64,000 nt of DNA from Roseovarius sp. (GTDB lineage Bacteria > Pseudomonadota > Alphaproteobacteria > Rhodobacterales > Rhodobacteraceae), in the NCBI GenBank assembly GCA_021775255.1, contig JAJFIA010000001.1:1-64000 (forward strand). The letters run 5' to 3'. The position numbers and the translations under genes were made by a program. A model generated the notes under the pieces. That model saw only the letters and a program-made list of their open reading frames with translations. It had not been told where the DNA came from and ran no database searches. Positions 1 to 64,000 of this stretch are shown here, in pieces (the first letter of the stretch is position 1; each line of letters begins with the position of its first letter).

Positions 1-182
1 CGTTCGGGCAGGATGAACAGCGATTTATAGCCCGTTGCCGTGATTGGCAAAGCGGCCCGCCCCGCGCTGACAACCTCAATATGATCCATGCCCGCAAAAC
101 GCCCCGCCAGATGGCGGATGGTCAAATCAATGCCACGCCATGTAAACGGCGGAGCAATACTAAGCCACAGTAGCGACGGCAT
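1..182 (-). CDS. Partial open frame next to the IS21 left end, unknown function
   Basis: An ATG at 182 on the minus strand opens a frame that stays open to the window edge (60 codons seen; it begins MPSLLWLSIAPPFTWRGID). Base composition is GC-rich, like the core genes and unlike the AT-rich gene on the other side of the IS. The start lies only 6 bases outside the IS left end, so the ATG may be an internal codon of a gene whose 5' part was removed. I do not recognise the family. It could also be a chance open frame. Confidence 0.3.
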   Translation of the reverse strand, partial: MPSLLWLSIAPPFTWRGIDLTIRHLAGRFAGMDHIEVVSAGRAALPITATGYKSLFILPE

Positions 183-187
183 AATGC

Positions 188-218
188 TGTCGCGGGCGGC
201 GTAAAAGTCGGCCACTTT
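188..218 (+). repeat. IS21 left terminal inverted repeat
   Basis: The left end contains GGCGTAAAAG at about 197-206 followed by GGCCACTTT at about 210-218. It matches, in inverted orientation, the repeat at 2623-2647. It includes the TTG codon at 217 that gives the longest istA frame. Confidence 0.75.
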
Positions 219-1749
219 GGCCCTTTCGAAGTTTCGGGAGGGTTTGGGGATTTATACTGTGGAATTGTATTTGAAGGTACGCCGTGCCCATTTTCATGAT
301 GGACTGAGCGGTAGGGCGATAGCGCGAGATTTCGGGATCAGTCGGGATAGTGTGGCAAAGATGTTGGCGTATTCTGAGCCGCCTGGGTATCGGCGTTCGG
401 TTCCGGTCAATCGCCCCAAGCTGGATGCGTTTACGGATCAGATTGATATCTGGCTGGGGGAAGACAAAACCCGCCCCCGCAAGCAGCGCCATACGGCCAA
501 GCGGATATTCGACCGGCTGCGGGCCGAATGCGGGTTCACGGGCGGTTATACGATTGTGAAGGTTTATGTCCGCAGTAAGAAGCGTGGAAGCAAAGAGATG
601 TTTGTGCCACTGAGCCATCCCCCGGGTCATGCGCAGGCGGACTTTGGCGAGGCGTTGGTTGTGATCGGTGGCATTGAGCAAAAGGCTTATTTCTTTGCCT
701 TTGATCTACCGCACAGTGATGGCTGTTATATCAGGGCCTATCCGGCGGCCAATACCGAGGCATGGCTTGACGGGCACGTTCATGCCTTTGCCTTCTTTGG
801 GGCGGTTCCACAGTCGGTTCTTTATGATAATGATCGATGCCTTGTTGCCAAAATCATGCAGGACGGCACCCGTAAACGCACCCAACGGTTCAGCGCCATG
901 CTGTCGCATTATGTGATCAATGACCGGTATGGTCGGCCGGGAAAGGGCAATGATAAAGGCAAAGTCGAGGGGCTGGTGGGCTATGCGCGGCGCAACTTTA
1001 TGGTGCCGATGCCGCGCTTTGCCGATTGGGATGCGTTCAATGATTATCTGGAAGAGTTATGTTTGAAGCGGCAGGGGGATATCTTGCGCGGCAACAAAGC
1101 CAGCATTGGCGAACGACTCGAGGATGATCTGGCTGCGATGCAACCGCTTCCGGCAGCTCTGTTTGAAGCTTGTGATTTGCAAAGCGGACAGGTCACGTCC
1201 ACGTCGCTGGTGCGCTACCGTGGCAATGACTATTCTGTGCCGGTTGCCTATGGCCACCGCGAGGTTTGGATTAAAGGCTTCGTGAACCATGTCGTCATTG
1301 GTTGTGTGGCCGAGGTGATTGCAGGCCACCCCCGTTCATACGAGACGAGTGATATGGTGTTCGATCCGGTGCATTACCTGCCGCTGATAGAGCGCAAGAT
1401 CATGGCGTTTGATCAGGCCGCGCCTTTACAAGGCTGGGATTTGCCAAAAGCCTTTGCAATCCTCCAACGATTGCTGGAAGCTCGCCAAGGTAAATCCGGA
1501 AAGCGGGAATATGTGCAGGTGTTGCGCTTACTGGAACGCTTCGGGATGGAAGAGCTGCATGGCGCTATAAAAGACGCGTTGCGCATGGGAGCCATCAGCT
1601 TTGACGCCATCAAGCATCTGGCCCTATGCCGCGTAGAGCATCGCCCGCCAAGGCTGGATCTGGATACCTACCCGTTCCTGCCCAGAATGAATGTGGCGAC
1701 CACATCCGCTTCGGCCTATATGAGCCTTTTGACGGGGGCAACATCATGA
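217..1749 (+). CDS. istA: IS21-family transposase IstA
   Basis: DDE integrase that, with IstB, moves the element. The longest frame is 510 residues. Near the N-terminus is a helix-turn-helix stretch (GLSGRAIARDFGISRDSVAKML). An rve-type catalytic core follows, with HAQADFGEA near residue 135, the LYDN motif near 205 and GRPGKGNDKGKVE near 240, then the C-terminal domain ending TTSASAYMSLL. Family members usually begin at the (M)YTVELY segment. Here that position is ATT (250), preceded by GGGAGG at 236-241 with 8-base spacing, while TTG (217) and GTG (259) are other candidate starts. The start is therefore uncertain. The stop overlaps the istB ATG. Confidence 0.93.
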   Translation: MALSKFREGLGIYTVELYLKVRRAHFHDGLSGRAIARDFGISRDSVAKMLAYSEPPGYRRSVPVNRPKLDAFTDQIDIWLGEDKTRPRKQRHTAKRIFDRLRAECGFTGGYTIVKVYVRSKKRGSKEMFVPLSHPPGHAQADFGEALVVIGGIEQKAYFFAFDLPHSDGCYIRAYPAANTEAWLDGHVHAFAFFGAVPQSVLYDNDRCLVAKIMQDGTRKRTQRFSAMLSHYVINDRYGRPGKGNDKGKVEGLVGYARRNFMVPMPRFADWDAFNDYLEELCLKRQGDILRGNKASIGERLEDDLAAMQPLPAALFEACDLQSGQVTSTSLVRYRGNDYSVPVAYGHREVWIKGFVNHVVIGCVAEVIAGHPRSYETSDMVFDPVHYLPLIERKIMAFDQAAPLQGWDLPKAFAILQRLLEARQGKSGKREYVQVLRLLERFGMEELHGAIKDALRMGAISFDAIKHLALCRVEHRPPRLDLDTYPFLPRMNVATTSASAYMSLLTGATS

Positions 1750-2504
1750 ACAAAGCCCCCGAACTGCTGTTAGCCCATCATCTCAAAACCCTGCGCCTGC
1801 CAACGTTTTTGCGCGAACATGACAAGCAGGCCCGCATCTGTGCTGCCGAAGGGCTGGATCACGTGCGTTACCTTGCACGGCTGACAGAATTGGAACTGAT
1901 CGACCGTGAACGACGCATGGTGGAACGGCGGATAAAGTCGGCCAAGTTCCCGGCGGTCAAAAGTTTAGACAGCTTCAACTTCAAAGCCATCCCCTCCCTG
2001 AACAAGATGATGGTGCTGGAACTGGCCCGGTGCGACTGGATCGAGCGCCGAGAGAATGTCATCGCCCTTGGCCCCAGCGGCACCGGTAAAACCCACATCG
2101 CCCTCGGGTTGGGCCTGGCGGCTTGCCAAAAGGGCCTGCCGGTGGCGTTTGTGACGGCTGCCGCACTGGTCAATGAACTGATGGAGGCCCGTGACGAGAA
2201 GCACTTGCTGCGCCGACAGAGACAGTTGGCCAAGGTCAAGCTGCTGATTATCGATGAACTGGGTTTTGTGCCCTTAAGCAAAACCGGCGCAGAACTGTTG
2301 TTCGAGTTGATCTCGCAGCGCTATGAGCAAGGCTCGACACTGATCACCAGCAATCTGCCCTTCGAGGAATGGACTGAAACCTTTGGCACCGAACGCCTCA
2401 CCGGCGCTCTGCTGGATCGGCTGACACACCACGTCAACATTCTGGAAATGAATGGCGAAAGCTATCGTCTCAACCAAAGCCGCGCACAACGCCGCGTGCA
2501 ATAA
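1746..2504 (+). CDS. istB: IS21-family ATP-binding protein IstB
   Basis: AAA+ ATPase (252 residues) that supports IstA in target selection and strand transfer. Walker A is GPSGTGKTH near residue 108 and Walker B is LLIIDELGF near 165. The end LDRLTHHVNILEMNGESYR is typical of IstB. The ATG lies inside the istA stop (ATGA), the usual translational coupling of this pair. Full length and apparently functional. Confidence 0.95.
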   Translation: MNKAPELLLAHHLKTLRLPTFLREHDKQARICAAEGLDHVRYLARLTELELIDRERRMVERRIKSAKFPAVKSLDSFNFKAIPSLNKMMVLELARCDWIERRENVIALGPSGTGKTHIALGLGLAACQKGLPVAFVTAAALVNELMEARDEKHLLRRQRQLAKVKLLIIDELGFVPLSKTGAELLFELISQRYEQGSTLITSNLPFEEWTETFGTERLTGALLDRLTHHVNILEMNGESYRLNQSRAQRRVQ

Positions 2505-2622
2505 TTGGCCTGCGGCCAATGCGCCTTGGCACGGGCTTGCTATTTGGGGGCCGCACGCACCAAGGCGCAACAACCTCAGACCTTGCATATCAACTGAAAG
2601 ATGGCTCCAAAATCACGTTCTC

Positions 2623-2676
2623 AAAGTGGCCTACTTTTACTCCGCCGAATGGCCGGTTTTTACTCCGCCGTTGACA
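2623..2676 (-). repeat. IS21 right terminal repeats
   Basis: Read on the minus strand, the right end has GGCGGAGTAAAA twice, once at the tip and once about 20 bases inward. The inner copy runs on into GTAGGCCACTTT, the inverted match of the left end. The outermost TGTC matches the left tip. Confidence 0.75.
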
Positions 2677-3259
2677 AATAGCGTTTTGGGTGCGTTTCAA
2701 CCCTAAAGAAAATGCGAGCCCCCTGACAAACCACGTGCTCCCCGGACATTGGAATTTGGGAACTATCGTCTTTGATAGATGTTCCGTTTTCGAAGGTAAA
2801 TGTGGTGATTTCAAGCTCAGGCTCTCTTTTTTTCAGAGCTTCCCAAAAGCCTGTCTGGATGTCTTGGTTGACACTCAATTTTTTTGGGGCCTTTGCTGGG
2901 AGATAGGGCTGTTCTGGATCAAACGCCATAATCCCGGCTTGTGCTTCTATATTTGAGGCATAGACCCAAGCATCACGCGTTAAGACGAAAAAGTAAAAAC
3001 AAGATAGAGCTAATTCAGGATTCCCCCCTGATCGCATGTATTTGGTCCGATTCTGAATATCTGGCCCATCGTGTACCTCATCTGAAATTTGTTGTTTTTG
3101 TGGCGCCTTTGGCTCGTATTTACGTGGCAAAAAACCAACTTCCGATTCAAGCTGTTCCATGAATTTTTCAAAGCCAGTTCCAAATCTACGATCAGCGGCG
3201 ACGCAATCTGGGTCATCTTTGATGTAGTTTTTAATTTCATCATCAATCGCTTGATGCAA
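2660..3259 (-). pseudogene. Unknown gene abutting or truncated by the IS21 right end
   Basis: A 199-codon frame whose last six codons lie inside the IS (bases below 2677), so the native C-terminus has been replaced. AT-rich compared with its surroundings, with charged N-terminal half (residues such as DDEIKNYIKDDPDC) and a short hydrophobic patch ALSCFYFFVL. Only a TTG at 3257-3259 is available as a start. The frame stays open 24 codons further upstream, through a run of nine A residues on this strand (3275-3283), without an ATG or GTG, so the true start may be lost or frame-shifted there. I do not recognise the family. Confidence 0.5.
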
Positions 3260-3407
3260 AGCTTTTGCGCCGACTTTTTTTTTGTGCGGCGGTAAAGTAG
3301 TTTTTGAAATTTCCGGTGGGCCTATTCTTGCCTATTTTTCGTGTCAATTTCGTGACCCAGTCCAGCCTAATGATCTGCGACGAGTGTCCTGCCTACGGAG
3401 CATTAAA

Positions 3408-4067
3408 TCAAGGTGTGGGATGACGTTGTTTTGTTGTTGGGTCTATTTCTTGGCCAAAGCGAACCCAAGCCTGAAACTTGATCTCGCCAGTCTGTTCATC
3501 ACGTTCAATAACGGCAGGCCCTTCAACACGGTGCACGCGACCATCCAGATAATATTCCTCGAACAAGACATGGCCGGTTTTTGTGTCACATGACCAGATA
3601 GCTGGCCCGCCATTTCGGTTCAGAACACCGTTCTGTCGCCACTCCTCCCCCGTACAGTTTCCTGTTTCAGCGTCAAAACTGCGCCGCGAAGGACCGCGTT
3701 CGCTGTGCTCAATTCCGTTCACGAAATAGCATTCGAAATCAATCTTACCTGTTTCTGCGTCTCTGCTGATTTGGGACGGGCCACCCTCGCGATGTTCGCC
3801 ATGTTCGTTAATCCAAGTCTCCAGAATTGGAAATTCGCAACCAACTCCGAACTTAACAATCGCCGGGCCGTTGCTGCGAAACATATACCCGTGTCGATAC
3901 CATTCAGCCTCCTGCAATCGGAACGTATCTGGGGCGTACTTTGACAGTGCCGGACCATCTTCTCGGTGGAGCTTGTCGTTCAGGTAGAATGTTTCCTGTA
4001 AGATGCGATCCGTTTCGGAATCTCTTTTGACCTCTCTGCGATAACTTTCGGTAATTGCGGCATTCAT
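3408..4067 (-). CDS. MORN-like/YwqK-like repeat protein, unknown function
   Basis: About 219 residues built from five or six imperfect repeats of the type Y-x-(L/N)-(N/D)-G-x-x-HR-x-x-GP-(A/S), spaced 32-40 residues (LNDKLHREDGPA, INEHGEHREGGPS, VNGIEHSERGPS, QNGVLNRNGGPA, LDGRVHRVEGPA). Such repeats occur in MORN-like and YwqK-type proteins, often accessory or immunity-type genes, but that role is only a guess here. The ATG at 4067 is chosen. An in-frame TTG nine bases upstream is an alternative. The upstream region (4080-4200) is AT-rich. There is no partner gene on this strand. Confidence 0.6.
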   Translation of the reverse strand: MNAAITESYRREVKRDSETDRILQETFYLNDKLHREDGPALSKYAPDTFRLQEAEWYRHGYMFRSNGPAIVKFGVGCEFPILETWINEHGEHREGGPSQISRDAETGKIDFECYFVNGIEHSERGPSRRSFDAETGNCTGEEWRQNGVLNRNGGPAIWSCDTKTGHVLFEEYYLDGRVHRVEGPAVIERDEQTGEIKFQAWVRFGQEIDPTTKQRHPTP

Positions 4068-4227
4068 TGGCACCAATACTATCTTTTTTTTACAATTTCA
4101 CCAACTAATAATTTAACAAATACAATATGTTGCTCTGCTATTTGAGCTCAATTTCTCCCCAATTGCAATTTCGGATTTGCCGACAACGTGTCAATCACGC
4201 TCTCACAACCAATTTTGGAGTCGTGAG

Positions 4228-4548
4228 ATGACAAATCAAAAAACCACCAACATGATATCGACGCTGAGCACCGGCGTTTCGATTGCGCACGAAAACTCTA
4301 CTGCGACCAACGTTGCGGCAGAAGTTTTTGCTGATTTCATCAGTGGTTTCGACTGTACAAACAAAACCCATTTTGACCGTATCTTACAGCAACTCGTGAT
4401 GTCGTTTTCACGGCACCCGAAGGTCAAATGCTGTTTCCTGCCGCACCGATATAAAAGCCTCGAACGCCCTGACATCTGCCGCAACAACCGCCCGCCCCGA
4501 ATCGGGGCGGGCTTTATGCGTTTGGAAAACAGCAGAGGTCTTTCATGA
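4228..4548 (+). CDS. Truncated SprT-like N-terminal copy (gene fragment or leader gene)
   Basis: A 106-codon frame with SD-like TTGGAG before the ATG. Residues about 30-75 (EVFADFISGFDCTNKTHFDR, then MSFSRHPKVK and FLPHRY) are clearly paralogous to the N-terminus of the next gene (FDDFKAIFDCTNKTFFN, FSFSRNPRLKG, FLPERY). After that the similarity stops and the frame runs through a terminator-like hairpin (4490-4512). The TGA overlaps the ATG of the full-length copy (ATGA at 4545). It is either a decayed duplicate or a short coupled upstream gene. Confidence 0.6.
   Translation: MTNQKTTNMISTLSTGVSIAHENSTATNVAAEVFADFISGFDCTNKTHFDRILQQLVMSFSRHPKVKCCFLPHRYKSLERPDICRNNRPPRIGAGFMRLENSRGLS
4490..4516 (+). 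terminator. GC-rich hairpin plus short T run between the SprT-like copies
   Basis: A perfect inverted repeat, GCCCGCCCCGA / TCGGGGCGGGC, is followed by TTTAT. It lies inside the reading frame of the truncated copy and 30 bases before the ATG of the full copy, so it could attenuate transcription of the whole downstream cassette. Confidence 0.6.
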
Positions 4549-5252
4549 ATACGCTGGCACCTATCTCGATTGTACAGCCGAAGAATAGCCGCGACGCCAA
4601 AGTCTTTGACGATTTCAAGGCTATTTTCGATTGTACAAATAAGACGTTCTTTAACGGGCAATTGTCCTGCCCGGTGTTTTCCTTTTCCCGCAATCCGCGT
4701 CTCAAGGGTGCGTTTCTTCCAGAGCGCTATCTGTCTGTCGACGGTAAGCGTGCCCATGGCATTGTGTTGAACTCCGACTATGCGCGCGGGGTCGGTGATG
4801 CCGCATCGATGGCACTTCTTGGCTTCTTGATTGTGCAATCGGCACGGTTCGTGTTGGGACCGGAAGGTAAAAACGGATTGTGCGGAACTCCAGGTTATGT
4901 CGATGCCTGGACGCGAGACCAGTTGCTATCAATCGGGCTGTTGCCCGTAGCTGAAGGCGATGATCCGCGTCAGTTGGGCTACGGCCTGTCCGTCATAGCG
5001 GAAGACAATGGCGCATTCGATCTGATGTGCCGTGAACTGCTGGTCTCGGGCTTTGCCATTCGTTGGCATGAGCGCCCGGTCGCGACTGAAGCTGATGACG
5101 ACGCGCCCGCCGAGGAAAAGCCCCCAAAGCCAAGCCGCGCGCGCTTTCTCTGTGAAGATTGCGGCCTGATCGCCCACGCCAAACCGTCGGCCCATTTTCT
5201 GTGCGGCTGCAACGGACGTGCCCTCATTTGTACAACCGAGAAAGGACATTGA
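4545..5252 (+). CDS. SprT-like domain protein lacking the HExxH motif, with C-terminal zinc ribbon
   Basis: 235 residues. It has the layout of SprT-like proteins found on conjugative elements: an N-terminal segment with FNGQL and FLPERY, a helical centre, VSGFAIRWHERPV near residue 170, and a C-terminal ribbon (CEDCGLIAHAKPSAHFLCGC) near 200-225. In active family members the central helix carries HExxH. Here the corresponding segment reads AASMALLGFLIVQSARFVLG, with no histidine or glutamate pair, so protease activity is not expected. First gene of a chain of overlapping or near-abutting genes that ends at 10490. Confidence 0.7.
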   Translation: MNTLAPISIVQPKNSRDAKVFDDFKAIFDCTNKTFFNGQLSCPVFSFSRNPRLKGAFLPERYLSVDGKRAHGIVLNSDYARGVGDAASMALLGFLIVQSARFVLGPEGKNGLCGTPGYVDAWTRDQLLSIGLLPVAEGDDPRQLGYGLSVIAEDNGAFDLMCRELLVSGFAIRWHERPVATEADDDAPAEEKPPKPSRARFLCEDCGLIAHAKPSAHFLCGCNGRALICTTEKGH

Positions 5253-5253
5253 G

Positions 5254-6336
5254 ATGGATGCAACCACTTACGATGCGCGCATTGAGCGCACAGTCGACCA
5301 ATCCAGCGAAACCGCGAAGGGAAGCACTTCACTTACCGTTCCCTTGCCAATGCCCGAGCAAGTTCAGGCTGCGGCAAATGCCGGTGACAACGCCCCGACC
5401 GACTTTGCGCGCAACTTTGCCAATGGGCTCTTTGCCGATGAAATCGAGGCGGCGAAGGGCGATGTGGCGCGAGAAGAGCTACAACTCAAGGCAGCCACAG
5501 ACGGGTTGGACCGTTGCGAGCAAGAGCTGAGAGTTGCGCCTAAATGGCAGCATTTCCTGAGTGAATGGCCAGACTATGGCCACCGGCAGCCAGTGGTGCA
5601 GCGCCTTTATAACTGGGTCCGCGTTCCGGTGGCGCTTGGAGGCCCTGCCATCGGTGGCGGCTTTCTGGTTGCGAATATGATGGATACCAGCTTTGCCATG
5701 GCCGAGCGCCCCGCGCTTGCCGCGCTGTCGGCAGGCATGATTGCCATCGCTTCGCTGGGCGCGTCGTCCTGGGCCACAGCGCCGACAACCGACTTCAGGA
5801 AAACCGAATCCCGCGCCAACACGCTTTCGATGCTGGGCATGACGTCTTTTGGCGCTTGGGCGGCATTCATGGCGATCAAATTCGGTGTGCCTGCGGGCAG
5901 CGCGGCGGGTGTCGGAGATTTTGATCTCACGGGCAATCTGAGCAGTTCGGCCTCGACAGCGCAAGCCATCATGGATTGGATTCAAGGCAAAGGCGCGAGT
6001 ATATTTGCGCTTGGTCTGCATGTCTTCGGGGATGCGATGATCTCGGCAGGCATTCTAAGCTCGTCGATCCTGGCCATGCGCAAAACCCGGCGCGTGAAGA
6101 CTGAGTACACCCAGCATCATAAACATCTGGACGCAGAGCGCACACTCTGGACGGACAGCGTCACCGCAGCCATGGCGGCAAAAGCCAATGCCGATGCCCG
6201 TGTGAACGCCGCTATCGCGAAGCGCGATGCGGCCAAGGAGCTCACGCTGCAAGCCATTCGCTCCAGAAAAGCCATCAATGCCGCAAAGCGCGATCAAGCC
6301 ATCGCAGCAGCAAATGCCCAATTCCAAGGAGAGTGA
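5254..6336 (+). CDS. Membrane protein with C-terminal coiled coil, unknown function
   Basis: 360 residues. The ATG at 5254 is one base after the upstream stop and has AAAGGA in front. There is a hydrophilic, helical N-terminal part (1-115), then hydrophobic segments near 125-147, 152-172, 190-210 and 250-280, then a long Ala/Arg/Lys-rich helix (285-360) likely to form a coiled coil. Several AAKANADAR-like heptads are visible. No family recognised. The position within the coupling-ATPase cassette suggests an envelope component of a DNA-transfer or related machine, by inference only. Confidence 0.6.
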   Translation: MDATTYDARIERTVDQSSETAKGSTSLTVPLPMPEQVQAAANAGDNAPTDFARNFANGLFADEIEAAKGDVAREELQLKAATDGLDRCEQELRVAPKWQHFLSEWPDYGHRQPVVQRLYNWVRVPVALGGPAIGGGFLVANMMDTSFAMAERPALAALSAGMIAIASLGASSWATAPTTDFRKTESRANTLSMLGMTSFGAWAAFMAIKFGVPAGSAAGVGDFDLTGNLSSSASTAQAIMDWIQGKGASIFALGLHVFGDAMISAGILSSSILAMRKTRRVKTEYTQHHKHLDAERTLWTDSVTAAMAAKANADARVNAAIAKRDAAKELTLQAIRSRKAINAAKRDQAIAAANAQFQGE

Positions 6337-6340
6337 CCCT

Positions 6341-7522
6341 ATGACCATCAAATGCAAACTGCTATCAACCGTCGCCGCATTCCTGCTTGCGACAGGTGCC
6401 AACGCCGAACCTGATCACATGATCTTCTATGTGCCGTCCTCGGGCGATGAGGCTGGGATATCTGCCACTTATGCGCAGGTAGCGGCACGCCTGAATGACA
6501 TCGAAGCGAGTGAACGTATTCAGGTCATTGCCAATCCTGGCTTCACTCAGGTCTTTGACGTGACTGCGCCTGCGGACATGCCGGATCATCCCGCCTGGAA
6601 AAAGCAGTTTTTGGCCACGGCAACAGCAAAACTGCAGACCTATGCGCGCGGGGCCTATCAGTCCGGGCTAACAGACGGGGTGACGCCGCCTAATCAAGTC
6701 GGCCTGCAGGAAATTATTACAGGTCTGCCGCGACGCGCAAGCAGCGGCGTGGAGGTCGTTGTGATCGGATCACCGCGTGATCACCGCGATAGTGACCCAG
6801 TGAATACCACACTGACCCGCGTGCCCAATGACGCGTTTCTCGATCTGGCGGCTCATGCGTCACCATTTGGAACCATAGGGCTTGAGGACCGCCTGAAGGG
6901 TCTGCGTGTGCATGTCTGCGTCATTGATGCGGGCTTTGTCGATCCTCGGCACAATGCCCTTCTTGAGCGCTACACCTCGCTGCGGTTGCGCGTCATGGGC
7001 GGTGAATTGGCAACTTGGTCGATTGACCTTGATGAGTGCCTGAGCCGTGCCAAAGCGGAGCGGCAGGACGGTATGCCCGTCTATATGCGCGATACCAGCG
7101 CCACAAAACCGACTTTTCTCAGTGTGGATCACGCGTCAACCCCTCCGACCGAAGTGACACGGGTCCAGAACGCCCTTTTGGACGAAATGAATCTGCCTGC
7201 CTCGGTTAAAGGCACGATGGCCAGCAAGATTGCAGCAGGATCGCTACGGCTGGTCGCGGTGAAGCTTTGGGACACCGATGGTGAAGATGGCGATGCGGTT
7301 TTGATCAAAACTGATGATGCCGAGATCAAGGTCGATTTGGTCAACAAGCGTCAACGCGTCGTCCTGCCAGTTGAAAACGGCAACATGATCATGATCGGCC
7401 TCAGGGACGGACAGGGTGGAATCACCGTTGGCATCGAAACCGATGACGGCACGGAAGCTCTGACACCGAAAATCGCCGTTGGTGAAACTGTGATCATTCC
7501 ATTCTTCCGCCAGACCCCCTGA
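6341..7522 (+). CDS. Exported protein, unknown function
   Basis: 393 residues. The ATG at 6341 is preceded by AAGGAG. Clear Sec signal peptide (MTIKCKLLSTVAAFLLATGANA, cut before EPD). The mature part has a fold-like pattern of alternating strands and helices (MIFYVPSSGDEAG, VEVVVIGSPRDHRDSD, RVHVCVIDAGFVD), reminiscent of, but not demonstrably, a vWA-like domain. The C-terminal 120 residues are rich in beta-strand segments. Periplasmic or surface location is likely. It sits 4 bases after the membrane/coiled-coil gene and is co-transcribed with it. Confidence 0.6.
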   Translation: MTIKCKLLSTVAAFLLATGANAEPDHMIFYVPSSGDEAGISATYAQVAARLNDIEASERIQVIANPGFTQVFDVTAPADMPDHPAWKKQFLATATAKLQTYARGAYQSGLTDGVTPPNQVGLQEIITGLPRRASSGVEVVVIGSPRDHRDSDPVNTTLTRVPNDAFLDLAAHASPFGTIGLEDRLKGLRVHVCVIDAGFVDPRHNALLERYTSLRLRVMGGELATWSIDLDECLSRAKAERQDGMPVYMRDTSATKPTFLSVDHASTPPTEVTRVQNALLDEMNLPASVKGTMASKIAAGSLRLVAVKLWDTDGEDGDAVLIKTDDAEIKVDLVNKRQRVVLPVENGNMIMIGLRDGQGGITVGIETDDGTEALTPKIAVGETVIIPFFRQTP

Positions 7523-7575
7523 TTGCCTGATGTCACCGCCGAATTGAACCCTGACCCATCTTAGGAGGTTATGAA

Positions 7576-8100
7576 ATGTCCATTGATGCATCAACGATCC
7601 CCTTCAGTCCGATCTTTGTAGTTGCGGCTGCGGGATATGCAGCAGCCATGGCTCTGGTGGTTGGCCCAGAAATCGCTACCCGCGAAATCTCTCGCTCCGG
7701 CTGGCACGAAACCTGCGAAGTCACCTTGGTAGCAAATATCGAAACCACGCGGCGTCCGGATCGGAATATTCCGCAAGTTCCAGACGTCGGCGGATTGCTC
7801 TGCAGTTTTTATCCGGAATTATCTGACCTCTGTGCCATCATCCCTGATCCAAATGCTGCTGCACGGGCGACGGAAGAGCGCATGCGGGCGGCAGAGGCCA
7901 ACCGCCTACGTCAGGCGGCCTCAAATACAGATGATCAATGTTCCTGTGCTGAGGCCGTTTACATTGAAGATCAGAAACTTAGCCTTGCTTTGTACGCCGC
8001 GAGCGGGCGGTTAATTACCCCGCGTGCTGTGTCGGACCGCGATGCGGCCCTGAGCCGCGCGTTGCACAGCCCGGCCTGCGACATGGGGGGCTTGTCATGA
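7576..8100 (+). CDS. Small membrane-anchored protein with a cysteine-containing domain
   Basis: 174 residues with an excellent SD (AGGAGG, 7-base spacing). One N-terminal hydrophobic segment (IFVVAAAGYAAAMALVVGP) is followed by an extracytoplasmic-looking part with paired cysteines (CEVT, LLCSFYPELSDLC, CSC, PACDMG) that could form disulfides. The stop overlaps the next ATG (ATGA). Family not recognised. A structural envelope part of the cassette is plausible. Confidence 0.55.
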   Translation: MSIDASTIPFSPIFVVAAAGYAAAMALVVGPEIATREISRSGWHETCEVTLVANIETTRRPDRNIPQVPDVGGLLCSFYPELSDLCAIIPDPNAAARATEERMRAAEANRLRQAASNTDDQCSCAEAVYIEDQKLSLALYAASGRLITPRAVSDRDAALSRALHSPACDMGGLS

Positions 8101-8471
8101 TCTTTGGCAAATTCCGCTTAGGCGAGACGGCACTTCATGCTCATAACGACAGCTACGTTCTTGACAGCATTAGTGCCGTTTCCACCCGCCGTCCGTTTCT
8201 GTCGACAGGGTTGGTGCTTGGCGGGCTGACCGCTGGATTCGTTCTGTCGTTCAGGGACATCCTGTACCCGTCTGAAATAACCGGTCTCTCTGTAGCGGCG
8301 CTTCTTTGCGTGGTCGGCGGATTATCCATCGGCCAACTGCATCTCATCAGTCGGGACTTGCGCGGTTCCCCAATCGCCGATGCGGTCTATGGTACTTATG
8401 GCCATTTGAACCGATTGCGTCCTTTGATCGTCAATGCCGCTGAACGTGCCAAAGCTGGAGGTGCGTTATGA
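8097..8471 (+). CDS. Small protein with two membrane helices, unknown function
   Basis: 124 residues, with two hydrophobic helices near 38-58 and 64-85 separated by a short polar loop, and a short cytosolic head and tail (FGKFRLGETALHAHNDSY; DAVYGTYGHLNRLRP). It starts within the upstream stop and ends within the downstream start (4-base overlaps both sides), so it should be made together with the next gene and the ATPase. Family not recognised. Confidence 0.55.
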   Translation: MIFGKFRLGETALHAHNDSYVLDSISAVSTRRPFLSTGLVLGGLTAGFVLSFRDILYPSEITGLSVAALLCVVGGLSIGQLHLISRDLRGSPIADAVYGTYGHLNRLRPLIVNAAERAKAGGAL

Positions 8472-8785
8472 ATGATCCAAGTGATCAAGACATCGGCTGG
8501 GGTACGATTTTGCGCATCAACGCGCAGTTTGCCTTTGGCGCACTTATCTTCTTTTACGGTTGGCTCTGTTGGCAAGGTGTGTCGGTGAAGTGGTGGGGTT
8601 TGTGGATCATCGCAATGATTTGTCTTGTCGGCGGTGCCATTCAAATCATCCAAGCAGCCGTCGAAGCCTTCAAACTCATATTGCGACTGCGCCGCTGGAA
8701 GAAATACCAAAAAATGGGCGTCAAGCCTCGCGCTGATCACATGGCGCAGGACAGTGATTTTGAAGATGGCGGGCCTGCGTCATGA
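8468..8785 (+). CDS. Small protein with two membrane helices directly before the coupling ATPase
   Basis: 105 residues with two hydrophobic helices (AQFAFGALIFFYGWLCW and WWGLWIIAMICLVGGAIQII) and a basic cytosolic tail (LRLRRWKKYQKMGVKPR). This topology, two helices then a cytosolic basic stretch, equals the N-terminal anchor of VirD4/TraG proteins, which the following ATPase lacks. Overlaps both neighbours by 4 bases. It may serve as the detached anchor of the ATPase. That is inference. Confidence 0.55.
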   Translation: MNDPSDQDIGWGTILRINAQFAFGALIFFYGWLCWQGVSVKWWGLWIIAMICLVGGAIQIIQAAVEAFKLILRLRRWKKYQKMGVKPRADHMAQDSDFEDGGPAS

Positions 8786-10239
8786 GCGCGCCTTTTGGAT
8801 GGATATCCTTGAAGTGGTTCCGCAAATCCCGGCCCTTTGCAAAACCCAAACCAGCGGCGATTGATCCGAAAGGTCGTCGCCTGCTGGGGTTTACCAAAGA
8901 AACCCACCAACCGATCTGGGCACCGCCTGGGCATAGTTTGACGCTGGCGGCCAACGGTTCGGGAAAGACGACTAAGGCTTTGATGCCATGGCTTTTTTCC
9001 ATGCTGGCCTCAACAGATCGGCCCGCCATTCTAATTCTGGACAGCAAGGATTTTGAAATCGCGCGTCAGGTTGTGCCGATGCTCGAAGCGATGGGCATCC
9101 CCACAGCCCTCATTGATGACACCAACAACCTGCCGCCAGATATGTATGGGCGTGCCCGTCTTAATCCGATTGATTCCGTGGTCACGACATTTTTGACCAA
9201 GCCGGAAGATCAGGTCTTCGCCAATGAAGCGGTGACTCACACGCTGATCGAAGAGCCTGAGAAAGACGAACGCAACCGATACTGGCGGGCCTGGCCCCGC
9301 CTGCTGATTGAGTTCGCCATCTATGTGTTTTTAAAACGCAATCCGGCGCTGGCCACGCCGGGCGGTATCTGGATGTTGCTTTCAAGCCCAGAAAAGATGC
9401 GCCGCTTTGCCGAGATTGAGGCGGTTGAGGGCACCGGCATGCTGAAGGTGCTGGCCGAAAACATCAAGGGCATGATTGGTCACGAGCACTGGCCACAACA
9501 TCTGCAGGCTGCACAAGATTCCTTGCGTATTTATGGCATCGGCACCCCACTGCACGTTGCCGGTCACAACGCCACGACAACCCCCGGCCAACTGATCACG
9601 TCCAGGACAGTGACGTTCTTTGGCGGCTCACAGGCCAATATGGGGTCAATGGCATCCCAGTACGGGTTGGTGCTGACAAGCTATATTCGCGCCGCCTACC
9701 TGCACGGCAAACCGCTCTGGATCGGGGCCGATGAATTTACCAATGCCCCGGTTAAGAAATTGGTCGAAGCGCTGACGACGCTGAGGGCCTATCAGGTCGA
9801 GGTTTCCATGATCGCGCAAAGCCGATCAGAGATTGAGCGCAAGCTGGGCCGCAATGAAACCCGCACTATTGAAGACAACAGCATCACCAAGCAATGGTTT
9901 GGCTTCTCAAGCTTTGAAGAGGCGGAACGCGTCTCAAAGGCCATGGGCGAGCAACACGCGGTTGCGACGGCCATTGGTGGCAGCAACGACAATCTCAAAC
10001 TGCAGACCAATCTCAGCCTGATCAAACAGCGCTGGATGTCTGCTGCGGACCTCATGGCGATGCCGAGAAATAGGATGCTTCTCCACTTAAAAGGACTGGG
10101 ATTCTACGAGGGCGAAACGGTCAGCCAGCAGAACATCGACCCCTTTTGCCGCCTGATTGGACCGAACCAAATGGAAGGCGGCAGGCTCACCGCCGATCCC
10201 AAAATCACCTTCACCTTGCCCAAGGAGGCCCGTTCATGA
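8782..10239 (+). CDS. TraG/VirD4-type coupling ATPase without membrane anchor
   Basis: 485 residues. Coupling proteins bring the relaxed DNA strand to a type IV secretion channel using ATP. Seen: Walker A AANGSGKTT at residues 56-64, the conserved ILILDSKDFEIARQV near 83-97 (DPKGE-like position), Walker B LWIGADEF at 312-319 and a downstream MIAQSRSEIE. The usual two N-terminal transmembrane helices are absent, and the protein starts only about 55 residues before Walker A. The two small membrane proteins upstream are translationally coupled and may supply the anchor. No relaxase or channel genes are in the window. Confidence 0.85.
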   Translation: MSAPFGWISLKWFRKSRPFAKPKPAAIDPKGRRLLGFTKETHQPIWAPPGHSLTLAANGSGKTTKALMPWLFSMLASTDRPAILILDSKDFEIARQVVPMLEAMGIPTALIDDTNNLPPDMYGRARLNPIDSVVTTFLTKPEDQVFANEAVTHTLIEEPEKDERNRYWRAWPRLLIEFAIYVFLKRNPALATPGGIWMLLSSPEKMRRFAEIEAVEGTGMLKVLAENIKGMIGHEHWPQHLQAAQDSLRIYGIGTPLHVAGHNATTTPGQLITSRTVTFFGGSQANMGSMASQYGLVLTSYIRAAYLHGKPLWIGADEFTNAPVKKLVEALTTLRAYQVEVSMIAQSRSEIERKLGRNETRTIEDNSITKQWFGFSSFEEAERVSKAMGEQHAVATAIGGSNDNLKLQTNLSLIKQRWMSAADLMAMPRNRMLLHLKGLGFYEGETVSQQNIDPFCRLIGPNQMEGGRLTADPKITFTLPKEARS

Positions 10240-10490
10240 AAATCGCTGCCCTTTTGTTATGGCTGCTCCTGCCGTTTGCAGGCTACCTCACCTATCTCAC
10301 CTACGGCACGCCGCATATGATCTGGAGCTACAAGTTCCTCGACAATGGCGATCAATACAATCCGTACATCCAACGGCACTACACCTCTTGCACCTATGTA
10401 GGTTGGGGCTGGAATACTGTGACTGCGCCTGCCGTATCGGCACGTTGCCCCTGGGTCCGTCTGTTTAAAGGGGCGGCTCATGGCGTATAG
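10236..10490 (+). CDS. Small exported or membrane protein at the end of the coupling-ATPase cassette
   Basis: 84 residues. The ATG sits in the stop of the ATPase gene (ATGA), with AAGGAG before it. The N-terminal hydrophobic segment (IAALLLWLLLPFAGYLTYLTY) could be a signal anchor. The rest is short, with two cysteines (SCTYVG, ARCPW) and many aromatic residues, so probably exported. Last gene of the co-directional chain. Unknown family. Confidence 0.5.
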   Translation: MKIAALLLWLLLPFAGYLTYLTYGTPHMIWSYKFLDNGDQYNPYIQRHYTSCTYVGWGWNTVTAPAVSARCPWVRLFKGAAHGV

Positions 10491-10578
10491 AGAAATCTTG
10501 AATTGCCAATACCCTGCCGCGCTACGCGCTCTCGGGAAATTGTCGATAAACAATCTATTAGGTTTTTCCCTAAAAGCC

Positions 10579-10848
10579 TTAATGAAGCGAACTCAGCCCC
10601 TGATCCGCAATTGTCGCGTGGTAGCGGTGGCGCAATCCAAAGCGGCTGCGCAACCCGTCATAGGCGATATATTTGAGCCCTTTGAGAATGGTTGCCTGCG
10701 GTACTTTCCCGCCCGCAATCAGCCCGTCGCAGTGATCGCGGTCCGCGATACTGAAGATGCGATAGGGGGCCAAAGCCTCCCAAAAGGCAATGTAATCCAA
10801 AGGGTCCAGCCATTCGTCCACATCCGTCAAATCTTCAAAAACAACCAT
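10579..10848 (-). CDS. Copy 1 of a small acidic protein of a duplicated divergent module
   Basis: 89 residues beginning MVVFEDLTDVDEWLDPLDY. It is paralogous over its whole length to the protein at 11418-11684. Shared blocks are the acidic start, the (W)LDPLDYIAFW-type segment, the exact word DRDHCDGLI, GG, and an LKGL stretch near residue 60. No SD is seen. A -10-like TACACT ends exactly 6 bases before the ATG, so the message may be leaderless. It is divergent to the gene at 10910. Function unknown. Such small pairs can be toxin-antitoxin-like, but nothing in the sequence proves that. Confidence 0.6.
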   Translation of the reverse strand: MVVFEDLTDVDEWLDPLDYIAFWEALAPYRIFSIADRDHCDGLIAGGKVPQATILKGLKYIAYDGLRSRFGLRHRYHATIADQGLSSLH

Positions 10849-10854
10849 GGCACC

Positions 10855-10884
10855 AGTGTACCACACCTCTGTTTTGAAACGCAA
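10855..10884 (-). promoter_or_regulatory. Promoter of copy-1 small gene
   Basis: Read on the minus strand: TTGCGT (10879-10884), 18 bases, TACACT (10855-10860), 6 bases, ATG. The same elements at the same spacing precede the paralogue at 11684. Confidence 0.5.
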
Positions 10885-10909
10885 TTTTGGCCGCAAAGGA
10901 GTCCACAGG

Positions 10910-11389
10910 ATGGAAAATGACCTTGAGCTGGGCGTCGCCACCATGTTCCGGGATGCCATGATGCAAAGCATTGTACCGGAATTGCGGACGCAAGCCGATT
11001 GGGATCGCTTCAATGAAATCAAGGATGCCGCAAAACAGAGCGAACACGACGAAGTTGAAAGCTTCAAGCAGGACAAAACACAGCGCCTGACGGATGCCCG
11101 TAAAGAGCTGATCGACAAGGCCGGATCGCTCACCTTTGAGCATCCCACGCCCTTTGGCACCGACAAGTTCGACAAATCCGCCAATGACAGAGCGGCCCAT
11201 ATCATGGTCGAAAATGATCATCAGGCCCGCCTACTCGGGATCAAGGCCGAGGAAACCGACGGTTTCGACGGTTTGAAACAGGACATCCATGCCCGCGAAG
11301 GCAAACGCGACCACGCGCGGGACGCCTTTGCCCGCACCACGGATCGGCGCAGCAGTGAAGACCGCCCGTTGCCGAGCCGTGATCGGTAG
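10910..11389 (+). CDS. Copy 1 of the helical partner protein of the duplicated module
   Basis: 159 residues, highly charged and predicted almost all helical. AAAGGAG precedes the ATG. It shares a layout with the protein at 11747: a LxxxADWxxxxEI segment early (QADWDRFNEIK against LADWEKLQEIN), then a basic amphipathic helix, then an ExDHxxR segment (VENDHQARLLG against VETDHHRRTVV) and a basic Arg/Asp tail. It is divergent to the 89-residue gene, with 61 bases between the two starts. No known family recognised. Confidence 0.55.
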   Translation: MENDLELGVATMFRDAMMQSIVPELRTQADWDRFNEIKDAAKQSEHDEVESFKQDKTQRLTDARKELIDKAGSLTFEHPTPFGTDKFDKSANDRAAHIMVENDHQARLLGIKAEETDGFDGLKQDIHAREGKRDHARDAFARTTDRRSSEDRPLPSRDR

Positions 11390-11417
11390 GCCCCCAAAGG
11401 TTTTGAAAGGAAACGGA

Positions 11418-11684
11418 TCAGTGAATGGATGTCAGATATTTGGCCACAGTTGGTTCATGGATGCGGTCGTTCAGATTGAACGCAGCCCGCAACTCCATCA
11501 CCGCCAGCCCTTTAAGCACGCTCAGGATCAGGTCCGCGCCAACTTGCCCGCCTCCAATCAGCCCGTCGCAGTGATCGCGATCCTGCAAGGTCAGACAATA
11601 CGGCGCAACCGCGTCCCAAAATGCGACGTAATCCAAAGGCTCCAGCCACTCTTCAACATCCTGAATATCTTCAAAAATAACCAT
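11418..11684 (-). CDS. Copy 2 of a small acidic protein of a duplicated divergent module
   Basis: 88 residues beginning MVIFEDIQDVEEWLEPLDYV and containing DRDHCDGLIGGGQ. It is paralogous to the protein at 10579-10848, with strong similarity in the first half and weaker in the second. No SD; TATACT ends 6 bases before the ATG. It ends 28 bases from the stop of the copy-1 partner gene, so the two modules are arranged head to tail. Confidence 0.6.
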   Translation of the reverse strand: MVIFEDIQDVEEWLEPLDYVAFWDAVAPYCLTLQDRDHCDGLIGGGQVGADLILSVLKGLAVMELRAAFNLNDRIHEPTVAKYLTSIH

Positions 11685-11690
11685 ACCAAG

Positions 11691-11720
11691 AGTATATCAA
11701 ACCGCCGTAATCAAATGCAA
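11691..11720 (-). promoter_or_regulatory. Promoter of copy-2 small gene
   Basis: Read on the minus strand: TTGCAT (11715-11720), 18 bases, TATACT (11691-11696), 6 bases, ATG. Spacing is identical to copy 1, which supports a real, possibly leaderless, promoter. Confidence 0.55.
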
Positions 11721-11746
11721 ATTTGCGCAGCCCAAAGGATCATCCC

Positions 11747-12232
11747 ATGAGTTTTGAACCCACCGATGATCTGCAGAAAACCTTCCGCACCATGCAGGCT
11801 GAAGTCGATGTCGAATACTGGCAAAAAGAGGCGCGCAGTCTCACGCGTCTGGCGGATTGGGAAAAGCTGCAGGAGATCAATAATCGTTTTACCCGCGAGA
11901 TCAAAACCCAGGCCCGCAAATATCACCGCGACCATGCGCGCCGCGTGGATATGGCCTGCAAGCATATCGCCCACTTGCGGGGCGAGGATTTTGACAAGCT
12001 GAAACGCAGGACCGATCCGCGCTCAAAACAGCTGACCAAAGCCATTCTCAAAGCCGCTGGCGTTGATGTCGAAACCGATCATCACCGCCGAACCGTGGTG
12101 CTGCGCGAACATCAGGCCAAAGAACTACGCGAGTTGATCGAAACCGCCCGTGCCCGCGATGCCGGGCCGGGCGCGCCAAAGCTCCTCACAGACGGGAGAA
12201 AGGGCCCTGATCGATGGGTTCGGGGCCGCTAG
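11747..12232 (+). CDS. Copy 2 of the helical partner protein of the duplicated module
   Basis: 161 residues, helical, very rich in Arg, Lys, Glu and Asp. The ATG at 11747 is preceded by AAAGGA. Its relation to the 10910 protein is weaker than that of the minus-strand partners, but the order of motifs is the same (LADWEKLQEIN, basic helix, VETDHHRR, basic tail). The intergenic region on the upstream side also resembles copy 1 (GCAAATTTG against GCAATTTTG, then AAAGGA). Function unknown; basic charge would suit nucleic-acid binding. Confidence 0.55.
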   Translation: MSFEPTDDLQKTFRTMQAEVDVEYWQKEARSLTRLADWEKLQEINNRFTREIKTQARKYHRDHARRVDMACKHIAHLRGEDFDKLKRRTDPRSKQLTKAILKAAGVDVETDHHRRTVVLREHQAKELRELIETARARDAGPGAPKLLTDGRKGPDRWVRGR

Positions 12233-12322
12233 GGCCGTGCCATCAAATGATCAATCCATCGCGCCAAAATTGCCAACTAAGGCAGCAATTATGACCTAAC
12301 AGAAACTTAGAAAGGAAAGACC

Positions 12323-12934
12323 ATGACCACTGGATATGTAGACCCAAAACGCCTTGAGGCCCAGGGCAGCTTCACCGGGAAAACCCTCACAGCAGGCCAA
12401 TTTGATGAGGCCTGGGCCGTTGCAGGCGTAATGGAACGCGAAATCCGTAAATCCGGCTCGTTCCGCGAAAAGCTCACCGACTATTCCCACGCCTTTGCGC
12501 GCTCGGAGAAATTCGACCAGATGAAAGGCGAGACCATCATCCGGGATATCTTCACCGCCCGTTATGGTGAGACGATGAACCAGATGCGCGAAGGGTTGAA
12601 AGCACGGGAAACCAATTTGCAAGACATTGCTCAGGATCAAGCACTGCATCACGCCAAATCTATTGAGGGTATGATCAAGGACGGGGCAACCATGCCGTTC
12701 TACCGCGCCTATGATCACGCCGCCGTTCAGATGGCTGAGCAACATAACATCACCGAGATTGGAGCCAAAACGCTGATGAAGGATGCTTTTGCGCGCACTG
12801 AAGGCCGCGAGCTTTATGATGCCAGCAAAGAGCTGGAAAAGCAGTTCCACGAGCCCAAACGGGACGCCGCGCGTGCCGAACGGCAGGCCACGCGTTCTCA
12901 AAAACCGGCACGTGCGCCAGAACGGCATATGTAA
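12323..12934 (+). CDS. Charged helical protein, unknown function
   Basis: 203 residues, with SD AAAGGAAAG before the ATG. Almost entirely helical and polar, with a C-terminal Lys/Arg/Ala-rich tail (AARAERQATRSQKPAR). A DAFART segment followed by basic residues recalls the end of the 10910 protein, so it may be a distant third member of that group, but it has no minus-strand partner. No family recognised. Confidence 0.5.
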   Translation: MTTGYVDPKRLEAQGSFTGKTLTAGQFDEAWAVAGVMEREIRKSGSFREKLTDYSHAFARSEKFDQMKGETIIRDIFTARYGETMNQMREGLKARETNLQDIAQDQALHHAKSIEGMIKDGATMPFYRAYDHAAVQMAEQHNITEIGAKTLMKDAFARTEGRELYDASKELEKQFHEPKRDAARAERQATRSQKPARAPERHM

Positions 12935-12980
12935 AAACCTCATAAATAACTTGTGGTTAGTAGGAAGATATGCCTAATAT

Positions 12981-12995
12981 GTTCTCTTTTTGTTC
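12981..12995 (+). promoter_or_regulatory. LexA box GTTC-N7-GTTC upstream of the recombinase operon
   Basis: GTTC (12981-12984), seven bases, GTTC (12992-12995). This is an exact match to the direct-repeat LexA operator known from Rhodobacter and other alphaproteobacteria. It lies 49 bases before the ATG of the first gene of the recombinase operon. It implies SOS induction of recombinase expression. Confidence 0.6.
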
Positions 12996-13023
12996 GCACA
13001 TAGCGAACACCAAAATGGAGAAC
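12992..13023. promoter_or_regulatory. Inverted repeat overlapping the LexA box
   Basis: GTTCGC-ACATA-GCGAAC (12992-13008) is a perfect 6-bp-arm palindrome. An outer pair, GTTCTC (12981) and GAGAAC (13018-13023), encloses it. This could be a second operator, for instance for an element-encoded repressor. Confidence 0.45.
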
Positions 13024-13043
13024 CATAAGAAACGGAGACAAGA

Positions 13044-13409
13044 ATGACAGAGGATACAACGAGCAAACCAAACGGGGTAAACGGTTTGGAGGCAACCGGC
13101 CCGCCAAGCCTGACACCTGATTTGGAGCTTTTTAGCAAACAGCTGGACGATTCCGATCTGACGGATGCCCAGAAACGCGAATTTATCGAAGTTCTCTGGT
13201 CCCTCGTTGTCAGTTTTGTCGATCTCGGGCTCGGCATCCATCCCTTACAGTTGGTCATGGCAAATTCCTGTGAACAACAGGCTGAGATTACCAGGTTTAT
13301 CGCCGCAGAAACGCCGCATGTGATAAACTCTTCAGATTGTTCCAACACAGAATTTAACGCGGCTGCTGACGGGTATCAGGCACTCACGCAGGAAAGGGAT
13401 TCAAAATGA
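13044..13409 (+). CDS. Small acidic protein coupled to the serine recombinase (possible directionality factor)
   Basis: 121 residues, acidic, with one helix-rich hydrophobic stretch (REFIEVLWSLVVSFVDLGLGIHPLQLV). Its stop overlaps the recombinase ATG (ATGA at 13406), so both are made from one message. The SD is GGAGACAAG. Small genes in this position are often recombination directionality factors or regulators, but the sequence has no diagnostic motif and I do not recognise a family. Confidence 0.55.
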   Translation: MTEDTTSKPNGVNGLEATGPPSLTPDLELFSKQLDDSDLTDAQKREFIEVLWSLVVSFVDLGLGIHPLQLVMANSCEQQAEITRFIAAETPHVINSSDCSNTEFNAAADGYQALTQERDSK

Positions 13410-15022
13410 CAGAACCGATGAAAGCCGTGATCTACTGCCGCGTCTCCTCAAAGTCGCAAGAAAATGAGGGGCATGGCTTAGAGAGCCAAGAAACCCGCTG
13501 CCGTGAATACGCCAAATCCAAGGGCTATCTGGTCGAGGCCGCGTTCCCCGACACGATCACCGGCGGCGGTGACTTTATGAAACGCCCCGGCATGGTGGCG
13601 CTTCTCAGCTATCTCGATGCCCTCCCCAATGAGAATTACGTCGTCATTTTCGACGATCTCAAACGCTTTGCCCGAGATACCCGCTTCCACCTTGATCTCC
13701 GCGATGCGTTTCGCTCGCGCGGCGCAATGATTGAATGCCTGAACTTCGCCTTTGAAGACACGCCAGAAGGTGAGTTTATCGAGACCATCATGGCCGCCCA
13801 AGGCGCGCTGGAACGTAAGCAGAATGGGCGGCAAGTGGCGCAGAAAATGAAGGCGCGCATGCAGAGCGGCTATTGGGTGCATGCCGCTCCGGTGGGTTAT
13901 AAATATGAAACCGTGAAAGGGCGCGGTAAGATGCTGTTCCCGCACCCAACGCTTGCCAACACGGTCCGCGAGGCCTTTGACGGCTTTGCCTCTGGCCGCT
14001 TTGGCAGTCAGGCTGAGGTGCGGCGTTCTTTTGAGCTGAACCCCGACTTTCCGCGCAACAGACAAGGCCAGATCACCAACCAGCGGGTTGCTGATGTGCT
14101 AAACAATCCACTTTATACCGGTCATATCTGCAGTGAAACCTATGGGATCGACTGGCAAAAAGGTCAGCACGACCCCCTGATCACCATTGATCTGTTTGAC
14201 AAGGTCCGCGACCGTCTCAACGGTTCTGCGAAAGTCCGTGTCCGCAAGAATATCGGCAACGACTTCGCCCTGCGTGGATTTGTGACCTGCGGCGACTGCG
14301 ACACACCCCTGCGCAGCTCATGGTCCAAAGGCCGTGACCGCAGCTACGCCTACTACCTCTGCCAAGCGCAGAGCTGCGCCAGCTATGGCAAGTCGATTCC
14401 TCGGGACAAGTTAGAAGGCGACATCGGCGCGCTGATCAAAACCCTGCAACCCAGTGCGACTCTCTTTGGGCTCGTAAAGGTCATGTTCCGCGAGGCCTGG
14501 ACCCAGCGTCTGGCACAGGCCGAAGAGATCACCAAATCTGCCAAGCAACAAATCAAGAGCGTTGAAAAACAGGTGGATGCGTTGTTGGGAAGGTTAATGG
14601 AGGCCACCAATCCAACCGTAATCACCGCCTATGAGGGGAAACTCAGCGATCTGGAGCGCAGTAAAACCAAGCTACAAGACCAATTGGCGCAGCACAGCGC
14701 ACCAAAATCAGGCACATTCGGAGAAAAACTAGAACCAGCCCTGCAATTCCTCGCAAACCCTTGGAAACTATGGGAAAGCGGGCAGATCACCCTGCAACGT
14801 ATGGTGCTGAAACTGGCCTTCACCGACCGCATCGCATACCACCGAAATGAGGGTGCTAGAACCGCCAAAATAGCCTTACCATTCAAGGCCTTAGATGGTG
14901 TTTTATATAGGGAAAGTGAAAATGGTGCGGTCGAGAAGACTCGAACTTCCACGGGTGTTACCCCACAGCGACCTCAACGCTGCGCGTCTACCATTCCGCC
15001 ACGACCGCACGTGATCAGGTAG
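13406..15022 (+). CDS. Large serine recombinase (site-specific integrase) of the island
   Basis: 538 residues. N-terminal resolvase domain (1-150) with the nucleophile serine in YCRVSSKSQ and the DDLKRFARD motif. Recombinase domain (about 165-290), then a zinc ribbon (VTCGDCDTPLRSS ... CQAQSCASYG) and a coiled coil (about 365-430). The last 30 codons run antisense through tRNA-Leu(GAG) into flanking host DNA, so the C-terminus seen here exists only in the integrated state. It catalyses integration at, and excision from, the tRNA 3' end, with directionality probably set by an accessory protein. SOS control is suggested by the upstream LexA box. Confidence 0.92.
   Translation: MTEPMKAVIYCRVSSKSQENEGHGLESQETRCREYAKSKGYLVEAAFPDTITGGGDFMKRPGMVALLSYLDALPNENYVVIFDDLKRFARDTRFHLDLRDAFRSRGAMIECLNFAFEDTPEGEFIETIMAAQGALERKQNGRQVAQKMKARMQSGYWVHAAPVGYKYETVKGRGKMLFPHPTLANTVREAFDGFASGRFGSQAEVRRSFELNPDFPRNRQGQITNQRVADVLNNPLYTGHICSETYGIDWQKGQHDPLITIDLFDKVRDRLNGSAKVRVRKNIGNDFALRGFVTCGDCDTPLRSSWSKGRDRSYAYYLCQAQSCASYGKSIPRDKLEGDIGALIKTLQPSATLFGLVKVMFREAWTQRLAQAEEITKSAKQQIKSVEKQVDALLGRLMEATNPTVITAYEGKLSDLERSKTKLQDQLAQHSAPKSGTFGEKLEPALQFLANPWKLWESGQITLQRMVLKLAFTDRIAYHRNEGARTAKIALPFKALDGVLYRESENGAVEKTRTSTGVTPQRPQRCASTIPPRPHVIR
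14923..15008 (-). tRNA. tRNA-Leu(GAG), right attachment region of the island
   Basis: 86-base tRNA including encoded CCA (14923-14925). Acceptor arms are GCGGTCG/CGACCGC, the anticodon stem is CAGCG/CGCTG around the loop TTGAGGT (anticodon GAG), and a class II variable arm is present. Its 3' end faces the recombinase gene, which overlaps it completely on the other strand. The gene is intact after integration, so the element supplies or preserves its 3' end. Confidence 0.93.
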
Positions 15023-15082
15023 TAACTGCGCGATCCTATAGCAACGCGGCTTTGGGATGTGAAGCCCCAAATCAGGTGAATT

Positions 15083-15105
15083 GGAGCCCGCTGGCAGCGG
15101 GCTCC
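15083..15105 (-). terminator. Hairpin after the peptidoglycan-binding protein gene
   Basis: GGAGCCCGCT-3-AGCGGGCTCC, a perfect 10-bp stem just 7 bases after the TGA of the minus-strand gene. It has no T run, so it may act as a Rho-independent barrier only weakly. Confidence 0.5.
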
Positions 15106-15111
15106 GGATTG

Positions 15112-16431
15112 TCAGTCCTGTACGTTGAAAACCGGCAGGCTTGAAACCGGCTGAATCGTGCCCTGCTGATCTGTATTCTGTGATCCCTGGCTGCCATCCA
15201 CCTGATAGGCCGCCTTGCGGATCAAAGATGTGCGGCCGGGATTGCCGGGGACAAAGACCGGCTCGGCCCCGTTTTCAATGGCATCAAATCCGGTCTGATA
15301 CCATGCCATCGCCAGATCCGGACGCCGGGCGGCCCCGAAACCTTCGTTCAGGTGATGCCCCATCAACTCGGCATAGACATTTTCACCAAGGGCCGTCAGC
15401 AGCAGGGCCGAACCCAGAGCCACATCCATGTTGTCGGTACGGTAGCCAACCGACAGGCAAATTTTAGCGGTGCCGGACAACTGCGCCGGAGACATGCCCG
15501 ATTTCAGGATAAAGCCGCGCACATCGCGCAACACCTGCTCTTGCGGGTTGAGCGACAGCGCCGCCACATATTCCTGCATCGTTGGGCCGAAACCCTGGCA
15601 TTGCGTTTCCAGATCGGCACTGGACACGCCTTGCAGCCCGCTGGCAAGCTGCTCACCCTCAGCAATCGCATAGGTCCGAGCCAGGCAGAACTGTTCGCTC
15701 AGGGCAAACCTGGGATCGGTCATCGAGGCTTCGGTCACGAAACCGCCATTGCTGCTGGTCAACAGGCTGACCTGATTGCAATGCGAGGCCAGCGACCGGC
15801 CGTTCCCCTGATCGCCCATGAGGTTTGGCAGGGCCGCCATTGTTCCGGTCTGCTCCGGGTCGGCTCCCTCAACCCCCGGATCGGAAAATGTCGCGGTTGT
15901 TGTCTGCTGGGTGGTGCCATAGGCCGTCGCTCCGGCCGCTTCATCGCGGTAGGCATGCAGCAAGCCGCGCGTGCCCTGACCGTTTTGCGCGATCAACTGC
16001 GTGGTGGCCGGGCCACCGCTTTGGGCGCGGTAATACGAGGTTACCAGATACTGGCGTTCCCAATCATTAAGGTATCCGGTAGCGGGATAGCCCATATGAG
16101 CCTGATATTGTGACACGGCATAACGGGTATTGCGCCCGCTGCGGCCATCCGGCACCCCGGCCGGAAAACCAAAATAATTCAGCGCCACCTGATCTTCATA
16201 GATCTGCTGGCGCGCCGGGGAATATGTCGGGGAATATGTTGTGGTGGAACGGGTGGTTGTATTCCTGTTGCGTTCGCGGCTTTTGATGCCTTCATTGACG
16301 ATCACCCCGCCAACGACCCCCCCGACAACACCGCCGACCAGACCATCCGCCAAATCCGCAGAAACCTTCGTTGCCGGAGCAAAAGCTAAAGTTGCCGCCA
16401 CACAGGCCATGGTAAATTGTTTTGATAACAT
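15112..16431 (-). CDS. Exported peptidoglycan-binding-domain protein
   Basis: 439 residues with SD GGAGG before the ATG. Signal peptide (MLSKQFTMACVAATLAFAPATKVSA), a glycine-rich repeat (VGGVVGGVVGG), a Thr/Ser-rich linker, then a PG_binding_1-type domain near residues 75-130 (DQVALNYFGFPAGVPDGRSGRNTRYAVSQYQ). The remaining half is predicted helical, without a catalytic domain that I recognise. Periplasmic, probably cell-wall associated. First core gene beside the island. Confidence 0.75.
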   Translation of the reverse strand: MLSKQFTMACVAATLAFAPATKVSADLADGLVGGVVGGVVGGVIVNEGIKSRERNRNTTTRSTTTYSPTYSPARQQIYEDQVALNYFGFPAGVPDGRSGRNTRYAVSQYQAHMGYPATGYLNDWERQYLVTSYYRAQSGGPATTQLIAQNGQGTRGLLHAYRDEAAGATAYGTTQQTTTATFSDPGVEGADPEQTGTMAALPNLMGDQGNGRSLASHCNQVSLLTSSNGGFVTEASMTDPRFALSEQFCLARTYAIAEGEQLASGLQGVSSADLETQCQGFGPTMQEYVAALSLNPQEQVLRDVRGFILKSGMSPAQLSGTAKICLSVGYRTDNMDVALGSALLLTALGENVYAELMGHHLNEGFGAARRPDLAMAWYQTGFDAIENGAEPVFVPGNPGRTSLIRKAAYQVDGSQGSQNTDQQGTIQPVSSLPVFNVQD

Positions 16432-16513
16432 CTTAATCCTCCACTAATGAATCATTATAGATCTCCCGCCCAGTATAGCACGGTCGACACCAATATGAGA
16501 GCAAACACCTAAA

Positions 16514-17200
16514 ATGTTACCATCATCGGCGGAAAATCGGGCGAAAAATGCGATACAATGGCATATTTCAGACGGCATTATAGCCTATGAGGACGCAATT
16601 CGCGTGATGGAAGCCCGCGCCGGGCGAATCATCACAGGCGAGGAGCCCGAGGCCATCTGGCTGCTGGAACACCCGCCGCTTTATACCGCCGGCACCAGCG
16701 CTAACGCCGCCGATCTGACCGATCCGGGGCGCTTTCCGGTGCATGCGACCAAACGCGGCGGGCAATATACCTATCACGGCCCCGGTCAGCGGGTGGTTTA
16801 CGTGATGCTGGATGTGGGCAAACGCGGCCATGATGTACGCCGGTTCGTGCAGCAGTTAGAAGAATGGGTGATCGCCACGCTGGCGGCCTTCAACATCACC
16901 GGCCTGATCCGTGAAGGCCGCGTCGGCGTCTGGGTGGCGCGCCCTGACAAACCCCTGACCGCCACCGGCCAGACCGCCGAGGATAAGATTGCGGCCATCG
17001 GCATCCGCCTGCGCAAATGGGTGTCCTTTCACGGGATTTCCATCAATGTCGATCCCGATCTTGAGCATTTTTCAGGCATCGTGCCCTGCGGCATCACAGA
17101 ACACGGCGTCACCAGCCTGATTGATCTTGGCCTGCCGGTGACAATGGAGGATGTCGATGTGGCCCTGAGGCAAAGCTTTGACAGCGTTTTCGAGATCTGA
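16514..17200 (+). CDS. lipB: Octanoyl-[acyl-carrier-protein]:protein N-octanoyltransferase
   Basis: 228 residues. Transfers octanoate from ACP to lipoyl domains of 2-oxoacid dehydrogenases and the glycine cleavage system. Seen: [13 protein letters not shown], the [12 protein letters not shown] substrate loop, the catalytic lysine in [10 protein letters not shown] and the catalytic cysteine in GIVPCGI near residue 185. Length is normal. Single gene, divergent from the PG-binding protein. Confidence 0.96.
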
Positions 17201-17212
17201 AAACCGCCCCGC

Positions 17213-17665
17213 CTAAAAGCTCATGATCCGCGCATCTTCGGCCAGTAACCGTGCGGCCATCGTATCGGGCTTGGCAGCGGTAATGCCATCCAGCAGGTCC
17301 GTGGGCGCAAGGCCTGAATTGGGCAGGTAAATCGCACATACCTCAACTTTCGTAGGCGTTTTATCCATGATCATCTGCATCAGGCCCTGCGGGCTCATCC
17401 CTTTTGGTTTCTGGGGGGCCGTAATCGAGGCGGGCGGGCTTTTCAGGGCCATATCTGCGGCTTCTCCACAAAGCAGGATATGCGCAGCCGCGCCCTGTTT
17501 TACCGCTTGCATGGTTAAAACCATCGCCATCAACTGGGTTTGCGCATTGGCGGAGGTAACGATCGTGATCAGTTGTTTTTGCTCCTCGGCCTGTGCCGGT
17601 TGCGATGTTGAAACTGCAAGCCCTGTCAGCAGGGCAAGGAAACTGTTCTTGATGGAGCGGGGCAT
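17213..17665 (-). CDS. DsrE-family-like exported protein
   Basis: 150 residues. Signal peptide (FLALLTGLAVSTSQPAQA) followed by a DsrE/DsrF-like alpha/beta domain (LITIVTSANAQTQLMAMVLTMQAVKQGAAAHILLCGEAADMAL). Two cysteines (LLCGEA, VCAIYL) sit where related proteins hold sulfur. It is convergent with lipB with 12 bases between stops and close to a rhodanese gene, which fits periplasmic sulfur or redox chemistry, although that is inferred. Confidence 0.7.
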   Translation of the reverse strand: MPRSIKNSFLALLTGLAVSTSQPAQAEEQKQLITIVTSANAQTQLMAMVLTMQAVKQGAAAHILLCGEAADMALKSPPASITAPQKPKGMSPQGLMQMIMDKTPTKVEVCAIYLPNSGLAPTDLLDGITAAKPDTMAARLLAEDARIMSF

Positions 17666-17815
17666 GAGGCTTTCCTTTCGGGAAATGTCTGATTAAGCAC
17701 GTTCCCCGGCCTTATACGCCACTGTCAGATTGGTTCAGTGATATAGTCACCGACAGCCCCTGCCCCGCTATTGTATTCCGGTCAGGCACAAACCAACAAA
17801 CAAACAGGTGATAAA

Positions 17816-18439
17816 ATGTCTGTCATTCAAAAACTCCGCCTAAATTTGCGCCATGCCGCGAAACTGCTTTTACCGGTGGTGATGCTGTCTTTTGCCCTGC
17901 CCGCCGCTGCCGGGGGGATCAAAACCGATATTGATCCGGCCTCTGTCAGCGAATCACGCACCACATCGCTTGGGCTTTACGTATCGGCCAAAGAGGCGCA
18001 TCAGGCCCTGTTGGACAACCCTGATATCCTGCTGGTGGATGTGCGCGATCCGGTTGAGCTCGGCTTTATCGGCCATCCCGACGGCATGGATCAGAATATC
18101 CCGATCATGCTTGCCACATATCAGCTCAACCCCGACAGTGGCAGCTATACAATGGTTGCAAACCCTAATTTTGTGGCCGAAGTGGATGCGCTGTTTGCCC
18201 GTGAAGGCCTGAGCAAATCTGATCCGATCATTGTGTCTTGCCGCTCAGGGCCACGCTCGGGGGTGGCGGCGCGGATGTTGATCGAGGCCGGTTACAGCAA
18301 TGTCTGGAACCAGATCGAAGGCTTTGAGGGGAGCACGAACGATGCCGGCATACGGGCCAAGAACGGCTGGCGCAATGCCGGTTTGCCGTGGTCTTACAAG
18401 CTTACACCGCAAACCGCATGGGCGCCGCTTTCGCAATAA
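17816..18439 (+). CDS. Periplasmic rhodanese-domain protein
   Basis: 207 residues. ATG at 17816 with AGGTG in front. Signal peptide (LLLPVVMLSFALPAAAG), then one rhodanese domain. The active loop CRSGPR follows IIVS near residue 140, with ILLVDVRDPVE at the domain start. Moves sulfane sulfur or acts in periplasmic redox. Divergent from the DsrE-like gene, with about 150 bases shared as promoter region. Confidence 0.85.
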   Translation: MSVIQKLRLNLRHAAKLLLPVVMLSFALPAAAGGIKTDIDPASVSESRTTSLGLYVSAKEAHQALLDNPDILLVDVRDPVELGFIGHPDGMDQNIPIMLATYQLNPDSGSYTMVANPNFVAEVDALFAREGLSKSDPIIVSCRSGPRSGVAARMLIEAGYSNVWNQIEGFEGSTNDAGIRAKNGWRNAGLPWSYKLTPQTAWAPLSQ

Positions 18440-18448
18440 CACCCGATT

Positions 18449-18850
18449 TTAATTTGCATAGCGGGCCAGCCGCTGCTCAAGGCTGCCGCTATGCAATTCA
18501 ATCAGGTGCTTGTCGTCATCATAAAAATAGATCGAGCGGCCCTCACCATCCACACGGGGCCTGCCCTTTTTGATCTCAAGGCCCAATGCGCGAATACGGC
18601 CGAGCCTGACCTCATAGTCTTCATCCGCGATTTTGAAAGCCACATGATTGTAGGATTTTTCCGGCAGCGGTTCTCCCTCCATCGTCGCAATCCAAAGGCC
18701 GCCGACATCAAAAAACCGTTCTTTTGACAGGGAAAATGTCTGATCGCCGCTGTCATATATCCGCCTTGCATCCAGAACGCTGGTCAGAATCTCCTCCATC
18801 CGGTCCAGATCACGGGTGATAAAGGTTATGTGACTAAGCCCTTCAATCAT
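18449..18850 (-). CDS. fosX: FosX-type glyoxalase-fold enzyme (fosfomycin hydrolase family)
   Basis: 133 residues, starting MIEGLSHITFITRDLDRM as FosX proteins do. Vicinal oxygen chelate fold with metal ligands visible as H in GLSHIT, H in YNHVAF and E in LIELHSG, plus the ARRIYDSGDQTFSLSKERF segment. Family members open the epoxide of fosfomycin using water. Chromosomal copies are common in soil and marine alphaproteobacteria and need not confer strong resistance. The longer upstream in-frame start at 18919 is not supported by family length. Confidence 0.85.
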   Translation of the reverse strand: MIEGLSHITFITRDLDRMEEILTSVLDARRIYDSGDQTFSLSKERFFDVGGLWIATMEGEPLPEKSYNHVAFKIADEDYEVRLGRIRALGLEIKKGRPRVDGEGRSIYFYDDDKHLIELHSGSLEQRLARYAN

Positions 18851-18997
18851 TGCGATGCCTCCCCAAGTTCCCCTACCAGATAAACCAAAGGCATGAAGCT
18901 TTGGAAGCTTTGATAGCACATTTTAACAAGGCTTTATGCCATTGCCAATCGGAACGGACCATCTAAACTCAGCATTCCAAACTTACCGGAGGAAACA

Positions 18998-19507
18998 ATG
19001 AACCATACAAGACGCAATCATCTGAAACTTCTTGGTGCCGCCACCCTTGCCAGCCTGTCGCCGCGCATGGCCATGGCCACAACCGATGCCACAGCTCCGG
19101 TTATTCATGAAGTTCAAATGCTCAGCAAAGACCCGGATGACAAGAAAAGACGCAATATCTTCAAGCCCGATCTGATTTGCATCAAACCCGGCGATACCGT
19201 CCGCTTCATTGCCACCGACAAGGGCCATAACAGTGTGGCCAACACGGATATGCTGCCCGAAGGGGCCGAAGCCTGGAAAGGCAAGATCAGCAAGGATATA
19301 GAGGTGACTCTGACGGTTGAGGGTGCTTACGGCTTTCACTGTATGCCGCACCGTACACTGGGCATGGTTGGCCTGATCATCGTCGGCGATCATTCCGGCA
19401 ATTACGAAGCGGCAAAGGCGGCAAAACAAAGCGGCAAGGCCAAAAGCGCCTATGTTGATCTGTTCGAGCGCGCCGATGCGCAGCTTGGGCTGCCAAAGGA
19501 GGGCTGA
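18998..19507 (+). CDS. Pseudoazurin (type 1 copper electron carrier)
   Basis: 169 residues, SD GGAGG. Possible Tat signal (TRRNHLKLLGAATLASLSPRMAMA). Cupredoxin ligands: H in DKGHNSV, C and H in YGFHCMPH and M in LGMVGLI. Pseudoazurins donate electrons in the periplasm to nitrite and nitrous oxide reductases and peroxidases. The neighbour is a c-type cytochrome, an alternative carrier, followed by ctaD. No denitrification genes are in the window. Confidence 0.93.
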   Translation: MNHTRRNHLKLLGAATLASLSPRMAMATTDATAPVIHEVQMLSKDPDDKKRRNIFKPDLICIKPGDTVRFIATDKGHNSVANTDMLPEGAEAWKGKISKDIEVTLTVEGAYGFHCMPHRTLGMVGLIIVGDHSGNYEAAKAAKQSGKAKSAYVDLFERADAQLGLPKEG

Positions 19508-19535
19508 CCCTGAACGGCCAGATCCTGTCGAAAAC

Positions 19536-19572
19536 CCAAAATCAGGACGAATTGCCTCAGTCCTGATTTTGG
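19536..19572 (+). terminator. Hairpin after pseudoazurin gene
   Basis: CCAAAATCAGGAC and GTCCTGATTTTGG form a perfect 13-bp stem with an 11-base loop, 29 bases after the stop. The T stretch is within the stem arm, not after it. Confidence 0.5.
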
Positions 19573-19653
19573 CATCGCAATCCCGAAGCTCACATTATAT
19601 GAAAGCGAATGAATCCACCAACCATGAGCCTTTAATCACTCAGGAGTAACTTG

Positions 19654-20070
19654 ATGAAATTTCCCGCAGCCGCAGCCGCCCTTATTGCCCTCACCTTGCC
19701 CGCATATGCCCAAGGGGATGCGGCCGCGGGCGAAGCAACCTTCAAGAAGTGCAAATCATGCCATTCCATCACCGATGCAGAGGGTGAGAAAATCGTCAAG
19801 GGTGGTAAAGTTGGCCCCAACCTCTATGGGGTCATTGGCCGCGCGGCTGGCTCGGTCGAGGATTTCAAATATTCCAAAAGCATGAGCGCCGCAGGCGAGG
19901 CCGGGCTGGTCTGGGATGAGGCCCTTGTCGCCGAGTATTCACATGACCCGAATGCCTTTCTGGCGGCGCAGCTTGATGATCCCAAGGCCAAATCAAAAAT
20001 GACATTCAAGCTGAAAAATGGCGGTGAGGATGTGGCGGCCTATCTGGCAACCTTCCCGGCACCTGAATAA
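19654..20070 (+). CDS. cycA: Periplasmic class I c-type cytochrome (c2/c-550 type)
   Basis: 138 residues. Signal peptide MKFPAAAAALIALTLPAYA. Heme site CKSCH near residue 33, GPNLYGVIGR, and the distal methionine in KSKMTFKL near residue 116. Carries electrons from the cytochrome bc1 complex to oxidases or reductases. SD CAGGAG. Lies between pseudoazurin and ctaD and ends before a strong terminator. Confidence 0.92.
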   Translation: MKFPAAAAALIALTLPAYAQGDAAAGEATFKKCKSCHSITDAEGEKIVKGGKVGPNLYGVIGRAAGSVEDFKYSKSMSAAGEAGLVWDEALVAEYSHDPNAFLAAQLDDPKAKSKMTFKLKNGGEDVAAYLATFPAPE

Positions 20071-20110
20071 TTTCAAACCGCTTGAATTTTGAGACAAGAA
20101 TGACAATGGT

Positions 20111-20140
20111 ACCGCCCCCTGTTTTTGGGGCGGTATTTTT
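20111..20140 (+). terminator. Rho-independent terminator after the cytochrome gene
   Basis: ACCGCCCC-loop-GGGGCGGT followed by ATTTTT. Confidence 0.85.
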
Positions 20141-20159
20141 ATAGGGTGCGACAATTTAT

Positions 20160-20173
20160 TTGATCTAAATCAA
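20160..20173. promoter_or_regulatory. FNR/FnrL box upstream of ctaD
   Basis: TTGATCTAAATCAA is a perfect match to the palindromic FNR consensus TTGAT-N4-ATCAA. It is 107 bases before the ctaD ATG. It predicts oxygen-dependent control of the aa3 oxidase subunit. Confidence 0.75.
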
Positions 20174-20280
20174 ACTCAGATATTGCTCACGCCTGCGCGG
20201 CGTTCTAAAACACAATAAATCATCACGGGCGTGTGACATTTGCCGTTACCCGCCTGCAACCGACCTGCAGGAGGCAATAC

Positions 20281-21954
20281 ATGGCAGACGCAGCCGTTCA
20301 CGGACAGGATCATCACGCAAAGCCGGGGTTCTTCACCCGCTGGTTCATGTCAACCAATCACAAGGATATCGGTATCCTTTATCTGGTTACCTCGGCTCTT
20401 GCCGGGCTGATTTCGGTCATGTTCACCGTCTATATGCGTTTGGAACTGATGGAGCCGGGGGTGCAGTATATGTGCCTGGAAGGCGCGCGTTTCATTGCGG
20501 ATTCTGCTGCGGCCTGTACCCCGAACGGCCACCTTTGGAATGTCATGATCACCTATCACGGCGTGCTGATGATGTTTTTTGTGGTTATCCCGGCGCTCTT
20601 TGGCGGGTTTGGCAACTATTTCATGCCGCTGATGATTGGCGCGCCGGATATGGCCTTTCCAAGGATGAACAACCTTTCCTTCTGGATGTATGTGGCGGGC
20701 ACATCGCTTGGTGTGGCCTCGCTTCTGGCACCGGGCGGCAATGGTCAGGCAGGATCGGGTGTGGGTTGGGTGCTTTATGCGCCACTGTCCACAACTGAGG
20801 GCGGATACTCCATGGATCTTGCGATTTTCGCGGTGCATTTCTCGGGCGCTTCATCCATTCTGGGCGCGATCAACATGATCACCACCTTCCTGAACATGCG
20901 CGCACCGGGCATGACCCTGTTCAAGGTGCCTATCTTTGCCTGGTCGATCTTTGTCACCGCCTGGCTGATCCTTCTGGCGCTGCCGGTACTGGCCGGCGCC
21001 ATCACCATGCTGCTGACCGACCGCAACTTCGGCACCACCTTCTTTGATCCCGCAGGCGGCGGTGATCCGATCCTCTATCAGCACATCCTGTGGTTCTTTG
21101 GCCATCCGGAAGTGTATATCGTGATCCTGCCCGGCTTTGGCATCATCAGCCATGTGATTGCCACATTCGCACGCAAGCCTTTGTTCGGCTATCTGCCGAT
21201 GGTCTGGGCGCTGATTGCCATTGGCGGCGTGGGTTTTGTTGTCTGGGCGCACCATATGTATACAGTTGGCCTATCACTGAACCAGCAAAGCTATTTCATG
21301 CTGGCGACGATGGTGATTGCGGTGCCCACGGGGGTGAAGGTGTTCAGTTGGATTGCCACGCTCTGGGGCGGCTCGATCGAATTCAAGACCCCGATGCTGT
21401 TTGCCTTTGGCTTTCTGTTTCTCTTCACCATCGGTGGGGTGACCGGTGTTGTGCTGTCACAGGCAGGCGTCGACCGGGCCTATCATGACACCTATTACGT
21501 GGTGGCGCATTTCCACTATGTGATGAGCCTTGGCGCGGTGTTTGCGATCTTTGCCGGGGTCTATTACTGGATCGGCAAAATGAGCGGGCGGCAATATCCT
21601 GAATGGGCCGGCAAGCTGCATTTCTGGGTGTTTTTCATTGGCACAAACATCACCTTCTTCCCACAGCATTTTCTCGGCCGTCAGGGCATGCCCCGGCGCT
21701 ATATCGACTACCCCGAGGCCTTTGCTTACTGGAATTACTGGTCCTCGATAGGCGCGTTCATCTCATTCGCCAGTTTCGTGTTTTTCTTTGGCATCGTGTT
21801 CTACACCCTGTTCAGGGGCGCGCGCATCACCAAGAACAACTACTGGAACGAATACGCCGATACGCTGGAATGGACCCTGCCCTGCCCGCCGCCCGAACAC
21901 ACGTTCGAGCAGCTTCCAAAACAGGAAGACTGGGACAAATCCCCGGCGCATTGA
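20281..21954 (+). CDS. ctaD: Cytochrome c oxidase subunit I, aa3 type
   Basis: 557 residues with 12 membrane helices. Catalytic core of the proton-pumping terminal oxidase. Seen: heme a ligand region [10 protein letters not shown], the CuB/cross-link [25 protein letters not shown], and [20 protein letters not shown] with heme a3 and heme a histidines. SD CAGGAGG before the ATG at 20281. Subunits II and III are not adjacent, as is usual for a lone ctaD in Rhodobacteraceae. An FNR box lies upstream and a terminator downstream. Confidence 0.97.
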
Positions 21955-21980
21955 AGGCACATTCCCGAACCAACATTAGG

Positions 21981-22013
21981 CAGGCCCCGGTAATCTCCGG
22001 GGTCTGTTTTTTC
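21981..22013 (+). terminator. Rho-independent terminator after ctaD
   Basis: CAGGCCCCGG-6-CCGGGGTCTG followed by TTTTTT. Confidence 0.85.
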
Positions 22014-22021
22014 GGGTGCTC

Positions 22022-22051
22022 TTGACATATCAGTAAGCATACGCTTACTGT
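22022..22051 (+). promoter_or_regulatory. Promoter with palindromic operator of the ArsR-type regulator
   Basis: TTGACA (22022-22027) and TACTGT (22046-22051) are separated by 18 bases. Between and over them lies CAGTAAGCATACGCTTACTG, a palindrome with 8-bp arms (22031-22050). The -10 ends 5 bases before the ATG and there is no SD, so the message is probably leaderless and self-repressed by the encoded regulator. Confidence 0.6.
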
Positions 22052-22056
22052 AAGTA

Positions 22057-22368
22057 ATGACTTACGATAAAATTTTCTCAGCCCTCTCCGACACAACACG
22101 CCGTGCCGTGTTCGAAGCCATTGCATCCGCGCCACAAAGTGTGGGGGAACTGGCCCGAAATCAAACCGTCAGCCGGCCCGCCGTTTCGCAGCATCTGAAA
22201 GTGCTCGAAAAGGCAGGGCTGGTCAAAGCCACCCCACATGGCACCCGCCGGATCTATGCGCTTGATCAAACCGGCCTCATTGCCCTGCGCAGCTATCTTG
22301 ATCAGTTCTGGACCGAAAGCCTTGGCGCCTATGCGGCCGAGGTTCACCGACAATCTGCCAAACACTGA
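22057..22368 (+). CDS. ArsR-family transcriptional regulator
   Basis: 103 residues. Winged helix with recognition region TVSRPAVSQHLKVLEKAGLVKATPHGTRRIYAL. No metal-binding cysteines. It belongs to the subgroup paired with SRPBCC genes. The next gene starts 14 bases later, as in many such two-gene units. Autoregulation is suggested by the palindrome over its own promoter. Confidence 0.88.
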   Translation: MTYDKIFSALSDTTRRAVFEAIASAPQSVGELARNQTVSRPAVSQHLKVLEKAGLVKATPHGTRRIYALDQTGLIALRSYLDQFWTESLGAYAAEVHRQSAKH

Positions 22369-22382
22369 AAGAAAGCCATGAC

Positions 22383-22838
22383 ATGATTGACCCAATCTTT
22401 AAAACCATCGAGGTCCCTTGCACCCAGAAACGCGCCTTTGAAATCTTCGTTGATATGCCCCGCTGGTGGCCACTCGACAAGCGCTCCATGTCGCTTTATC
22501 AGGCGGGTGGCCCCGCCAAATCCCTTACAGTCGAGGCCCGTGAAGGCGGGCGGATCATTGAACTGGCCGCGGATGACGTTGAACACCACTGGGGCACATT
22601 TCGCATATTTTCCCCGCATTCGCACCTACAATTCGATTTTCACATGGGGCTTCCCGCGGATCAGACAGGTCAGGTTGATGTGATCTTCACGCCAATAAAC
22701 GCCACCACCACCCGGGTTGAGCTGAGCCACGGTAACTGGGAAGGCTACGGCGATATGGCCGAGATGATGCTCAAGGGCTATGGCGGCAGTTGGGACATGC
22801 TGTTTGGCGAACATTTTGCATCTGCCTGTTCAGCATAG
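22383..22838 (+). CDS. SRPBCC (AHSA1-like) domain protein
   Basis: 151 residues, START/Bet v1-like fold. Seen: MIDPIFKTIEVPCTQKRAFEIFVDMPRWWPLD at the start, HHWGTFRIF and VDVIFTPINATTTRVELSHGNW in the core. These proteins hold a hydrophobic ligand pocket; the substrate is unknown. Co-transcribed with the ArsR regulator upstream. Confidence 0.85.
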   Translation: MIDPIFKTIEVPCTQKRAFEIFVDMPRWWPLDKRSMSLYQAGGPAKSLTVEAREGGRIIELAADDVEHHWGTFRIFSPHSHLQFDFHMGLPADQTGQVDVIFTPINATTTRVELSHGNWEGYGDMAEMMLKGYGGSWDMLFGEHFASACSA

Positions 22839-22953
22839 GGCAAAACCAACCTCTGTCGTCACCGCCCACCCTTCTGTCGTATTCACCCTTCCCCGCGCAG
22901 GCCAGCCTGTGTTATGCCCGCCTGGCACCCCTACCCGGCACCGGAGCTGACCC

Positions 22954-23874
22954 ATGCCCAACGAAATCCGCCTTGCCTTTGAGCACCCTTCCGAGCGCGC
23001 CACAGCCACCGCGCCGGATGGCCCGCTTGATCGCATTTCGGTGCGCGATCACATTGTCGAGGTCGATATCGGCGCCTTCCAGATCGAGCGCGGCCACAGC
23101 CAGCGCATCTGCTTCAATGTGGTGGTCGAGGTCCGGCCACTCACCGATCCGGTTGCCGATGATGTCGATCGCATCCTCAGCTATGATCTTGTGACAGAGG
23201 CCATCACCGAAGAGCTGGCCAGTGAGCGCCTCAACCTGCTGGAAACCCTGGCCGAACGCATTGCCGACCGCATTCTGGCCGAGCCTCAGGCCATACGTTG
23301 TTTTGTGCGCATCGAAAAGCTGGATCGCGGCCCCGGTGCTTTGGGCATCGAGATTGTCCGCAGCAAAGGCGACCTGCCCCGGGTGCCGCACGCGGATACC
23401 TCGCCGCATCCGCATGTAATCTATCTCGGCAATGCCGCGATTGCCTCGGCGCATCTCACCGGCTGGCTGGATCAGTTGCAGGCCCGCCATGAGCCGATTA
23501 TCCTTTGCGTTGGCCAGCCTGAAATCCCCAGCCCCAAAACCGGCCACCGCATGACCCAGCGTCGGGTGGACCTGCTGGCGATTGAGCAAAACGCCTGGAT
23601 GCTGGCGGGCCGTGATGACCGTTGCGTTGTTGTCAACACCCGAACCGAGCTGGATTGGGCAATGAAAAACGATCAATTCAGCGTCTGGGCCCCCTCAAAA
23701 ATTGTCCTTGATGCGGTGGACGGCCCGGAAAGCGGCCCGGATGATCCGGTGGCCCTTGCCCATTGGCTTTGTGATCAGGTCGAGGCCTCTGACCTCATGC
23801 TGATTGGTGCGCGCCCCCCAAAAACGCCGGATCTGCCGGTGCTTTTGCATGACATCAGCCGGCCTGAGCTATGA
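22954..23874 (+). CDS. folB: Dihydroneopterin aldolase with long C-terminal extension
   Basis: 306 residues, against about 120 for the catalytic enzyme. Residues 25-140 form the FolB domain (DRISVRDHIVEVDIGAFQIERG, LLETLAERIADRIL, VRIEKLD), which makes 6-hydroxymethyl-dihydropterin in folate synthesis. Residues 150-306 are an extra region (HPHVIYLGNAAIASAHLTGWL, WAPSKIVLDAV) with no family I can name, as seen in other Rhodobacteraceae. folP follows 67 bases later. Confidence 0.88.
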   Translation: MPNEIRLAFEHPSERATATAPDGPLDRISVRDHIVEVDIGAFQIERGHSQRICFNVVVEVRPLTDPVADDVDRILSYDLVTEAITEELASERLNLLETLAERIADRILAEPQAIRCFVRIEKLDRGPGALGIEIVRSKGDLPRVPHADTSPHPHVIYLGNAAIASAHLTGWLDQLQARHEPIILCVGQPEIPSPKTGHRMTQRRVDLLAIEQNAWMLAGRDDRCVVVNTRTELDWAMKNDQFSVWAPSKIVLDAVDGPESGPDDPVALAHWLCDQVEASDLMLIGARPPKTPDLPVLLHDISRPEL

Positions 23875-23941
23875 CAGCCAACATCCCGCATGTCCCGGCC
23901 AGGCCAGAGGCCCCGGAACTAAATCCGGGGCTGCGCCTCCC

Positions 23942-24955
23942 ATGAGCCTCTACTACCGCCCGATCCTGCACACTCATCCTTTCCGGCCCAAAGGGGCGAA
24001 AATTCTTGCCGGTGGCTGGGCCTGGTTTGACATGGTCGAGGGCCTCAGCCGCGACGATGCAAGCCACCCGATCCACATCTCCGATCTGCCCGTTGCAGTT
24101 TGCGACAGGCTGACCACGCCCCGCGCCCCCATCGCGGGCCTTGATTTCAGCGCGCCGCGCCTGATGGGGGTGCTCAATGTCACCCCCGACAGTTTTTCCG
24201 ACGGCGGCCGACATAACAGCCCCGACCGCGCCCTTGCCCATGGCCGCGCGATGGCCGATGCCGGCGCAGACATGATCGACGTGGGCGGCGAATCCACCCG
24301 CCCGGGGGCCGCGCTGATTGCCGAGGAAGAAGAGATCGCCCGCACCGCGCCGGTGATTGCCGCCCTTACCGCCGCTCTGGATCTGCCGATCTCGATCGAC
24401 ACCCGCAAGACCGCCGTGGCACGGGCGGCGCATCAGGCCGGTGTTTCGCTGGTCAATGATGTGGCCGGCTTTACCTTTACCCCTGATCTGGCACCGTTTT
24501 GCGCCGATGCTGACCTGCCGGTATGCATCATGCACGCCCAGGGCACGCCCGAAATCATGCAAAAGGATCCGCATTATGATCACGTGGCGCTGGATGTCTA
24601 TGACTATCTTGAGGCCCGGATTGATGCGCTCACCGCCCTTGGTATCCCCCGTACCCGGATCATCATTGATCCCGGCATCGGCTTTGGCAAAACCCAGGCC
24701 CATAATCTCACGCTCCTGCAAAATCTCAGCCTGTTTCACGGCCTTGGCTGCCCCCTCCTTCTGGGCGCGTCACGCAAGCGCTTCATTGGCGATATCGGCG
24801 GCACGCCTGTTGCCGCAGATCGTGTTGCCGGCTCATTGGCCGTGGCGCTGGCGGGCGTCGCTCAGGGTGTGCAGATGCTCAGGGTGCATGACGTGGCTGA
24901 AACCGCTGCCGCCCTCAGGCTCTGGCGCGCCGCAACCCTTGGTATTCTGCCCTAA
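23942..24955 (+). CDS. folP: Dihydropteroate synthase
   Basis: 337 residues. TIM barrel that joins p-aminobenzoate to the pterin. Motifs: MGVLNVTPDSFSDGG near residue 75, DVGGESTRPGA, SIDTRK, NDVAGF, DPGIGFGKT, GASRKRFIG. The first 65 residues precede the barrel. ATG at 23942 matches the family start MSLYYRP. The stop overlaps the convergent exporter gene by 4 bases. Confidence 0.95.
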   Translation: MSLYYRPILHTHPFRPKGAKILAGGWAWFDMVEGLSRDDASHPIHISDLPVAVCDRLTTPRAPIAGLDFSAPRLMGVLNVTPDSFSDGGRHNSPDRALAHGRAMADAGADMIDVGGESTRPGAALIAEEEEIARTAPVIAALTAALDLPISIDTRKTAVARAAHQAGVSLVNDVAGFTFTPDLAPFCADADLPVCIMHAQGTPEIMQKDPHYDHVALDVYDYLEARIDALTALGIPRTRIIIDPGIGFGKTQAHNLTLLQNLSLFHGLGCPLLLGASRKRFIGDIGGTPVAADRVAGSLAVALAGVAQGVQMLRVHDVAETAAALRLWRAATLGILP

Positions 24956-25869
24956 GCCCCCCTGAATAAACGCCTAAGTGCGCCCGCCTGGCTAAGCGCC
25001 ACCCCGCTTAAAATAAGCACCAGCGCCAGCATCAGGCTTGGCGGCACCGGCTCGGACAGGATCAGCACGCCAAAAATCACCGCCCAGACCGGCACCTGAT
25101 AATTGGTCAGCCCCATGAATACCGGCCCGGCATCGCGCACCACCTGCACCAGCAGCAACTGCGCCACCCCGGTGGGCAGAACCCCCAGATAGATAATCGC
25201 CAGAATTGTCTGCCAGCCCAGATTGCCCGGCAGGTCTTCCATGATCATCGCATAGGGCAGGAAAACCGCACTCGCCAGACACAAGGCCGCCGCCGACAGC
25301 GACAGCATATCCACCTCGGGGCAGAGCCGCGTCGAGATCGAGCCGATGGCATAGCACAGCGCCGCCCCGACACAGGCCAGCCGCGCCCAAAGCTCATAGT
25401 CGCTGCCGGTCGGGCTGAAGGCCTGCGGCCCGATCAGCACCACGACCCCGAATGTACCAATAGCAAAGCCGATGCTGCGCCGCAGCGTCATCCGCTCTCC
25501 CACCACCAGAAAATGCGCCAGCGGCAGGATCAAAAGCGGCGTCGCGGCCATGCACACCCCGGCAAAACCCGAGGCCACATGCTGCAACCCCCAGGCCAGC
25601 AGGGCAAAGGGGACGGCATTGGAAAACAGCCCCATAAGCAGGGCAAAACCCCAGATGACCCGGGCGTTTTTACCCCTGAGCGACGGCAAACCACCGCCCC
25701 TGAGATAAGCAAGAAAAACCAGAAACACCGCCCCCAGCGACAGCCGCGCCGCCACCAGCATCAGCGGCCCCACCTGCCGCAAGGCCACCGACATCAGCAT
25801 GAAAGACGCGCCCCAGATGATCGCGAGAATGCCGATCTTGAGCCAGTTTACCGGGCGGATTTCCTGCAT
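24952..25869 (-). CDS. EamA/DMT-family transporter
   Basis: 305 residues, ten hydrophobic helices in two EamA halves (IWGASFMLMSVALRQVGPLMLVAARL; second half from LACVGAALCYAIGSI). Inner-membrane exporter of small metabolites, substrate unknown. Convergent with folP. Confidence 0.88.
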   Translation of the reverse strand: MQEIRPVNWLKIGILAIIWGASFMLMSVALRQVGPLMLVAARLSLGAVFLVFLAYLRGGGLPSLRGKNARVIWGFALLMGLFSNAVPFALLAWGLQHVASGFAGVCMAATPLLILPLAHFLVVGERMTLRRSIGFAIGTFGVVVLIGPQAFSPTGSDYELWARLACVGAALCYAIGSISTRLCPEVDMLSLSAAALCLASAVFLPYAMIMEDLPGNLGWQTILAIIYLGVLPTGVAQLLLVQVVRDAGPVFMGLTNYQVPVWAVIFGVLILSEPVPPSLMLALVLILSGVALSQAGALRRLFRGA

Positions 25870-25956
25870 TTTCCTGTTCTCATTGCGTGTTTCATTAAAG
25901 CCTTTTCTCGTTTTACCTGACTCAGGGAAAATGTAAAAAGGCTCAAGCCATCTGCA

Positions 25957-26013
25957 GGTTGTGGGCGTTTTGCATTTGATCTCTTGTCTGGGATTAAATG
26001 CAAAACGCTTTAA
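25957..26013 (+). repeat. Variable-stem intergenic palindrome, copy A
   Basis: Head GTTGTGGGCGTTTT and tail AAACGCTTTA, with arms GCGTTTTGCATTT (25965-25977) and AAATGCAAAACGC (25996-26008) pairing perfectly. Same head and tail as the copies near 36.5-36.7 kb and 44.0 kb. Confidence 0.65.
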
Positions 26014-26041
26014 AAAACCCCGGCCATGATCAGCCGGGGTT
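26012..26041 (-). terminator. Rho-independent terminator downstream of ilvC
   Basis: On the minus strand: AACCCCGG-loop-CCGGGGTT followed by TTTTT. Confidence 0.8.
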
Positions 26042-26054
26042 CCTCATGGCAAAT

Positions 26055-26075
26055 GTAGGGTGGGTGAAACCCACC
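26055..26075. repeat. Short palindromic repeat, GTGGGTGAAACCCAC type
   Basis: A GTAGG-flanked palindrome between the ilvC stop and its terminator. The same word occurs in inverted pairs at 40159-40210 and 61486-61538. Confidence 0.7.
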
Positions 26076-26081
26076 TGCCCC

Positions 26082-27179
<1,098 letters not shown>

Positions 27180-27248
27180 TCATTTTTGGTAGTTTATTTT
27201 AGGTAATTGGTGTTTTCATTCTCATAATTATAAATTACGTATATTTCC

Positions 27249-27704
27249 ATGCTTGATGATACTGACCGCCGCATTCTGCGCCATTACCAACATGACGCCC
27301 TGCTTGCGCCCGCTGAGCTGGCGGAACTTGCAGGCGTCACCCCGGCCACCTGTGCCCGGCGTCTGGAACGGATGCAAAAATCCGGCATCATCCGCGGTAA
27401 CCACGCGGTGGTGGATTGGCATGCCCTGGGCTATGAGGTGGAAGTATCCTTGCGCATCACCCTTGATAAAACCGAGCCGCGCGCCTTTGACGAATTCATC
27501 AAAGCCGCCCGAGATGTGCCCCATGTGATTGAAATTCAAACATTTCTCGGCCGTGTGGATCTGCGCCTTTCGGTCATTGCATTTGACATGGCGCATTACC
27601 AGAAAATCTATCGCAGCACGATTTTGACCCTGCCCCATATCAACGATATCGAGGCCCTGATGCATGTGGCCCGGATCAAATCAGACGAGACCCTGCCGCT
27701 ATGA
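27249..27704 (+). CDS. Lrp/AsnC-family regulator
   Basis: 151 residues. N-terminal HTH (LAPAELAELAGVTPATCARRLERMQKSGIIRG) and C-terminal RAM domain (HVIEIQTFLGRVDLRLSVIAFD). Divergent from ilvC and overlapping a second Lrp gene by 4 bases. Amino-acid-responsive control of ilvC and/or the downstream aminotransferase is plausible. Confidence 0.92.
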   Translation: MLDDTDRRILRHYQHDALLAPAELAELAGVTPATCARRLERMQKSGIIRGNHAVVDWHALGYEVEVSLRITLDKTEPRAFDEFIKAARDVPHVIEIQTFLGRVDLRLSVIAFDMAHYQKIYRSTILTLPHINDIEALMHVARIKSDETLPL

Positions 27705-28159
27705 TCGAGCTGGATACAACCGATCGCCTGATCCTGCGGGCCCTGGTGCAGGACGCCACGCAAAGCGCTTCGGCCATCGGGCGCAGGCTCAACATGTCAC
27801 AACCGGCCACATGGCGGCGCATCCGCAGGCTTTATGAGTGCGGCGTGATCAAAACCCAGAAACTTGAGCTGGATCATCAGGCACTGGGCTTTGGCGTCAC
27901 GGTGTTTCTGGGCATTAAACTGGCCACCAAGGGCCGCGTCAGCCTTGAGGATTTTGAACGCGCCGTCGCCGCCATTCCCGAGGTGCAGACGGTAGAGCAT
28001 ATCCTTGGCCTTTATGATTACCGTTTGCGCGTCGTGGCCCGTGATATTTCGGATTTTGAAAGGGTTTTAAGGCGTAGAATCATGATGTTACCTGGCGTAG
28101 GTGATGTAGAGGCCAACGTGCTTTTGAGCGAAGAGCGCCGCCCCGGACCCATCGGATAG
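27701..28159 (+). CDS. Lrp/AsnC-family regulator (second of a coupled pair)
   Basis: 152 residues, HTH QSASAIGRRLNMSQPATWRRIRRLYECGVIK and RAM domain (VQTVEHILGLYDYRLRVVARD). Its ATG lies in the stop of the first regulator. Two coupled Lrp proteins could form heteromers. Followed 67 bases later by an aminotransferase gene. Confidence 0.92.
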   Translation: MIELDTTDRLILRALVQDATQSASAIGRRLNMSQPATWRRIRRLYECGVIKTQKLELDHQALGFGVTVFLGIKLATKGRVSLEDFERAVAAIPEVQTVEHILGLYDYRLRVVARDISDFERVLRRRIMMLPGVGDVEANVLLSEERRPGPIG

Positions 28160-28226
28160 GCAAAGAAGGCTTTGCATCCTGTCCCGGCCCTTGCTAGCAA
28201 TACTGGCCGGATAACAGGAGACAGAT

Positions 28227-29354
28227 ATGCCCGCCCTTCTCAACACAGTCGATCCCGATGGAATGCTGGAATATTCGGTGGTTTTCACCGATCGTTCGCT
28301 CAATCACATGTCGGGCAGTTTTCAGCAGGTGATGCGTGACATCTCGGGCATGCTCAAAGACGTGTACAAGGCCGATGCTGTGGCGCTTGTCCCCGGTGGC
28401 GGCACCTATGCGATGGAGGCCGTGGCCAGGCAGTTTGGCCATGACGCCCATGCTTTGATCGTGCGCAACGGCTGGTTCTCATATCGCTGGACACAGATTT
28501 TTGATGCCGGAAAGTTCACCTCGGACACCACCGTTTGCATGGCCCGCCAGACCGGCAATGGCGATCAGGCACCGTTTGCCCCCGCCCCGATTGCCGAGGT
28601 CACCGCCAAGATCCGCGAGGCCAAACCCGATGTGGTGTTTGCCCCGCATGTGGAAACTTCTGCCGGGCTGATCCTGCCCGATGACTATATCACCGCCATG
28701 GCCGGGGCCGCCCATGAGGTCGGCGCTTTGATGGTGCTCGATTGCATCGCTTCGGGCTGTGTCTGGGTGGATATGAAGGCCACGGGTGTGGATGTGCTGA
28801 TTTCCGCGCCGCAAAAGGGCTGGTCGGCCTCGCCTTCCGCCGGGATGGTGATGCTGTCGGATCGGGCGATGCAACGGATGGAAAACACCACATCCAACAG
28901 CTTTGCGCTGGACCTGAAGAAATGGCAGTCGATCATGGCCGCCTACGAGGCTGGCGGCCATGCCTATCATGCCACCATGCCTACCGATGCGCTGAAAGCG
29001 TTTCGCGATACCATGTCTGAGACCCGCGACTATGGCTTTGAAAAGCTGCGCGAGGCCCAGTGGGAATTGGGCAATGGCGTGCGTTTGATGCTGGCCGACA
29101 AAGGGCTGCAATCGGTGGCCGCCGAAGGCTTTGGCGCGCCCGGCGTGGTGGTCACTTATACCGATGATCCCGACATCCAGAACGGCAGCAAATTTGCCGC
29201 CCTTGGCATGCAGATCGCCGCCGGTGTGCCGCTGCAATGCAACGAGCCGGAAGGCTTTCGCACCTTCCGCCTTGGGCTGTTTGGCCTTGATAAGCTTTAT
29301 GACGTGCCTGCGGCGACGGCGCGGCTCAGGGATGTGCTTGATAAGGTGCTCTGA
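28227..29354 (+). CDS. Class V aminotransferase (alanine/serine-glyoxylate type)
   Basis: 375 residues, PLP-dependent. The Schiff-base lysine is in VLISAPQKGWSASP near residue 197. VPGGGTYAMEAVARQF near 57 binds the phosphate. C-terminal FRTFRLGLFG carries the substrate-binding arginine. SD AGGAGA. Likely transfers amino groups between small amino acids and glyoxylate or pyruvate. The two Lrp genes upstream are probable regulators. Confidence 0.88.
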   Translation: MPALLNTVDPDGMLEYSVVFTDRSLNHMSGSFQQVMRDISGMLKDVYKADAVALVPGGGTYAMEAVARQFGHDAHALIVRNGWFSYRWTQIFDAGKFTSDTTVCMARQTGNGDQAPFAPAPIAEVTAKIREAKPDVVFAPHVETSAGLILPDDYITAMAGAAHEVGALMVLDCIASGCVWVDMKATGVDVLISAPQKGWSASPSAGMVMLSDRAMQRMENTTSNSFALDLKKWQSIMAAYEAGGHAYHATMPTDALKAFRDTMSETRDYGFEKLREAQWELGNGVRLMLADKGLQSVAAEGFGAPGVVVTYTDDPDIQNGSKFAALGMQIAAGVPLQCNEPEGFRTFRLGLFGLDKLYDVPAATARLRDVLDKVL

Positions 29355-29359
29355 ACTGG

Positions 29360-29421
29360 CTGCTCATCCGGCCCTTACGTGCCGACCTCGCGAGGCAGCC
29401 ACGTTAGGGGCTGATGAGCAG
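29360..29421. terminator. Long two-tier hairpin between convergent genes
   Basis: The outer arms CTGCTCATC and GATGAGCAG pair perfectly. Inside them GGCCCTTACGTG pairs with CACGTTAGGGGC with two mismatches, around a small CCTCGCGAGG palindrome. It fills the whole gap between the aminotransferase stop and the stop of the hydroxylase gene. Probably a bidirectional terminator, possibly a small mobile palindrome. Confidence 0.55.
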
Positions 29422-30615
29422 TCACCCCTTTGCCCCAAGCCCAAGCTGCATGATGGTCTTGCGCACCGGGGCCAGCGCATAGATCGCCCTGAGCCCCATG
29501 GCACGCGCATCCCTCAAAGGCTGTGCGTGCAACATCGACGCACGGTTGAGCAGATCAATCCCCGCAACCCGCGCCCTGACCTCAAAATGGCGGCGGCGGT
29601 TATATGCCTCCAGCATAGGCGCATCGCCCAGCCGCTCAGGCGTATCCCCGGCCAGATCCAGCAGCACCCGCATATCCCCCAATGACATATTGAGCCCCTG
29701 CGCCCCAATGGGGGGCACCACATGCGCGGCCTCGGCCACAAGCGCCACCCGCTCGGCATACATCACATCCGCAATCTGGCTGATAATCGGCCATTGGCTC
29801 CGACGGGTTGCCAGCTTCAGCGGCCCGAACAGATGGCACGAGCGCGCATTCATCGCCGCCTCAAATTCGGCTTCGGGCAAATCGGCAAGGCGCGTCACCT
29901 CGGCCCCCTCCTCCATCCACACAACCGCTGATGAGGGCTTCCCCTCATGATCGGGCAGCGGCACCAGTGTGAACGGCCCGCCCGAGCGGTGAATTTCCGT
30001 GGATACATTACCATGCGGAACCCTATGCGTCACTGCGAAGGCCAGCGCCTTTTGCCCATAGCGCGTTGTTTTAACGTGAATTCCCGCCGCTTCACGCATC
30101 ATGGAATTGCGCCCGTCCGCCGCAATCACCAAGCGGCAGCGCGCTTTGGAGCCATCACTCAACCCCACCCGCGCCTCGCCCTCGCGGGTAAAGAGGGAAA
30201 TCGTGCCGATACCGGGGCGAAAACTCACATTCTCAAGGCTTTGCAGATGCGCCAGAAGCTCACGCCGGAGCAGCCAGTTGGGCAGGTTCCAGCCAAACGG
30301 CTTGTCCGAGATGTCGCTTGCGTTGAATTCCTTAATAATCCGGGGCTCGGGCATTTCCCCGCCCGCATCCACAATCCGCATCACCTGCAATTCGGCCGCA
30401 TAGGGCGCATAGCGCGACCACAGCCCGGCACGCTCCAGCAATGCCTGCGCCGGTTGCAAAAACGCCGTTGTGCGCAGGTCCGAGCCTTGCGCATCGCGCT
30501 CGGTCACCGGCGCATGTGGATCAACACAAAGCACCGTAAAACCGGCTGAGCCAAAAACCGCAGCCGCCGTCAGGCCTGCCACGCCGCCGCCCGATACAAT
30601 AATATCATAGTCCAT
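29422..30615 (-). CDS. FAD-dependent UbiH/UbiF-type hydroxylase
   Basis: 397 residues. FAD-binding VSGGGVAGLTAAAVFGSAGF at the start, the internal ADGRNSMMREAAG (GD-like motif) near 165 and GLNMSLGDMRVLLDLAG near 320 (family GxN motif). Acts as an aromatic-ring monooxygenase in ubiquinone synthesis. Which carbon is hydroxylated cannot be told from sequence. Confidence 0.9.
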   Translation of the reverse strand: MDYDIIVSGGGVAGLTAAAVFGSAGFTVLCVDPHAPVTERDAQGSDLRTTAFLQPAQALLERAGLWSRYAPYAAELQVMRIVDAGGEMPEPRIIKEFNASDISDKPFGWNLPNWLLRRELLAHLQSLENVSFRPGIGTISLFTREGEARVGLSDGSKARCRLVIAADGRNSMMREAAGIHVKTTRYGQKALAFAVTHRVPHGNVSTEIHRSGGPFTLVPLPDHEGKPSSAVVWMEEGAEVTRLADLPEAEFEAAMNARSCHLFGPLKLATRRSQWPIISQIADVMYAERVALVAEAAHVVPPIGAQGLNMSLGDMRVLLDLAGDTPERLGDAPMLEAYNRRRHFEVRARVAGIDLLNRASMLHAQPLRDARAMGLRAIYALAPVRKTIMQLGLGAKG

Positions 30616-30675
30616 TCCGCGCCCTCCAGCCAGAATGATAGGCCAGTTTCCGGGCCTGTTCCATGCGGCAGTATT

Positions 30676-31320
30676 TCACACCAGACATTTGAGAAATTCC
30701 GTCAGATCATCGGTCGAATGGTGGATATAAGCCGCCGTTTCCGGCTCAGGTGCCACATGAACCGTACGCAGCCCCATGGCATGCGGCGCTTCAAGATTGC
30801 GAATGTCATCCTCAAACATCGCCGCCCGGTCTGGTTTCAGCCCGTCGAGCGCGAAAATCGCTGCAAACGCGCCCTTGTCGGGCTTGGGCAAAAACCCGGC
30901 ATTCTCAACGCCGTAAACCGCATCAAATGCGCCCCCAAGGCCGCGCTTTTCAATCACCTTTGCCGCATAAGGCGCGCTGCCATTGGTATAGACGATCTTG
31001 CGCCCCGAAAGCGCGCGAATGCTCGCATCGAGGGCCGCGTCAGGCTCAAGGCCATCAAAGGAAATATCATGCACATCAACAAGATACGGGGCGGGGTCAA
31101 TGTCATGCTCGCGCATCAGCCCGGCCAGTGTGGTACCATGCTTGCGCCAGTATTCATGCCGCAAATGATTGGCGCGGGCGCGGTCAACCCCAAGCACATC
31201 CATCACATATTGCGTCATCCGCCGCTCGATCTGATCAAACAATCGCACATGCGGCGGATAGAGCGTATTATCGAGGTCAAACACCCAGGTATCTACATGT
31301 GAGAAGTATTGCTTTGGCAT
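30676..31320 (-). CDS. HAD-family pyrimidine 5'-nucleotidase-like hydrolase
   Basis: 214 residues. HAD motif I is WVFDLDNTLYPP, motif II IVYTNGS, the motif III lysine is in PKPDKGAF and motif IV is AMFEDDIRNLEAP. This is the layout of SDT1-like pyrimidine 5'-nucleotidases found in most Rhodobacteraceae. Cytosolic, single gene. Confidence 0.9.
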   Translation of the reverse strand: MPKQYFSHVDTWVFDLDNTLYPPHVRLFDQIERRMTQYVMDVLGVDRARANHLRHEYWRKHGTTLAGLMREHDIDPAPYLVDVHDISFDGLEPDAALDASIRALSGRKIVYTNGSAPYAAKVIEKRGLGGAFDAVYGVENAGFLPKPDKGAFAAIFALDGLKPDRAAMFEDDIRNLEAPHAMGLRTVHVAPEPETAAYIHHSTDDLTEFLKCLV

Positions 31321-31433
31321 AGCTCCCCTCTACGCCGCCCAGACGATGAGCGCAATATTGCAAGGCTTGATTGCCATAGCAATGCGCGGGTAGTGTCTGG
31401 CAACTCAACCCTCGTGAATTTGGAAAAAATTAT

Positions 31434-32078
31434 ATGAAACCGCCGCAAAAAGATGCCTACATACTCATTTTGAAAGCCATTGATCAGGGGGATTACAAAC
31501 CCGGTGACCGGCTGGTTGAAAGTGATCTGGCGGTCAGGTTCGATGTCTCTCGCACCCCGATCCGCGAGGCATTGCAGCGGCTTGAAACCCAATCCCTGCT
31601 GACTCGTGATGGCCGCAGCCTGATCGTGTCCTCGCTCGACCATAACCAGTTGGCCGAGCTTTACGCGGTGCGTGCCGAGCTGGAAGGCCTCGCCGCCAGT
31701 CTGGCCGCGCGTCATGCCACCAATGAGGAGATTAGCGTATTGCAGGATATGGTGGAGGCCGACCGCGCCCTGATTGATGCCCCTTCAGGGCTGGCCCGGG
31801 CCAATCGCCGGTTTCACAAGCAAATCCACCTTGCCTCGCATAACCGTTTTCTGGTGCAGCAGCTTGATATGGTGCACCGCTCCATGGCCTTGTTGGCCAC
31901 AACCTCTCTGGCTGCCACAGGCCGCGGCAAGGATGCCCTGGCCGAGCATGGCAAAATCGTCAACGCCATCGCCGCCCATGACCCCGAGGCCGCCAGCAAA
32001 GCCCTGAAAGATCACATCTCAAAGGCTTTCGTGACCCGTCTCAAGCTTGATTCCGGCGAGCTCGACAGCCTGGTGTGA
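31434..32078 (+). CDS. GntR-family regulator with FCD domain
   Basis: 214 residues. Winged helix (GDYKPGDRLVESDLAVRFDVSRTPIREALQRLE), then an FCD ligand domain with metal-binding histidines (RFHKQIHLASHN, EHGKIVNAI, DHISKAF). Its last 60 bases overlap the 3' end of the convergent glycosyltransferase gene, so the transcripts are antisense there. Target unknown. Confidence 0.9.
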   Translation: MKPPQKDAYILILKAIDQGDYKPGDRLVESDLAVRFDVSRTPIREALQRLETQSLLTRDGRSLIVSSLDHNQLAELYAVRAELEGLAASLAARHATNEEISVLQDMVEADRALIDAPSGLARANRRFHKQIHLASHNRFLVQQLDMVHRSMALLATTSLAATGRGKDALAEHGKIVNAIAAHDPEAASKALKDHISKAFVTRLKLDSGELDSLV

Positions 32079-33956
32079 CTGCGTCACGATCCCGGTTCCA
32101 AGGGAAAGGCCATGGGCAGTCTTGTCCCAGAAAAACGGTTTCATAACAAGCTCATAGAGCGCCTTATAGGCGGCAATCGCCCCCAGGGGTGCATAGAAAT
32201 GCATGGTTGGCGCCCAGATCATCAGATGCCGGTGGCGTGGCCCCGAAACCGCCACCGCATGTACCGTGATATTCAGTATTTCCACCACCAGAAACAGGCT
32301 GCAAAACGCCAGCAGGGCTTCGCGGGAATAAAACGCCTCAAGCGGGTGCGGGACGCCGAGCAATATCAGCCAGAATGACCATAAAAACGGCGCCAGAATA
32401 AACTGCGACAGGGCCGAGACAAAATGCGCCTGAAAGCCCCAGAATTTCCACGCGCCCAGTTGCCGGTACAACAGGCGCGGCCTGCGCATATGCACCAGAT
32501 AGGTGGTCATATAGCCCTTGAGCCAGCGCGAGCGTTGCTTGACCCAGGCCCAGGGGCGGCAGTTTGCCTCTTCCTCGGTCACGGTGTTGATCATCTCGGT
32601 GCGGTAGCCATGCCGCGCCAGACGAAAGCCAAGATCGGCGTCTTCCGTCACGTTATGCGCGTCCCACCCGCCCAGCTCCTCCAGTACCGACCGGCGAAAA
32701 TAAAGCGTGGTGCCGCCCAAAGGTATGGCAAAGCCCAGCCGCGCCATGCCCGGCATCATCACCCGAAACCAGGTGGCATATTCAATGGTGAAACACCGCG
32801 CCAGCCAGTTTTGCCTTGGGTTGTAATAATCCAGAATGCCCTGCAAACACACAACATCCGGCGGGGCCTTTTGAAACCGGCGCGCCACAATCGTGATCTG
32901 ATCCGGCTCGGGCGCGTCTTCGGCATCAAAAATGCCGATAATATCGCCTTCGCAGAAATCCAGCGCGTAATTCATCGCCCGCGGCTTAGTGCGCGGTGCC
33001 CCGTCCGGCACGATCACCGGCCGGACCCAATCGGGCAGGTCAATCGCGGCCAGGGTTTCGCGGGTCAGGTGGTCTTTTTCTTCCAGCACCAGAACCACAT
33101 CCAGCAGGCATTTGGGATAGGTCAACCGGCTGAGCCGGGCAATCAGGGCATGGGCAATCTCGGTTTCACGAAAAAGCGGCACAAGGATCGACACTTTTGG
33201 CAATGGCTGATGCGCTTTGCCCTGATCCTTGGATATTTCTTCATCCTCAGTGGTGAAACTTGCGATGAATGACGCGGTTTTCAGTGTTGCGGACACGATC
33301 AGAGTGAATGCCGCCCAGGTTGCAAACGCCGCAAATATGAGTGTCGGAAAGGCCAGTGTGATCAGGATCAGCCCGGCCACAGCCGCCAGCGTATATCCCA
33401 GACGTTTGCCAAAGGCGCTGCCCCAGCTACGGCAACTTTCAATCACGGGCACCCGCGCCTGTGCCGCCTGCGTCAGAACATCGCGGTATTGCCCGGCGAC
33501 CGTCTCCTGTATGGCCCGGCGCGGGGCGATGGCAAGCTGAGCCGAGTTGATCTCGATCGGCAATTCCGCCCGCGCCGCGCGGAATGCCCCGGGATCGCTG
33601 ACCGCAACGCTTGGCCTGCCTTTGGGGCCCGAAAACGGCAATATCCCATGTTTCAGTAATGTCTGTGGCGTGACGGATACATCCATCGGCGCACATATGG
33701 TCAACTGTTTTGCGGTCAGATATGTCGATGATAATCGTCTGGCATGGGCCTTCAGCAGATCATGTTCATCCGCCAGCCCTTCGGCGCGCAGAATCTTGTC
33801 CAGCGATGCATCGCAATGCCGCTTGACCATCTGCGCCAAAGACGCATCCGATTGTGAAATTGTGCCCGTACGCACAAGATCGCGCCCCAGTGAATTTGGC
33901 CGCACAGGCGCACCAAACTCATGCGCCTTTGCCCGGCGCAATTCTGTTATCCCCAT
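32019..33956 (-). CDS. Membrane glycosyltransferase family 2 with N-terminal MshEN-like domain
   Basis: 645 residues. Residues about 20-150 have the paired LGRDLVRTGTIS ... LDKILRAEGLADEHDLLKAHARR repeats of MshEN domains, which bind cyclic di-GMP in other proteins. Helices near 180-220 precede a cellulose-synthase-like GT2 core (KVSILVPLFRE, FDAEDAPEPD, TEDADLGFRL, QRSRWLKGY). Further membrane helices lie near 495-600. Likely makes or exports a surface polysaccharide under c-di-GMP control. Two CtrA-like boxes lie just upstream. Confidence 0.85.
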   Translation of the reverse strand: MGITELRRAKAHEFGAPVRPNSLGRDLVRTGTISQSDASLAQMVKRHCDASLDKILRAEGLADEHDLLKAHARRLSSTYLTAKQLTICAPMDVSVTPQTLLKHGILPFSGPKGRPSVAVSDPGAFRAARAELPIEINSAQLAIAPRRAIQETVAGQYRDVLTQAAQARVPVIESCRSWGSAFGKRLGYTLAAVAGLILITLAFPTLIFAAFATWAAFTLIVSATLKTASFIASFTTEDEEISKDQGKAHQPLPKVSILVPLFRETEIAHALIARLSRLTYPKCLLDVVLVLEEKDHLTRETLAAIDLPDWVRPVIVPDGAPRTKPRAMNYALDFCEGDIIGIFDAEDAPEPDQITIVARRFQKAPPDVVCLQGILDYYNPRQNWLARCFTIEYATWFRVMMPGMARLGFAIPLGGTTLYFRRSVLEELGGWDAHNVTEDADLGFRLARHGYRTEMINTVTEEEANCRPWAWVKQRSRWLKGYMTTYLVHMRRPRLLYRQLGAWKFWGFQAHFVSALSQFILAPFLWSFWLILLGVPHPLEAFYSREALLAFCSLFLVVEILNITVHAVAVSGPRHRHLMIWAPTMHFYAPLGAIAAYKALYELVMKPFFWDKTAHGLSLGTGIVTQSHQAVELAGIKLETGHESL

Positions 33957-34002
33957 GTCCGTTCCTCGTCTTCCCTAGTCAGACGAGTTTGCTTCATCTT
34001 GG

Positions 34003-34039
34003 TTAATAGTGCGTAAACAAAGGATTAACAAAGGGTTAA
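34003..34039 (-). promoter_or_regulatory. Two CtrA-like boxes upstream of the MshEN-glycosyltransferase
   Basis: TTAACAAAGGGTTAA (34025-34039) is a perfect TTAA-N7-TTAA CtrA site. A second, TTAA-N7-TAAA, lies at 34003-34017. They are 47 to 83 bases before the ATG at 33956, in promoter position. Confidence 0.6.
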
Positions 34040-34048
34040 TGAAAAACC

Positions 34049-35197
34049 CTAACCGGCCATCGACGCGGTGAAGCGTTCAAACAGATAAAAGCTGTCTTGC
34101 GGTCCGGGGCTGGCCTCGGGGTGATGCTGCACAGAAAACACCGGGCGGCCCTCCAGCCTTATGCCGCAGTTTGAGCCGTCAAACAGCGATATATGTGTCT
34201 CGCTCACGCCCTCAGGCAGGGTCTGACTGTCAACCGCAAAGCCGTGATTCATCGAGGTGATCTCGACCTTGCCAGTGGCAATTTCCTTGACCGGGTGATT
34301 GGCCCCGTGATGGCCGTGATTCATCTTGATGGTCTGCCCGCCCAGTGCCAGCGCCAGCATCTGATGCCCCAGGCAAATGCCAAAGATTGGCAGGCCGGCC
34401 TCAAGCACGCCTTTGATCATCGGCACGGCATAGCTGCCCGTCGCTGCCGGGTCACCGGGACCGTTGGACAAGAACACGCCATCGGGCTTATGTGCCAGAA
34501 CCTCATCGGCGGTGGACGTGGCCGGAAGCACCGTCACATCACATCCGGCACTGGCCAGACAGCGCAGGATATTGCGCTTCGCGCCATAATCAACCGCCAC
34601 CACTTTATGCCGGGCATCCTTCTGGCGGCGGTAGCCTTCAGGCCAGGCCCAGCGCATCTCATCCCAGCGGTAAGATTGCGTGCACGATACCGTTTTCGCC
34701 AGATCCATTCCCACAAGCCCGGCAAAGCTTTGGGCGCGGGCAATCAGGCTTACCGGATCAAAATTCCCCTCCGGATCATGCGCCAGCGCCACATGCGGCG
34801 CACCCTGTTGCCGGATCGCCCGCGTCAGCCGCCTTGTATCCACGCCGCCCATGGCAATCCGGCCCCGCCGCGCCAGCCAGTCAGACAGGTTTTCCGTTGT
34901 TCTCCAATTACTTGGCGCGGTCGGATCCCATTTGACCACCATGCCTTCAGCTACCGGGCTGGCGGTTTCGTCATCCTCGGGATTGACCCCAGTATTGCCA
35001 ATATGCGGGAAGGTGAACGTGACGATCTGGCCGGCATAAGAGGGGTCCGTCATGATCTCCTGGTAGCCGGTCATGGCGGTGTTGAAACACAGCTCGGCCA
35101 CGGTTTCGCCCGACGCGCCAAAGCCCATGCCGTAAAACAGCGTGCCATCTGCCAGGGCCAGGCAGGCGGTCGGGCGGGGCTGTGGCGCATGGGCCAT
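34049..35197 (-). CDS. carA: Carbamoyl-phosphate synthase small subunit
   Basis: 382 residues. Glutaminase subunit that passes ammonia to CarB for arginine and pyrimidine synthesis. N-terminal domain with FTFPHIGNTGVNPED. Class I amidotransferase with nucleophile cysteine in FGICLGHQMLAL near residue 268 and HPEASPGP near 360. ATG at 35197 chosen over an upstream in-frame ATG because family starts lie there. carB is not in the window. Confidence 0.96.
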   Translation of the reverse strand: MAHAPQPRPTACLALADGTLFYGMGFGASGETVAELCFNTAMTGYQEIMTDPSYAGQIVTFTFPHIGNTGVNPEDDETASPVAEGMVVKWDPTAPSNWRTTENLSDWLARRGRIAMGGVDTRRLTRAIRQQGAPHVALAHDPEGNFDPVSLIARAQSFAGLVGMDLAKTVSCTQSYRWDEMRWAWPEGYRRQKDARHKVVAVDYGAKRNILRCLASAGCDVTVLPATSTADEVLAHKPDGVFLSNGPGDPAATGSYAVPMIKGVLEAGLPIFGICLGHQMLALALGGQTIKMNHGHHGANHPVKEIATGKVEITSMNHGFAVDSQTLPEGVSETHISLFDGSNCGIRLEGRPVFSVQHHPEASPGPQDSFYLFERFTASMAG

Positions 35198-35368
35198 AAC
35201 GGGGATTCTCCGGGATGTAAATTGGCGCGAAACTACGGGCCGGGGCGGCAACGGTCAAGGGGCAAGATCGGCGGGTAACATCGGGTAAAAACAACATCAG
35301 GCTGTTGCCAGTTGCCAGGGATTTGGCTAGGGTGCAAAACTTATGGTAACCATGGGGATGGAACCTGA

Positions 35369-35827
35369 ATGGACTTGCGAGAACGGGTCAACGCATCGAT
35401 GAAACAGGCGATGAAAGACAAGGACGTGGCGCGATTGGCCACATTGCGCCTGATCAATGCCGCGATCAAGGATCAGGAAATTGCTGGCCGGGTGGGCGAT
35501 GGCGAAAGCTGTGTCGGTGATCCTGAGATTCTGGCAATTCTTGGCAAAATGACCAAGCAACGCCAGGAATCTGTACGCGCCTATGAAGAAGGCGGGCGGA
35601 TAGACCTGGCCGAGCGGGAGCAAGAAGAAATTGCCATCATCAATGAGTTCCTGCCGCGTCAGTTGAAGGACGATGAAATCACTGCCGCGATAGACAAGAC
35701 CATCCGCAAAACCGGGGCCAGCTCGATCCGGGACATGGGCAAGATCATGGGGGCGCTCAAGGCCGGATATCCCGGCCAGATGGATTTCGGCGCAGTCGGC
35801 AAGATGGTTAAAGAAAAACTAAGCTAG
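35369..35827 (+). CDS. GatB/YqeY domain protein
   Basis: 152 residues, all helical YqeY fold (LRERVNASMKQAMKDKDVARLATLRLINAAIKD, EEIAIINEFLPRQL, KIMGALKAGYPGQMDFGAVGKMVK). The domain resembles the tRNA-binding tail of GatB. It is divergent from carA, a common arrangement in alphaproteobacteria. Its role in tRNA amidation is not established. Confidence 0.93.
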   Translation: MDLRERVNASMKQAMKDKDVARLATLRLINAAIKDQEIAGRVGDGESCVGDPEILAILGKMTKQRQESVRAYEEGGRIDLAEREQEEIAIINEFLPRQLKDDEITAAIDKTIRKTGASSIRDMGKIMGALKAGYPGQMDFGAVGKMVKEKLS

Positions 35828-35949
35828 CGCAGGTTGCCCCCGCATTCGTTAACCTTTGAAACTAAAAAACACCCTATTTGCATCCTGTGGCCAAGCAATA
35901 ATTTTGTACAGGTTCTACAACATACCCCTGAGTTTTGTACAATTCTGGC

Positions 35950-36432
35950 TTACTCACCTGCCCGCAACGCTGCGGTGATTTCGGGAAAAAGCATTATGCG
36001 CTCAACTTCCGACAAAAACCCGCCAATCTCAACCACCCGGCCCGAACCGCTGAGGGTGATATAATGCGGCACCGGCCCTCCTTTGATATGCATCTCAGCC
36101 CGGATCCAATAGCGGTTACAGTGCCATTCCTGTATCTCGCCATTGGGGTTGGTGCGGGTCAGATGGGCTTTTATAGGATCAATCACCAGATCTTCGCGAA
36201 TCCTTGCCATCCGGTAGGATTTCTCAAGCCCCCACCAGACCCCCGCCAATGCAATCAAAAGGAAAGGCAACAACCCCCAGAGTACCATGCTGCCCAATAA
36301 TGGGAAAAGCGGCAGGATGAGCATGGCAAAGGTAATCAGAATGAACAAGACGAACCCCCGGCGCGGCAAGGAGCGGTGCGGCCAAAGCACAAGATGTGCG
36401 CCATCGGTTTGTTCTTGCCATTGATAAGGCAT
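35950..36432 (-). CDS. DUF2244 membrane protein
   Basis: 160 residues. Two membrane helices (FVLFILITFAMLILPLFPLLG, GLLPFLLIALAGVWW) and a C-terminal cytosolic part with the DUF2244 features EKSYRMARIREDLVID, WHCNRYWIRAEMH and LSEVER. Often found near cytochrome oxidase genes; not so here. Function unknown. Confidence 0.88.
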   Translation of the reverse strand: MPYQWQEQTDGAHLVLWPHRSLPRRGFVLFILITFAMLILPLFPLLGSMVLWGLLPFLLIALAGVWWGLEKSYRMARIREDLVIDPIKAHLTRTNPNGEIQEWHCNRYWIRAEMHIKGGPVPHYITLSGSGRVVEIGGFLSEVERIMLFPEITAALRAGE

Positions 36433-36523
36433 CAACGCGCGCTTTCGTCAGTTCAAGCCATTATCCGGCAGTATACAAGCCGGGGGTTTGGGGGGCACCC
36501 CCAATGCCGCGTGCAAACGCAAA

Positions 36524-36582
36524 CTAAAGCGTATCGGCATATTGTTGAAACAAGACAATATGTCGAAACGCCCACGACATCG
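36524..36582 (-). repeat. Variable-stem intergenic palindrome, copy D
   Basis: On the minus strand: head GATGTCGTGGGCGTTT and tail ATACGCTTTAG. The arms at 36529-36545 and 36555-36571 (17 bases) pair with two mismatches. Confidence 0.6.
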
Positions 36583-36583
36583 A

Positions 36584-36642
36584 GATGTTGCGCGCGTTTC
36601 AATTTTAAGTCATGCTGCAACTTAAAATTGAAACGCTTTAAC
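36584..36642 (+). repeat. Variable-stem intergenic palindrome, copy E
   Basis: Head GATGTTGCGCGCGTTTC and tail GAAACGCTTTAACC. The arms at 36594-36610 and 36620-36636 pair perfectly over 17 bases (GCGTTTCAATTTTAAGT). Confidence 0.65.
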
Positions 36643-36688
36643 CGGTGCGCGTCAGCGCTCAATTCTTAAAAACCGCCCGGACCAAATT

Positions 36689-36746
36689 GATGTTGTGGGC
36701 GCATCAAAATAATCTTGTGTCTCAAGTTAATCCCGAAACGCTTTAG
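36689..36746 (+). repeat. Variable-stem intergenic palindrome, copy B
   Basis: Head GATGTTGTGGGCGCAT and tail GAAACGCTTTAG, with a decayed stem. The tail supplies the stop codon of the SleB-type hydrolase gene (36743-36745). It shares CAAGTTAATCCC with copy C. Confidence 0.55.
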
Positions 36747-37363
36747 TTCTGGGAAAGCTGCGTCGGCCGGCGATAAAACAGATGTACGCCAATAGTGGCT
36801 GTGCGGGTGAATTTACGCGCCCAAGAAGGCCGTACATTTCGCGTGTGAAAATATGTCGCCCCATCGGTCAGGCCGCGCGGCGCGCCGTCAATCATCAGCC
36901 TCGCCACCTTGCCCACCTGCTTAAACGCAGCAGGTTCATTGATCACTTCGGCGCGGCCATCACAGGTGAAGGTGAATTGACAGGCAAATTTGCGGCCGGT
37001 GCCCTGTTTTACAACCCCGCAGATGCTGCCCGGGAACCTGTCACTGTCGACCCGGTTCAGGATCACCTCGGCCACGGCAAACTGGCCCTGCACACTTTCA
37101 CCGCGCGATTCAAAATAAAGCGCCTCCGCCAGGCATTGCCATTCGGTCCCGCCGGTGGCCTTTGGTTGGGCCTTGAGCCAGTCACGGCTGTATTTTATCT
37201 TTGCCTCCGGGCGCCGCAGCAGGAAATCCAGCCGATCACCGGAGATCGCCTTAAGAGCGCGGCTTTCCTGTTCTGCCAGTTGCTCGGCAGGTGTATTGGC
37301 GGCAGTCCCGGCCATTGCCAGGCCGCTGAGCGCCAGAAGGAATGCGATTGTGAGGCGTAACAT
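36743..37363 (-). CDS. SleB/CwlJ-type cell wall hydrolase
   Basis: 206 residues. Signal peptide (MLRLTIAFLLALSGLAMAGTAA). The hydrolase_2 domain begins at WQCLAEALYFESRGES (catalytic glutamate), followed by VAEVILNRVDSDRFPGSICGVV, CQFTFTCDG and a C-terminal TRTATIGVHLFY. Lytic transglycosylase-type activity on periplasmic peptidoglycan. SD AAGGAG supports the ATG at 37363. Confidence 0.9.
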   Translation of the reverse strand: MLRLTIAFLLALSGLAMAGTAANTPAEQLAEQESRALKAISGDRLDFLLRRPEAKIKYSRDWLKAQPKATGGTEWQCLAEALYFESRGESVQGQFAVAEVILNRVDSDRFPGSICGVVKQGTGRKFACQFTFTCDGRAEVINEPAAFKQVGKVARLMIDGAPRGLTDGATYFHTRNVRPSWARKFTRTATIGVHLFYRRPTQLSQN

Positions 37364-37532
37364 ATCATATCTCCTTATCCAAAAGACAAATGCCCGAAGG
37401 ATATGGAGGCGCGGGATACAGACAATTTTAGCATCCGTCCACCCCAACCGTGACGGCGCATGGCGGCTATGCACAAGCTGCACAGCCTGAAATCAGTGTT
37501 GCGGGCATGAATTACCCTTCCAGACGGCTGAT

Positions 37533-40082
37533 TTAACCGGTTTTTTCCTGCACCGCCAACTGTGCGGCAGCAAGTCGCGCCACCGGTACACGAAACGGAG
37601 AGCAGGAGACATAATCAAACCCGGCCGCCCGGCAAAAGGCGATTGATTCGGGGTTGCCGCCATGTTCGCCACAGATCGACAAAACCACATCCGGGTTGGC
37701 CGCATGGCCACGCTCGGCCCCGATTTGCAGCAGCTCACCCACCCCATCGGTATCCAGCGAGTGGAACGGATCTTCTGGGTAAACCCCCTGTTTGACATAA
37801 TCCGACATGAACCGCCCGGCATCATCGCGCGACAGGCCGTAAGTCATCTGTGTCAGATCATTGGTGCCAAAGCTGAGAAATTCCACCAATGGTGCAATCT
37901 CACCGGCCCTGAGTGCGGCACGCGGCGTTTCAACCATAACCCCGAGCCGATAGCTGAATTTCTGCCCGGTTTCATTGCGCACCGCCGCCGCCACCGCATC
38001 AATCCGGGATTTGACCAGCTCAACCTCGCGCCGGGCCGAGACCAGCGGGATCATCACCTCGGGCACCACCGCCGCGCCTTCACGGGCGACCAGCGTGGCG
38101 GCCTCGAATATGGCGCGGGCCTGCATGTCGTATATTTCCGGCACGGTAATGCCAAGACGCACCCCGCGCAGGCCCAGCATCGGATTGTATTCGCTCAGCG
38201 CCTCGACCCGGCGGGTCACATCCGAGAGCGGCAGATCAAGGGTTTCGGCCAGTTGCAAATGCCCGGCGCGGTCGGTCGGCAGAAATTCATGCAAGGGCGG
38301 ATCAAGCAGGCGGATGCACACGGGTTGCCCGTGCATGATGCGGAAAAGATCGGCAAAATCGGCGCGCTGCATCGGCAGCAGCAGCTCAAGCGCGGCGGCA
38401 CGATCGGGGCTGCTGCCGGCAAAGATCATCTCGCGCATCACAATCAGCCGGTCTTGTTCAAAGAACATGTGTTCAGTGCGGCACAATCCGATGCCCTGCG
38501 CCTTGAAGCTGCGGGCCAGTTCGGCATCGGCAGGCGTGTCGGCATTGGCACGCACCTCGATATCGCGGATATCATCGGCCCAGGCCATGAGCTGCTTGAA
38601 GGCCTCATCGCGTGCGGTTTCCAAAAGCGTCGCCTCGCCCATCAGAACCTCACCGCTGGAGCCATCAATGGTAATGATATCCCCGGCCTTGAGCACCTGC
38701 CCGCCGGGAAATACAAGCTGTTTCCTGTTTGGCTGAAAGCGGATCTCCGAGGCCCCAACCACGCAAGGCAGGCCGATACCGCGGCCAATCACCGCCGCGT
38801 GGCTGCTCATGCCGCCGCGCTCGGTCAGCACGGCCACAGCCGCGTGCATGCCGCGAATATCTTCCGGGCTGGTTTCACGGCGCACCAATACGCAGGCCTC
38901 ATCGCGGGCGTCACTGGCCTGCGCCTCAACCGCGTCAAACACAATCTTACCCGCCGCAGCACCGGGGCTGGCGCCAATGCCACGGGCCAGAATCTGGCGC
39001 GGCGCGTCAGGATCGACATGGCGGTGCAGCAGTTCATTGAGGGCGCGCGGCTCCACCCGCATCAGGGCCTCTTCGCGGCTGATGATGCCCTCTTCCGCCA
39101 GCCGCACGGCGATACAGACAGCAGCACGGGTCTTGCGGGCAACGCGCACGCCGTCCAGCAAAAACACCTTGCCGTTTTCAATGGTGAATTCGGCCTGCAT
39201 TTCCTCACGCAGCATTTTGCGCATGAGCCGGGTGTAATATATCAGTTCTTCAAACAATATCGGGGCCTGCTCTTCCAATGAGGCCCCGCGCGGATCACGG
39301 GTGAGATAGATCGCCCCTTTCGCCCCGGCCAGCGCCTCCCGGCCCTGCGACTGGCTCAGGTAGCGCCCGGTGATCTGCTCGGCCCCGGTTTCCGAATTCA
39401 CCAGTTGAATCACCCCTGAGCCGCATTTCCCCTGCCCCTGCCCCAGCCCAAGCGCCAGCGCCTGCACCACAAGCCCAAGCCCGGCATCTGCCGGCGCGCC
39501 CTTGGCCTGCCGCAAGAGCCGCGCGGTGGTGCCTTCCCAGGCGCGCGCCATCGAGCGCAAAACCTCGGCGAGCTGGGTGGCGGTATCTTGTGGAAAAGGC
39601 TCATCGGTTTCCTGTTCATAGGCATCAAGCGCCTGAGCAAGCCCGGCAACGGGGTCATCAATATTGATGTCGTCAAACATATCCGGATCAAGCCGGGCCA
39701 CATGCACGGCATAGGCCTGGACAAACCGCAGATAGAGCGCCGCAGCGGCGGGTTTGCCGATCCTGTCCGAAAGATGCACATATTGGGCATCATTCATCCC
39801 GATATTGAGAATTGCCCCCGGCCCGCCCCAATCGGGATCCTCCGATGACGGGCGCACGCATAAAAGCGGTGCGGTGCCGAAAGGTTTGAGCAGCTTATCC
39901 ATGTCCGGCAGATCGCCGGCGGCAATGTCATGCACAGCGTTGAAGGAAAGCGCCATGGTGCAGGGCACCGGAAGATCAAGCCGCACCAGACGTTGCAGAC
40001 ATTTGGCGCGCCCGCCATGGGTTTCAGCCGCCATCGGGGCATCGGCGGTGATCAGGGTTATGTCAGGGTCAGATTGCTGCAC
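37533..40082 (-). CDS. ppdK: Pyruvate phosphate dikinase-type PEP-binding protein
   Basis: 849 residues. Central phosphohistidine domain TERGGMSSHAAVIGRG near residue 440 and a C-terminal PEP-binding barrel (GLCRTEHMFF, SFGTNDLTQMTYG, SICGEHGGNPESIAF, YVSCSPFRVPVARLAAAQ) are well kept. The N-terminal nucleotide-binding part is divergent: GGPGAILNIGMND is present, but the usual LQTRxGKRT is LLDGVRVARKTR. It is shorter than the standard enzyme of about 880 residues. It interconverts pyruvate and PEP if fully active. Confidence 0.85.
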   Translation of the reverse strand: MQQSDPDITLITADAPMAAETHGGRAKCLQRLVRLDLPVPCTMALSFNAVHDIAAGDLPDMDKLLKPFGTAPLLCVRPSSEDPDWGGPGAILNIGMNDAQYVHLSDRIGKPAAAALYLRFVQAYAVHVARLDPDMFDDINIDDPVAGLAQALDAYEQETDEPFPQDTATQLAEVLRSMARAWEGTTARLLRQAKGAPADAGLGLVVQALALGLGQGQGKCGSGVIQLVNSETGAEQITGRYLSQSQGREALAGAKGAIYLTRDPRGASLEEQAPILFEELIYYTRLMRKMLREEMQAEFTIENGKVFLLDGVRVARKTRAAVCIAVRLAEEGIISREEALMRVEPRALNELLHRHVDPDAPRQILARGIGASPGAAAGKIVFDAVEAQASDARDEACVLVRRETSPEDIRGMHAAVAVLTERGGMSSHAAVIGRGIGLPCVVGASEIRFQPNRKQLVFPGGQVLKAGDIITIDGSSGEVLMGEATLLETARDEAFKQLMAWADDIRDIEVRANADTPADAELARSFKAQGIGLCRTEHMFFEQDRLIVMREMIFAGSSPDRAAALELLLPMQRADFADLFRIMHGQPVCIRLLDPPLHEFLPTDRAGHLQLAETLDLPLSDVTRRVEALSEYNPMLGLRGVRLGITVPEIYDMQARAIFEAATLVAREGAAVVPEVMIPLVSARREVELVKSRIDAVAAAVRNETGQKFSYRLGVMVETPRAALRAGEIAPLVEFLSFGTNDLTQMTYGLSRDDAGRFMSDYVKQGVYPEDPFHSLDTDGVGELLQIGAERGHAANPDVVLSICGEHGGNPESIAFCRAAGFDYVSCSPFRVPVARLAAAQLAVQEKTG

Positions 40083-40158
40083 TGCGGCACCTTTTCATTG
40101 TGACTGCAGCATAGGGCGGAATACGCCCGTGGCAAGGGGGCTGTTCGTATAAAGCTGC

Positions 40159-40210
40159 GGTGGGTTTCACCCACCTTACAAGGCAAAATGTAGGGTGGGT
40201 GAAACCCACC
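40159..40210. repeat. Inverted pair of the GTGGGTGAAACCCAC repeat
   Basis: Arms at 40159-40179 and 40190-40210 are reverse complements over about 20 bases with a 10-base spacer. Each arm is itself palindromic. It lies downstream of glyS and could terminate it. Confidence 0.7.
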
Positions 40211-40222
40211 TTACTGAAATAT

Positions 40223-42469
40223 TCAGCCCTCAACCCGCGTCAGATCAGCGGCCTGCAGGCAGATGTGGCGGATACGGCTCAAGAGATTGAGCCGGTTGCG
40301 GCGCAGCACCTCATTGTCGTCATTGATCTTCACCGCCTCAAAGAACCCGTCAATCGGCGCCCTGAGCGCGGCCATGGCGGCCATGGCTGTGGCGAAATCC
40401 TCAGATTTGAGCGCGGCTTCTATATCCGTCTCAGCCCTGTCCAGCGCCGCAAACAGCGCTTTTTCTTCGGAAGTCTCGGCAAATTTCACATCCGCGCCAT
40501 AGGAATATTCCACGCCGTCTTTTTCCTCGGCTTGCGTGAGGATATTGTTGGCGCGCTTGAACCCCTGCAACAGGTTTTCGCCGTCATCGGTTTTCAACAC
40601 GGCATCCAGCGCGCGGGCGCGGGCGACAATCACCGACAGATCATCGCCACCATCAAGCGCAAGGCAGGCATCAATCACGTCATGGCGCAGGCCCCGGTCG
40701 CGCAGATACACCTTGAGCCGATCATGCAAAAATGCCAGCAGATCGGTGGACAGGTCAGGCATCGCATCTCCCACGCTGCGCAACAGGCTGTCCTCGCCGG
40801 TGTCGGGCGCGCCATCATGGCCCTGCAACCGATCCATCACCGCGTGCCAGGCAGATCCGAATACGCCGCGGTCGGCAATCTCTTCCACCACCTCTTCAAG
40901 TGTATCAATCTCACCTTCCGACGCACGGGCGCGATACAGGCTGATCTGGTGCTTGAGGAGCTGGCTATCAATAAAACGGTCCAGCCTGAGGCTGAATCCG
41001 CCATCCAGGATAAGGCGGATCACCCCAAGCGCCGCCCGGCGCAGGGCAAAGGGATCTTTCGAGCCGGTAGGCTTTTCGCCAATCGCCCAGAATCCCGTCA
41101 GCGTGTCGATCTTGTCGGCCAGAGCTACAGCAACCGAGACCGGCTCGGAGGGCACCTCATCATTGGGGCCAAGCGGCGAGTAATGCGCGGCGCAGGCATT
41201 GGCAACGTCCTGCGGCAATCCGGCAGATTCAGCATAATACCGCCCCATCACGCCCTGCAATTCGGGGAATTCATAGATCATCTCGGAACTGAGATCGGCC
41301 TTGGCCACCTTCGCCGCCTGTTCCGCCAGATCAGGGTCAGCACCCACCTGAGGCGCGATTTCGCGCGCCAGCGCCGCGATGCGCTCAATCCGCTCATATT
41401 GCGTGCCAAGCTTGTTGTGGAAGGTCACATTTCTGAGTTTTTCGGCCATATCGGCCAGCGGCACACGCAGATCGTTTTCCCAGAAGAATTTGGCATCGGC
41501 CAGCCGCGCCGCCAGCACTTTTTGATTGCCTGCAAGAATGGTAGCACCGTGATCAATGGTTTCAATATTGGCAACGGTGATAAAGCGCTCGATCCGCCCG
41601 GATTTCGGATTTTTGACCGAGAAAAACTTCTGATGTTCGCGCATCGAGGTTTGCAGAACCTCGGCAGGCAGGCCCAGAAACTCGGCGTCAATATCGCCCA
41701 TAAGCACCACCGGCCATTCCACCAGACCGGCGACCTCAAATAAAAGTCCTTTGTCTTCAACCACTTCCAGACCGGCGGCAAAGGCCTGTGTGCTGGCCTC
41801 CTGCCAGATGTGATCGGCGCGTTCAGTGGCATCAAGCATCACGAAGACGCTTTTGAGCTTGGCCTGGTAGCCGTCAAAGGAAGTCACCGCGAAAGCCGCA
41901 GGTGCCATGAAACGGTGCCCCTGCGTGGTGTTGCCAGAAGCGATGCCGTCCAGATCAAACGCCACGGTTTGTGCCTCGCCCGCCGCGTCGGTGAGGATGC
42001 ACAGGATCGAATGCAAAGGCCGCACCCATTTCAGGCTGCCGGCACCCCAGCGCATGGATTTGGGCCATGGAAAATTGCGGATGGTGTCGGCAAGCACCTC
42101 GGCCACGATCTCAGGTGCTCCGCGCCCCGGTTTGGTGATGGAGGCGAAATAGATTTTGCCCTTGGGGCTGTCGCGCTCTTCCAGATCATCACGGGTGAGG
42201 CCTGCACCGCGCAAAAACCCCTCGATGGCCTTGTCGGGCGCGTCCACCTTCGGGCCTTTGCGTTCTTCTTTCACGGTCGGGCTTTCCGCCAGCAGGCCTT
42301 CAATCGCAAGGGTCAGGCGGCGCGGCGTGGCAAAAGCGGCGGCCCCGGCATAGGTGAGGCCCGCCTCGACCAACCCGTCGGTGACGCGCTTTTTAAGATC
42401 TTCAGCCGCGCGCCTTTGCATGCGGGCGGGAATTTCTTCCGAGAAAAGTTCAATCAGCAGGTCTGGCAT
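40223..42469 (-). CDS. glyS: Glycyl-tRNA synthetase beta subunit
   Basis: 748 residues. Binds tRNA-Gly in the alpha2beta2 enzyme. Starts MPDLLIELFSEEIPARM as in the family. Seen: FMAPAAFAV, MREHQKFFSV, LALRRAALGVIRLIL-type segment (PFALRRAALGVIRLILDGG) near residue 480 and the C-terminal DALR-like anticodon domain. Starts one base after the DUF6446 stop and is co-transcribed with glyQ. Confidence 0.96.
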   Translation of the reverse strand: MPDLLIELFSEEIPARMQRRAAEDLKKRVTDGLVEAGLTYAGAAAFATPRRLTLAIEGLLAESPTVKEERKGPKVDAPDKAIEGFLRGAGLTRDDLEERDSPKGKIYFASITKPGRGAPEIVAEVLADTIRNFPWPKSMRWGAGSLKWVRPLHSILCILTDAAGEAQTVAFDLDGIASGNTTQGHRFMAPAAFAVTSFDGYQAKLKSVFVMLDATERADHIWQEASTQAFAAGLEVVEDKGLLFEVAGLVEWPVVLMGDIDAEFLGLPAEVLQTSMREHQKFFSVKNPKSGRIERFITVANIETIDHGATILAGNQKVLAARLADAKFFWENDLRVPLADMAEKLRNVTFHNKLGTQYERIERIAALAREIAPQVGADPDLAEQAAKVAKADLSSEMIYEFPELQGVMGRYYAESAGLPQDVANACAAHYSPLGPNDEVPSEPVSVAVALADKIDTLTGFWAIGEKPTGSKDPFALRRAALGVIRLILDGGFSLRLDRFIDSQLLKHQISLYRARASEGEIDTLEEVVEEIADRGVFGSAWHAVMDRLQGHDGAPDTGEDSLLRSVGDAMPDLSTDLLAFLHDRLKVYLRDRGLRHDVIDACLALDGGDDLSVIVARARALDAVLKTDDGENLLQGFKRANNILTQAEEKDGVEYSYGADVKFAETSEEKALFAALDRAETDIEAALKSEDFATAMAAMAALRAPIDGFFEAVKINDDNEVLRRNRLNLLSRIRHICLQAADLTRVEG

Positions 42470-42470
42470 A

Positions 42471-42995
42471 TCAATACTCGTGTGGAGGTTCGGGGCAGCC
42501 ATCCGGCACCGGTTCGCCATCGAACACAACCTTGCCACAGGCGTTGATCTGTTGCCAGACATAGCCACGGCCATCGTCGGTTATGGCAACAACCCGGTCA
42601 ATGCCGTATTGGATGTTTTCCTGCCCGAGATAAGCCAGCGCCCGGCCCGCCTCAAGATCGGCCCCAAGGGATACGGCATCAAAGCAGTCAAACCACGCCG
42701 GCGCGGTCAGCGGATCGGCATCCTCATAAGATATGTAAGTTTCGGTCAGCATGGCGTTGCTCATGGTGGTGGTGAAACAGGCGCGGTAGCGAATGGGCGA
42801 GCTTGACGCATCAATCGCCTCAAAATTATCATAGAGCACCGGCTCGGGCAGGTTTGAGACCAGCGATGTCATCTGCACGTCATCAAAGCCATTGGCCTTG
42901 ACCGGCTCGTAATAATAATAGACCTGAAGGTAATACATGGCCGCACCGGCCAGAAGAGCTGTAATCACAATGAACCCTGCGAGAAATTTTCCCAT
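42471..42995 (-). CDS. DUF6446 membrane-anchored protein between glyQ and glyS
   Basis: 174 residues. An N-terminal hydrophobic anchor (FLAGFIVITALLAGAAMYYLQV) is followed by a periplasmic-looking domain (SPIRYRACFTTTM, APAWFDCFDAV, NACGKVVFDGEPVPDGCP). The ATG overlaps the glyQ TAA by one base and the stop is one base before glyS. Inserted in this operon in many Rhodobacteraceae. Function unknown. Confidence 0.85.
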   Translation of the reverse strand: MGKFLAGFIVITALLAGAAMYYLQVYYYYEPVKANGFDDVQMTSLVSNLPEPVLYDNFEAIDASSSPIRYRACFTTTMSNAMLTETYISYEDADPLTAPAWFDCFDAVSLGADLEAGRALAYLGQENIQYGIDRVVAITDDGRGYVWQQINACGKVVFDGEPVPDGCPEPPHEY

Positions 42996-43924
42996 TATGC
43001 CGCAAACCCGCCTGCTTCGGTTTGCAAAAACGCCTCGGCGCATTGTTTGGCCAAGGCCCGGACGCGGCCGATATAGGCCTGCCGTTCGGTGACGGAAATG
43101 ACCCCGCGCGCGTCGAGCAGGTTAAACAGATGGCTGGCCTTGATGCATTGATCATAGGCCGGGTGGGCCATGACGATGCGGCGACCGGTTTTTGGATCGG
43201 TGGCCGGTTGCGCCAGAATGGCGGCGCATTCGGCTTCGGCCTCTTCAAAGTGGCGTAGCAGCACCTCGGTGTTGGCCACGTCAAAATTCCACCGGCTGTA
43301 TTCCTGCTCGGTCTGGCGGAAAATATCGCCGTATTTCAATGCAATCGGCGCATCCGGGTCATTATAGGGCATATCCATCACGTGATCCGCGCCCAGCACA
43401 TACATCGCCAGCCGCTCCAGCCCGTAGGTCAGCTCGCCCGAGACCGGCGCGCAATCAAAGCCGCCGACCTGCTGGAAATAGGTGAACTGGCTCACTTCCA
43501 TGCCGTCACACCAAACCTCCCATCCAAGGCCCCAGGCACCCAGCGTGGGCGATTCCCAATCGTCTTCGACAAAGCGGATGTCATGCGCGCCCATGTCGAT
43601 ACCGATGGCCTCAAGGCTGCCAAGATAAAGCTCTTGCAGATCGGGCGGGCTGGGTTTGATCAGCACCTGAAACTGATAGTAATGCTGCAACCGGTTGGGA
43701 TTTTCGCCATATCGCCCGTCGGTGGGGCGGCGCGAGGGCTGCACATAGGCCGCGGCCCACGGGGTTGGCCCCAATGAGCGCAGCGTGGTGGCCGGGTGAA
43801 ACGTGCCCGCGCCCACTTCCATGTCATAGGGCTGCAACATGGCACAGCCCTGCGCGGCCCAATAGGCGTGCAGCCGAAGCAGGATTTCCTGAAAAGAACG
43901 CGGTTGGGTGGAATGATCGGGCAT
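42995..43924 (-). CDS. glyQ: Glycyl-tRNA synthetase alpha subunit
   Basis: 309 residues. Catalytic subunit that forms glycyl-adenylate. Motifs: [59 protein letters not shown] and [14 protein letters not shown]. First gene of glyQ-DUF6446-glyS. Confidence 0.97.
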
Positions 43925-44000
43925 GGATCCTCAGGCGGGGTTAAACGAGGTTGCATCTTGCCCCTTCCCTATGGAAATGCGCTGTAAGGGTCAATCAGCA

Positions 44001-44061
44001 CTTTAGCGCGATTGGGGATTAACTTGAGTCACAACCAGATTTCCAAACGCCCACAACATCA
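44001..44061 (-). repeat. Variable-stem intergenic palindrome, copy C
   Basis: On the minus strand: head GATGTTGTGGGCGTTTGG, middle with CAAGTTAATCCC (shared with copy B) and tail GCGCTAAAG. Stem decayed. Confidence 0.55.
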
Positions 44062-44166
44062 ACAGGTTTTGCGGGTTTCGCCTTAAAACCGTCCGGCCGG
44101 ATTCCGGGTGGACCGCGCGCCCCATCGAAGGCATGAGCAAAGCGAATTGCCGTGAGATATTGAAAG

Positions 44167-44243
<77 letters not shown>

Positions 44244-44290
44244 GTGTCTGAGGCGGTATAGTCACCATCCCCCTGCCCCGCAATACAAAT

Positions 44291-44327
44291 AATGCCCTCG
44301 CACCCGTCTGGGCGCGAAGGCATTTTT
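44291..44327 (-). terminator. Hairpin after the first small lipoprotein gene
   Basis: AATGCC(T)TCGC-CCC-4-GGG-GCGA-GGCATT stem. It is flanked by T runs on both strands, so it could end transcription from either side. Confidence 0.6.
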
Positions 44328-44358
44328 CAGCTTGCTAAACATCACAGTTTAGGCAGGA

Positions 44359-44619
44359 TTAATTCCCGGTACCGCTGCCGGCGTCGCCACCGCCACCATC
44401 TTGTGTTTGGGTATCCTCATAGCCTTGCTGCCCGGTTGGTGGAATGCAGTTTGAGCTGCCGCCCGCTGTCTGGCCACCGGTGCATCCACCGCCGCCTTCA
44501 TTGCCATATTTGTCATAAACAGGTTCCGGGGCAATCGGCTCGGGCACTGGCTCGGGTTGCGCACATGCCGAAACAATCACAAGAATTGATATTGTTGACA
44601 ATGATTTGAATAAGCTCAT
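44359..44619 (-). CDS. Small lipoprotein with PIAPEPVYDKYGN motif
   Basis: 86 residues. Lipoprotein signal (ISILVIVSAC, lipobox cysteine near 19), then a Pro/Glu stretch and PIAPEPVYDKYGN. The rest is low-complexity Gly/Gln/Thr-rich. It is paralogous to the 42-residue lipoprotein at 45688-45816 up to YGN. Outer-membrane or periplasmic anchoring is expected. Function unknown. Confidence 0.75.
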   Translation of the reverse strand: MSLFKSLSTISILVIVSACAQPEPVPEPIAPEPVYDKYGNEGGGGCTGGQTAGGSSNCIPPTGQQGYEDTQTQDGGGGDAGSGTGN

Positions 44620-44804
44620 TTACTTCACTCCATATTTTTTTTGGCCATAAGATTCCAGCTTGATATGTTATATATGAAATTCAGGCCACATCCAATGAAA
44701 ACATGACATATGCTATCCTGATTGCACCACCTCCTCTAAGCATGGGTAAATCCCATACCAGAGACGCGATACATGGTGATCTGGTGAAAACGGAGTAAAT
44801 AATC

Positions 44805-45554
44805 ATGCGGTATCCGAGCTGCGCCATATTCTGTCTGCTTTGCTGCCCCGCGCTGATCGCCCAGGCGCAACAACCGCCAGGCGTGGATATTGAGATCGTT
44901 CTGGCGGTGGATGCCTCGGGCAGTGTGGATCGCCATGAGCTCAAATTGCAGCTTGATGGCATTGCCGCCGCTTTTCGGGATCCGCAGATCATACAGGCCA
45001 TATCGGCCGGGCCTTATCAAAGGATCTATGCCGCAGCGCTTATCTGGTCGGATGCCACTTATCAAAAACACCCGACTGACTGGTTCATGATTGACAGCGC
45101 GCAAGCAGGCGAGGAATTTGCCGCCACAGTTGAAACCATGGCAACCCAGCACGGCGCGATTGCCGCCATTGGCGGCGGCGGCACCGGGCTTGGATCGGGG
45201 ATGGAATATGCGCTTGGCATGATCGAGGATAACGGGGTGACTGCCCTGCGCAAGGTTGTCGATATATCCGGCGACGGGCGCGAATCAGAACCCTGGCGGG
45301 AAGGCGAAACCATGCTGCCGAAGGCGCGTGAGATTGCAAAGGCCCTTGGGGTCACCGTCAATGGTCTGGCGATCCAGATCAGCATCCCCGATCTGACCGA
45401 ATATTACCGCGACAATGTTCTGGTTGGCCCGGACAGCTTTGTCCTGCCTGCAGACGATTTTGAGGATTATGCGCGGGCAATCAGGAAAAAGCTTTTGCGC
45501 GAACTGGCCCCGGCCGTGATCGGGCAAGCAGCCCCACCGGGATCTTCTGGTTGA
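44805..45554 (+). CDS. DUF1194 vWA-like exported protein
   Basis: 249 residues. Signal peptide (FCLLCCPALIAQA), then a vWA-like domain with MIDAS VLAVDASGSVDRHE near residue 38 and a threonine loop GGGGTGLGSGMEYAL. DUF1194 proteins are widespread in alphaproteobacteria and probably bind a partner through the metal site. SD GGAG. Flanked on both sides by the paralogous tiny lipoprotein genes on the other strand. Confidence 0.88.
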   Translation: MRYPSCAIFCLLCCPALIAQAQQPPGVDIEIVLAVDASGSVDRHELKLQLDGIAAAFRDPQIIQAISAGPYQRIYAAALIWSDATYQKHPTDWFMIDSAQAGEEFAATVETMATQHGAIAAIGGGGTGLGSGMEYALGMIEDNGVTALRKVVDISGDGRESEPWREGETMLPKAREIAKALGVTVNGLAIQISIPDLTEYYRDNVLVGPDSFVLPADDFEDYARAIRKKLLRELAPAVIGQAAPPGSSG

Positions 45555-45627
45555 GGCGCTCTTCTGGTTGAGGCCTTTTCTGATGGCTATAAAAAATTTT
45601 CACCACGGTCAGGTGGCGGAACAAAAA

Positions 45628-45660
45628 AAGCCGTAACCTGATAGCCTCAGGTTACGGCTT
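45628..45660 (-). terminator. Strong Rho-independent terminator
   Basis: A perfect 14-bp stem AAGCCGTAACCTGA / TCAGGTTACGGCTT with a 5-base loop, followed on the minus strand by seven T. It ends the 42-residue lipoprotein gene. Confidence 0.9.
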
Positions 45661-45687
45661 CTTACAACCAATCAGGTTGTAATGTTC

Positions 45688-45816
45688 TTATACGGGGTTA
45701 CCGTATTTGTCGTATACAGGCTCAGGAGCGATCGGAGCTGGTGGCTCTTCTTGCTGTGCACAAGCTGTAAGGAAAAGGCTAACGGCGACAACGCCAAGGA
45801 TTTTCATCGATTTCAT
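45688..45816 (-). CDS. Very small lipoprotein (42 residues), paralogue of the 44359 gene
   Basis: A lipoprotein signal (ILGVVAVSLFLTAC) and a short mature part with PIAPEPVYDKYGN followed by PV and stop. SD GGAG, 9 bases before the ATG at 45816. Its own terminator follows, so this is a real short gene. Its mature part is essentially the conserved motif alone, which marks that motif as the functional unit. Confidence 0.8.
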   Translation of the reverse strand: MKSMKILGVVAVSLFLTACAQQEEPPAPIAPEPVYDKYGNPV

Positions 45817-45938
45817 TCATCTGCTCCAGATATATTAAACAACGCCACCTTAGCAGCACCAGATAGGGTTTGTCGAATACCTTTTATATCCTGTGCCATA
45901 TGACGTATTCTTGCCACATCACATCAATGTGCGGCCGT

Positions 45939-47159
45939 TTAACCAAACAGCTCATGCGCCAGCTCAAGTGCTTCTATCAACTGATCAATTTCGCCTTTGG
46001 TGTTATACATGCCAAAGGATGCGCGGCATGTTGCCGTCAGGCCCAGATGATCCATCAAAGGCCCGGCGCAATGGTGCCCGGCCCTGACAGCAACCCCCTT
46101 TTTATCAAGGATAGTTGATATATCATGGGCATGTGCCGCCCCTTGCATGGTGAACGAAAATATCGCCGCCTTGCCCGGTGCCTGCCCCTGAACATTCAGC
46201 CAGTTCAGCCCGCTCAGGCGTTTTTGCGCGTAATCCGCAAGATCCTGCTCATGCGCTGCAATCGCCTCCATCCCCACATCCATCATATAATTCAGCGCCG
46301 CACCCAGCCCGATCGCCTGCACAATTCCGGGGGTTCCGGCTTCAAATTTCATCGGCGGGGTGTTGTATGTCACCGCGTCTTTGCTGACTTCGCGAATCAT
46401 GTCACCACCGCCCATGAAGGGGCGCATCTCGGCCATGCGCTCGCGGCGCACAAATATCGCCCCCGAGGCCGACGGACCATAAAGCTTGTGCCCGGTAATG
46501 GCATAGAAATCACAGCCAATATCATCAATGCTGACCGGGCCGTGCACCGCCGCCTGAGAGCCATCGACCAGCACCGGCACACCGCGTTCGCGGGCGGCCT
46601 GGCAGATTGTTTTCACATCCACCTTTGTGCCCAGAACATTCGATAGATGGGTAATGGCAATCAGCTTGGTACGCGGGGTGATTGCATCAATCACCGCCTG
46701 AGGATCAAGCGCGCCAACAGCATCCGTATCCACCCATTTAAGCGCCACACCCTGCCGCTCCCGCAGGAAATGCCAGGGCACGATATTGGCGTGATGCTCC
46801 ATCACTGAAAGCAATATCTCATCGCCCGCCTGCATCCGGGGCATGGCCCAGCCATACGCCACCATATTGATCCCCTCGGTGGTGCCGGAATTGAGGATGA
46901 TCTGATCCTCATCCGAAACGCCGAGAAATTTCGCGATGATGCCGCGCACCGCCTCATATTTTTCCGTGGCGATATTTGACAGCGTATGCAGCCCGCGATG
47001 CACATTGGCATATTCATGGGCATAGGCGCGTGTGACAGTATCAATCACCACCTGAGGCTTTTGCGCCGAGGCCCCGTTATCAAGGTAAACCAGCGGCTTG
47101 CCATTGATTTCACGCGACAGGATCGGAAAATCGGCGCGGATTTTTTCAACGTCCAGCAT
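45939..47159 (-). CDS. sufS: SufS-type cysteine desulfurase
   Basis: 406 residues. Group II desulfurase that takes sulfur from cysteine for the SUF scaffold. PLP lysine in AITGHKLYGPSASGAIF near residue 228. Catalytic cysteine is in LTATCRASFGMYN near 367. The start at 47159 (MLDVEKIRADFP) follows the upstream stop by one base. Last gene of the suf operon here; the sufT and sufA genes often found after it are missing. Confidence 0.95.
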   Translation of the reverse strand: MLDVEKIRADFPILSREINGKPLVYLDNGASAQKPQVVIDTVTRAYAHEYANVHRGLHTLSNIATEKYEAVRGIIAKFLGVSDEDQIILNSGTTEGINMVAYGWAMPRMQAGDEILLSVMEHHANIVPWHFLRERQGVALKWVDTDAVGALDPQAVIDAITPRTKLIAITHLSNVLGTKVDVKTICQAARERGVPVLVDGSQAAVHGPVSIDDIGCDFYAITGHKLYGPSASGAIFVRRERMAEMRPFMGGGDMIREVSKDAVTYNTPPMKFEAGTPGIVQAIGLGAALNYMMDVGMEAIAAHEQDLADYAQKRLSGLNWLNVQGQAPGKAAIFSFTMQGAAHAHDISTILDKKGVAVRAGHHCAGPLMDHLGLTATCRASFGMYNTKGEIDQLIEALELAHELFG

Positions 47160-47160
47160 C

Positions 47161-47766
47161 TCAGGGCCCTCCGGCGACAAGCATGAAAACGGCCATCAGG
47201 GATAAAACGATAGCCATGGTAACACCCAGATAGGTCAGAACCGTCAGAACCGCGGCCTTGAGCTTATCGTGAAAACCATGGGCTTCATCCACAAACACGA
47301 TATGAATATAAATTCCCCAAATCCCCGCACCAAGTGTAAACAACGATGTCAGGCCCGGCGAAATTGCGGTAAACACCAGCGCAATCAGGCTGACAATCAG
47401 GCGCAGCGCCTGTATCCAGACGATCAGCGCCAGAATATCTTCATGCCGCGCCTTGCCACCAAAGGATTGGCCAAAACTGAAGATGAACCTGCTTACCAGC
47501 GCCAGAACCAGGTACATGAAGCCGGCAAATAATACCGGTGTCTGCACAATCGGCGCATAAAAGGCCCGCACCGACGGGTCTTGCGGCGGATAAAGCAACC
47601 CGGTGAGCGCATAGATAATGACATTCAGAGCCGTCATCAGCGCCAGACCCATCATCAGGGGGCGCCGCGCGAGATTCAGCCCGGTGATCTTTGGCACCAC
47701 AAGCTGTGGTGTCAGAACGGTCTCACGCAGCAAACCGGGCAGATCAAGGGTTTTGATGTCCGTCAT
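47161..47766 (-). CDS. YIP1-family membrane protein in the suf operon
   Basis: 201 residues, five hydrophobic helices (LALMTALNVIIYALTGLLY, VLFAGFMYLVLALVSRFIF, ILALIVWIQALRLIVSLIALVF, LFTLGAGIWGIYIHIVFV, AVLTVLTYLGVTMAIVL). Its ATG overlaps the stop of the next upstream gene. Role in iron-sulfur assembly unknown. Confidence 0.75.
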   Translation of the reverse strand: MTDIKTLDLPGLLRETVLTPQLVVPKITGLNLARRPLMMGLALMTALNVIIYALTGLLYPPQDPSVRAFYAPIVQTPVLFAGFMYLVLALVSRFIFSFGQSFGGKARHEDILALIVWIQALRLIVSLIALVFTAISPGLTSLFTLGAGIWGIYIHIVFVDEAHGFHDKLKAAVLTVLTYLGVTMAIVLSLMAVFMLVAGGP

Positions 47767-48248
47767 GCCCGGCCCCATCCTGCCTCAGACAGGCCCGCCA
47801 GCCAAAACAGCAAGAAAACCGCCAGCCATATGGCACCCACCACATTCAGCACCGCCCCCGGCCCGGCCATCCCCGCCAACAGCCCGTGCAGCAAAACAAC
47901 CGGGCTTGCGGCCAGAAACGCCCAAAACAGCGCCAGCCGCGCATATAGTGCCGGGCATATTCCGCCAAAGGCCCGCAGGAACAGATAGCTGAGATAGGAC
48001 AGCGCGTAGAGCATCAACGGCGCCACGAATACCCAGGCGGCCAGGGTTGTGCCGATCACCGGCCAGGGATCATGACCTTGCAGATAGGCCTCGCGCGCCA
48101 GCCGCGGCGTTTGTGCGATGAACATCATCAGACAGCCGGCAAAAACCAGCATCAGGGCGCGCTCTTCGCGGCCGCCCGTATCATAAAGCCTGCGAAACAT
48201 GCCGCGTGGCCGCCGATACGTGGCGGCAATGTCGTTGATGACCGGCAT
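47763..48248 (-). CDS. Second YIP1-like membrane protein in the suf operon
   Basis: 161 residues, about four helices (ALMLVFAGCLMMFIAQTP, WPVIGTTLAAWVFVAPLMLYALSYLSYLF, LALFWAFLAASPVVLLHGLLAG, AIWLAVFLLFWLAGL). It overlaps sufD by one base and the next gene by four. Conserved position in Rhodobacteraceae suf operons. Function unknown. Confidence 0.72.
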   Translation of the reverse strand: MPVINDIAATYRRPRGMFRRLYDTGGREERALMLVFAGCLMMFIAQTPRLAREAYLQGHDPWPVIGTTLAAWVFVAPLMLYALSYLSYLFLRAFGGICPALYARLALFWAFLAASPVVLLHGLLAGMAGPGAVLNVVGAIWLAVFLLFWLAGLSEAGWGRA

Positions 48249-49531
48249 CAGCCCCGCCTGCGCAAAAGCCAGCCTTCAAGCTGGGCATTGATCGCCGCGC
48301 GCAGGGCTGCATCCTCCACTTCCTCCACCGCTTCCGCCAGAAAGGCCAGCGTCAGAAGGTCGGTGGCAATGTCTTTCGGCACCCCGCGCGCACGCATGTA
48401 AAACAGCGCTTCCTCGTCAATCGCACCCGAGGTCGACCCATGCGAACACACCACATCATCGGCATAAATCTCAAGCTCGGGCTTGGCCAGAAACTGGCTG
48501 TCCTCATCTAGCATCAAGGCCTGTGAAATCTGATAGCCGTCGGTTTTCTGGGCAATCTGTTTTACCAGAATCTTGCCCTGAAACACGCCCGTGGCACCAT
48601 TTCGCAGCACTTTCTTGAACACCTGACGGCTTTCACAGGCACGCGCATCATGGGTGATGAAAACCGTGTCATCATGATGAAAATCCCCGTCGCCCATGGC
48701 CACCCCGGCCACATGCGCCACCGCGTCATCGCCGGTCAGTTCGATCACGCATTCATTGCGCGTAAGCTTGCCATTGGCCGTCATGGTGAAGGATTTGAAC
48801 AGGCTCGCCGCGCCCAGCCGCGCAAAAACATGCGTCACCGCCCGGCGTTCATGATCGCGGCCCTGGCTGCGCACATGATGGAATTTCGCCCCATCGGCCA
48901 CATCCACCTCAAGCACCATATTGAGCCGCGCCGCCGCCGGGCCGTCTTCCATCAGCGTTAGTTCGGTACCGGGATCAAGCCGGATAACATGGTGCAGGAT
49001 CGCATCAGAACCCGTTGAATTATGGATGTAAATCAGGTTTATGGGCTTTGATACCCGGCCCCGGACATGGATCACAACACCATCACTTGCAAGCCCGGTA
49101 TTCAGCGCCGCCAATGGCCGCGCCACCGGGTTTTGCCCGCGCGCTTCCAATTCGCCGTAGACATCCTTTGCCCAGTGAATATCGGTGTTTGTCACCTCTG
49201 AAAGCCGCTCGATCGTCACGTCTTCCATGGCCAGATCATCGCTTGTGACGGCATCAAAAACCCCGTCAACAAACACGATCTTCAGCCGCTCACCGGCCTC
49301 GAACACCGATCCCGTGTCATGATCAAACAAAGCCGCCTTCGGGGCTTCAACCTGCACCAGACTATCGGGCCGGGTATATTTCCAATATTCATCGCGCCGC
49401 TGCGGCAGCCCCATTGCCCGCACCCGTGCCAGCGCCGCACCGCGCGCCGTATTGGCCCAGCCCGCGCCTTGCGGGGGAACCTGCGCCAGCCGTGCCTCGG
49501 TCAGGCTTTGGTTTTCCTGCAAAGCGGCCAT
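48248..49531 (-). CDS. sufD: SufD, Fe-S cluster assembly
   Basis: 427 residues. Part of the SufBC2D scaffold. Beta-helix core with ADGAKFHHVRSQGR and the C-terminal DDVVCSHGSTSGAIDEEALFYMRARG, which holds the conserved SufD histidine and cysteine at the SufB interface. Its ATG overlaps the sufC stop. Confidence 0.95.
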   Translation of the reverse strand: MAALQENQSLTEARLAQVPPQGAGWANTARGAALARVRAMGLPQRRDEYWKYTRPDSLVQVEAPKAALFDHDTGSVFEAGERLKIVFVDGVFDAVTSDDLAMEDVTIERLSEVTNTDIHWAKDVYGELEARGQNPVARPLAALNTGLASDGVVIHVRGRVSKPINLIYIHNSTGSDAILHHVIRLDPGTELTLMEDGPAAARLNMVLEVDVADGAKFHHVRSQGRDHERRAVTHVFARLGAASLFKSFTMTANGKLTRNECVIELTGDDAVAHVAGVAMGDGDFHHDDTVFITHDARACESRQVFKKVLRNGATGVFQGKILVKQIAQKTDGYQISQALMLDEDSQFLAKPELEIYADDVVCSHGSTSGAIDEEALFYMRARGVPKDIATDLLTLAFLAEAVEEVEDAALRAAINAQLEGWLLRRRG

Positions 49532-50286
49532 TACGCCACCTCCGCCAGAATATCGGCGTAGCCGTTGTTTTCAACTTCCAATGCCAGTTCGGGCCCGCCG
49601 GTTTTTACAATCCTGCCATCGGCCATGATATGCACCACATCCGGTTTGATATGGTCCAGAAGCCGTTGATAATGCGTGATAACCAGAAATCCCCGGTCTT
49701 TGCTGCGCAGGGCATTCACCCCTTCCGCCACCAGCTTCATCGCATCCACATCAAGGCCCGAATCTGTCTCGTCCAGGATGCACATGCGCGGCTCCAAAAC
49801 AGCCATCTGCAGGATCTCATTGCGCTTTTTCTCACCGCCGGAAAAGCCCACATTCACCGGCCGTTTGAGCATATCCGCATCAATCTTCAGCTCTTTCGCC
49901 TTGGCGCGCACCATTTTAAGGAAATCCGTGGCGCTCATCTCCTCCTGACCGCGCGCCTTGCGCTGCGCATTTACGGCGGTGCGCAGGAAGGTCATATTGC
50001 CCACCCCGGGAATTTCCACCGGATACTGAAACGCCAGAAAAAGCCCCGCCGCCGCGCGCTCTTCCGGCTCCATCTCCAACAGGTTCTGCCCATCAAGCGT
50101 GGCCGTGCCGCCCGTCACCTCATAGCCGTCCTTGCCCGACAGCACATAAGACAGCGTCGATTTACCCGAGCCATTAGGCCCCATGATCGCATGCACTGCT
50201 CCAGCCTCGATATCGAGGCTCAGCCCCTTGAGAATACTCTTGTCTTCTTCTTCAAGATCGACATGTAAATCATTGATATTAAGCAT
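49531..50286 (-). CDS. sufC: SufC, ATPase of the SUF scaffold
   Basis: 251 residues. ABC ATPase with Walker A MGPNGSGKST near residue 36, signature VGFSGGEKKRNEI and Walker B CILDETDSGLDVDA. Cytosolic; drives shape change of SufBD during cluster building. Confidence 0.97.
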   Translation of the reverse strand: MLNINDLHVDLEEEDKSILKGLSLDIEAGAVHAIMGPNGSGKSTLSYVLSGKDGYEVTGGTATLDGQNLLEMEPEERAAAGLFLAFQYPVEIPGVGNMTFLRTAVNAQRKARGQEEMSATDFLKMVRAKAKELKIDADMLKRPVNVGFSGGEKKRNEILQMAVLEPRMCILDETDSGLDVDAMKLVAEGVNALRSKDRGFLVITHYQRLLDHIKPDVVHIMADGRIVKTGGPELALEVENNGYADILAEVA

Positions 50287-50363
50287 ATTTATCTCTTTTC
50301 ATTTTCTCATGTACCGATGGCACATAAATTGTCATATCTCATTAAGATCACTGTTTTCTGCCC

Positions 50364-50765
50364 TCACGTCAGGCTCAAAGCCAAGCCACCCACCGCAAGC
50401 CCCATGCCAAAGCCGATGACCAACAGGCGCAGCCCCTGATAGGACCGCAAAACCGTGAATGACAGCCCGAAAAGCAACGCCAAAAGCGCCATGGAAAACA
50501 AACCAAACGCCCCGGTGGCAACAATGATCACAAACATTTCCGGCGTTTCGGTATCCGCCAGCGCCCGGTCATAATTTGCATTGGCAAACATCAACATCAC
50601 CATGGCAATCAACCCCCAGACCCCGCCAAATACCCCCCAGAGATATTTGCCAATGCCCGAGCTTTGCGGGGCCCTGCGCACTGGTTTAACCTCCGGCTCA
50701 GCATGCCGATGGCTGGCGGTTTTATTAATCCGCGCAATGCGTTCCTGGAAATCAGAACTTCCCAC
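50364..50765 (-). CDS. Small membrane protein between sufB and sufC
   Basis: 133 residues: a basic cytosolic head, then three hydrophobic helices (YLWGVFGGVWGLIAMVMLMFA, FVIIVATGAFGLFSMALLALLFGL, LRLLVIGFGMGLAVGGLAL). It follows the sufB stop by 3 bases. A hypothetical gene at this place is common in the family. Function unknown. Confidence 0.7.
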   Translation of the reverse strand: MGSSDFQERIARINKTASHRHAEPEVKPVRRAPQSSGIGKYLWGVFGGVWGLIAMVMLMFANANYDRALADTETPEMFVIIVATGAFGLFSMALLALLFGLSFTVLRSYQGLRLLVIGFGMGLAVGGLALSLT

Positions 50766-50768
50766 GAG

Positions 50769-52292
50769 CTACCCCACCGATCCTTCCAGCGATATCGCCA
50801 CCAACGCCTGCGCCTCCATGGCAAATTCCATCGGCAGCGCCTGCAGCACCTCCTTGGCAAAGCCGTTGACAATCAGCGCCACCGCCTCTTCCTCGCCAAT
50901 GCCGCGCTGACGGCAGTAAAACATCTGATCGTCATCCACTTTTGAGGTGGTGGCCTCATGCTCGACCCGGCTGGAATTGTTTTTGACCTCAATATACGGC
51001 ACCGTATGCGCGCCACACTTATCGCCGATCAGAAGGCTGTCACATTGGGTATAATTGCGCGAGTTTTTCGCCTTGGGATGCATGGAAACCAGCCCGCGAT
51101 AGGTGTTTTGCGCGTGCCCCGCGCTGATCCCTTTTGAAACAATACGCGAGCGTGTGTTTTTGCCCAGATGGATCATCTTCGTGCCGGTATCGGCCTGCTG
51201 ATAATTATTGGTGATGGCGATGGAATAAAACTCGCCCTGGGCGTCATCCCCGCGCAAAATGCAGCTTGGATATTTCCACGTCACCGCTGATCCGGTTTCC
51301 ACCTGCGTCCACATCACCTTGGCCCGGTCGCCGCGGCAATCGGCGCGTTTGGTGACGAAATTATATATCCCGCCCTTGCCGTTCTCATCGCCGGGATACC
51401 AGTTTTGCACGGTGGAATATTTCACCTCGGCATCTTCTTCGATAATGATCTCAACCACCGCCGCATGTAATTGGCTGGTATCCCTTTGCGGCGCGGTACA
51501 GCCCTCAAGATAGCTCACGTATGAGCCCTTATCGGCAATGATCAGCGTGCGCTCAAACTGGCCGGTATTTTCCGCATTGATCCGGAAATACGTGCTCAAT
51601 TCCATCGGGCAGCGCACCCCCGGCGGGATATAAACAAATGAGCCATCCGAGAACACGGCAGAATTTAGCGTGGCATAGTAATTGTCGCTCACCGGCACCA
51701 CAGTCCCGAGGTATTTTTTTACCAGCTCGGGATGCTCGCGAATGGCCTCGGAAATGGAGCAAAAAATCACCCCGGCCTTCTTCAGCTCGGCCTGAAAAGT
51801 GGTGCCCACCGACACCGAATCAAACACCGCATCCACCGCCACCTTACGGCCCTCGGCAGGGGCCTCCCCGGCGCCTTCAACGCCTGCCAATATCATCTGT
51901 TCCTTCAGGGGAATGCCCAGCTTGGCATAGGTCGCGAGCAGCTTGGGATCCACCTCATCCAATGATTTTGGCTTTACTTCCATGGACTTGGGCCGCGCGT
52001 AATAATAAATATCCTGAAAATCAATTTCCGGATAATCTATCATCGCCCAATCCGGTTCCGTCCGGGTGAGCCAGCGCTCATAGGCCTTGAGCCGCCATTC
52101 GGTCATCCATTCCGGCTCATCATTTTTGCTGGAAATCAGTCGCACGATATCCGGCGTCAGCCCCTTGGGGGCATATTCCATCTCAATGTCGGTTTCCCAG
52201 CCGTATTTATAGGTGCCACCCACATCGCGCACCGCCTCGACCGTTTCCTGATCAACGCCGTCTTTTGCCTGCATATCGTCCACGATTGCCAT
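50769..52292 (-). CDS. sufB: SufB, Fe-S cluster scaffold
   Basis: 507 residues. Core scaffold subunit. Seen: [17 protein letters not shown] at the start, [28 protein letters not shown] (with the sulfur-accepting region), [36 protein letters not shown] and the C-terminal [24 protein letters not shown]. Length normal. Confidence 0.97.
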
Positions 52293-52310
52293 GGCCCAAC
52301 TCCTGTTAAA

Positions 52311-53357
52311 TTACGCCGCACGGGCGCGGTATTTCTGTCGCTGTACGGTCCAGCTTTGCACAAAGCGCCGAACCTCGTCTTCCGTCGTCTCCGGCCCCAG
52401 CGACACCCGCACAGCACAAGCCGCCAATGCCGGATCAAATCCCATCGCCGCCAGCACATTACTGACCCGCACCTTGCCACTGGAACAGGCCGAACCGGCG
52501 GATATGGCAAAGCCTGCAAGGTCCAGCGCCATCACCTGAGTCTCGCCCTTCCAGCCGGGTGTGATGAAACAACTGGTGTTGGGAAGGCGCGATTCCGATT
52601 TCCCGACAAAAATAGTCTCTTTTGCCGAATGCGCAATAGTTGATTCTAGAATGTTTCTAAGTTTCTCCACATGCGCCCATCTGCCCGCCTGCAAATCCCT
52701 CTGAGCTGCTTCGGCCGCCGCGCCAAACCCGGCAATGCCAATGACGTTTTCGGTGCCCGCCCGGCGGCCCATTTCCTGCCCGCCGCCACGGATTTGCGCG
52801 GCAATATCACTGCCCCGCTTCACCACCAGCGCGCCAACCCCCTTGGGCCCGCCCAGCTTATGGCTTGATATCACAGCCATCTCACAACCCAACGCATCAA
52901 ACCCGACCGGCAGCTTGCCAAATCCTTGCGTCATATCACAAAGCGCCAGCCCCTGCGGCAAGTTCTGCACAATACCGGTCTCCGGATTGGCCAGTTGCAA
53001 AACCGATTTACCCGGCGCCATTACCTCAACCTGGCCAGTCTCATGCACCGGTAAATCCCGGCCAACCCAGGCCCCAACCGCATCATGCTCAATCGCCGCC
53101 CCGGCAAATCCGCGCCCGGCACAGCCCAGAGCCGCCGCCTCACTGGCACTGGCGGTAAAAATCACATCCGCGCCATCCGCCCCCAATGCCCCGGCCACCT
53201 GCGCCCGCGCCCGCTCCACCAATGCCTTGGCCGCGCGCCCCTCGGCATGCACCGATGACGGATTGCCCACAACATCCATCGCCGCCAGCATCGCGCCCCG
53301 CGCCTCTGCCCGCAGCGGTGCCGTGGCATTATGATCCAGATAGACCCGGGCTGTCAT
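52311..53357 (-). CDS. IscS/NifS-like cysteine desulfurase
   Basis: 348 residues, group I type. Start MTARVYLDHNATAPLRAEARG. PLP lysine is in ISSHKLGGPKGVGAL near residue 190, and the catalytic cysteine loop is ISAGSACSSGKVRVSNVL near 305. Second desulfurase of the operon besides sufS, next to the iscR-type regulator, as is usual in Rhodobacteraceae. Confidence 0.92.
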   Translation of the reverse strand: MTARVYLDHNATAPLRAEARGAMLAAMDVVGNPSSVHAEGRAAKALVERARAQVAGALGADGADVIFTASASEAAALGCAGRGFAGAAIEHDAVGAWVGRDLPVHETGQVEVMAPGKSVLQLANPETGIVQNLPQGLALCDMTQGFGKLPVGFDALGCEMAVISSHKLGGPKGVGALVVKRGSDIAAQIRGGGQEMGRRAGTENVIGIAGFGAAAEAAQRDLQAGRWAHVEKLRNILESTIAHSAKETIFVGKSESRLPNTSCFITPGWKGETQVMALDLAGFAISAGSACSSGKVRVSNVLAAMGFDPALAACAVRVSLGPETTEDEVRRFVQSWTVQRQKYRARAA

Positions 53358-53475
53358 ACCCAACCCCGCCTTTCATTTTTCCAAAAATACTCGCGCCGCA
53401 GGCATGATACGGCGCCCGCAAGGGCGCCCCACCGCGACGACGCAGTCGGCGCAAAACCTGAAACCAGCGCCCGCA

Positions 53476-53937
53476 TCATTCCTCATCCACCACCGCAAAC
53501 AACCCCGGAACCGCCGGGCATGGCATCAGCTCATTGTCCACCACATCACTCAGCCGGGTTTGATGCAAGAACACATAAACCTGCGCACTCAGCCCCTCCC
53601 ACAGCCGGTTGGTCACCGATTGCGCCTTTGATCCCGATGCCCCGCCCGAGGCCCCCGCGCCCTTGTGCAGCGCATCCACCGTCTCATCCACTGCCGCCAG
53701 CACATCCGATACCCGTATCTCCGACGCTGCCCGCGCCAGCCGGTATCCGCCCCCCGGCCCGCGCACCGAGGCCACCAGATCGGCCCGCCTGAGCTTGACA
53801 AACAACTGCTCCAGATAGGGCAGTGAAATATCCTGCCGCTTAGATATATCCCCCAGCGTCACCAGTGCATCGCCTTCCTGCAACGCAATATCGGCCAGCG
53901 CCACCATGGCATAACGGCCTTTTGTGCTTAATTTCAT
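53476..53937 (-). CDS. iscR: Rrf2-family regulator, IscR-like
   Basis: 153 residues. Winged-helix MKLSTKGRYAMVALADIAL ... ISLPYLEQLFVKLRRADLVASVRGPGGGYRLAR. The three clustered cysteines that ligate [2Fe-2S] in enterobacterial IscR are replaced by a Gly/Ala/Ser loop (HKGAGASGGASGSK), and the only cysteine is C140 near the end. Rhodobacter-type IscR proteins are known to lack the usual triad. First gene of the suf operon. Palindromes lie in the region upstream. Confidence 0.9.
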   Translation of the reverse strand: MKLSTKGRYAMVALADIALQEGDALVTLGDISKRQDISLPYLEQLFVKLRRADLVASVRGPGGGYRLARAASEIRVSDVLAAVDETVDALHKGAGASGGASGSKAQSVTNRLWEGLSAQVYVFLHQTRLSDVVDNELMPCPAVPGLFAVVDEE

Positions 53938-54000
53938 ATGCCATTCCCTTCGCGAATAGATTGACCTCATCAAGCACAAGGCTTATCTCGCTAGCAAGTG

Positions 54001-54034
54001 TTTCAGTGCCGACTGAAATTTAGAACAATTCTAA
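54001..54034. promoter_or_regulatory. Two palindromes between iscR and the hydrolase gene
   Basis: TTTCAGT-GCCG-ACTGAAA (54001-54018) and TTAGAA-CAA-TTCTAA (54020-54034) are perfect inverted repeats side by side in the divergent promoter region. The second resembles the Iron-Rhodo-box type of iron-responsive site attributed to IscR in this family. Confidence 0.5.
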
Positions 54035-54093
54035 GATACTTGAGGGAATTCGTCAACTATGCCCGCAAGCCAAAGCCAAAACAAAGGAATCCC

Positions 54094-54747
54094 ATGCCCG
54101 AGGTAATATTTCCCGGCCCGGAAGGCCGCCTTGAAGGCCGCTATCACCCGCAAAAAGAAAAGGACGCGCCAATCGCCATCGTGCTGCATCCGCATCCGCA
54201 ATTTGGCGGCACAATGAACAATAAAGTGGTCTACAACCTGCATTACGCCTTTTATAACATGGGCTTCACGGTGCTGCGGTTCAATTTCCGCGGGGTTGGC
54301 CGCTCGCAGGGCGAATATGATCAGGGCGTGGGCGAACTCAGTGATGCCGCCTCGGCACTGGATTACCTGCAATCCATGAACAACAATTCCAAACATTGCT
54401 GGGTTGCCGGGTTTTCCTTCGGGGCCTGGATCGGCATGCAGCTTCTGATGCGCCGGCCCGAGATCAGCGGCTTCATCTCGGTGTCACCCCCGGCCAATAT
54501 GTATGATTTTTCCTTCCTTGCCCCCTGCCCGGCCTCGGGCCTGATCCTCAGCGGCTCGAATGACCGTGTCGCCCCGCCCGCCGATACCGAGGCGCTGGTC
54601 AACAAACTGCACGAACAGCAGGGCATCACCATCACCCACCAGGAAATTGACGGCTCGGGCCATTTCTTTGAAGAGCCTTACATGGACACGATGATTGACA
54701 ATGTCACCACCTATGTCAAACGCCGCCTGACGGAAAATACAAGGTAA
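54094..54747 (+). CDS. Alpha/beta hydrolase (CocE/dienelactone-like)
   Basis: 217 residues. IAIVLHPHPQFGGTMNN near the start, nucleophile elbow GFSFGAWIG near residue 112, a later acid in SGSNDRVAPP and histidine in DGSGHFF. SD AAAGGA supports the ATG at 54094. Related proteins are serine esterases or hydrolases of unknown substrate. Divergent from iscR. Confidence 0.88.
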   Translation: MPEVIFPGPEGRLEGRYHPQKEKDAPIAIVLHPHPQFGGTMNNKVVYNLHYAFYNMGFTVLRFNFRGVGRSQGEYDQGVGELSDAASALDYLQSMNNNSKHCWVAGFSFGAWIGMQLLMRRPEISGFISVSPPANMYDFSFLAPCPASGLILSGSNDRVAPPADTEALVNKLHEQQGITITHQEIDGSGHFFEEPYMDTMIDNVTTYVKRRLTENTR

Positions 54748-54752
54748 CGATC

Positions 54753-55031
54753 ATGGGTGTAACCGAAGATCTGGCCGATGAACTGGCATTGGAAACCATC
54801 AGATATATCGACGCCACCGAGGATGAAGAGATCATCTCCCAACTCGCCAAATCGCTGGGGGAATCGTCCCAGACCGCTGAAGAGGCCTTCATGACGGCGA
54901 TCCGGGTCCGCCGGGCCAACCTCAAGGCGCGGGCAATGCTGGATGCCAAATTCGAGAAGGTTAAGGTGGCCAGCGAAATTGCCGGATTTTGGTCTGATGA
55001 TGAAGACGAGGACGAGGATGCGGATAGTTAG
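54753..55031 (+). CDS. Small acidic helical protein, unknown function
   Basis: 92 residues, helical, ending in an acidic tail (DDEDEDEDAD). It starts 5 bases after the hydrolase stop, so it is co-transcribed with it. Conserved blocks include EEIISQLAKSLGESSQTAEEAFMTAIRVRRA. I recognise no family. Confidence 0.65.
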   Translation: MGVTEDLADELALETIRYIDATEDEEIISQLAKSLGESSQTAEEAFMTAIRVRRANLKARAMLDAKFEKVKVASEIAGFWSDDEDEDEDADS

Positions 55032-55043
55032 GATCAGGCCCGG

Positions 55044-55655
55044 TTAATCCTGCGCCATGGCCCTGTCCAGAAACTCCAGCCGATCCTGCCCGTAAAACAT
55101 CTCACCCTTGTAAAAATATGTGGGCGAGCCGAAAACGCCCCGCGCTATTGCCGCATCGGTGTTATCGCGGTGCTGCTTCTGGATCTCCCCGGACAGGGCA
55201 ATCTCCAATAAAGGCCCGGGTTCTATGCCCGCCGCCTGGGCAATGCCCGCCAGCCTGTCGGCATCGGCAATATTCGCGTCCTCACGCCAATGCGCCGTGA
55301 GTATCGCCAGTGACAACCGATCCACATCCACGCCAAGTTCGGCGGCGGCAATCAGCATCCCGTTTGGCAATATCAGGGGGTTGTCGTGATGGGTTGGCCG
55401 GAAATCAATGATTTTCACCCCCCGAAACACCGCCCAACGGGCAATCTCAAGACCAAAGAAATAATCAATGTGAATTTGCGAGCGATACCTGTCAACGCCG
55501 CCATTTGCCGCCCGGATCACCGGATCAAGATCAACCGGGCGGTGAACCAACCGGCATCCATGACGCCCGCAAATATCCAGCAGGGTTTGCGCCCCGATAT
55601 AGGCAAACGCCGAATGCGCCGAATAGAAATATTCAATCTCTGCCACCTCTCTCAT
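55044..55655 (-). CDS. DsbA-fold 2-hydroxychromene-2-carboxylate isomerase-like protein
   Basis: 203 residues of kappa-GST/DsbA type. Begins IEYFYSAHSAFAYIGAQTLLDI; RGVFGSPTYFYKGEMFYGQDRLEFLD is the typical C-terminal cis-proline region. No CxxC. Overlaps the mfd start side by 4 bases (ATG at 55655 against the mfd stop at 55652), so it is co-transcribed with mfd. Confidence 0.87.
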   Translation of the reverse strand: MREVAEIEYFYSAHSAFAYIGAQTLLDICGRHGCRLVHRPVDLDPVIRAANGGVDRYRSQIHIDYFFGLEIARWAVFRGVKIIDFRPTHHDNPLILPNGMLIAAAELGVDVDRLSLAILTAHWREDANIADADRLAGIAQAAGIEPGPLLEIALSGEIQKQHRDNTDAAIARGVFGSPTYFYKGEMFYGQDRLEFLDRAMAQD

Positions 55656-58600
55656 GTCGCCTTTCCCCGGTTTTGCTCATCGGCAACCTTCTGCGCCAGA
55701 TCGCGGGCAATGGCAAAGGCCCCCTTGATCTTGTCGCCGTCCTTCTTCCAGTCGCGGCGTACTACGATCTTGTTGTCACGCAGCTTGGCCAGCCCGCGCT
55801 GATCGTTGATAAACGCCACCAGCCCCTGAGGCGAGGCAAATTTATCGTTGTGAAACTGAATCGTCGCCCCCTTCGGCCCGCCATCCAGCCGGGCAATGCC
55901 CGCGCGTTTGCACATGGATTTGATCCGCACCACCAGCATCAGCATATTCACCTCACGCGGCAATTTGCCAAACCGGTCGATCAGTTCGGCGGCAAATCCC
56001 TCAAGTTCAACTTTGTCATGCAAGCTACTGAGCCGCCTGTATAATCCCAGCCGCACATCGAGATCAGGCACATAATCCGCGGGGATCAGAACCGGCACGC
56101 CCAGATTGATCTGCGGCGCCCATTGCGCATCAGCCTCGGAAAGGCCTTCCATCTCGCCCGCCTTGATCTTGGCAATCGCCTCTTCCAGCATGGATTGATA
56201 AAGCTCATAGCCCACATCGCGCATCTGCCCGGATTGCTCTTCGCCCAGCAAATTGCCCGCACCGCGAATATCCAGATCCTGCGCCGCCAGGGTGAAGCCC
56301 GCGCCAAGCGTATCCAATGACCCCAGCACCCTGAGCCGCTTTTGCGCAGTCGCGGTCAGTTTCATCCGGGGTTTGGTCGTCAAATAGGCATAGGCCCGGG
56401 TTTTCGAGCGCCCCACCCGGCCCCGGATCTGATAGAGCTGGCTCAGCCCGAACATATCGGCGCGGTGGATGATCATTGTGTTGGCGGTGGGAATATCCAG
56501 ACCGGATTCAACGATTGTCGTGGCCAATAGCACGTCATATTTACCGTCATAAAACGCATTCATCCGGTCATCGAGCGCGCGCGCCGCCAACTGCCCGTGG
56601 GCAATCACATAGCTCACCTCGGGCACCTGTGATTTGAGAAACTCTTCAATGCCCGCAATATCCGAGATCCGCGGCACCACGAAAAAGCTCTGCCCGCCCC
56701 GGTAATGCTCGCGCAGCAACGCCTCGCGGATGGTCACGCCATCAAATTCGCTGACATAGGTGCGGATCGAAAGCCGGTCCACCGGCGGCGTGCCAATCAG
56801 GCTCAGATCACGCACCCCGCTGAGGCTGAGCTGCAAGGTGCGCGGAATCGGCGTGGCGGTCAGCGTCAAAACATGCACATCCGAGCGCAGTTGTTTGAGC
56901 CGCTCCTTGTGGGCCACGCCAAAGCGCTGTTCTTCGTCGATCACCAAAAGCCCAAGATTGTGAAACCGCAGGCCCTTGGCCAAAAGCGCATGCGTGCCAA
57001 TCACAATATCCACCGTGCCACGCGCCAATGCCTCGCGGGTTTTCGCCGCCTCGCCTGCCGTGACAAACCGCGACAGGGGCCGCACCGTGATGGGAAACCC
57101 CCGAAAACGCTCGGAAAAACTCTGGTAATGCTGCCGCGCCAGCAAGGTTGTGGGGGCAATCACCGCCACCTGCAGCCCCGACATCGCCGCCGCAAACGCC
57201 GCGCGCATCGCCACTTCGGTTTTGCCAAATCCCACGTCACCACAGATCAGCCGGTCCATCGGTTGCCCGGCCTCCAGATCCTGCATCACATCCTCGATTG
57301 CACGTAGCTGATCCTCGGTTTCGGAATAGGGGAAACGCGCCGAAAATGCCTCCCATGCGTGGTGTTCGGCCTGCACCACCGGCGCCCGGCGCAGGGCGCG
57401 CTCGGCGGCAATCCGGATCAGCCGGTCGGCCATCTCACGAATGCGCTCCTTGAGCTTTGCCTTCTTGGCCTGCCACGCGCCGCCGCCCAGCCGGTCAAGC
57501 AGCCCCTCGTCATGGCCATAACGGCTCAGAAGCTCGATATTTTCCACCGGCAGATAAAGCCGCGCCTTGTCGGCATATTCCAGCGCCAGACATTCATGCG
57601 CCGCCCCCACTGCAGTGATCACCTCAAGCCCGTGAAACCGGCCAACCCCGTGATCCACATGCACCACCAGATCCCCAGCAGAGAGGCTTTGCGCCTCGGT
57701 CAGGAAATTCTCGGCGCGGCGGCGTTTTCGCGGCCCCCGGATCAGGCGCTCGCCCAGAATATCCTGCTCGGCAATCACCGTAAGCCCCGGCGCTTCAAAG
57801 CCGTGTTCAAGCGCCCAGACTGCCAGATAAAGCCCGTGTTTTCCTATTGCACCGGCATGGGTCACGGTGACCGCACCAATCAGGCCTTCATCCTCGATCA
57901 GCCCTTCAAGGCGCGCGCGCGCGCCCTCGGAATAGCTGGCCAATAATACCGGCCCCTCGGCCATCCTTGCTTCAATATGATCCTTCAAGGCGTTGAAAAG
58001 GCCGATGTTTTCCTGTTGACGCTCAGGCGCAAAATTGCGCCCCAATCGCCCGCCCGCATCCACAATACCCGCGCCTGTGGCCTGCGGCAATGCCGCCAGT
58101 TGCACCACCCGGCGGCCTGCGATTGCCGCCTCCCAAGCCGCGTCATCAAGATATAAAAGCCCCGCAGGCACCGGTTTGTAAACGCTATCGCCGCGCGATT
58201 TATTTTCCAGCGCCAGGCCGCGTGTTTCATACTGATCGGCCACACTGTCCCACCGCGCCAGCCGGGCCGGGGAAATCTGATCATCCAGCAGGGTTGTGGC
58301 CTTGGGCAGATAGTCAAACAATGTTTCAAGCCGCGCGTGAAAAAACGGCAGCCAGTGTTCCACGCCCTGATGCTTGCGCCCGGCGCTTACCGCCTCATAC
58401 AACGGGTCATCGGTGCCCGCCGCGCCGAATTCAATCCGGTAATTCTGCCGGAACCGGGTGATCGCGGCCTCGTCGAGGATAACCTCAGAAACCGGGGCCA
58501 GCTCGATCATATCAAGCCGTGCAACGGTGCGCTGCGTGGCCGGATCAAACCGCCTGATCCCGTCCAGAACATCGCCAAAAAGATCCAGCCGCACAGGCCC

Positions 58601-59113
58601 GCTATCGCCCGGCGGATAAATGTCGATGATGCCGCCGCGCACGGCAAAATCGCCCGGTTCCATCACCGTGGGCGATTGGGCAAAGCCCATGCGGATCAGA
58701 AATTCCCTGAGTGCCGCCTCATCCAGCCGCGTGTCAACACGGGCAGTAAACGCAGCATCGCGCAGCACCTCCCGCGCCGGCAGCCGCTGCGTGATGGCAT
58801 TGAGCGTGGTGAGCAAAACAAACTGATCCGGCAAGCCGCCATGCACCAGCCCCGCCAATGTGGCCATGCGCGCGGCGGAAATATCCGTGTTGGGCGACAT
58901 CCGGTCATAAGGCAGACAATCCCAGCCGGGAAACTGCAATACCGGCATATCCGGCGCAAAAAACCCAAGCGCCGCCGCCATTGCCGCCATGCGCTTGTCA
59001 TCACGCGACACATGCAGCACCGGACCGGGGTTTTTGCCCAGTTCTTCAAGGATCAGGCGCGCGTCATAGCCTTCGGGCGCACCGGCAAGGGTTATATGTT
59101 CTGATCCAGTCAT
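55652..59113 (-). CDS. mfd: Transcription-repair coupling factor
   Basis: 1153 residues. Removes RNA polymerase stalled at lesions and recruits UvrA. N-terminal UvrB-like part ([17 protein letters not shown]), RNA-polymerase-interaction region near 480-540 ([18 protein letters not shown]), RecG-like helicase with Walker [18 protein letters not shown] near 625, [10 protein letters not shown] near 724 and [13 protein letters not shown], then the C-terminal TRCF domain. ATG at 59113 follows an in-frame TTG. Confidence 0.97.
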
Positions 59114-59134
59114 CAAAATCCTGACCAGCCCTGC

Positions 59135-59671
59135 TCAGAAAAAGCCAAAGGCGTTGGAATTCAGGTTTTGAAACATGCCCCACATCGCCGTCACCAGGAT
59201 GGCCAACATGCCAATCATCTGAAAGATCAGCCTGAGCACATATAGTTTCCTGTAAAGCTCGGCCCCCTTCAATTGCTGATGTTTTATCGCTCTTGCCGCC
59301 CGCACCGACAGAACCAGAACCAGGCTCATGGGCATCAGCATCAAAAACACCGCCTGACAGAATTCATTGTAGTAAACAAAGCCCAGCAACAGCAAAACCG
59401 TTAGGGTGAAAAATATCACCCCGGACAGCACAAGGCCGGATTTATTGATGATATAATCAATCCTGTCACAGTTGATCCGCAGCAATTCCTCGAAATCCCT
59501 GATATACTCGGGCGTGTCATAACGACGCGCCCGCGCTACCACATCCCACGGCACCCCTAGCACCCAATGCGAGGTTGATGACCACATCACCGCCAGCCCG
59601 ATCCAGTACCACAGATTGCTGAAACTGCGCATGTCGATCAATTCATGAATGATGTCATACCAATGCGCCAC
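59135..59671 (-). CDS. Membrane protein of unknown function upstream of mfd
   Basis: 178 residues. Four hydrophobic helices (FSNLWYWIGLAVMWSSTSHWVLG, LVLSGVIFFTLTVLLLLGFVYY, AVFLMLMPMSLVLVLSV, LIFQMIGMLAILVTAMWGM) and a basic cytosolic loop with PEYIRDFEELLRINCDRIDY. It starts upstream of mfd with a 21-base gap. Conserved in the group but unnamed. Confidence 0.7.
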   Translation of the reverse strand: MAHWYDIIHELIDMRSFSNLWYWIGLAVMWSSTSHWVLGVPWDVVARARRYDTPEYIRDFEELLRINCDRIDYIINKSGLVLSGVIFFTLTVLLLLGFVYYNEFCQAVFLMLMPMSLVLVLSVRAARAIKHQQLKGAELYRKLYVLRLIFQMIGMLAILVTAMWGMFQNLNSNAFGFF

Positions 59672-59794
59672 GATACCCCCAAAAAGATGTTTCAGCCCTC
59701 ATTAACCTCACCACGCGGCAATTCCCACCCTTGAGATGCGTGAAATTTCATGGCACTCAGAAATGTGAAAATTCCCGATGCCGAAAGAGATGCC

Positions 59795-60799
59795 ATGCGC
59801 CCGATCCAAGCCCCGTTTCCCGCCACACGCCTGCGGCGCACCCGTGCCACCGCCGCGATCCGTTCGATGGTTGCGGAAAACACCCTCAGTGCCGCCGATC
59901 TGATCTGGCCCCTGTTCGTGCGCGAAGGCACCGGTGTTGAGGAGCCTGTGCCCTCGATGCCCGGTGTGTTCCGCCGCTCGGTTGACAAAATCGTCGAGGC
60001 CGCCCGCGAGGCCGCCGGCCTTGGCATTCCGGCAATTTGTCTCTTTCCCTATACCGAGGCCAAAAACCGCAGCAATGATTGTTCTGAGGCCTGGAACCCG
60101 GATAATCTGAGTAATCGCGCCACGCGGGCAATCAAATCTGCGGTGCCCGAAATTGCGGTGATGACCGATGTGGCGCTGGATCCCTATTCCGACACCGGCC
60201 ATGACGGCTTTGTCGTGGCGGGCAAAATTGTCAACGATGAAACCGTTGAGGCGCTGGTGAAACAGGCGCTTTCCCAGGCCGAGGCCGGCGTCGATATCAT
60301 CGGGCCTTCCGATATGATGGATGGCCGTATCGGGGCCATTCGGGCCGCCCTTGAGGCCGCTGGCCATGAGGATGTGCTGCTGCTCAGCTATGCCGCCAAA
60401 TATGCCAGCGCCTTTTACGGCCCGTTCCGTGATGCGGTGGGGGCGTCGGGCGCTTTGCAGGGCGATAAAAAATCCTATCAGATGGATCCGGCCAATTCCG
60501 ATGAGGCCCTGCGCCTGGTCGAGCGCGATCTGCGTGAGGGCGCCGATATGGTGATGATCAAGCCGGGCCTGCCCTATCTGGATATCTGCCGCCGGGTGAA
60601 AGATGCTTTCGGCGCGCCGACATTCGCCTATCAGGTATCGGGCGAATATGCGATGATCATGGCCGCCGCTCATAACGGCTGGATCGACGGTGAGCGGGCC
60701 ATGCTGGAAAGCCTGATGGCGTTCAAACGCGCCGGATGTGACGGGGTGCTGAGCTATTTTGCCCCCGCCGTGGCACGGATTCTGGCATCTGAGCAGTAA
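59795..60799 (+). CDS. hemB: Porphobilinogen synthase (zinc-less type)
   Basis: 334 residues. Condenses two 5-aminolevulinate molecules. Active-site lysines are in LLSYAAKYASAFYGPFRDAVG and MVMIKPGLPYLD. The position of the zinc-binding CxCxxxxxxC motif reads VALDPYSDTGHDGFVV, so cysteines are replaced by Asp and Gly and the enzyme should use Mg/K. The ATG at 59795 (MRPIQAPFPATRLRRTR) matches the family and has a nearby GAAAGAGA. An upstream in-frame start at 59750 is less likely. Confidence 0.95.
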   Translation: MRPIQAPFPATRLRRTRATAAIRSMVAENTLSAADLIWPLFVREGTGVEEPVPSMPGVFRRSVDKIVEAAREAAGLGIPAICLFPYTEAKNRSNDCSEAWNPDNLSNRATRAIKSAVPEIAVMTDVALDPYSDTGHDGFVVAGKIVNDETVEALVKQALSQAEAGVDIIGPSDMMDGRIGAIRAALEAAGHEDVLLLSYAAKYASAFYGPFRDAVGASGALQGDKKSYQMDPANSDEALRLVERDLREGADMVMIKPGLPYLDICRRVKDAFGAPTFAYQVSGEYAMIMAAAHNGWIDGERAMLESLMAFKRAGCDGVLSYFAPAVARILASEQ

Positions 60800-60918
60800 C
60801 CTGCTCAAACCGTAGTGATCCATAGTGACAGCGATGAAATAACTCACTATAGTATCCCAAGACCGGCAAACCACAAAATAACCGGTATCTATGTAGCAGG
60901 CAACAAACGGGCAAAATC

Positions 60919-61479
60919 ATGAAAAATTACACCAGACGCAGCTTTACCCTGAGCGCTCTTGCAGGGGCTTCCCTGACCGCGGCGTGCGGCAACGGGGTGG
61001 GCAGCAGCGGTGCGCAGACAATTGATGCGCGGGTCGATACCACCCTCAACTATCTTTATACCAACTATCCCAACACCCGGTCACTGGAAGACAAATCCGT
61101 TGGTATGCTGGTGATGCCGCTGATCACCGAGGGCGGCTTTATCGTTGGTGGCGGCTATGGCCGGGGGGCGCTGCGGATCAACAATTCTACGGTGGATTAC
61201 TATTCTGCCACCAAGGGCAGCTTTGGCCTGCAGATCGGGGCGCAGCAATTTGCCCATGTGTTGTTTTTCATGACCGATGATGCGCTGTCGCGTTTCCGCC
61301 GTGCCTCGGGCTGGGCTGTGGGGGCGGATATGAAATATGTAGTTCAGGATCAGGGCGGAAATATTCGCGCCGATTCCACAACCGGCGCATCGCCGGTTAT
61401 CGCCATTATCTTTGGTCAGGCCGGTCTTATGGCCGGGGCCTCGCTGGAAGGTATGAAATATACCCGCATTATACCGTGA
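60919..61479 (+). CDS. SYLF/Ysc84-domain lipoprotein
   Basis: 186 residues. Tat-like motif and lipobox together (TRRSFTLSALAGASLTAAC). The SYLF domain spans the rest (KSVGMLVMPLITEGGFIVGGGYGRGALR, GLQIGAQQFAHVLFFMTDDAL, AVGADMKYVVQDQGG). In eukaryotes the domain binds lipids or actin. The bacterial role is unknown. Confidence 0.87.
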   Translation: MKNYTRRSFTLSALAGASLTAACGNGVGSSGAQTIDARVDTTLNYLYTNYPNTRSLEDKSVGMLVMPLITEGGFIVGGGYGRGALRINNSTVDYYSATKGSFGLQIGAQQFAHVLFFMTDDALSRFRRASGWAVGADMKYVVQDQGGNIRADSTTGASPVIAIIFGQAGLMAGASLEGMKYTRIIP

Positions 61480-61485
61480 TCACGA

Positions 61486-61538
61486 GCGTGGGTTTCACCC
61501 ACCCTACCGGATACATGTAGGGTGGGTGAAACCCACGC
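61486..61538. repeat. Inverted pair of the GTGGGTGAAACCCAC repeat
   Basis: Arms at 61486-61507 and 61517-61538 are perfect reverse complements over 22 bases with a 9-base spacer. It fills the gap between two convergent genes and probably ends transcription from both. Confidence 0.75.
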
Positions 61539-61542
61539 ACCG

Positions 61543-61812
61543 CTAATGCAATGTAATCTCGCCCACCACATTGCGCCATTCCCCGCCCGAGAGCAGCTTG
61601 CGATGGGAAAACCGCACCGAATGCAGCGGTCCGTCAATCTTTGATTGCCAAAACTCGATGAATTCAAACAGTTTCGGATGATCCGGCACAAGATCATAAT
61701 CCTGCCACACAAAGCTGTTCAGAACATGGGTGTAATCGGGCATGTGATAGAAGATTTCCGCCGTGGTCAGCCCATAGCCCTTCAGCATCATCTCGGTCTC
61801 AGACATGGTCAT
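61543..61812 (-). CDS. Usg family protein
   Basis: 89 residues. Conserved GYGLTTAEIFYHMPDY, FVWQDYDLVPDHPKLFEFIEFWQ and DGPLHSVRFSHRKL match the alphaproteobacterial usg family. SD AAGGAG at 7-base spacing selects the ATG at 61812. Function unknown. Confidence 0.9.
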   Translation of the reverse strand: MTMSETEMMLKGYGLTTAEIFYHMPDYTHVLNSFVWQDYDLVPDHPKLFEFIEFWQSKIDGPLHSVRFSHRKLLSGGEWRNVVGEITLH

Positions 61813-62005
61813 GTATCTGCTCCTTTTTGTTGCCCTCACTCCCCATAGTGAATCAGATAAATTACTTTTCAATGAAAACAACGGTTTGAGCATCAACTCT
61901 GTTCACGATCCAAGCATCCATGCAACAGCCATTGCGCACAAGATAAGGCCTCTGATATAGTCCGGATAACTAAATATTGATGGTCTGACCGGGGCAGGAA
62001 TTTAC

Positions 62006-64000
<1,995 letters not shown>

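Follow-up and report, generated by a model that had tools for sequence, protein, structure and literature searches.

A divergent gene pair at a fixed site of likely mobilizable elements in Alphaproteobacteria and its possible role in controlling the transfer region

What do two small genes that start away from each other next to a coupling-protein gene contribute to a mobile element, and why are they present twice in the Roseovarius sp. contig studied here? The window, i.e. the whole analysed stretch of 64,000 nucleotides, contains at positions 10579-12232 two head-to-tail modules, A1/B1 and A2/B2. Each consists of a minus-strand gene, A1 (10579..10848, 89 aa) or A2 (11418..11684, 88 aa), and a plus-strand gene, B1 (10910..11389, 159 aa) or B2 (11747..12232, 161 aa). 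The duplicated divergent arrangement and the positions of the open reading frames (ORFs) were found as an earlier note had described them, and its placement of the duplicated pair near a recombinase on a likely mobile element was right as well. At the DNA level the double module contains repeats, 128 nt (75%) and 42 nt (90%) in length, with a spacing of 836-839 bp. Each of the 15 other elements examined has a single module, and the doubling in the window is unusual. With B taken at its nearest start codon, the distance between the start codons of A and B is 50-76 bp for 14 of the 16 modules and 119-122 bp for the remaining two. A and B are a real, selected pair of undescribed proteins occupying a fixed site in a family of mobilizable elements; their function is what we infer from this setting.

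Aligned from end to end, the A1 and A2 proteins have 53% identity (BLASTP 1e-33), with MVxFED and an exact DRDHCDGLI in common, and are paralogues as had been proposed. For B1 and B2 the pairwise BLASTP match was marginal (E 0.008); in a profile-profile comparison they aligned over 125 columns with 96.7% probability (E 3.5e-10), and at this profile level they are remote paralogues, the similarity that the earlier note had required. The control comparison of either B profile with C (12323..12934, plus strand, 203 aa), the 3' neighbour of the module, gave only 0.2% and 1.1%, and the suggestion that this third protein may be related to B was therefore dropped. The proposed pairing of an acidic with a basic partner also did not survive. 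A1 and A2 are both acidic, B2 has a pI of 10.0 and a charge of +10, and six other computed B proteins range from -14 to +2; since B1 is itself acidic (pI 5.3, charge -8), acidic-basic pairing is not a rule, and B proteins are not generally basic. For A, dN was 0.05-0.48 and dS 0.69-4.2 in 45 sequence pairs (four of them saturated), and for B, dN was 0.20-0.96 and dS 1.3-5.7 in seven pairs. As dN is well below dS for both, A and B are coding and under purifying selection.

Structure prediction for A2 (67 sequences) yielded five helices (pLDDT 88, pTM 0.72), and A1 is predicted via this paralogue to be all-helical; no match to the A2 model was found among solved structures (PDB chains). B1 (58 sequences) is predicted to be a three-helix hairpin protein with helices at 2-24, 28-73 and 89-144 (pLDDT 82, pTM 0.64), for which PDB chains gave generic helical matches only. 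Searches against Pfam, NCBIfam, PADLOC and PHROGs returned nothing above the cut-offs for A or B, and thus no toxin or antitoxin family; new families are possible, and the view that no named family is evident was borne out. The relaxosome protein MobC/NikA was considered as an identity for A or B and rejected, as there was no profile match and the element has a separate MobC-like gene. A and B are undescribed proteins with no convincing family or fold match.

The modules lie in a row of genes that recurs elsewhere. Ahead of the first module the window encodes a coupling protein with a TraG-D_C domain (T4CP, 8782..10239, plus strand), a likely motor of DNA transfer and the 5' neighbour of the module, and X (10236..10490, plus strand, 84 aa), which is convergent with A1. 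Downstream, C is followed by D (13044..13409, plus strand, 121 aa, acidic) and by a large serine recombinase gene (13406..15022, plus strand), whose start is overlapped by D. The order T4CP-X-A(opposite strand)/B-C-D-large serine recombinase was found in the window and in 15 other elements (L001-L005, L019, L020, L022-L028 and L054), two of all 16 being damaged. L001 lacks C, retains an X fragment and has lost the T4CP region, and L023 carries another recombinase in place of T4CP. The sequences of L002 and L004 stop inside T4CP, and L020 has its T4CP split into three fragments. Often the row begins with genes V, Z and Y, ahead of T4CP. Among their cargo are large AAA-ATPase-like proteins with ankyrin repeats (L022 4430-8182 and L019 5464-8709). 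Upstream of T4CP, L005 (8258-8947) and L026 (11180-11869) encode a secreted-looking protein without a Pfam match, in which a DVSGS/DISGS stretch resembles, by eye, a von Willebrand A metal site. At 217-2504 of the window, near the contig end where the element breaks off, two overlapping ORFs (510 and 292 aa) are presumably an IS21-type transposase and its helper.

The element has its own recombinase, with Resolvase, Recombinase and Zn_ribbon_recom domains above the Pfam cut-off. A tRNA-Leu(gag) gene (14923..15008, minus strand) lies within the 3' end of its ORF in the window, and such an overlap was found in 13 of the 15 other recombinase-bearing loci scanned, a count that takes in two C-D-recombinase sets without A/B, in genomes G326 and G073. 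The exceptions are L001, with no tRNA gene, and L023, where the tRNA belongs to the second recombinase. The overlapping tRNA genes vary (Leu gag, caa, tag and cag; Thr tgt; Arg ccg and acg; Ser cga), and with the 3' end of the recombinase gene inside a tRNA gene, the C-terminus of the protein would vary with the insertion site. The complete genome G003 has two of the elements, L026 and L027, one at a tRNA-Arg and the other at a tRNA-Ser gene, with about 300 kb between them. The search for att sites gave no exact repeats except one 11-bp match.

The elements also bring their own relaxase. In five of them a MobC/NikA-like gene and a relaxase gene were found 20-38 kb from A, at the end opposite the recombinase. 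The relaxases of G003, G151, G302 and G295 have about 890-940 aa, and that of the second G003 element, at a distance of about 25 kb, has 430 aa. In the genome of the window, a MobC-like gene and a 927-aa relaxase with a MobA/VirD2-like nuclease domain (PF03432) and a TraA-like helicase part are located on a separate contig (C17, L050 10698-13927), which is probably the missing left part of the window's element; the relaxase of G250, also on a separate contig, would likewise belong to its element. VirB4 (PF03135), the sole mating-pair marker searched, gave no match in 6 of the 11 carrier genomes, and in the other five it lies on another contig (four) or about 560 kb away (one); judged by this marker alone, no complete mating-pair apparatus accompanies the elements. 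None of the 1720 plasmid records matching the relaxase covered 80% of it, and T4CP had no plasmid match at 1e-10. Since a recombinase, a relaxase, a MobC-like gene and an own T4CP are present with no VirB4 nearby, the host fits a non-canonical integrative mobilizable element (IME), as far as its genes alone define it.

In the searches made, one orphan A was the only part of the pair seen outside these elements. Database searches with A1 found 77 relatives; the search with B2 gave 15 rows (B2 included) and that with the combined B profile 61 (B1 and B2 included). A scan of genome contigs gave five loci, including ones from Tateyamaria sp., three Rhodobacteraceae or Rhodobacterales MAGs and Agrobacterium vitis. 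The A, B and C profiles were further searched across 394 genomes of the family, so that carriers were located through A, B or C only. A was found at 12 places in 10 genomes and C in 13 genomes; two weak N-terminal C matches (21-22 bits) were removed. B had matched 10 genomes before one match (22 bits inside a 997-aa frame) was discarded, which left 11 places in nine genomes, each beside an A. The idea of a linked pair had been open to refutation by one member being widespread without the other, and the only departure in the 394 genomes was one orphan A in G326 (L021 13982-14248), 72% identical to A2, with an intact frame and, 6 nt ahead of the ATG, a TATGAT box. Its surroundings contain no B remnant and no T4CP; the C-D-recombinase set of this genome, which lacks T4CP and A/B, is 31 kb distant from it. 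In G073, the C of such a set lacks its start and adjoins a frame that looks by eye like a transposase, and no A/B or T4CP was found in the 20 kb examined. A class-wide sample of 372 genomes gave the window's genome and G528 from another family, in which the gene order is fully kept and the recombinase overlaps a tRNA-Arg(ccg) gene. Among 72,556 plasmids and 50,697 phages nothing matched A1, and a search of viral contigs with the A profile was likewise negative.

The two pairs in the window differ in their affinity to the single pairs of other elements. A1 and B1 are 90% and 70% identical to the pair of L001 and 81% and 68% identical to that of L002; the corresponding values for A2 and B2 are 53% and 15% (L001) and 51% and 19% (L002). 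By these identities, the second pair is of another lineage, and its distance from the L001 and L002 pairs makes it most likely that the element gained, or alone kept, an extra pair. A further element with both B types is hinted at by P0097 (B1-type) and P0121 (B2-type), for which the same longest contig of 19,412 bases is named.

The divergence of A and B was compared with that of their neighbours in 13 loci (L001, L023, the second module of the window and G528 were left out). Mean pairwise identity was 0.44 for A, 0.30 for B, 0.50 for C, 0.50 for T4CP, 0.47 for X and 0.58 for the recombinase, which makes B the least conserved of the six genes. The A and B distances correlated with r 0.72, and after removal of the T4CP, X, C and recombinase distances a partial r of 0.55 (p 0.0002) was retained. 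The other partial correlations were 0.46 for B-X, 0.38 for A-X, 0.33 for A-recombinase, 0.26 for B-C and -0.09 for A-C. The A-B link is thus the strongest, though not the only one, among the genes compared. Such matched divergence agrees with direct contact between A and B and is no proof of it; B may also have partners other than A, given its co-variation with X.

Upstream of A, an ATTTGC/AATTGC-type box was computed at -37/-38 for 14 of the 16 modules and at -41 for the other two, and a -10-like hexamer was read by eye 6 nt before the ATG, or 9 nt in the -41 group; G528 shows the -41 spacing (counted by eye). For A1 the putative promoter (10849..10886, minus strand) has AATTGC at -38 and TACACT as -10-like hexamer, and for A2 (11685..11722, minus strand) these are ATTTGC at -38 and TATACT. 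The box is retained even where A proteins drop to 30% identity to A1. Its pattern was picked after the sequences had been viewed, and a promoter scan did not report the A sites. With box and hexamer so close to the ATG, a leaderless or nearly leaderless A transcript is predicted. At the other end of A, the distance between its stop codon and that of X is -7 to +8 bp in 13 of the 14 loci that have X, and -4 bp in G528; only the window departs from this, with an X-A1 distance of 88 bp. No terminator-like site was found between X and the end of B, in the direction from T4CP to the recombinase, in any of the five loci scanned, and A is thus an opposite-strand gene within a same-strand row, as in a non-contiguous operon. 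Further downstream, GTTCN7GTTC, given as the Caulobacter LexA box in the accessible part of PMC12700426, lies at 12981..12995 (plus strand) ahead of D and the recombinase. This motif was found in the C-D gap of 12 of the 16 elements (it is absent from L020, L024, L026 and G528), with 10 further matches outside the C-D gaps of 15 loci, about 281 kb in all. In the window one match compares with 1.17 expected by chance, so the recurrence at one place, and not the lone match, is the evidence, and excision is probably tied to DNA damage through this LexA-type box. A perfect 7-5-7 inverted repeat, TGTTCGCACATAGCGAACA, at 12991-13009 overlaps the second half of the box.

Taken together, these features suggest, with a probability of about 0.4, that A and B form an on/off control of the transfer region, in which A restrains B and B is made by read-through of the T4CP transcript across A. 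In the resting element, A would be expressed from its own nearly leaderless promoter, facing the T4CP and X genes. Transcription of T4CP and X would then run antisense through A into B and C, as in a non-contiguous operon, lowering A and supplying B; once A drops, B would be released and, as a helical hairpin protein, might assist T4CP or the relaxosome. The window's second pair would then be an additional copy that has diverged and differs in specificity. The matching place in 16 elements, the fixed distance of the A box, the contact of the X and A stops, the lack of a terminator-like site from X to the end of B in the five loci scanned, the joint divergence of A with B as opposed to C, the 11 of 11 B genes adjoining an A and purifying selection speak for this control, while the resting-state role of A, its lowering by read-through and its blocking of B are parts that we infer. 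Against it stand the X-A1 gap of the window, which leaves room for a terminator, though none was seen; the reading of the -10 boxes by eye, the post hoc choice of the box pattern and the silence of the promoter scan; the co-variation of B with X; the orphan A of G326 without B and T4CP; and the retention of A/B in L001 and L023 despite a lost or replaced T4CP region.

The earlier note had thought of a maintenance, toxin-antitoxin or DNA-processing module. Since the pair, the orphan A apart, was seen only in one kind of element and there always at one site, it is more likely to be a dedicated part of the transfer region than an independent maintenance or toxin-antitoxin module; A and B could still follow a logic like that of toxin and antitoxin. 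B would then harm the cell or a recipient, the constitutive A would be its antidote, and the second pair would add addiction or immunity against rival elements. That B was never found without A, that one A is an intact orphan, and that the fast-diverging B changes jointly with A are as expected from this reading, but no toxin or antitoxin family was matched, the predicted B fold is a hairpin with generic matches, and the genes are divergent and not co-operonic, and we regard it as unlikely. Equally unlikely is that B, and perhaps C, is sent through T4CP or is a relaxosome part with A as its small acidic chaperone, by analogy with VirE1 and VirE2. The proximity of T4CP, the small, acidic, helical A and the A-B co-divergence would agree with it, as would the net positive last 20 residues in 57 of 58 B sequences and in 7 of 7 relaxases; this tail test is weak, however, as positive tails also occur in 54 of 67 A sequences and, in the window, in the recombinase, X and x_8097, and a chaperone would be expected to share an operon with its client.

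Two further readings are much less probable. The pair could be cargo, for instance for defence or anti-restriction, sitting here by chance; its lack of a recognised family and the cargo of other elements, such as the ankyrin-repeat ATPases, leave some room for this, but such cargo differs among elements, A/B stands at the matching place in all 16, and PADLOC matched neither protein. Least probable is that A or B serves the serine recombinase as its directionality factor. The recombinase is nearby, and the relevant part of a 2017 review (PMC5704250) has none identified or proposed for serine-integrase IMEs, but C-D-recombinase sets without A/B occur in G326 and G073, and D is the better candidate for such a factor, because its gene immediately precedes that of the recombinase and extends over the recombinase start codon.

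If the on/off control by A and B were true, little-noticed alphaproteobacterial mobilizable elements would have a compact built-in switch, with one strand for the resting state and the other for the transfer state, beside a LexA-type box that would link the recombinase to DNA damage. Two unnamed protein families would gain a role, the retention of an opposite-strand gene in the transfer region would be explained, and how elements choose between staying and moving would become testable. A bolder form, which we hold to be doubtful, is a new conjugation checkpoint: a leaderless antagonist in a non-contiguous transfer operon would be silenced by antisense read-through, the fast-evolving B would license transfer, and elements would stack differently typed pairs to escape or block rivals.

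Compared with known systems, the pair resembles toxin-antitoxin modules in that two small genes lie side by side on a mobile element and one of them also occurs as an orphan, and differs from them by its divergent genes, the lack of a family match and its tie to one place in one element family. Its layout agrees with the non-contiguous operon, or excludon, as described in the accessible part of PMC7154746, in the opposite-strand gene within a same-strand row and in the absence of a terminator-like site from the five loci; unlike what that part describes, the opposite gene co-diverges with the gene downstream of it. The relaxase is like the Ti-type TraA relaxases of rhizobial plasmids in its helicase half (35.7-46.1% identity among the six matches listed) and unlike them in its N-terminal nuclease, which matches PF03432. 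With the category of IMEs that have their own relaxase and some T4SS proteins, as set out in the relevant part of PMC5704250, the host shares the integrase-type recombinase, the MobC-like protein, the relaxase, the coupling protein and the lack of a nearby VirB4; from the elements covered there it is set apart by the fixed A/B pair, the LexA-type box before the recombinase and the tRNA gene at the recombinase end.
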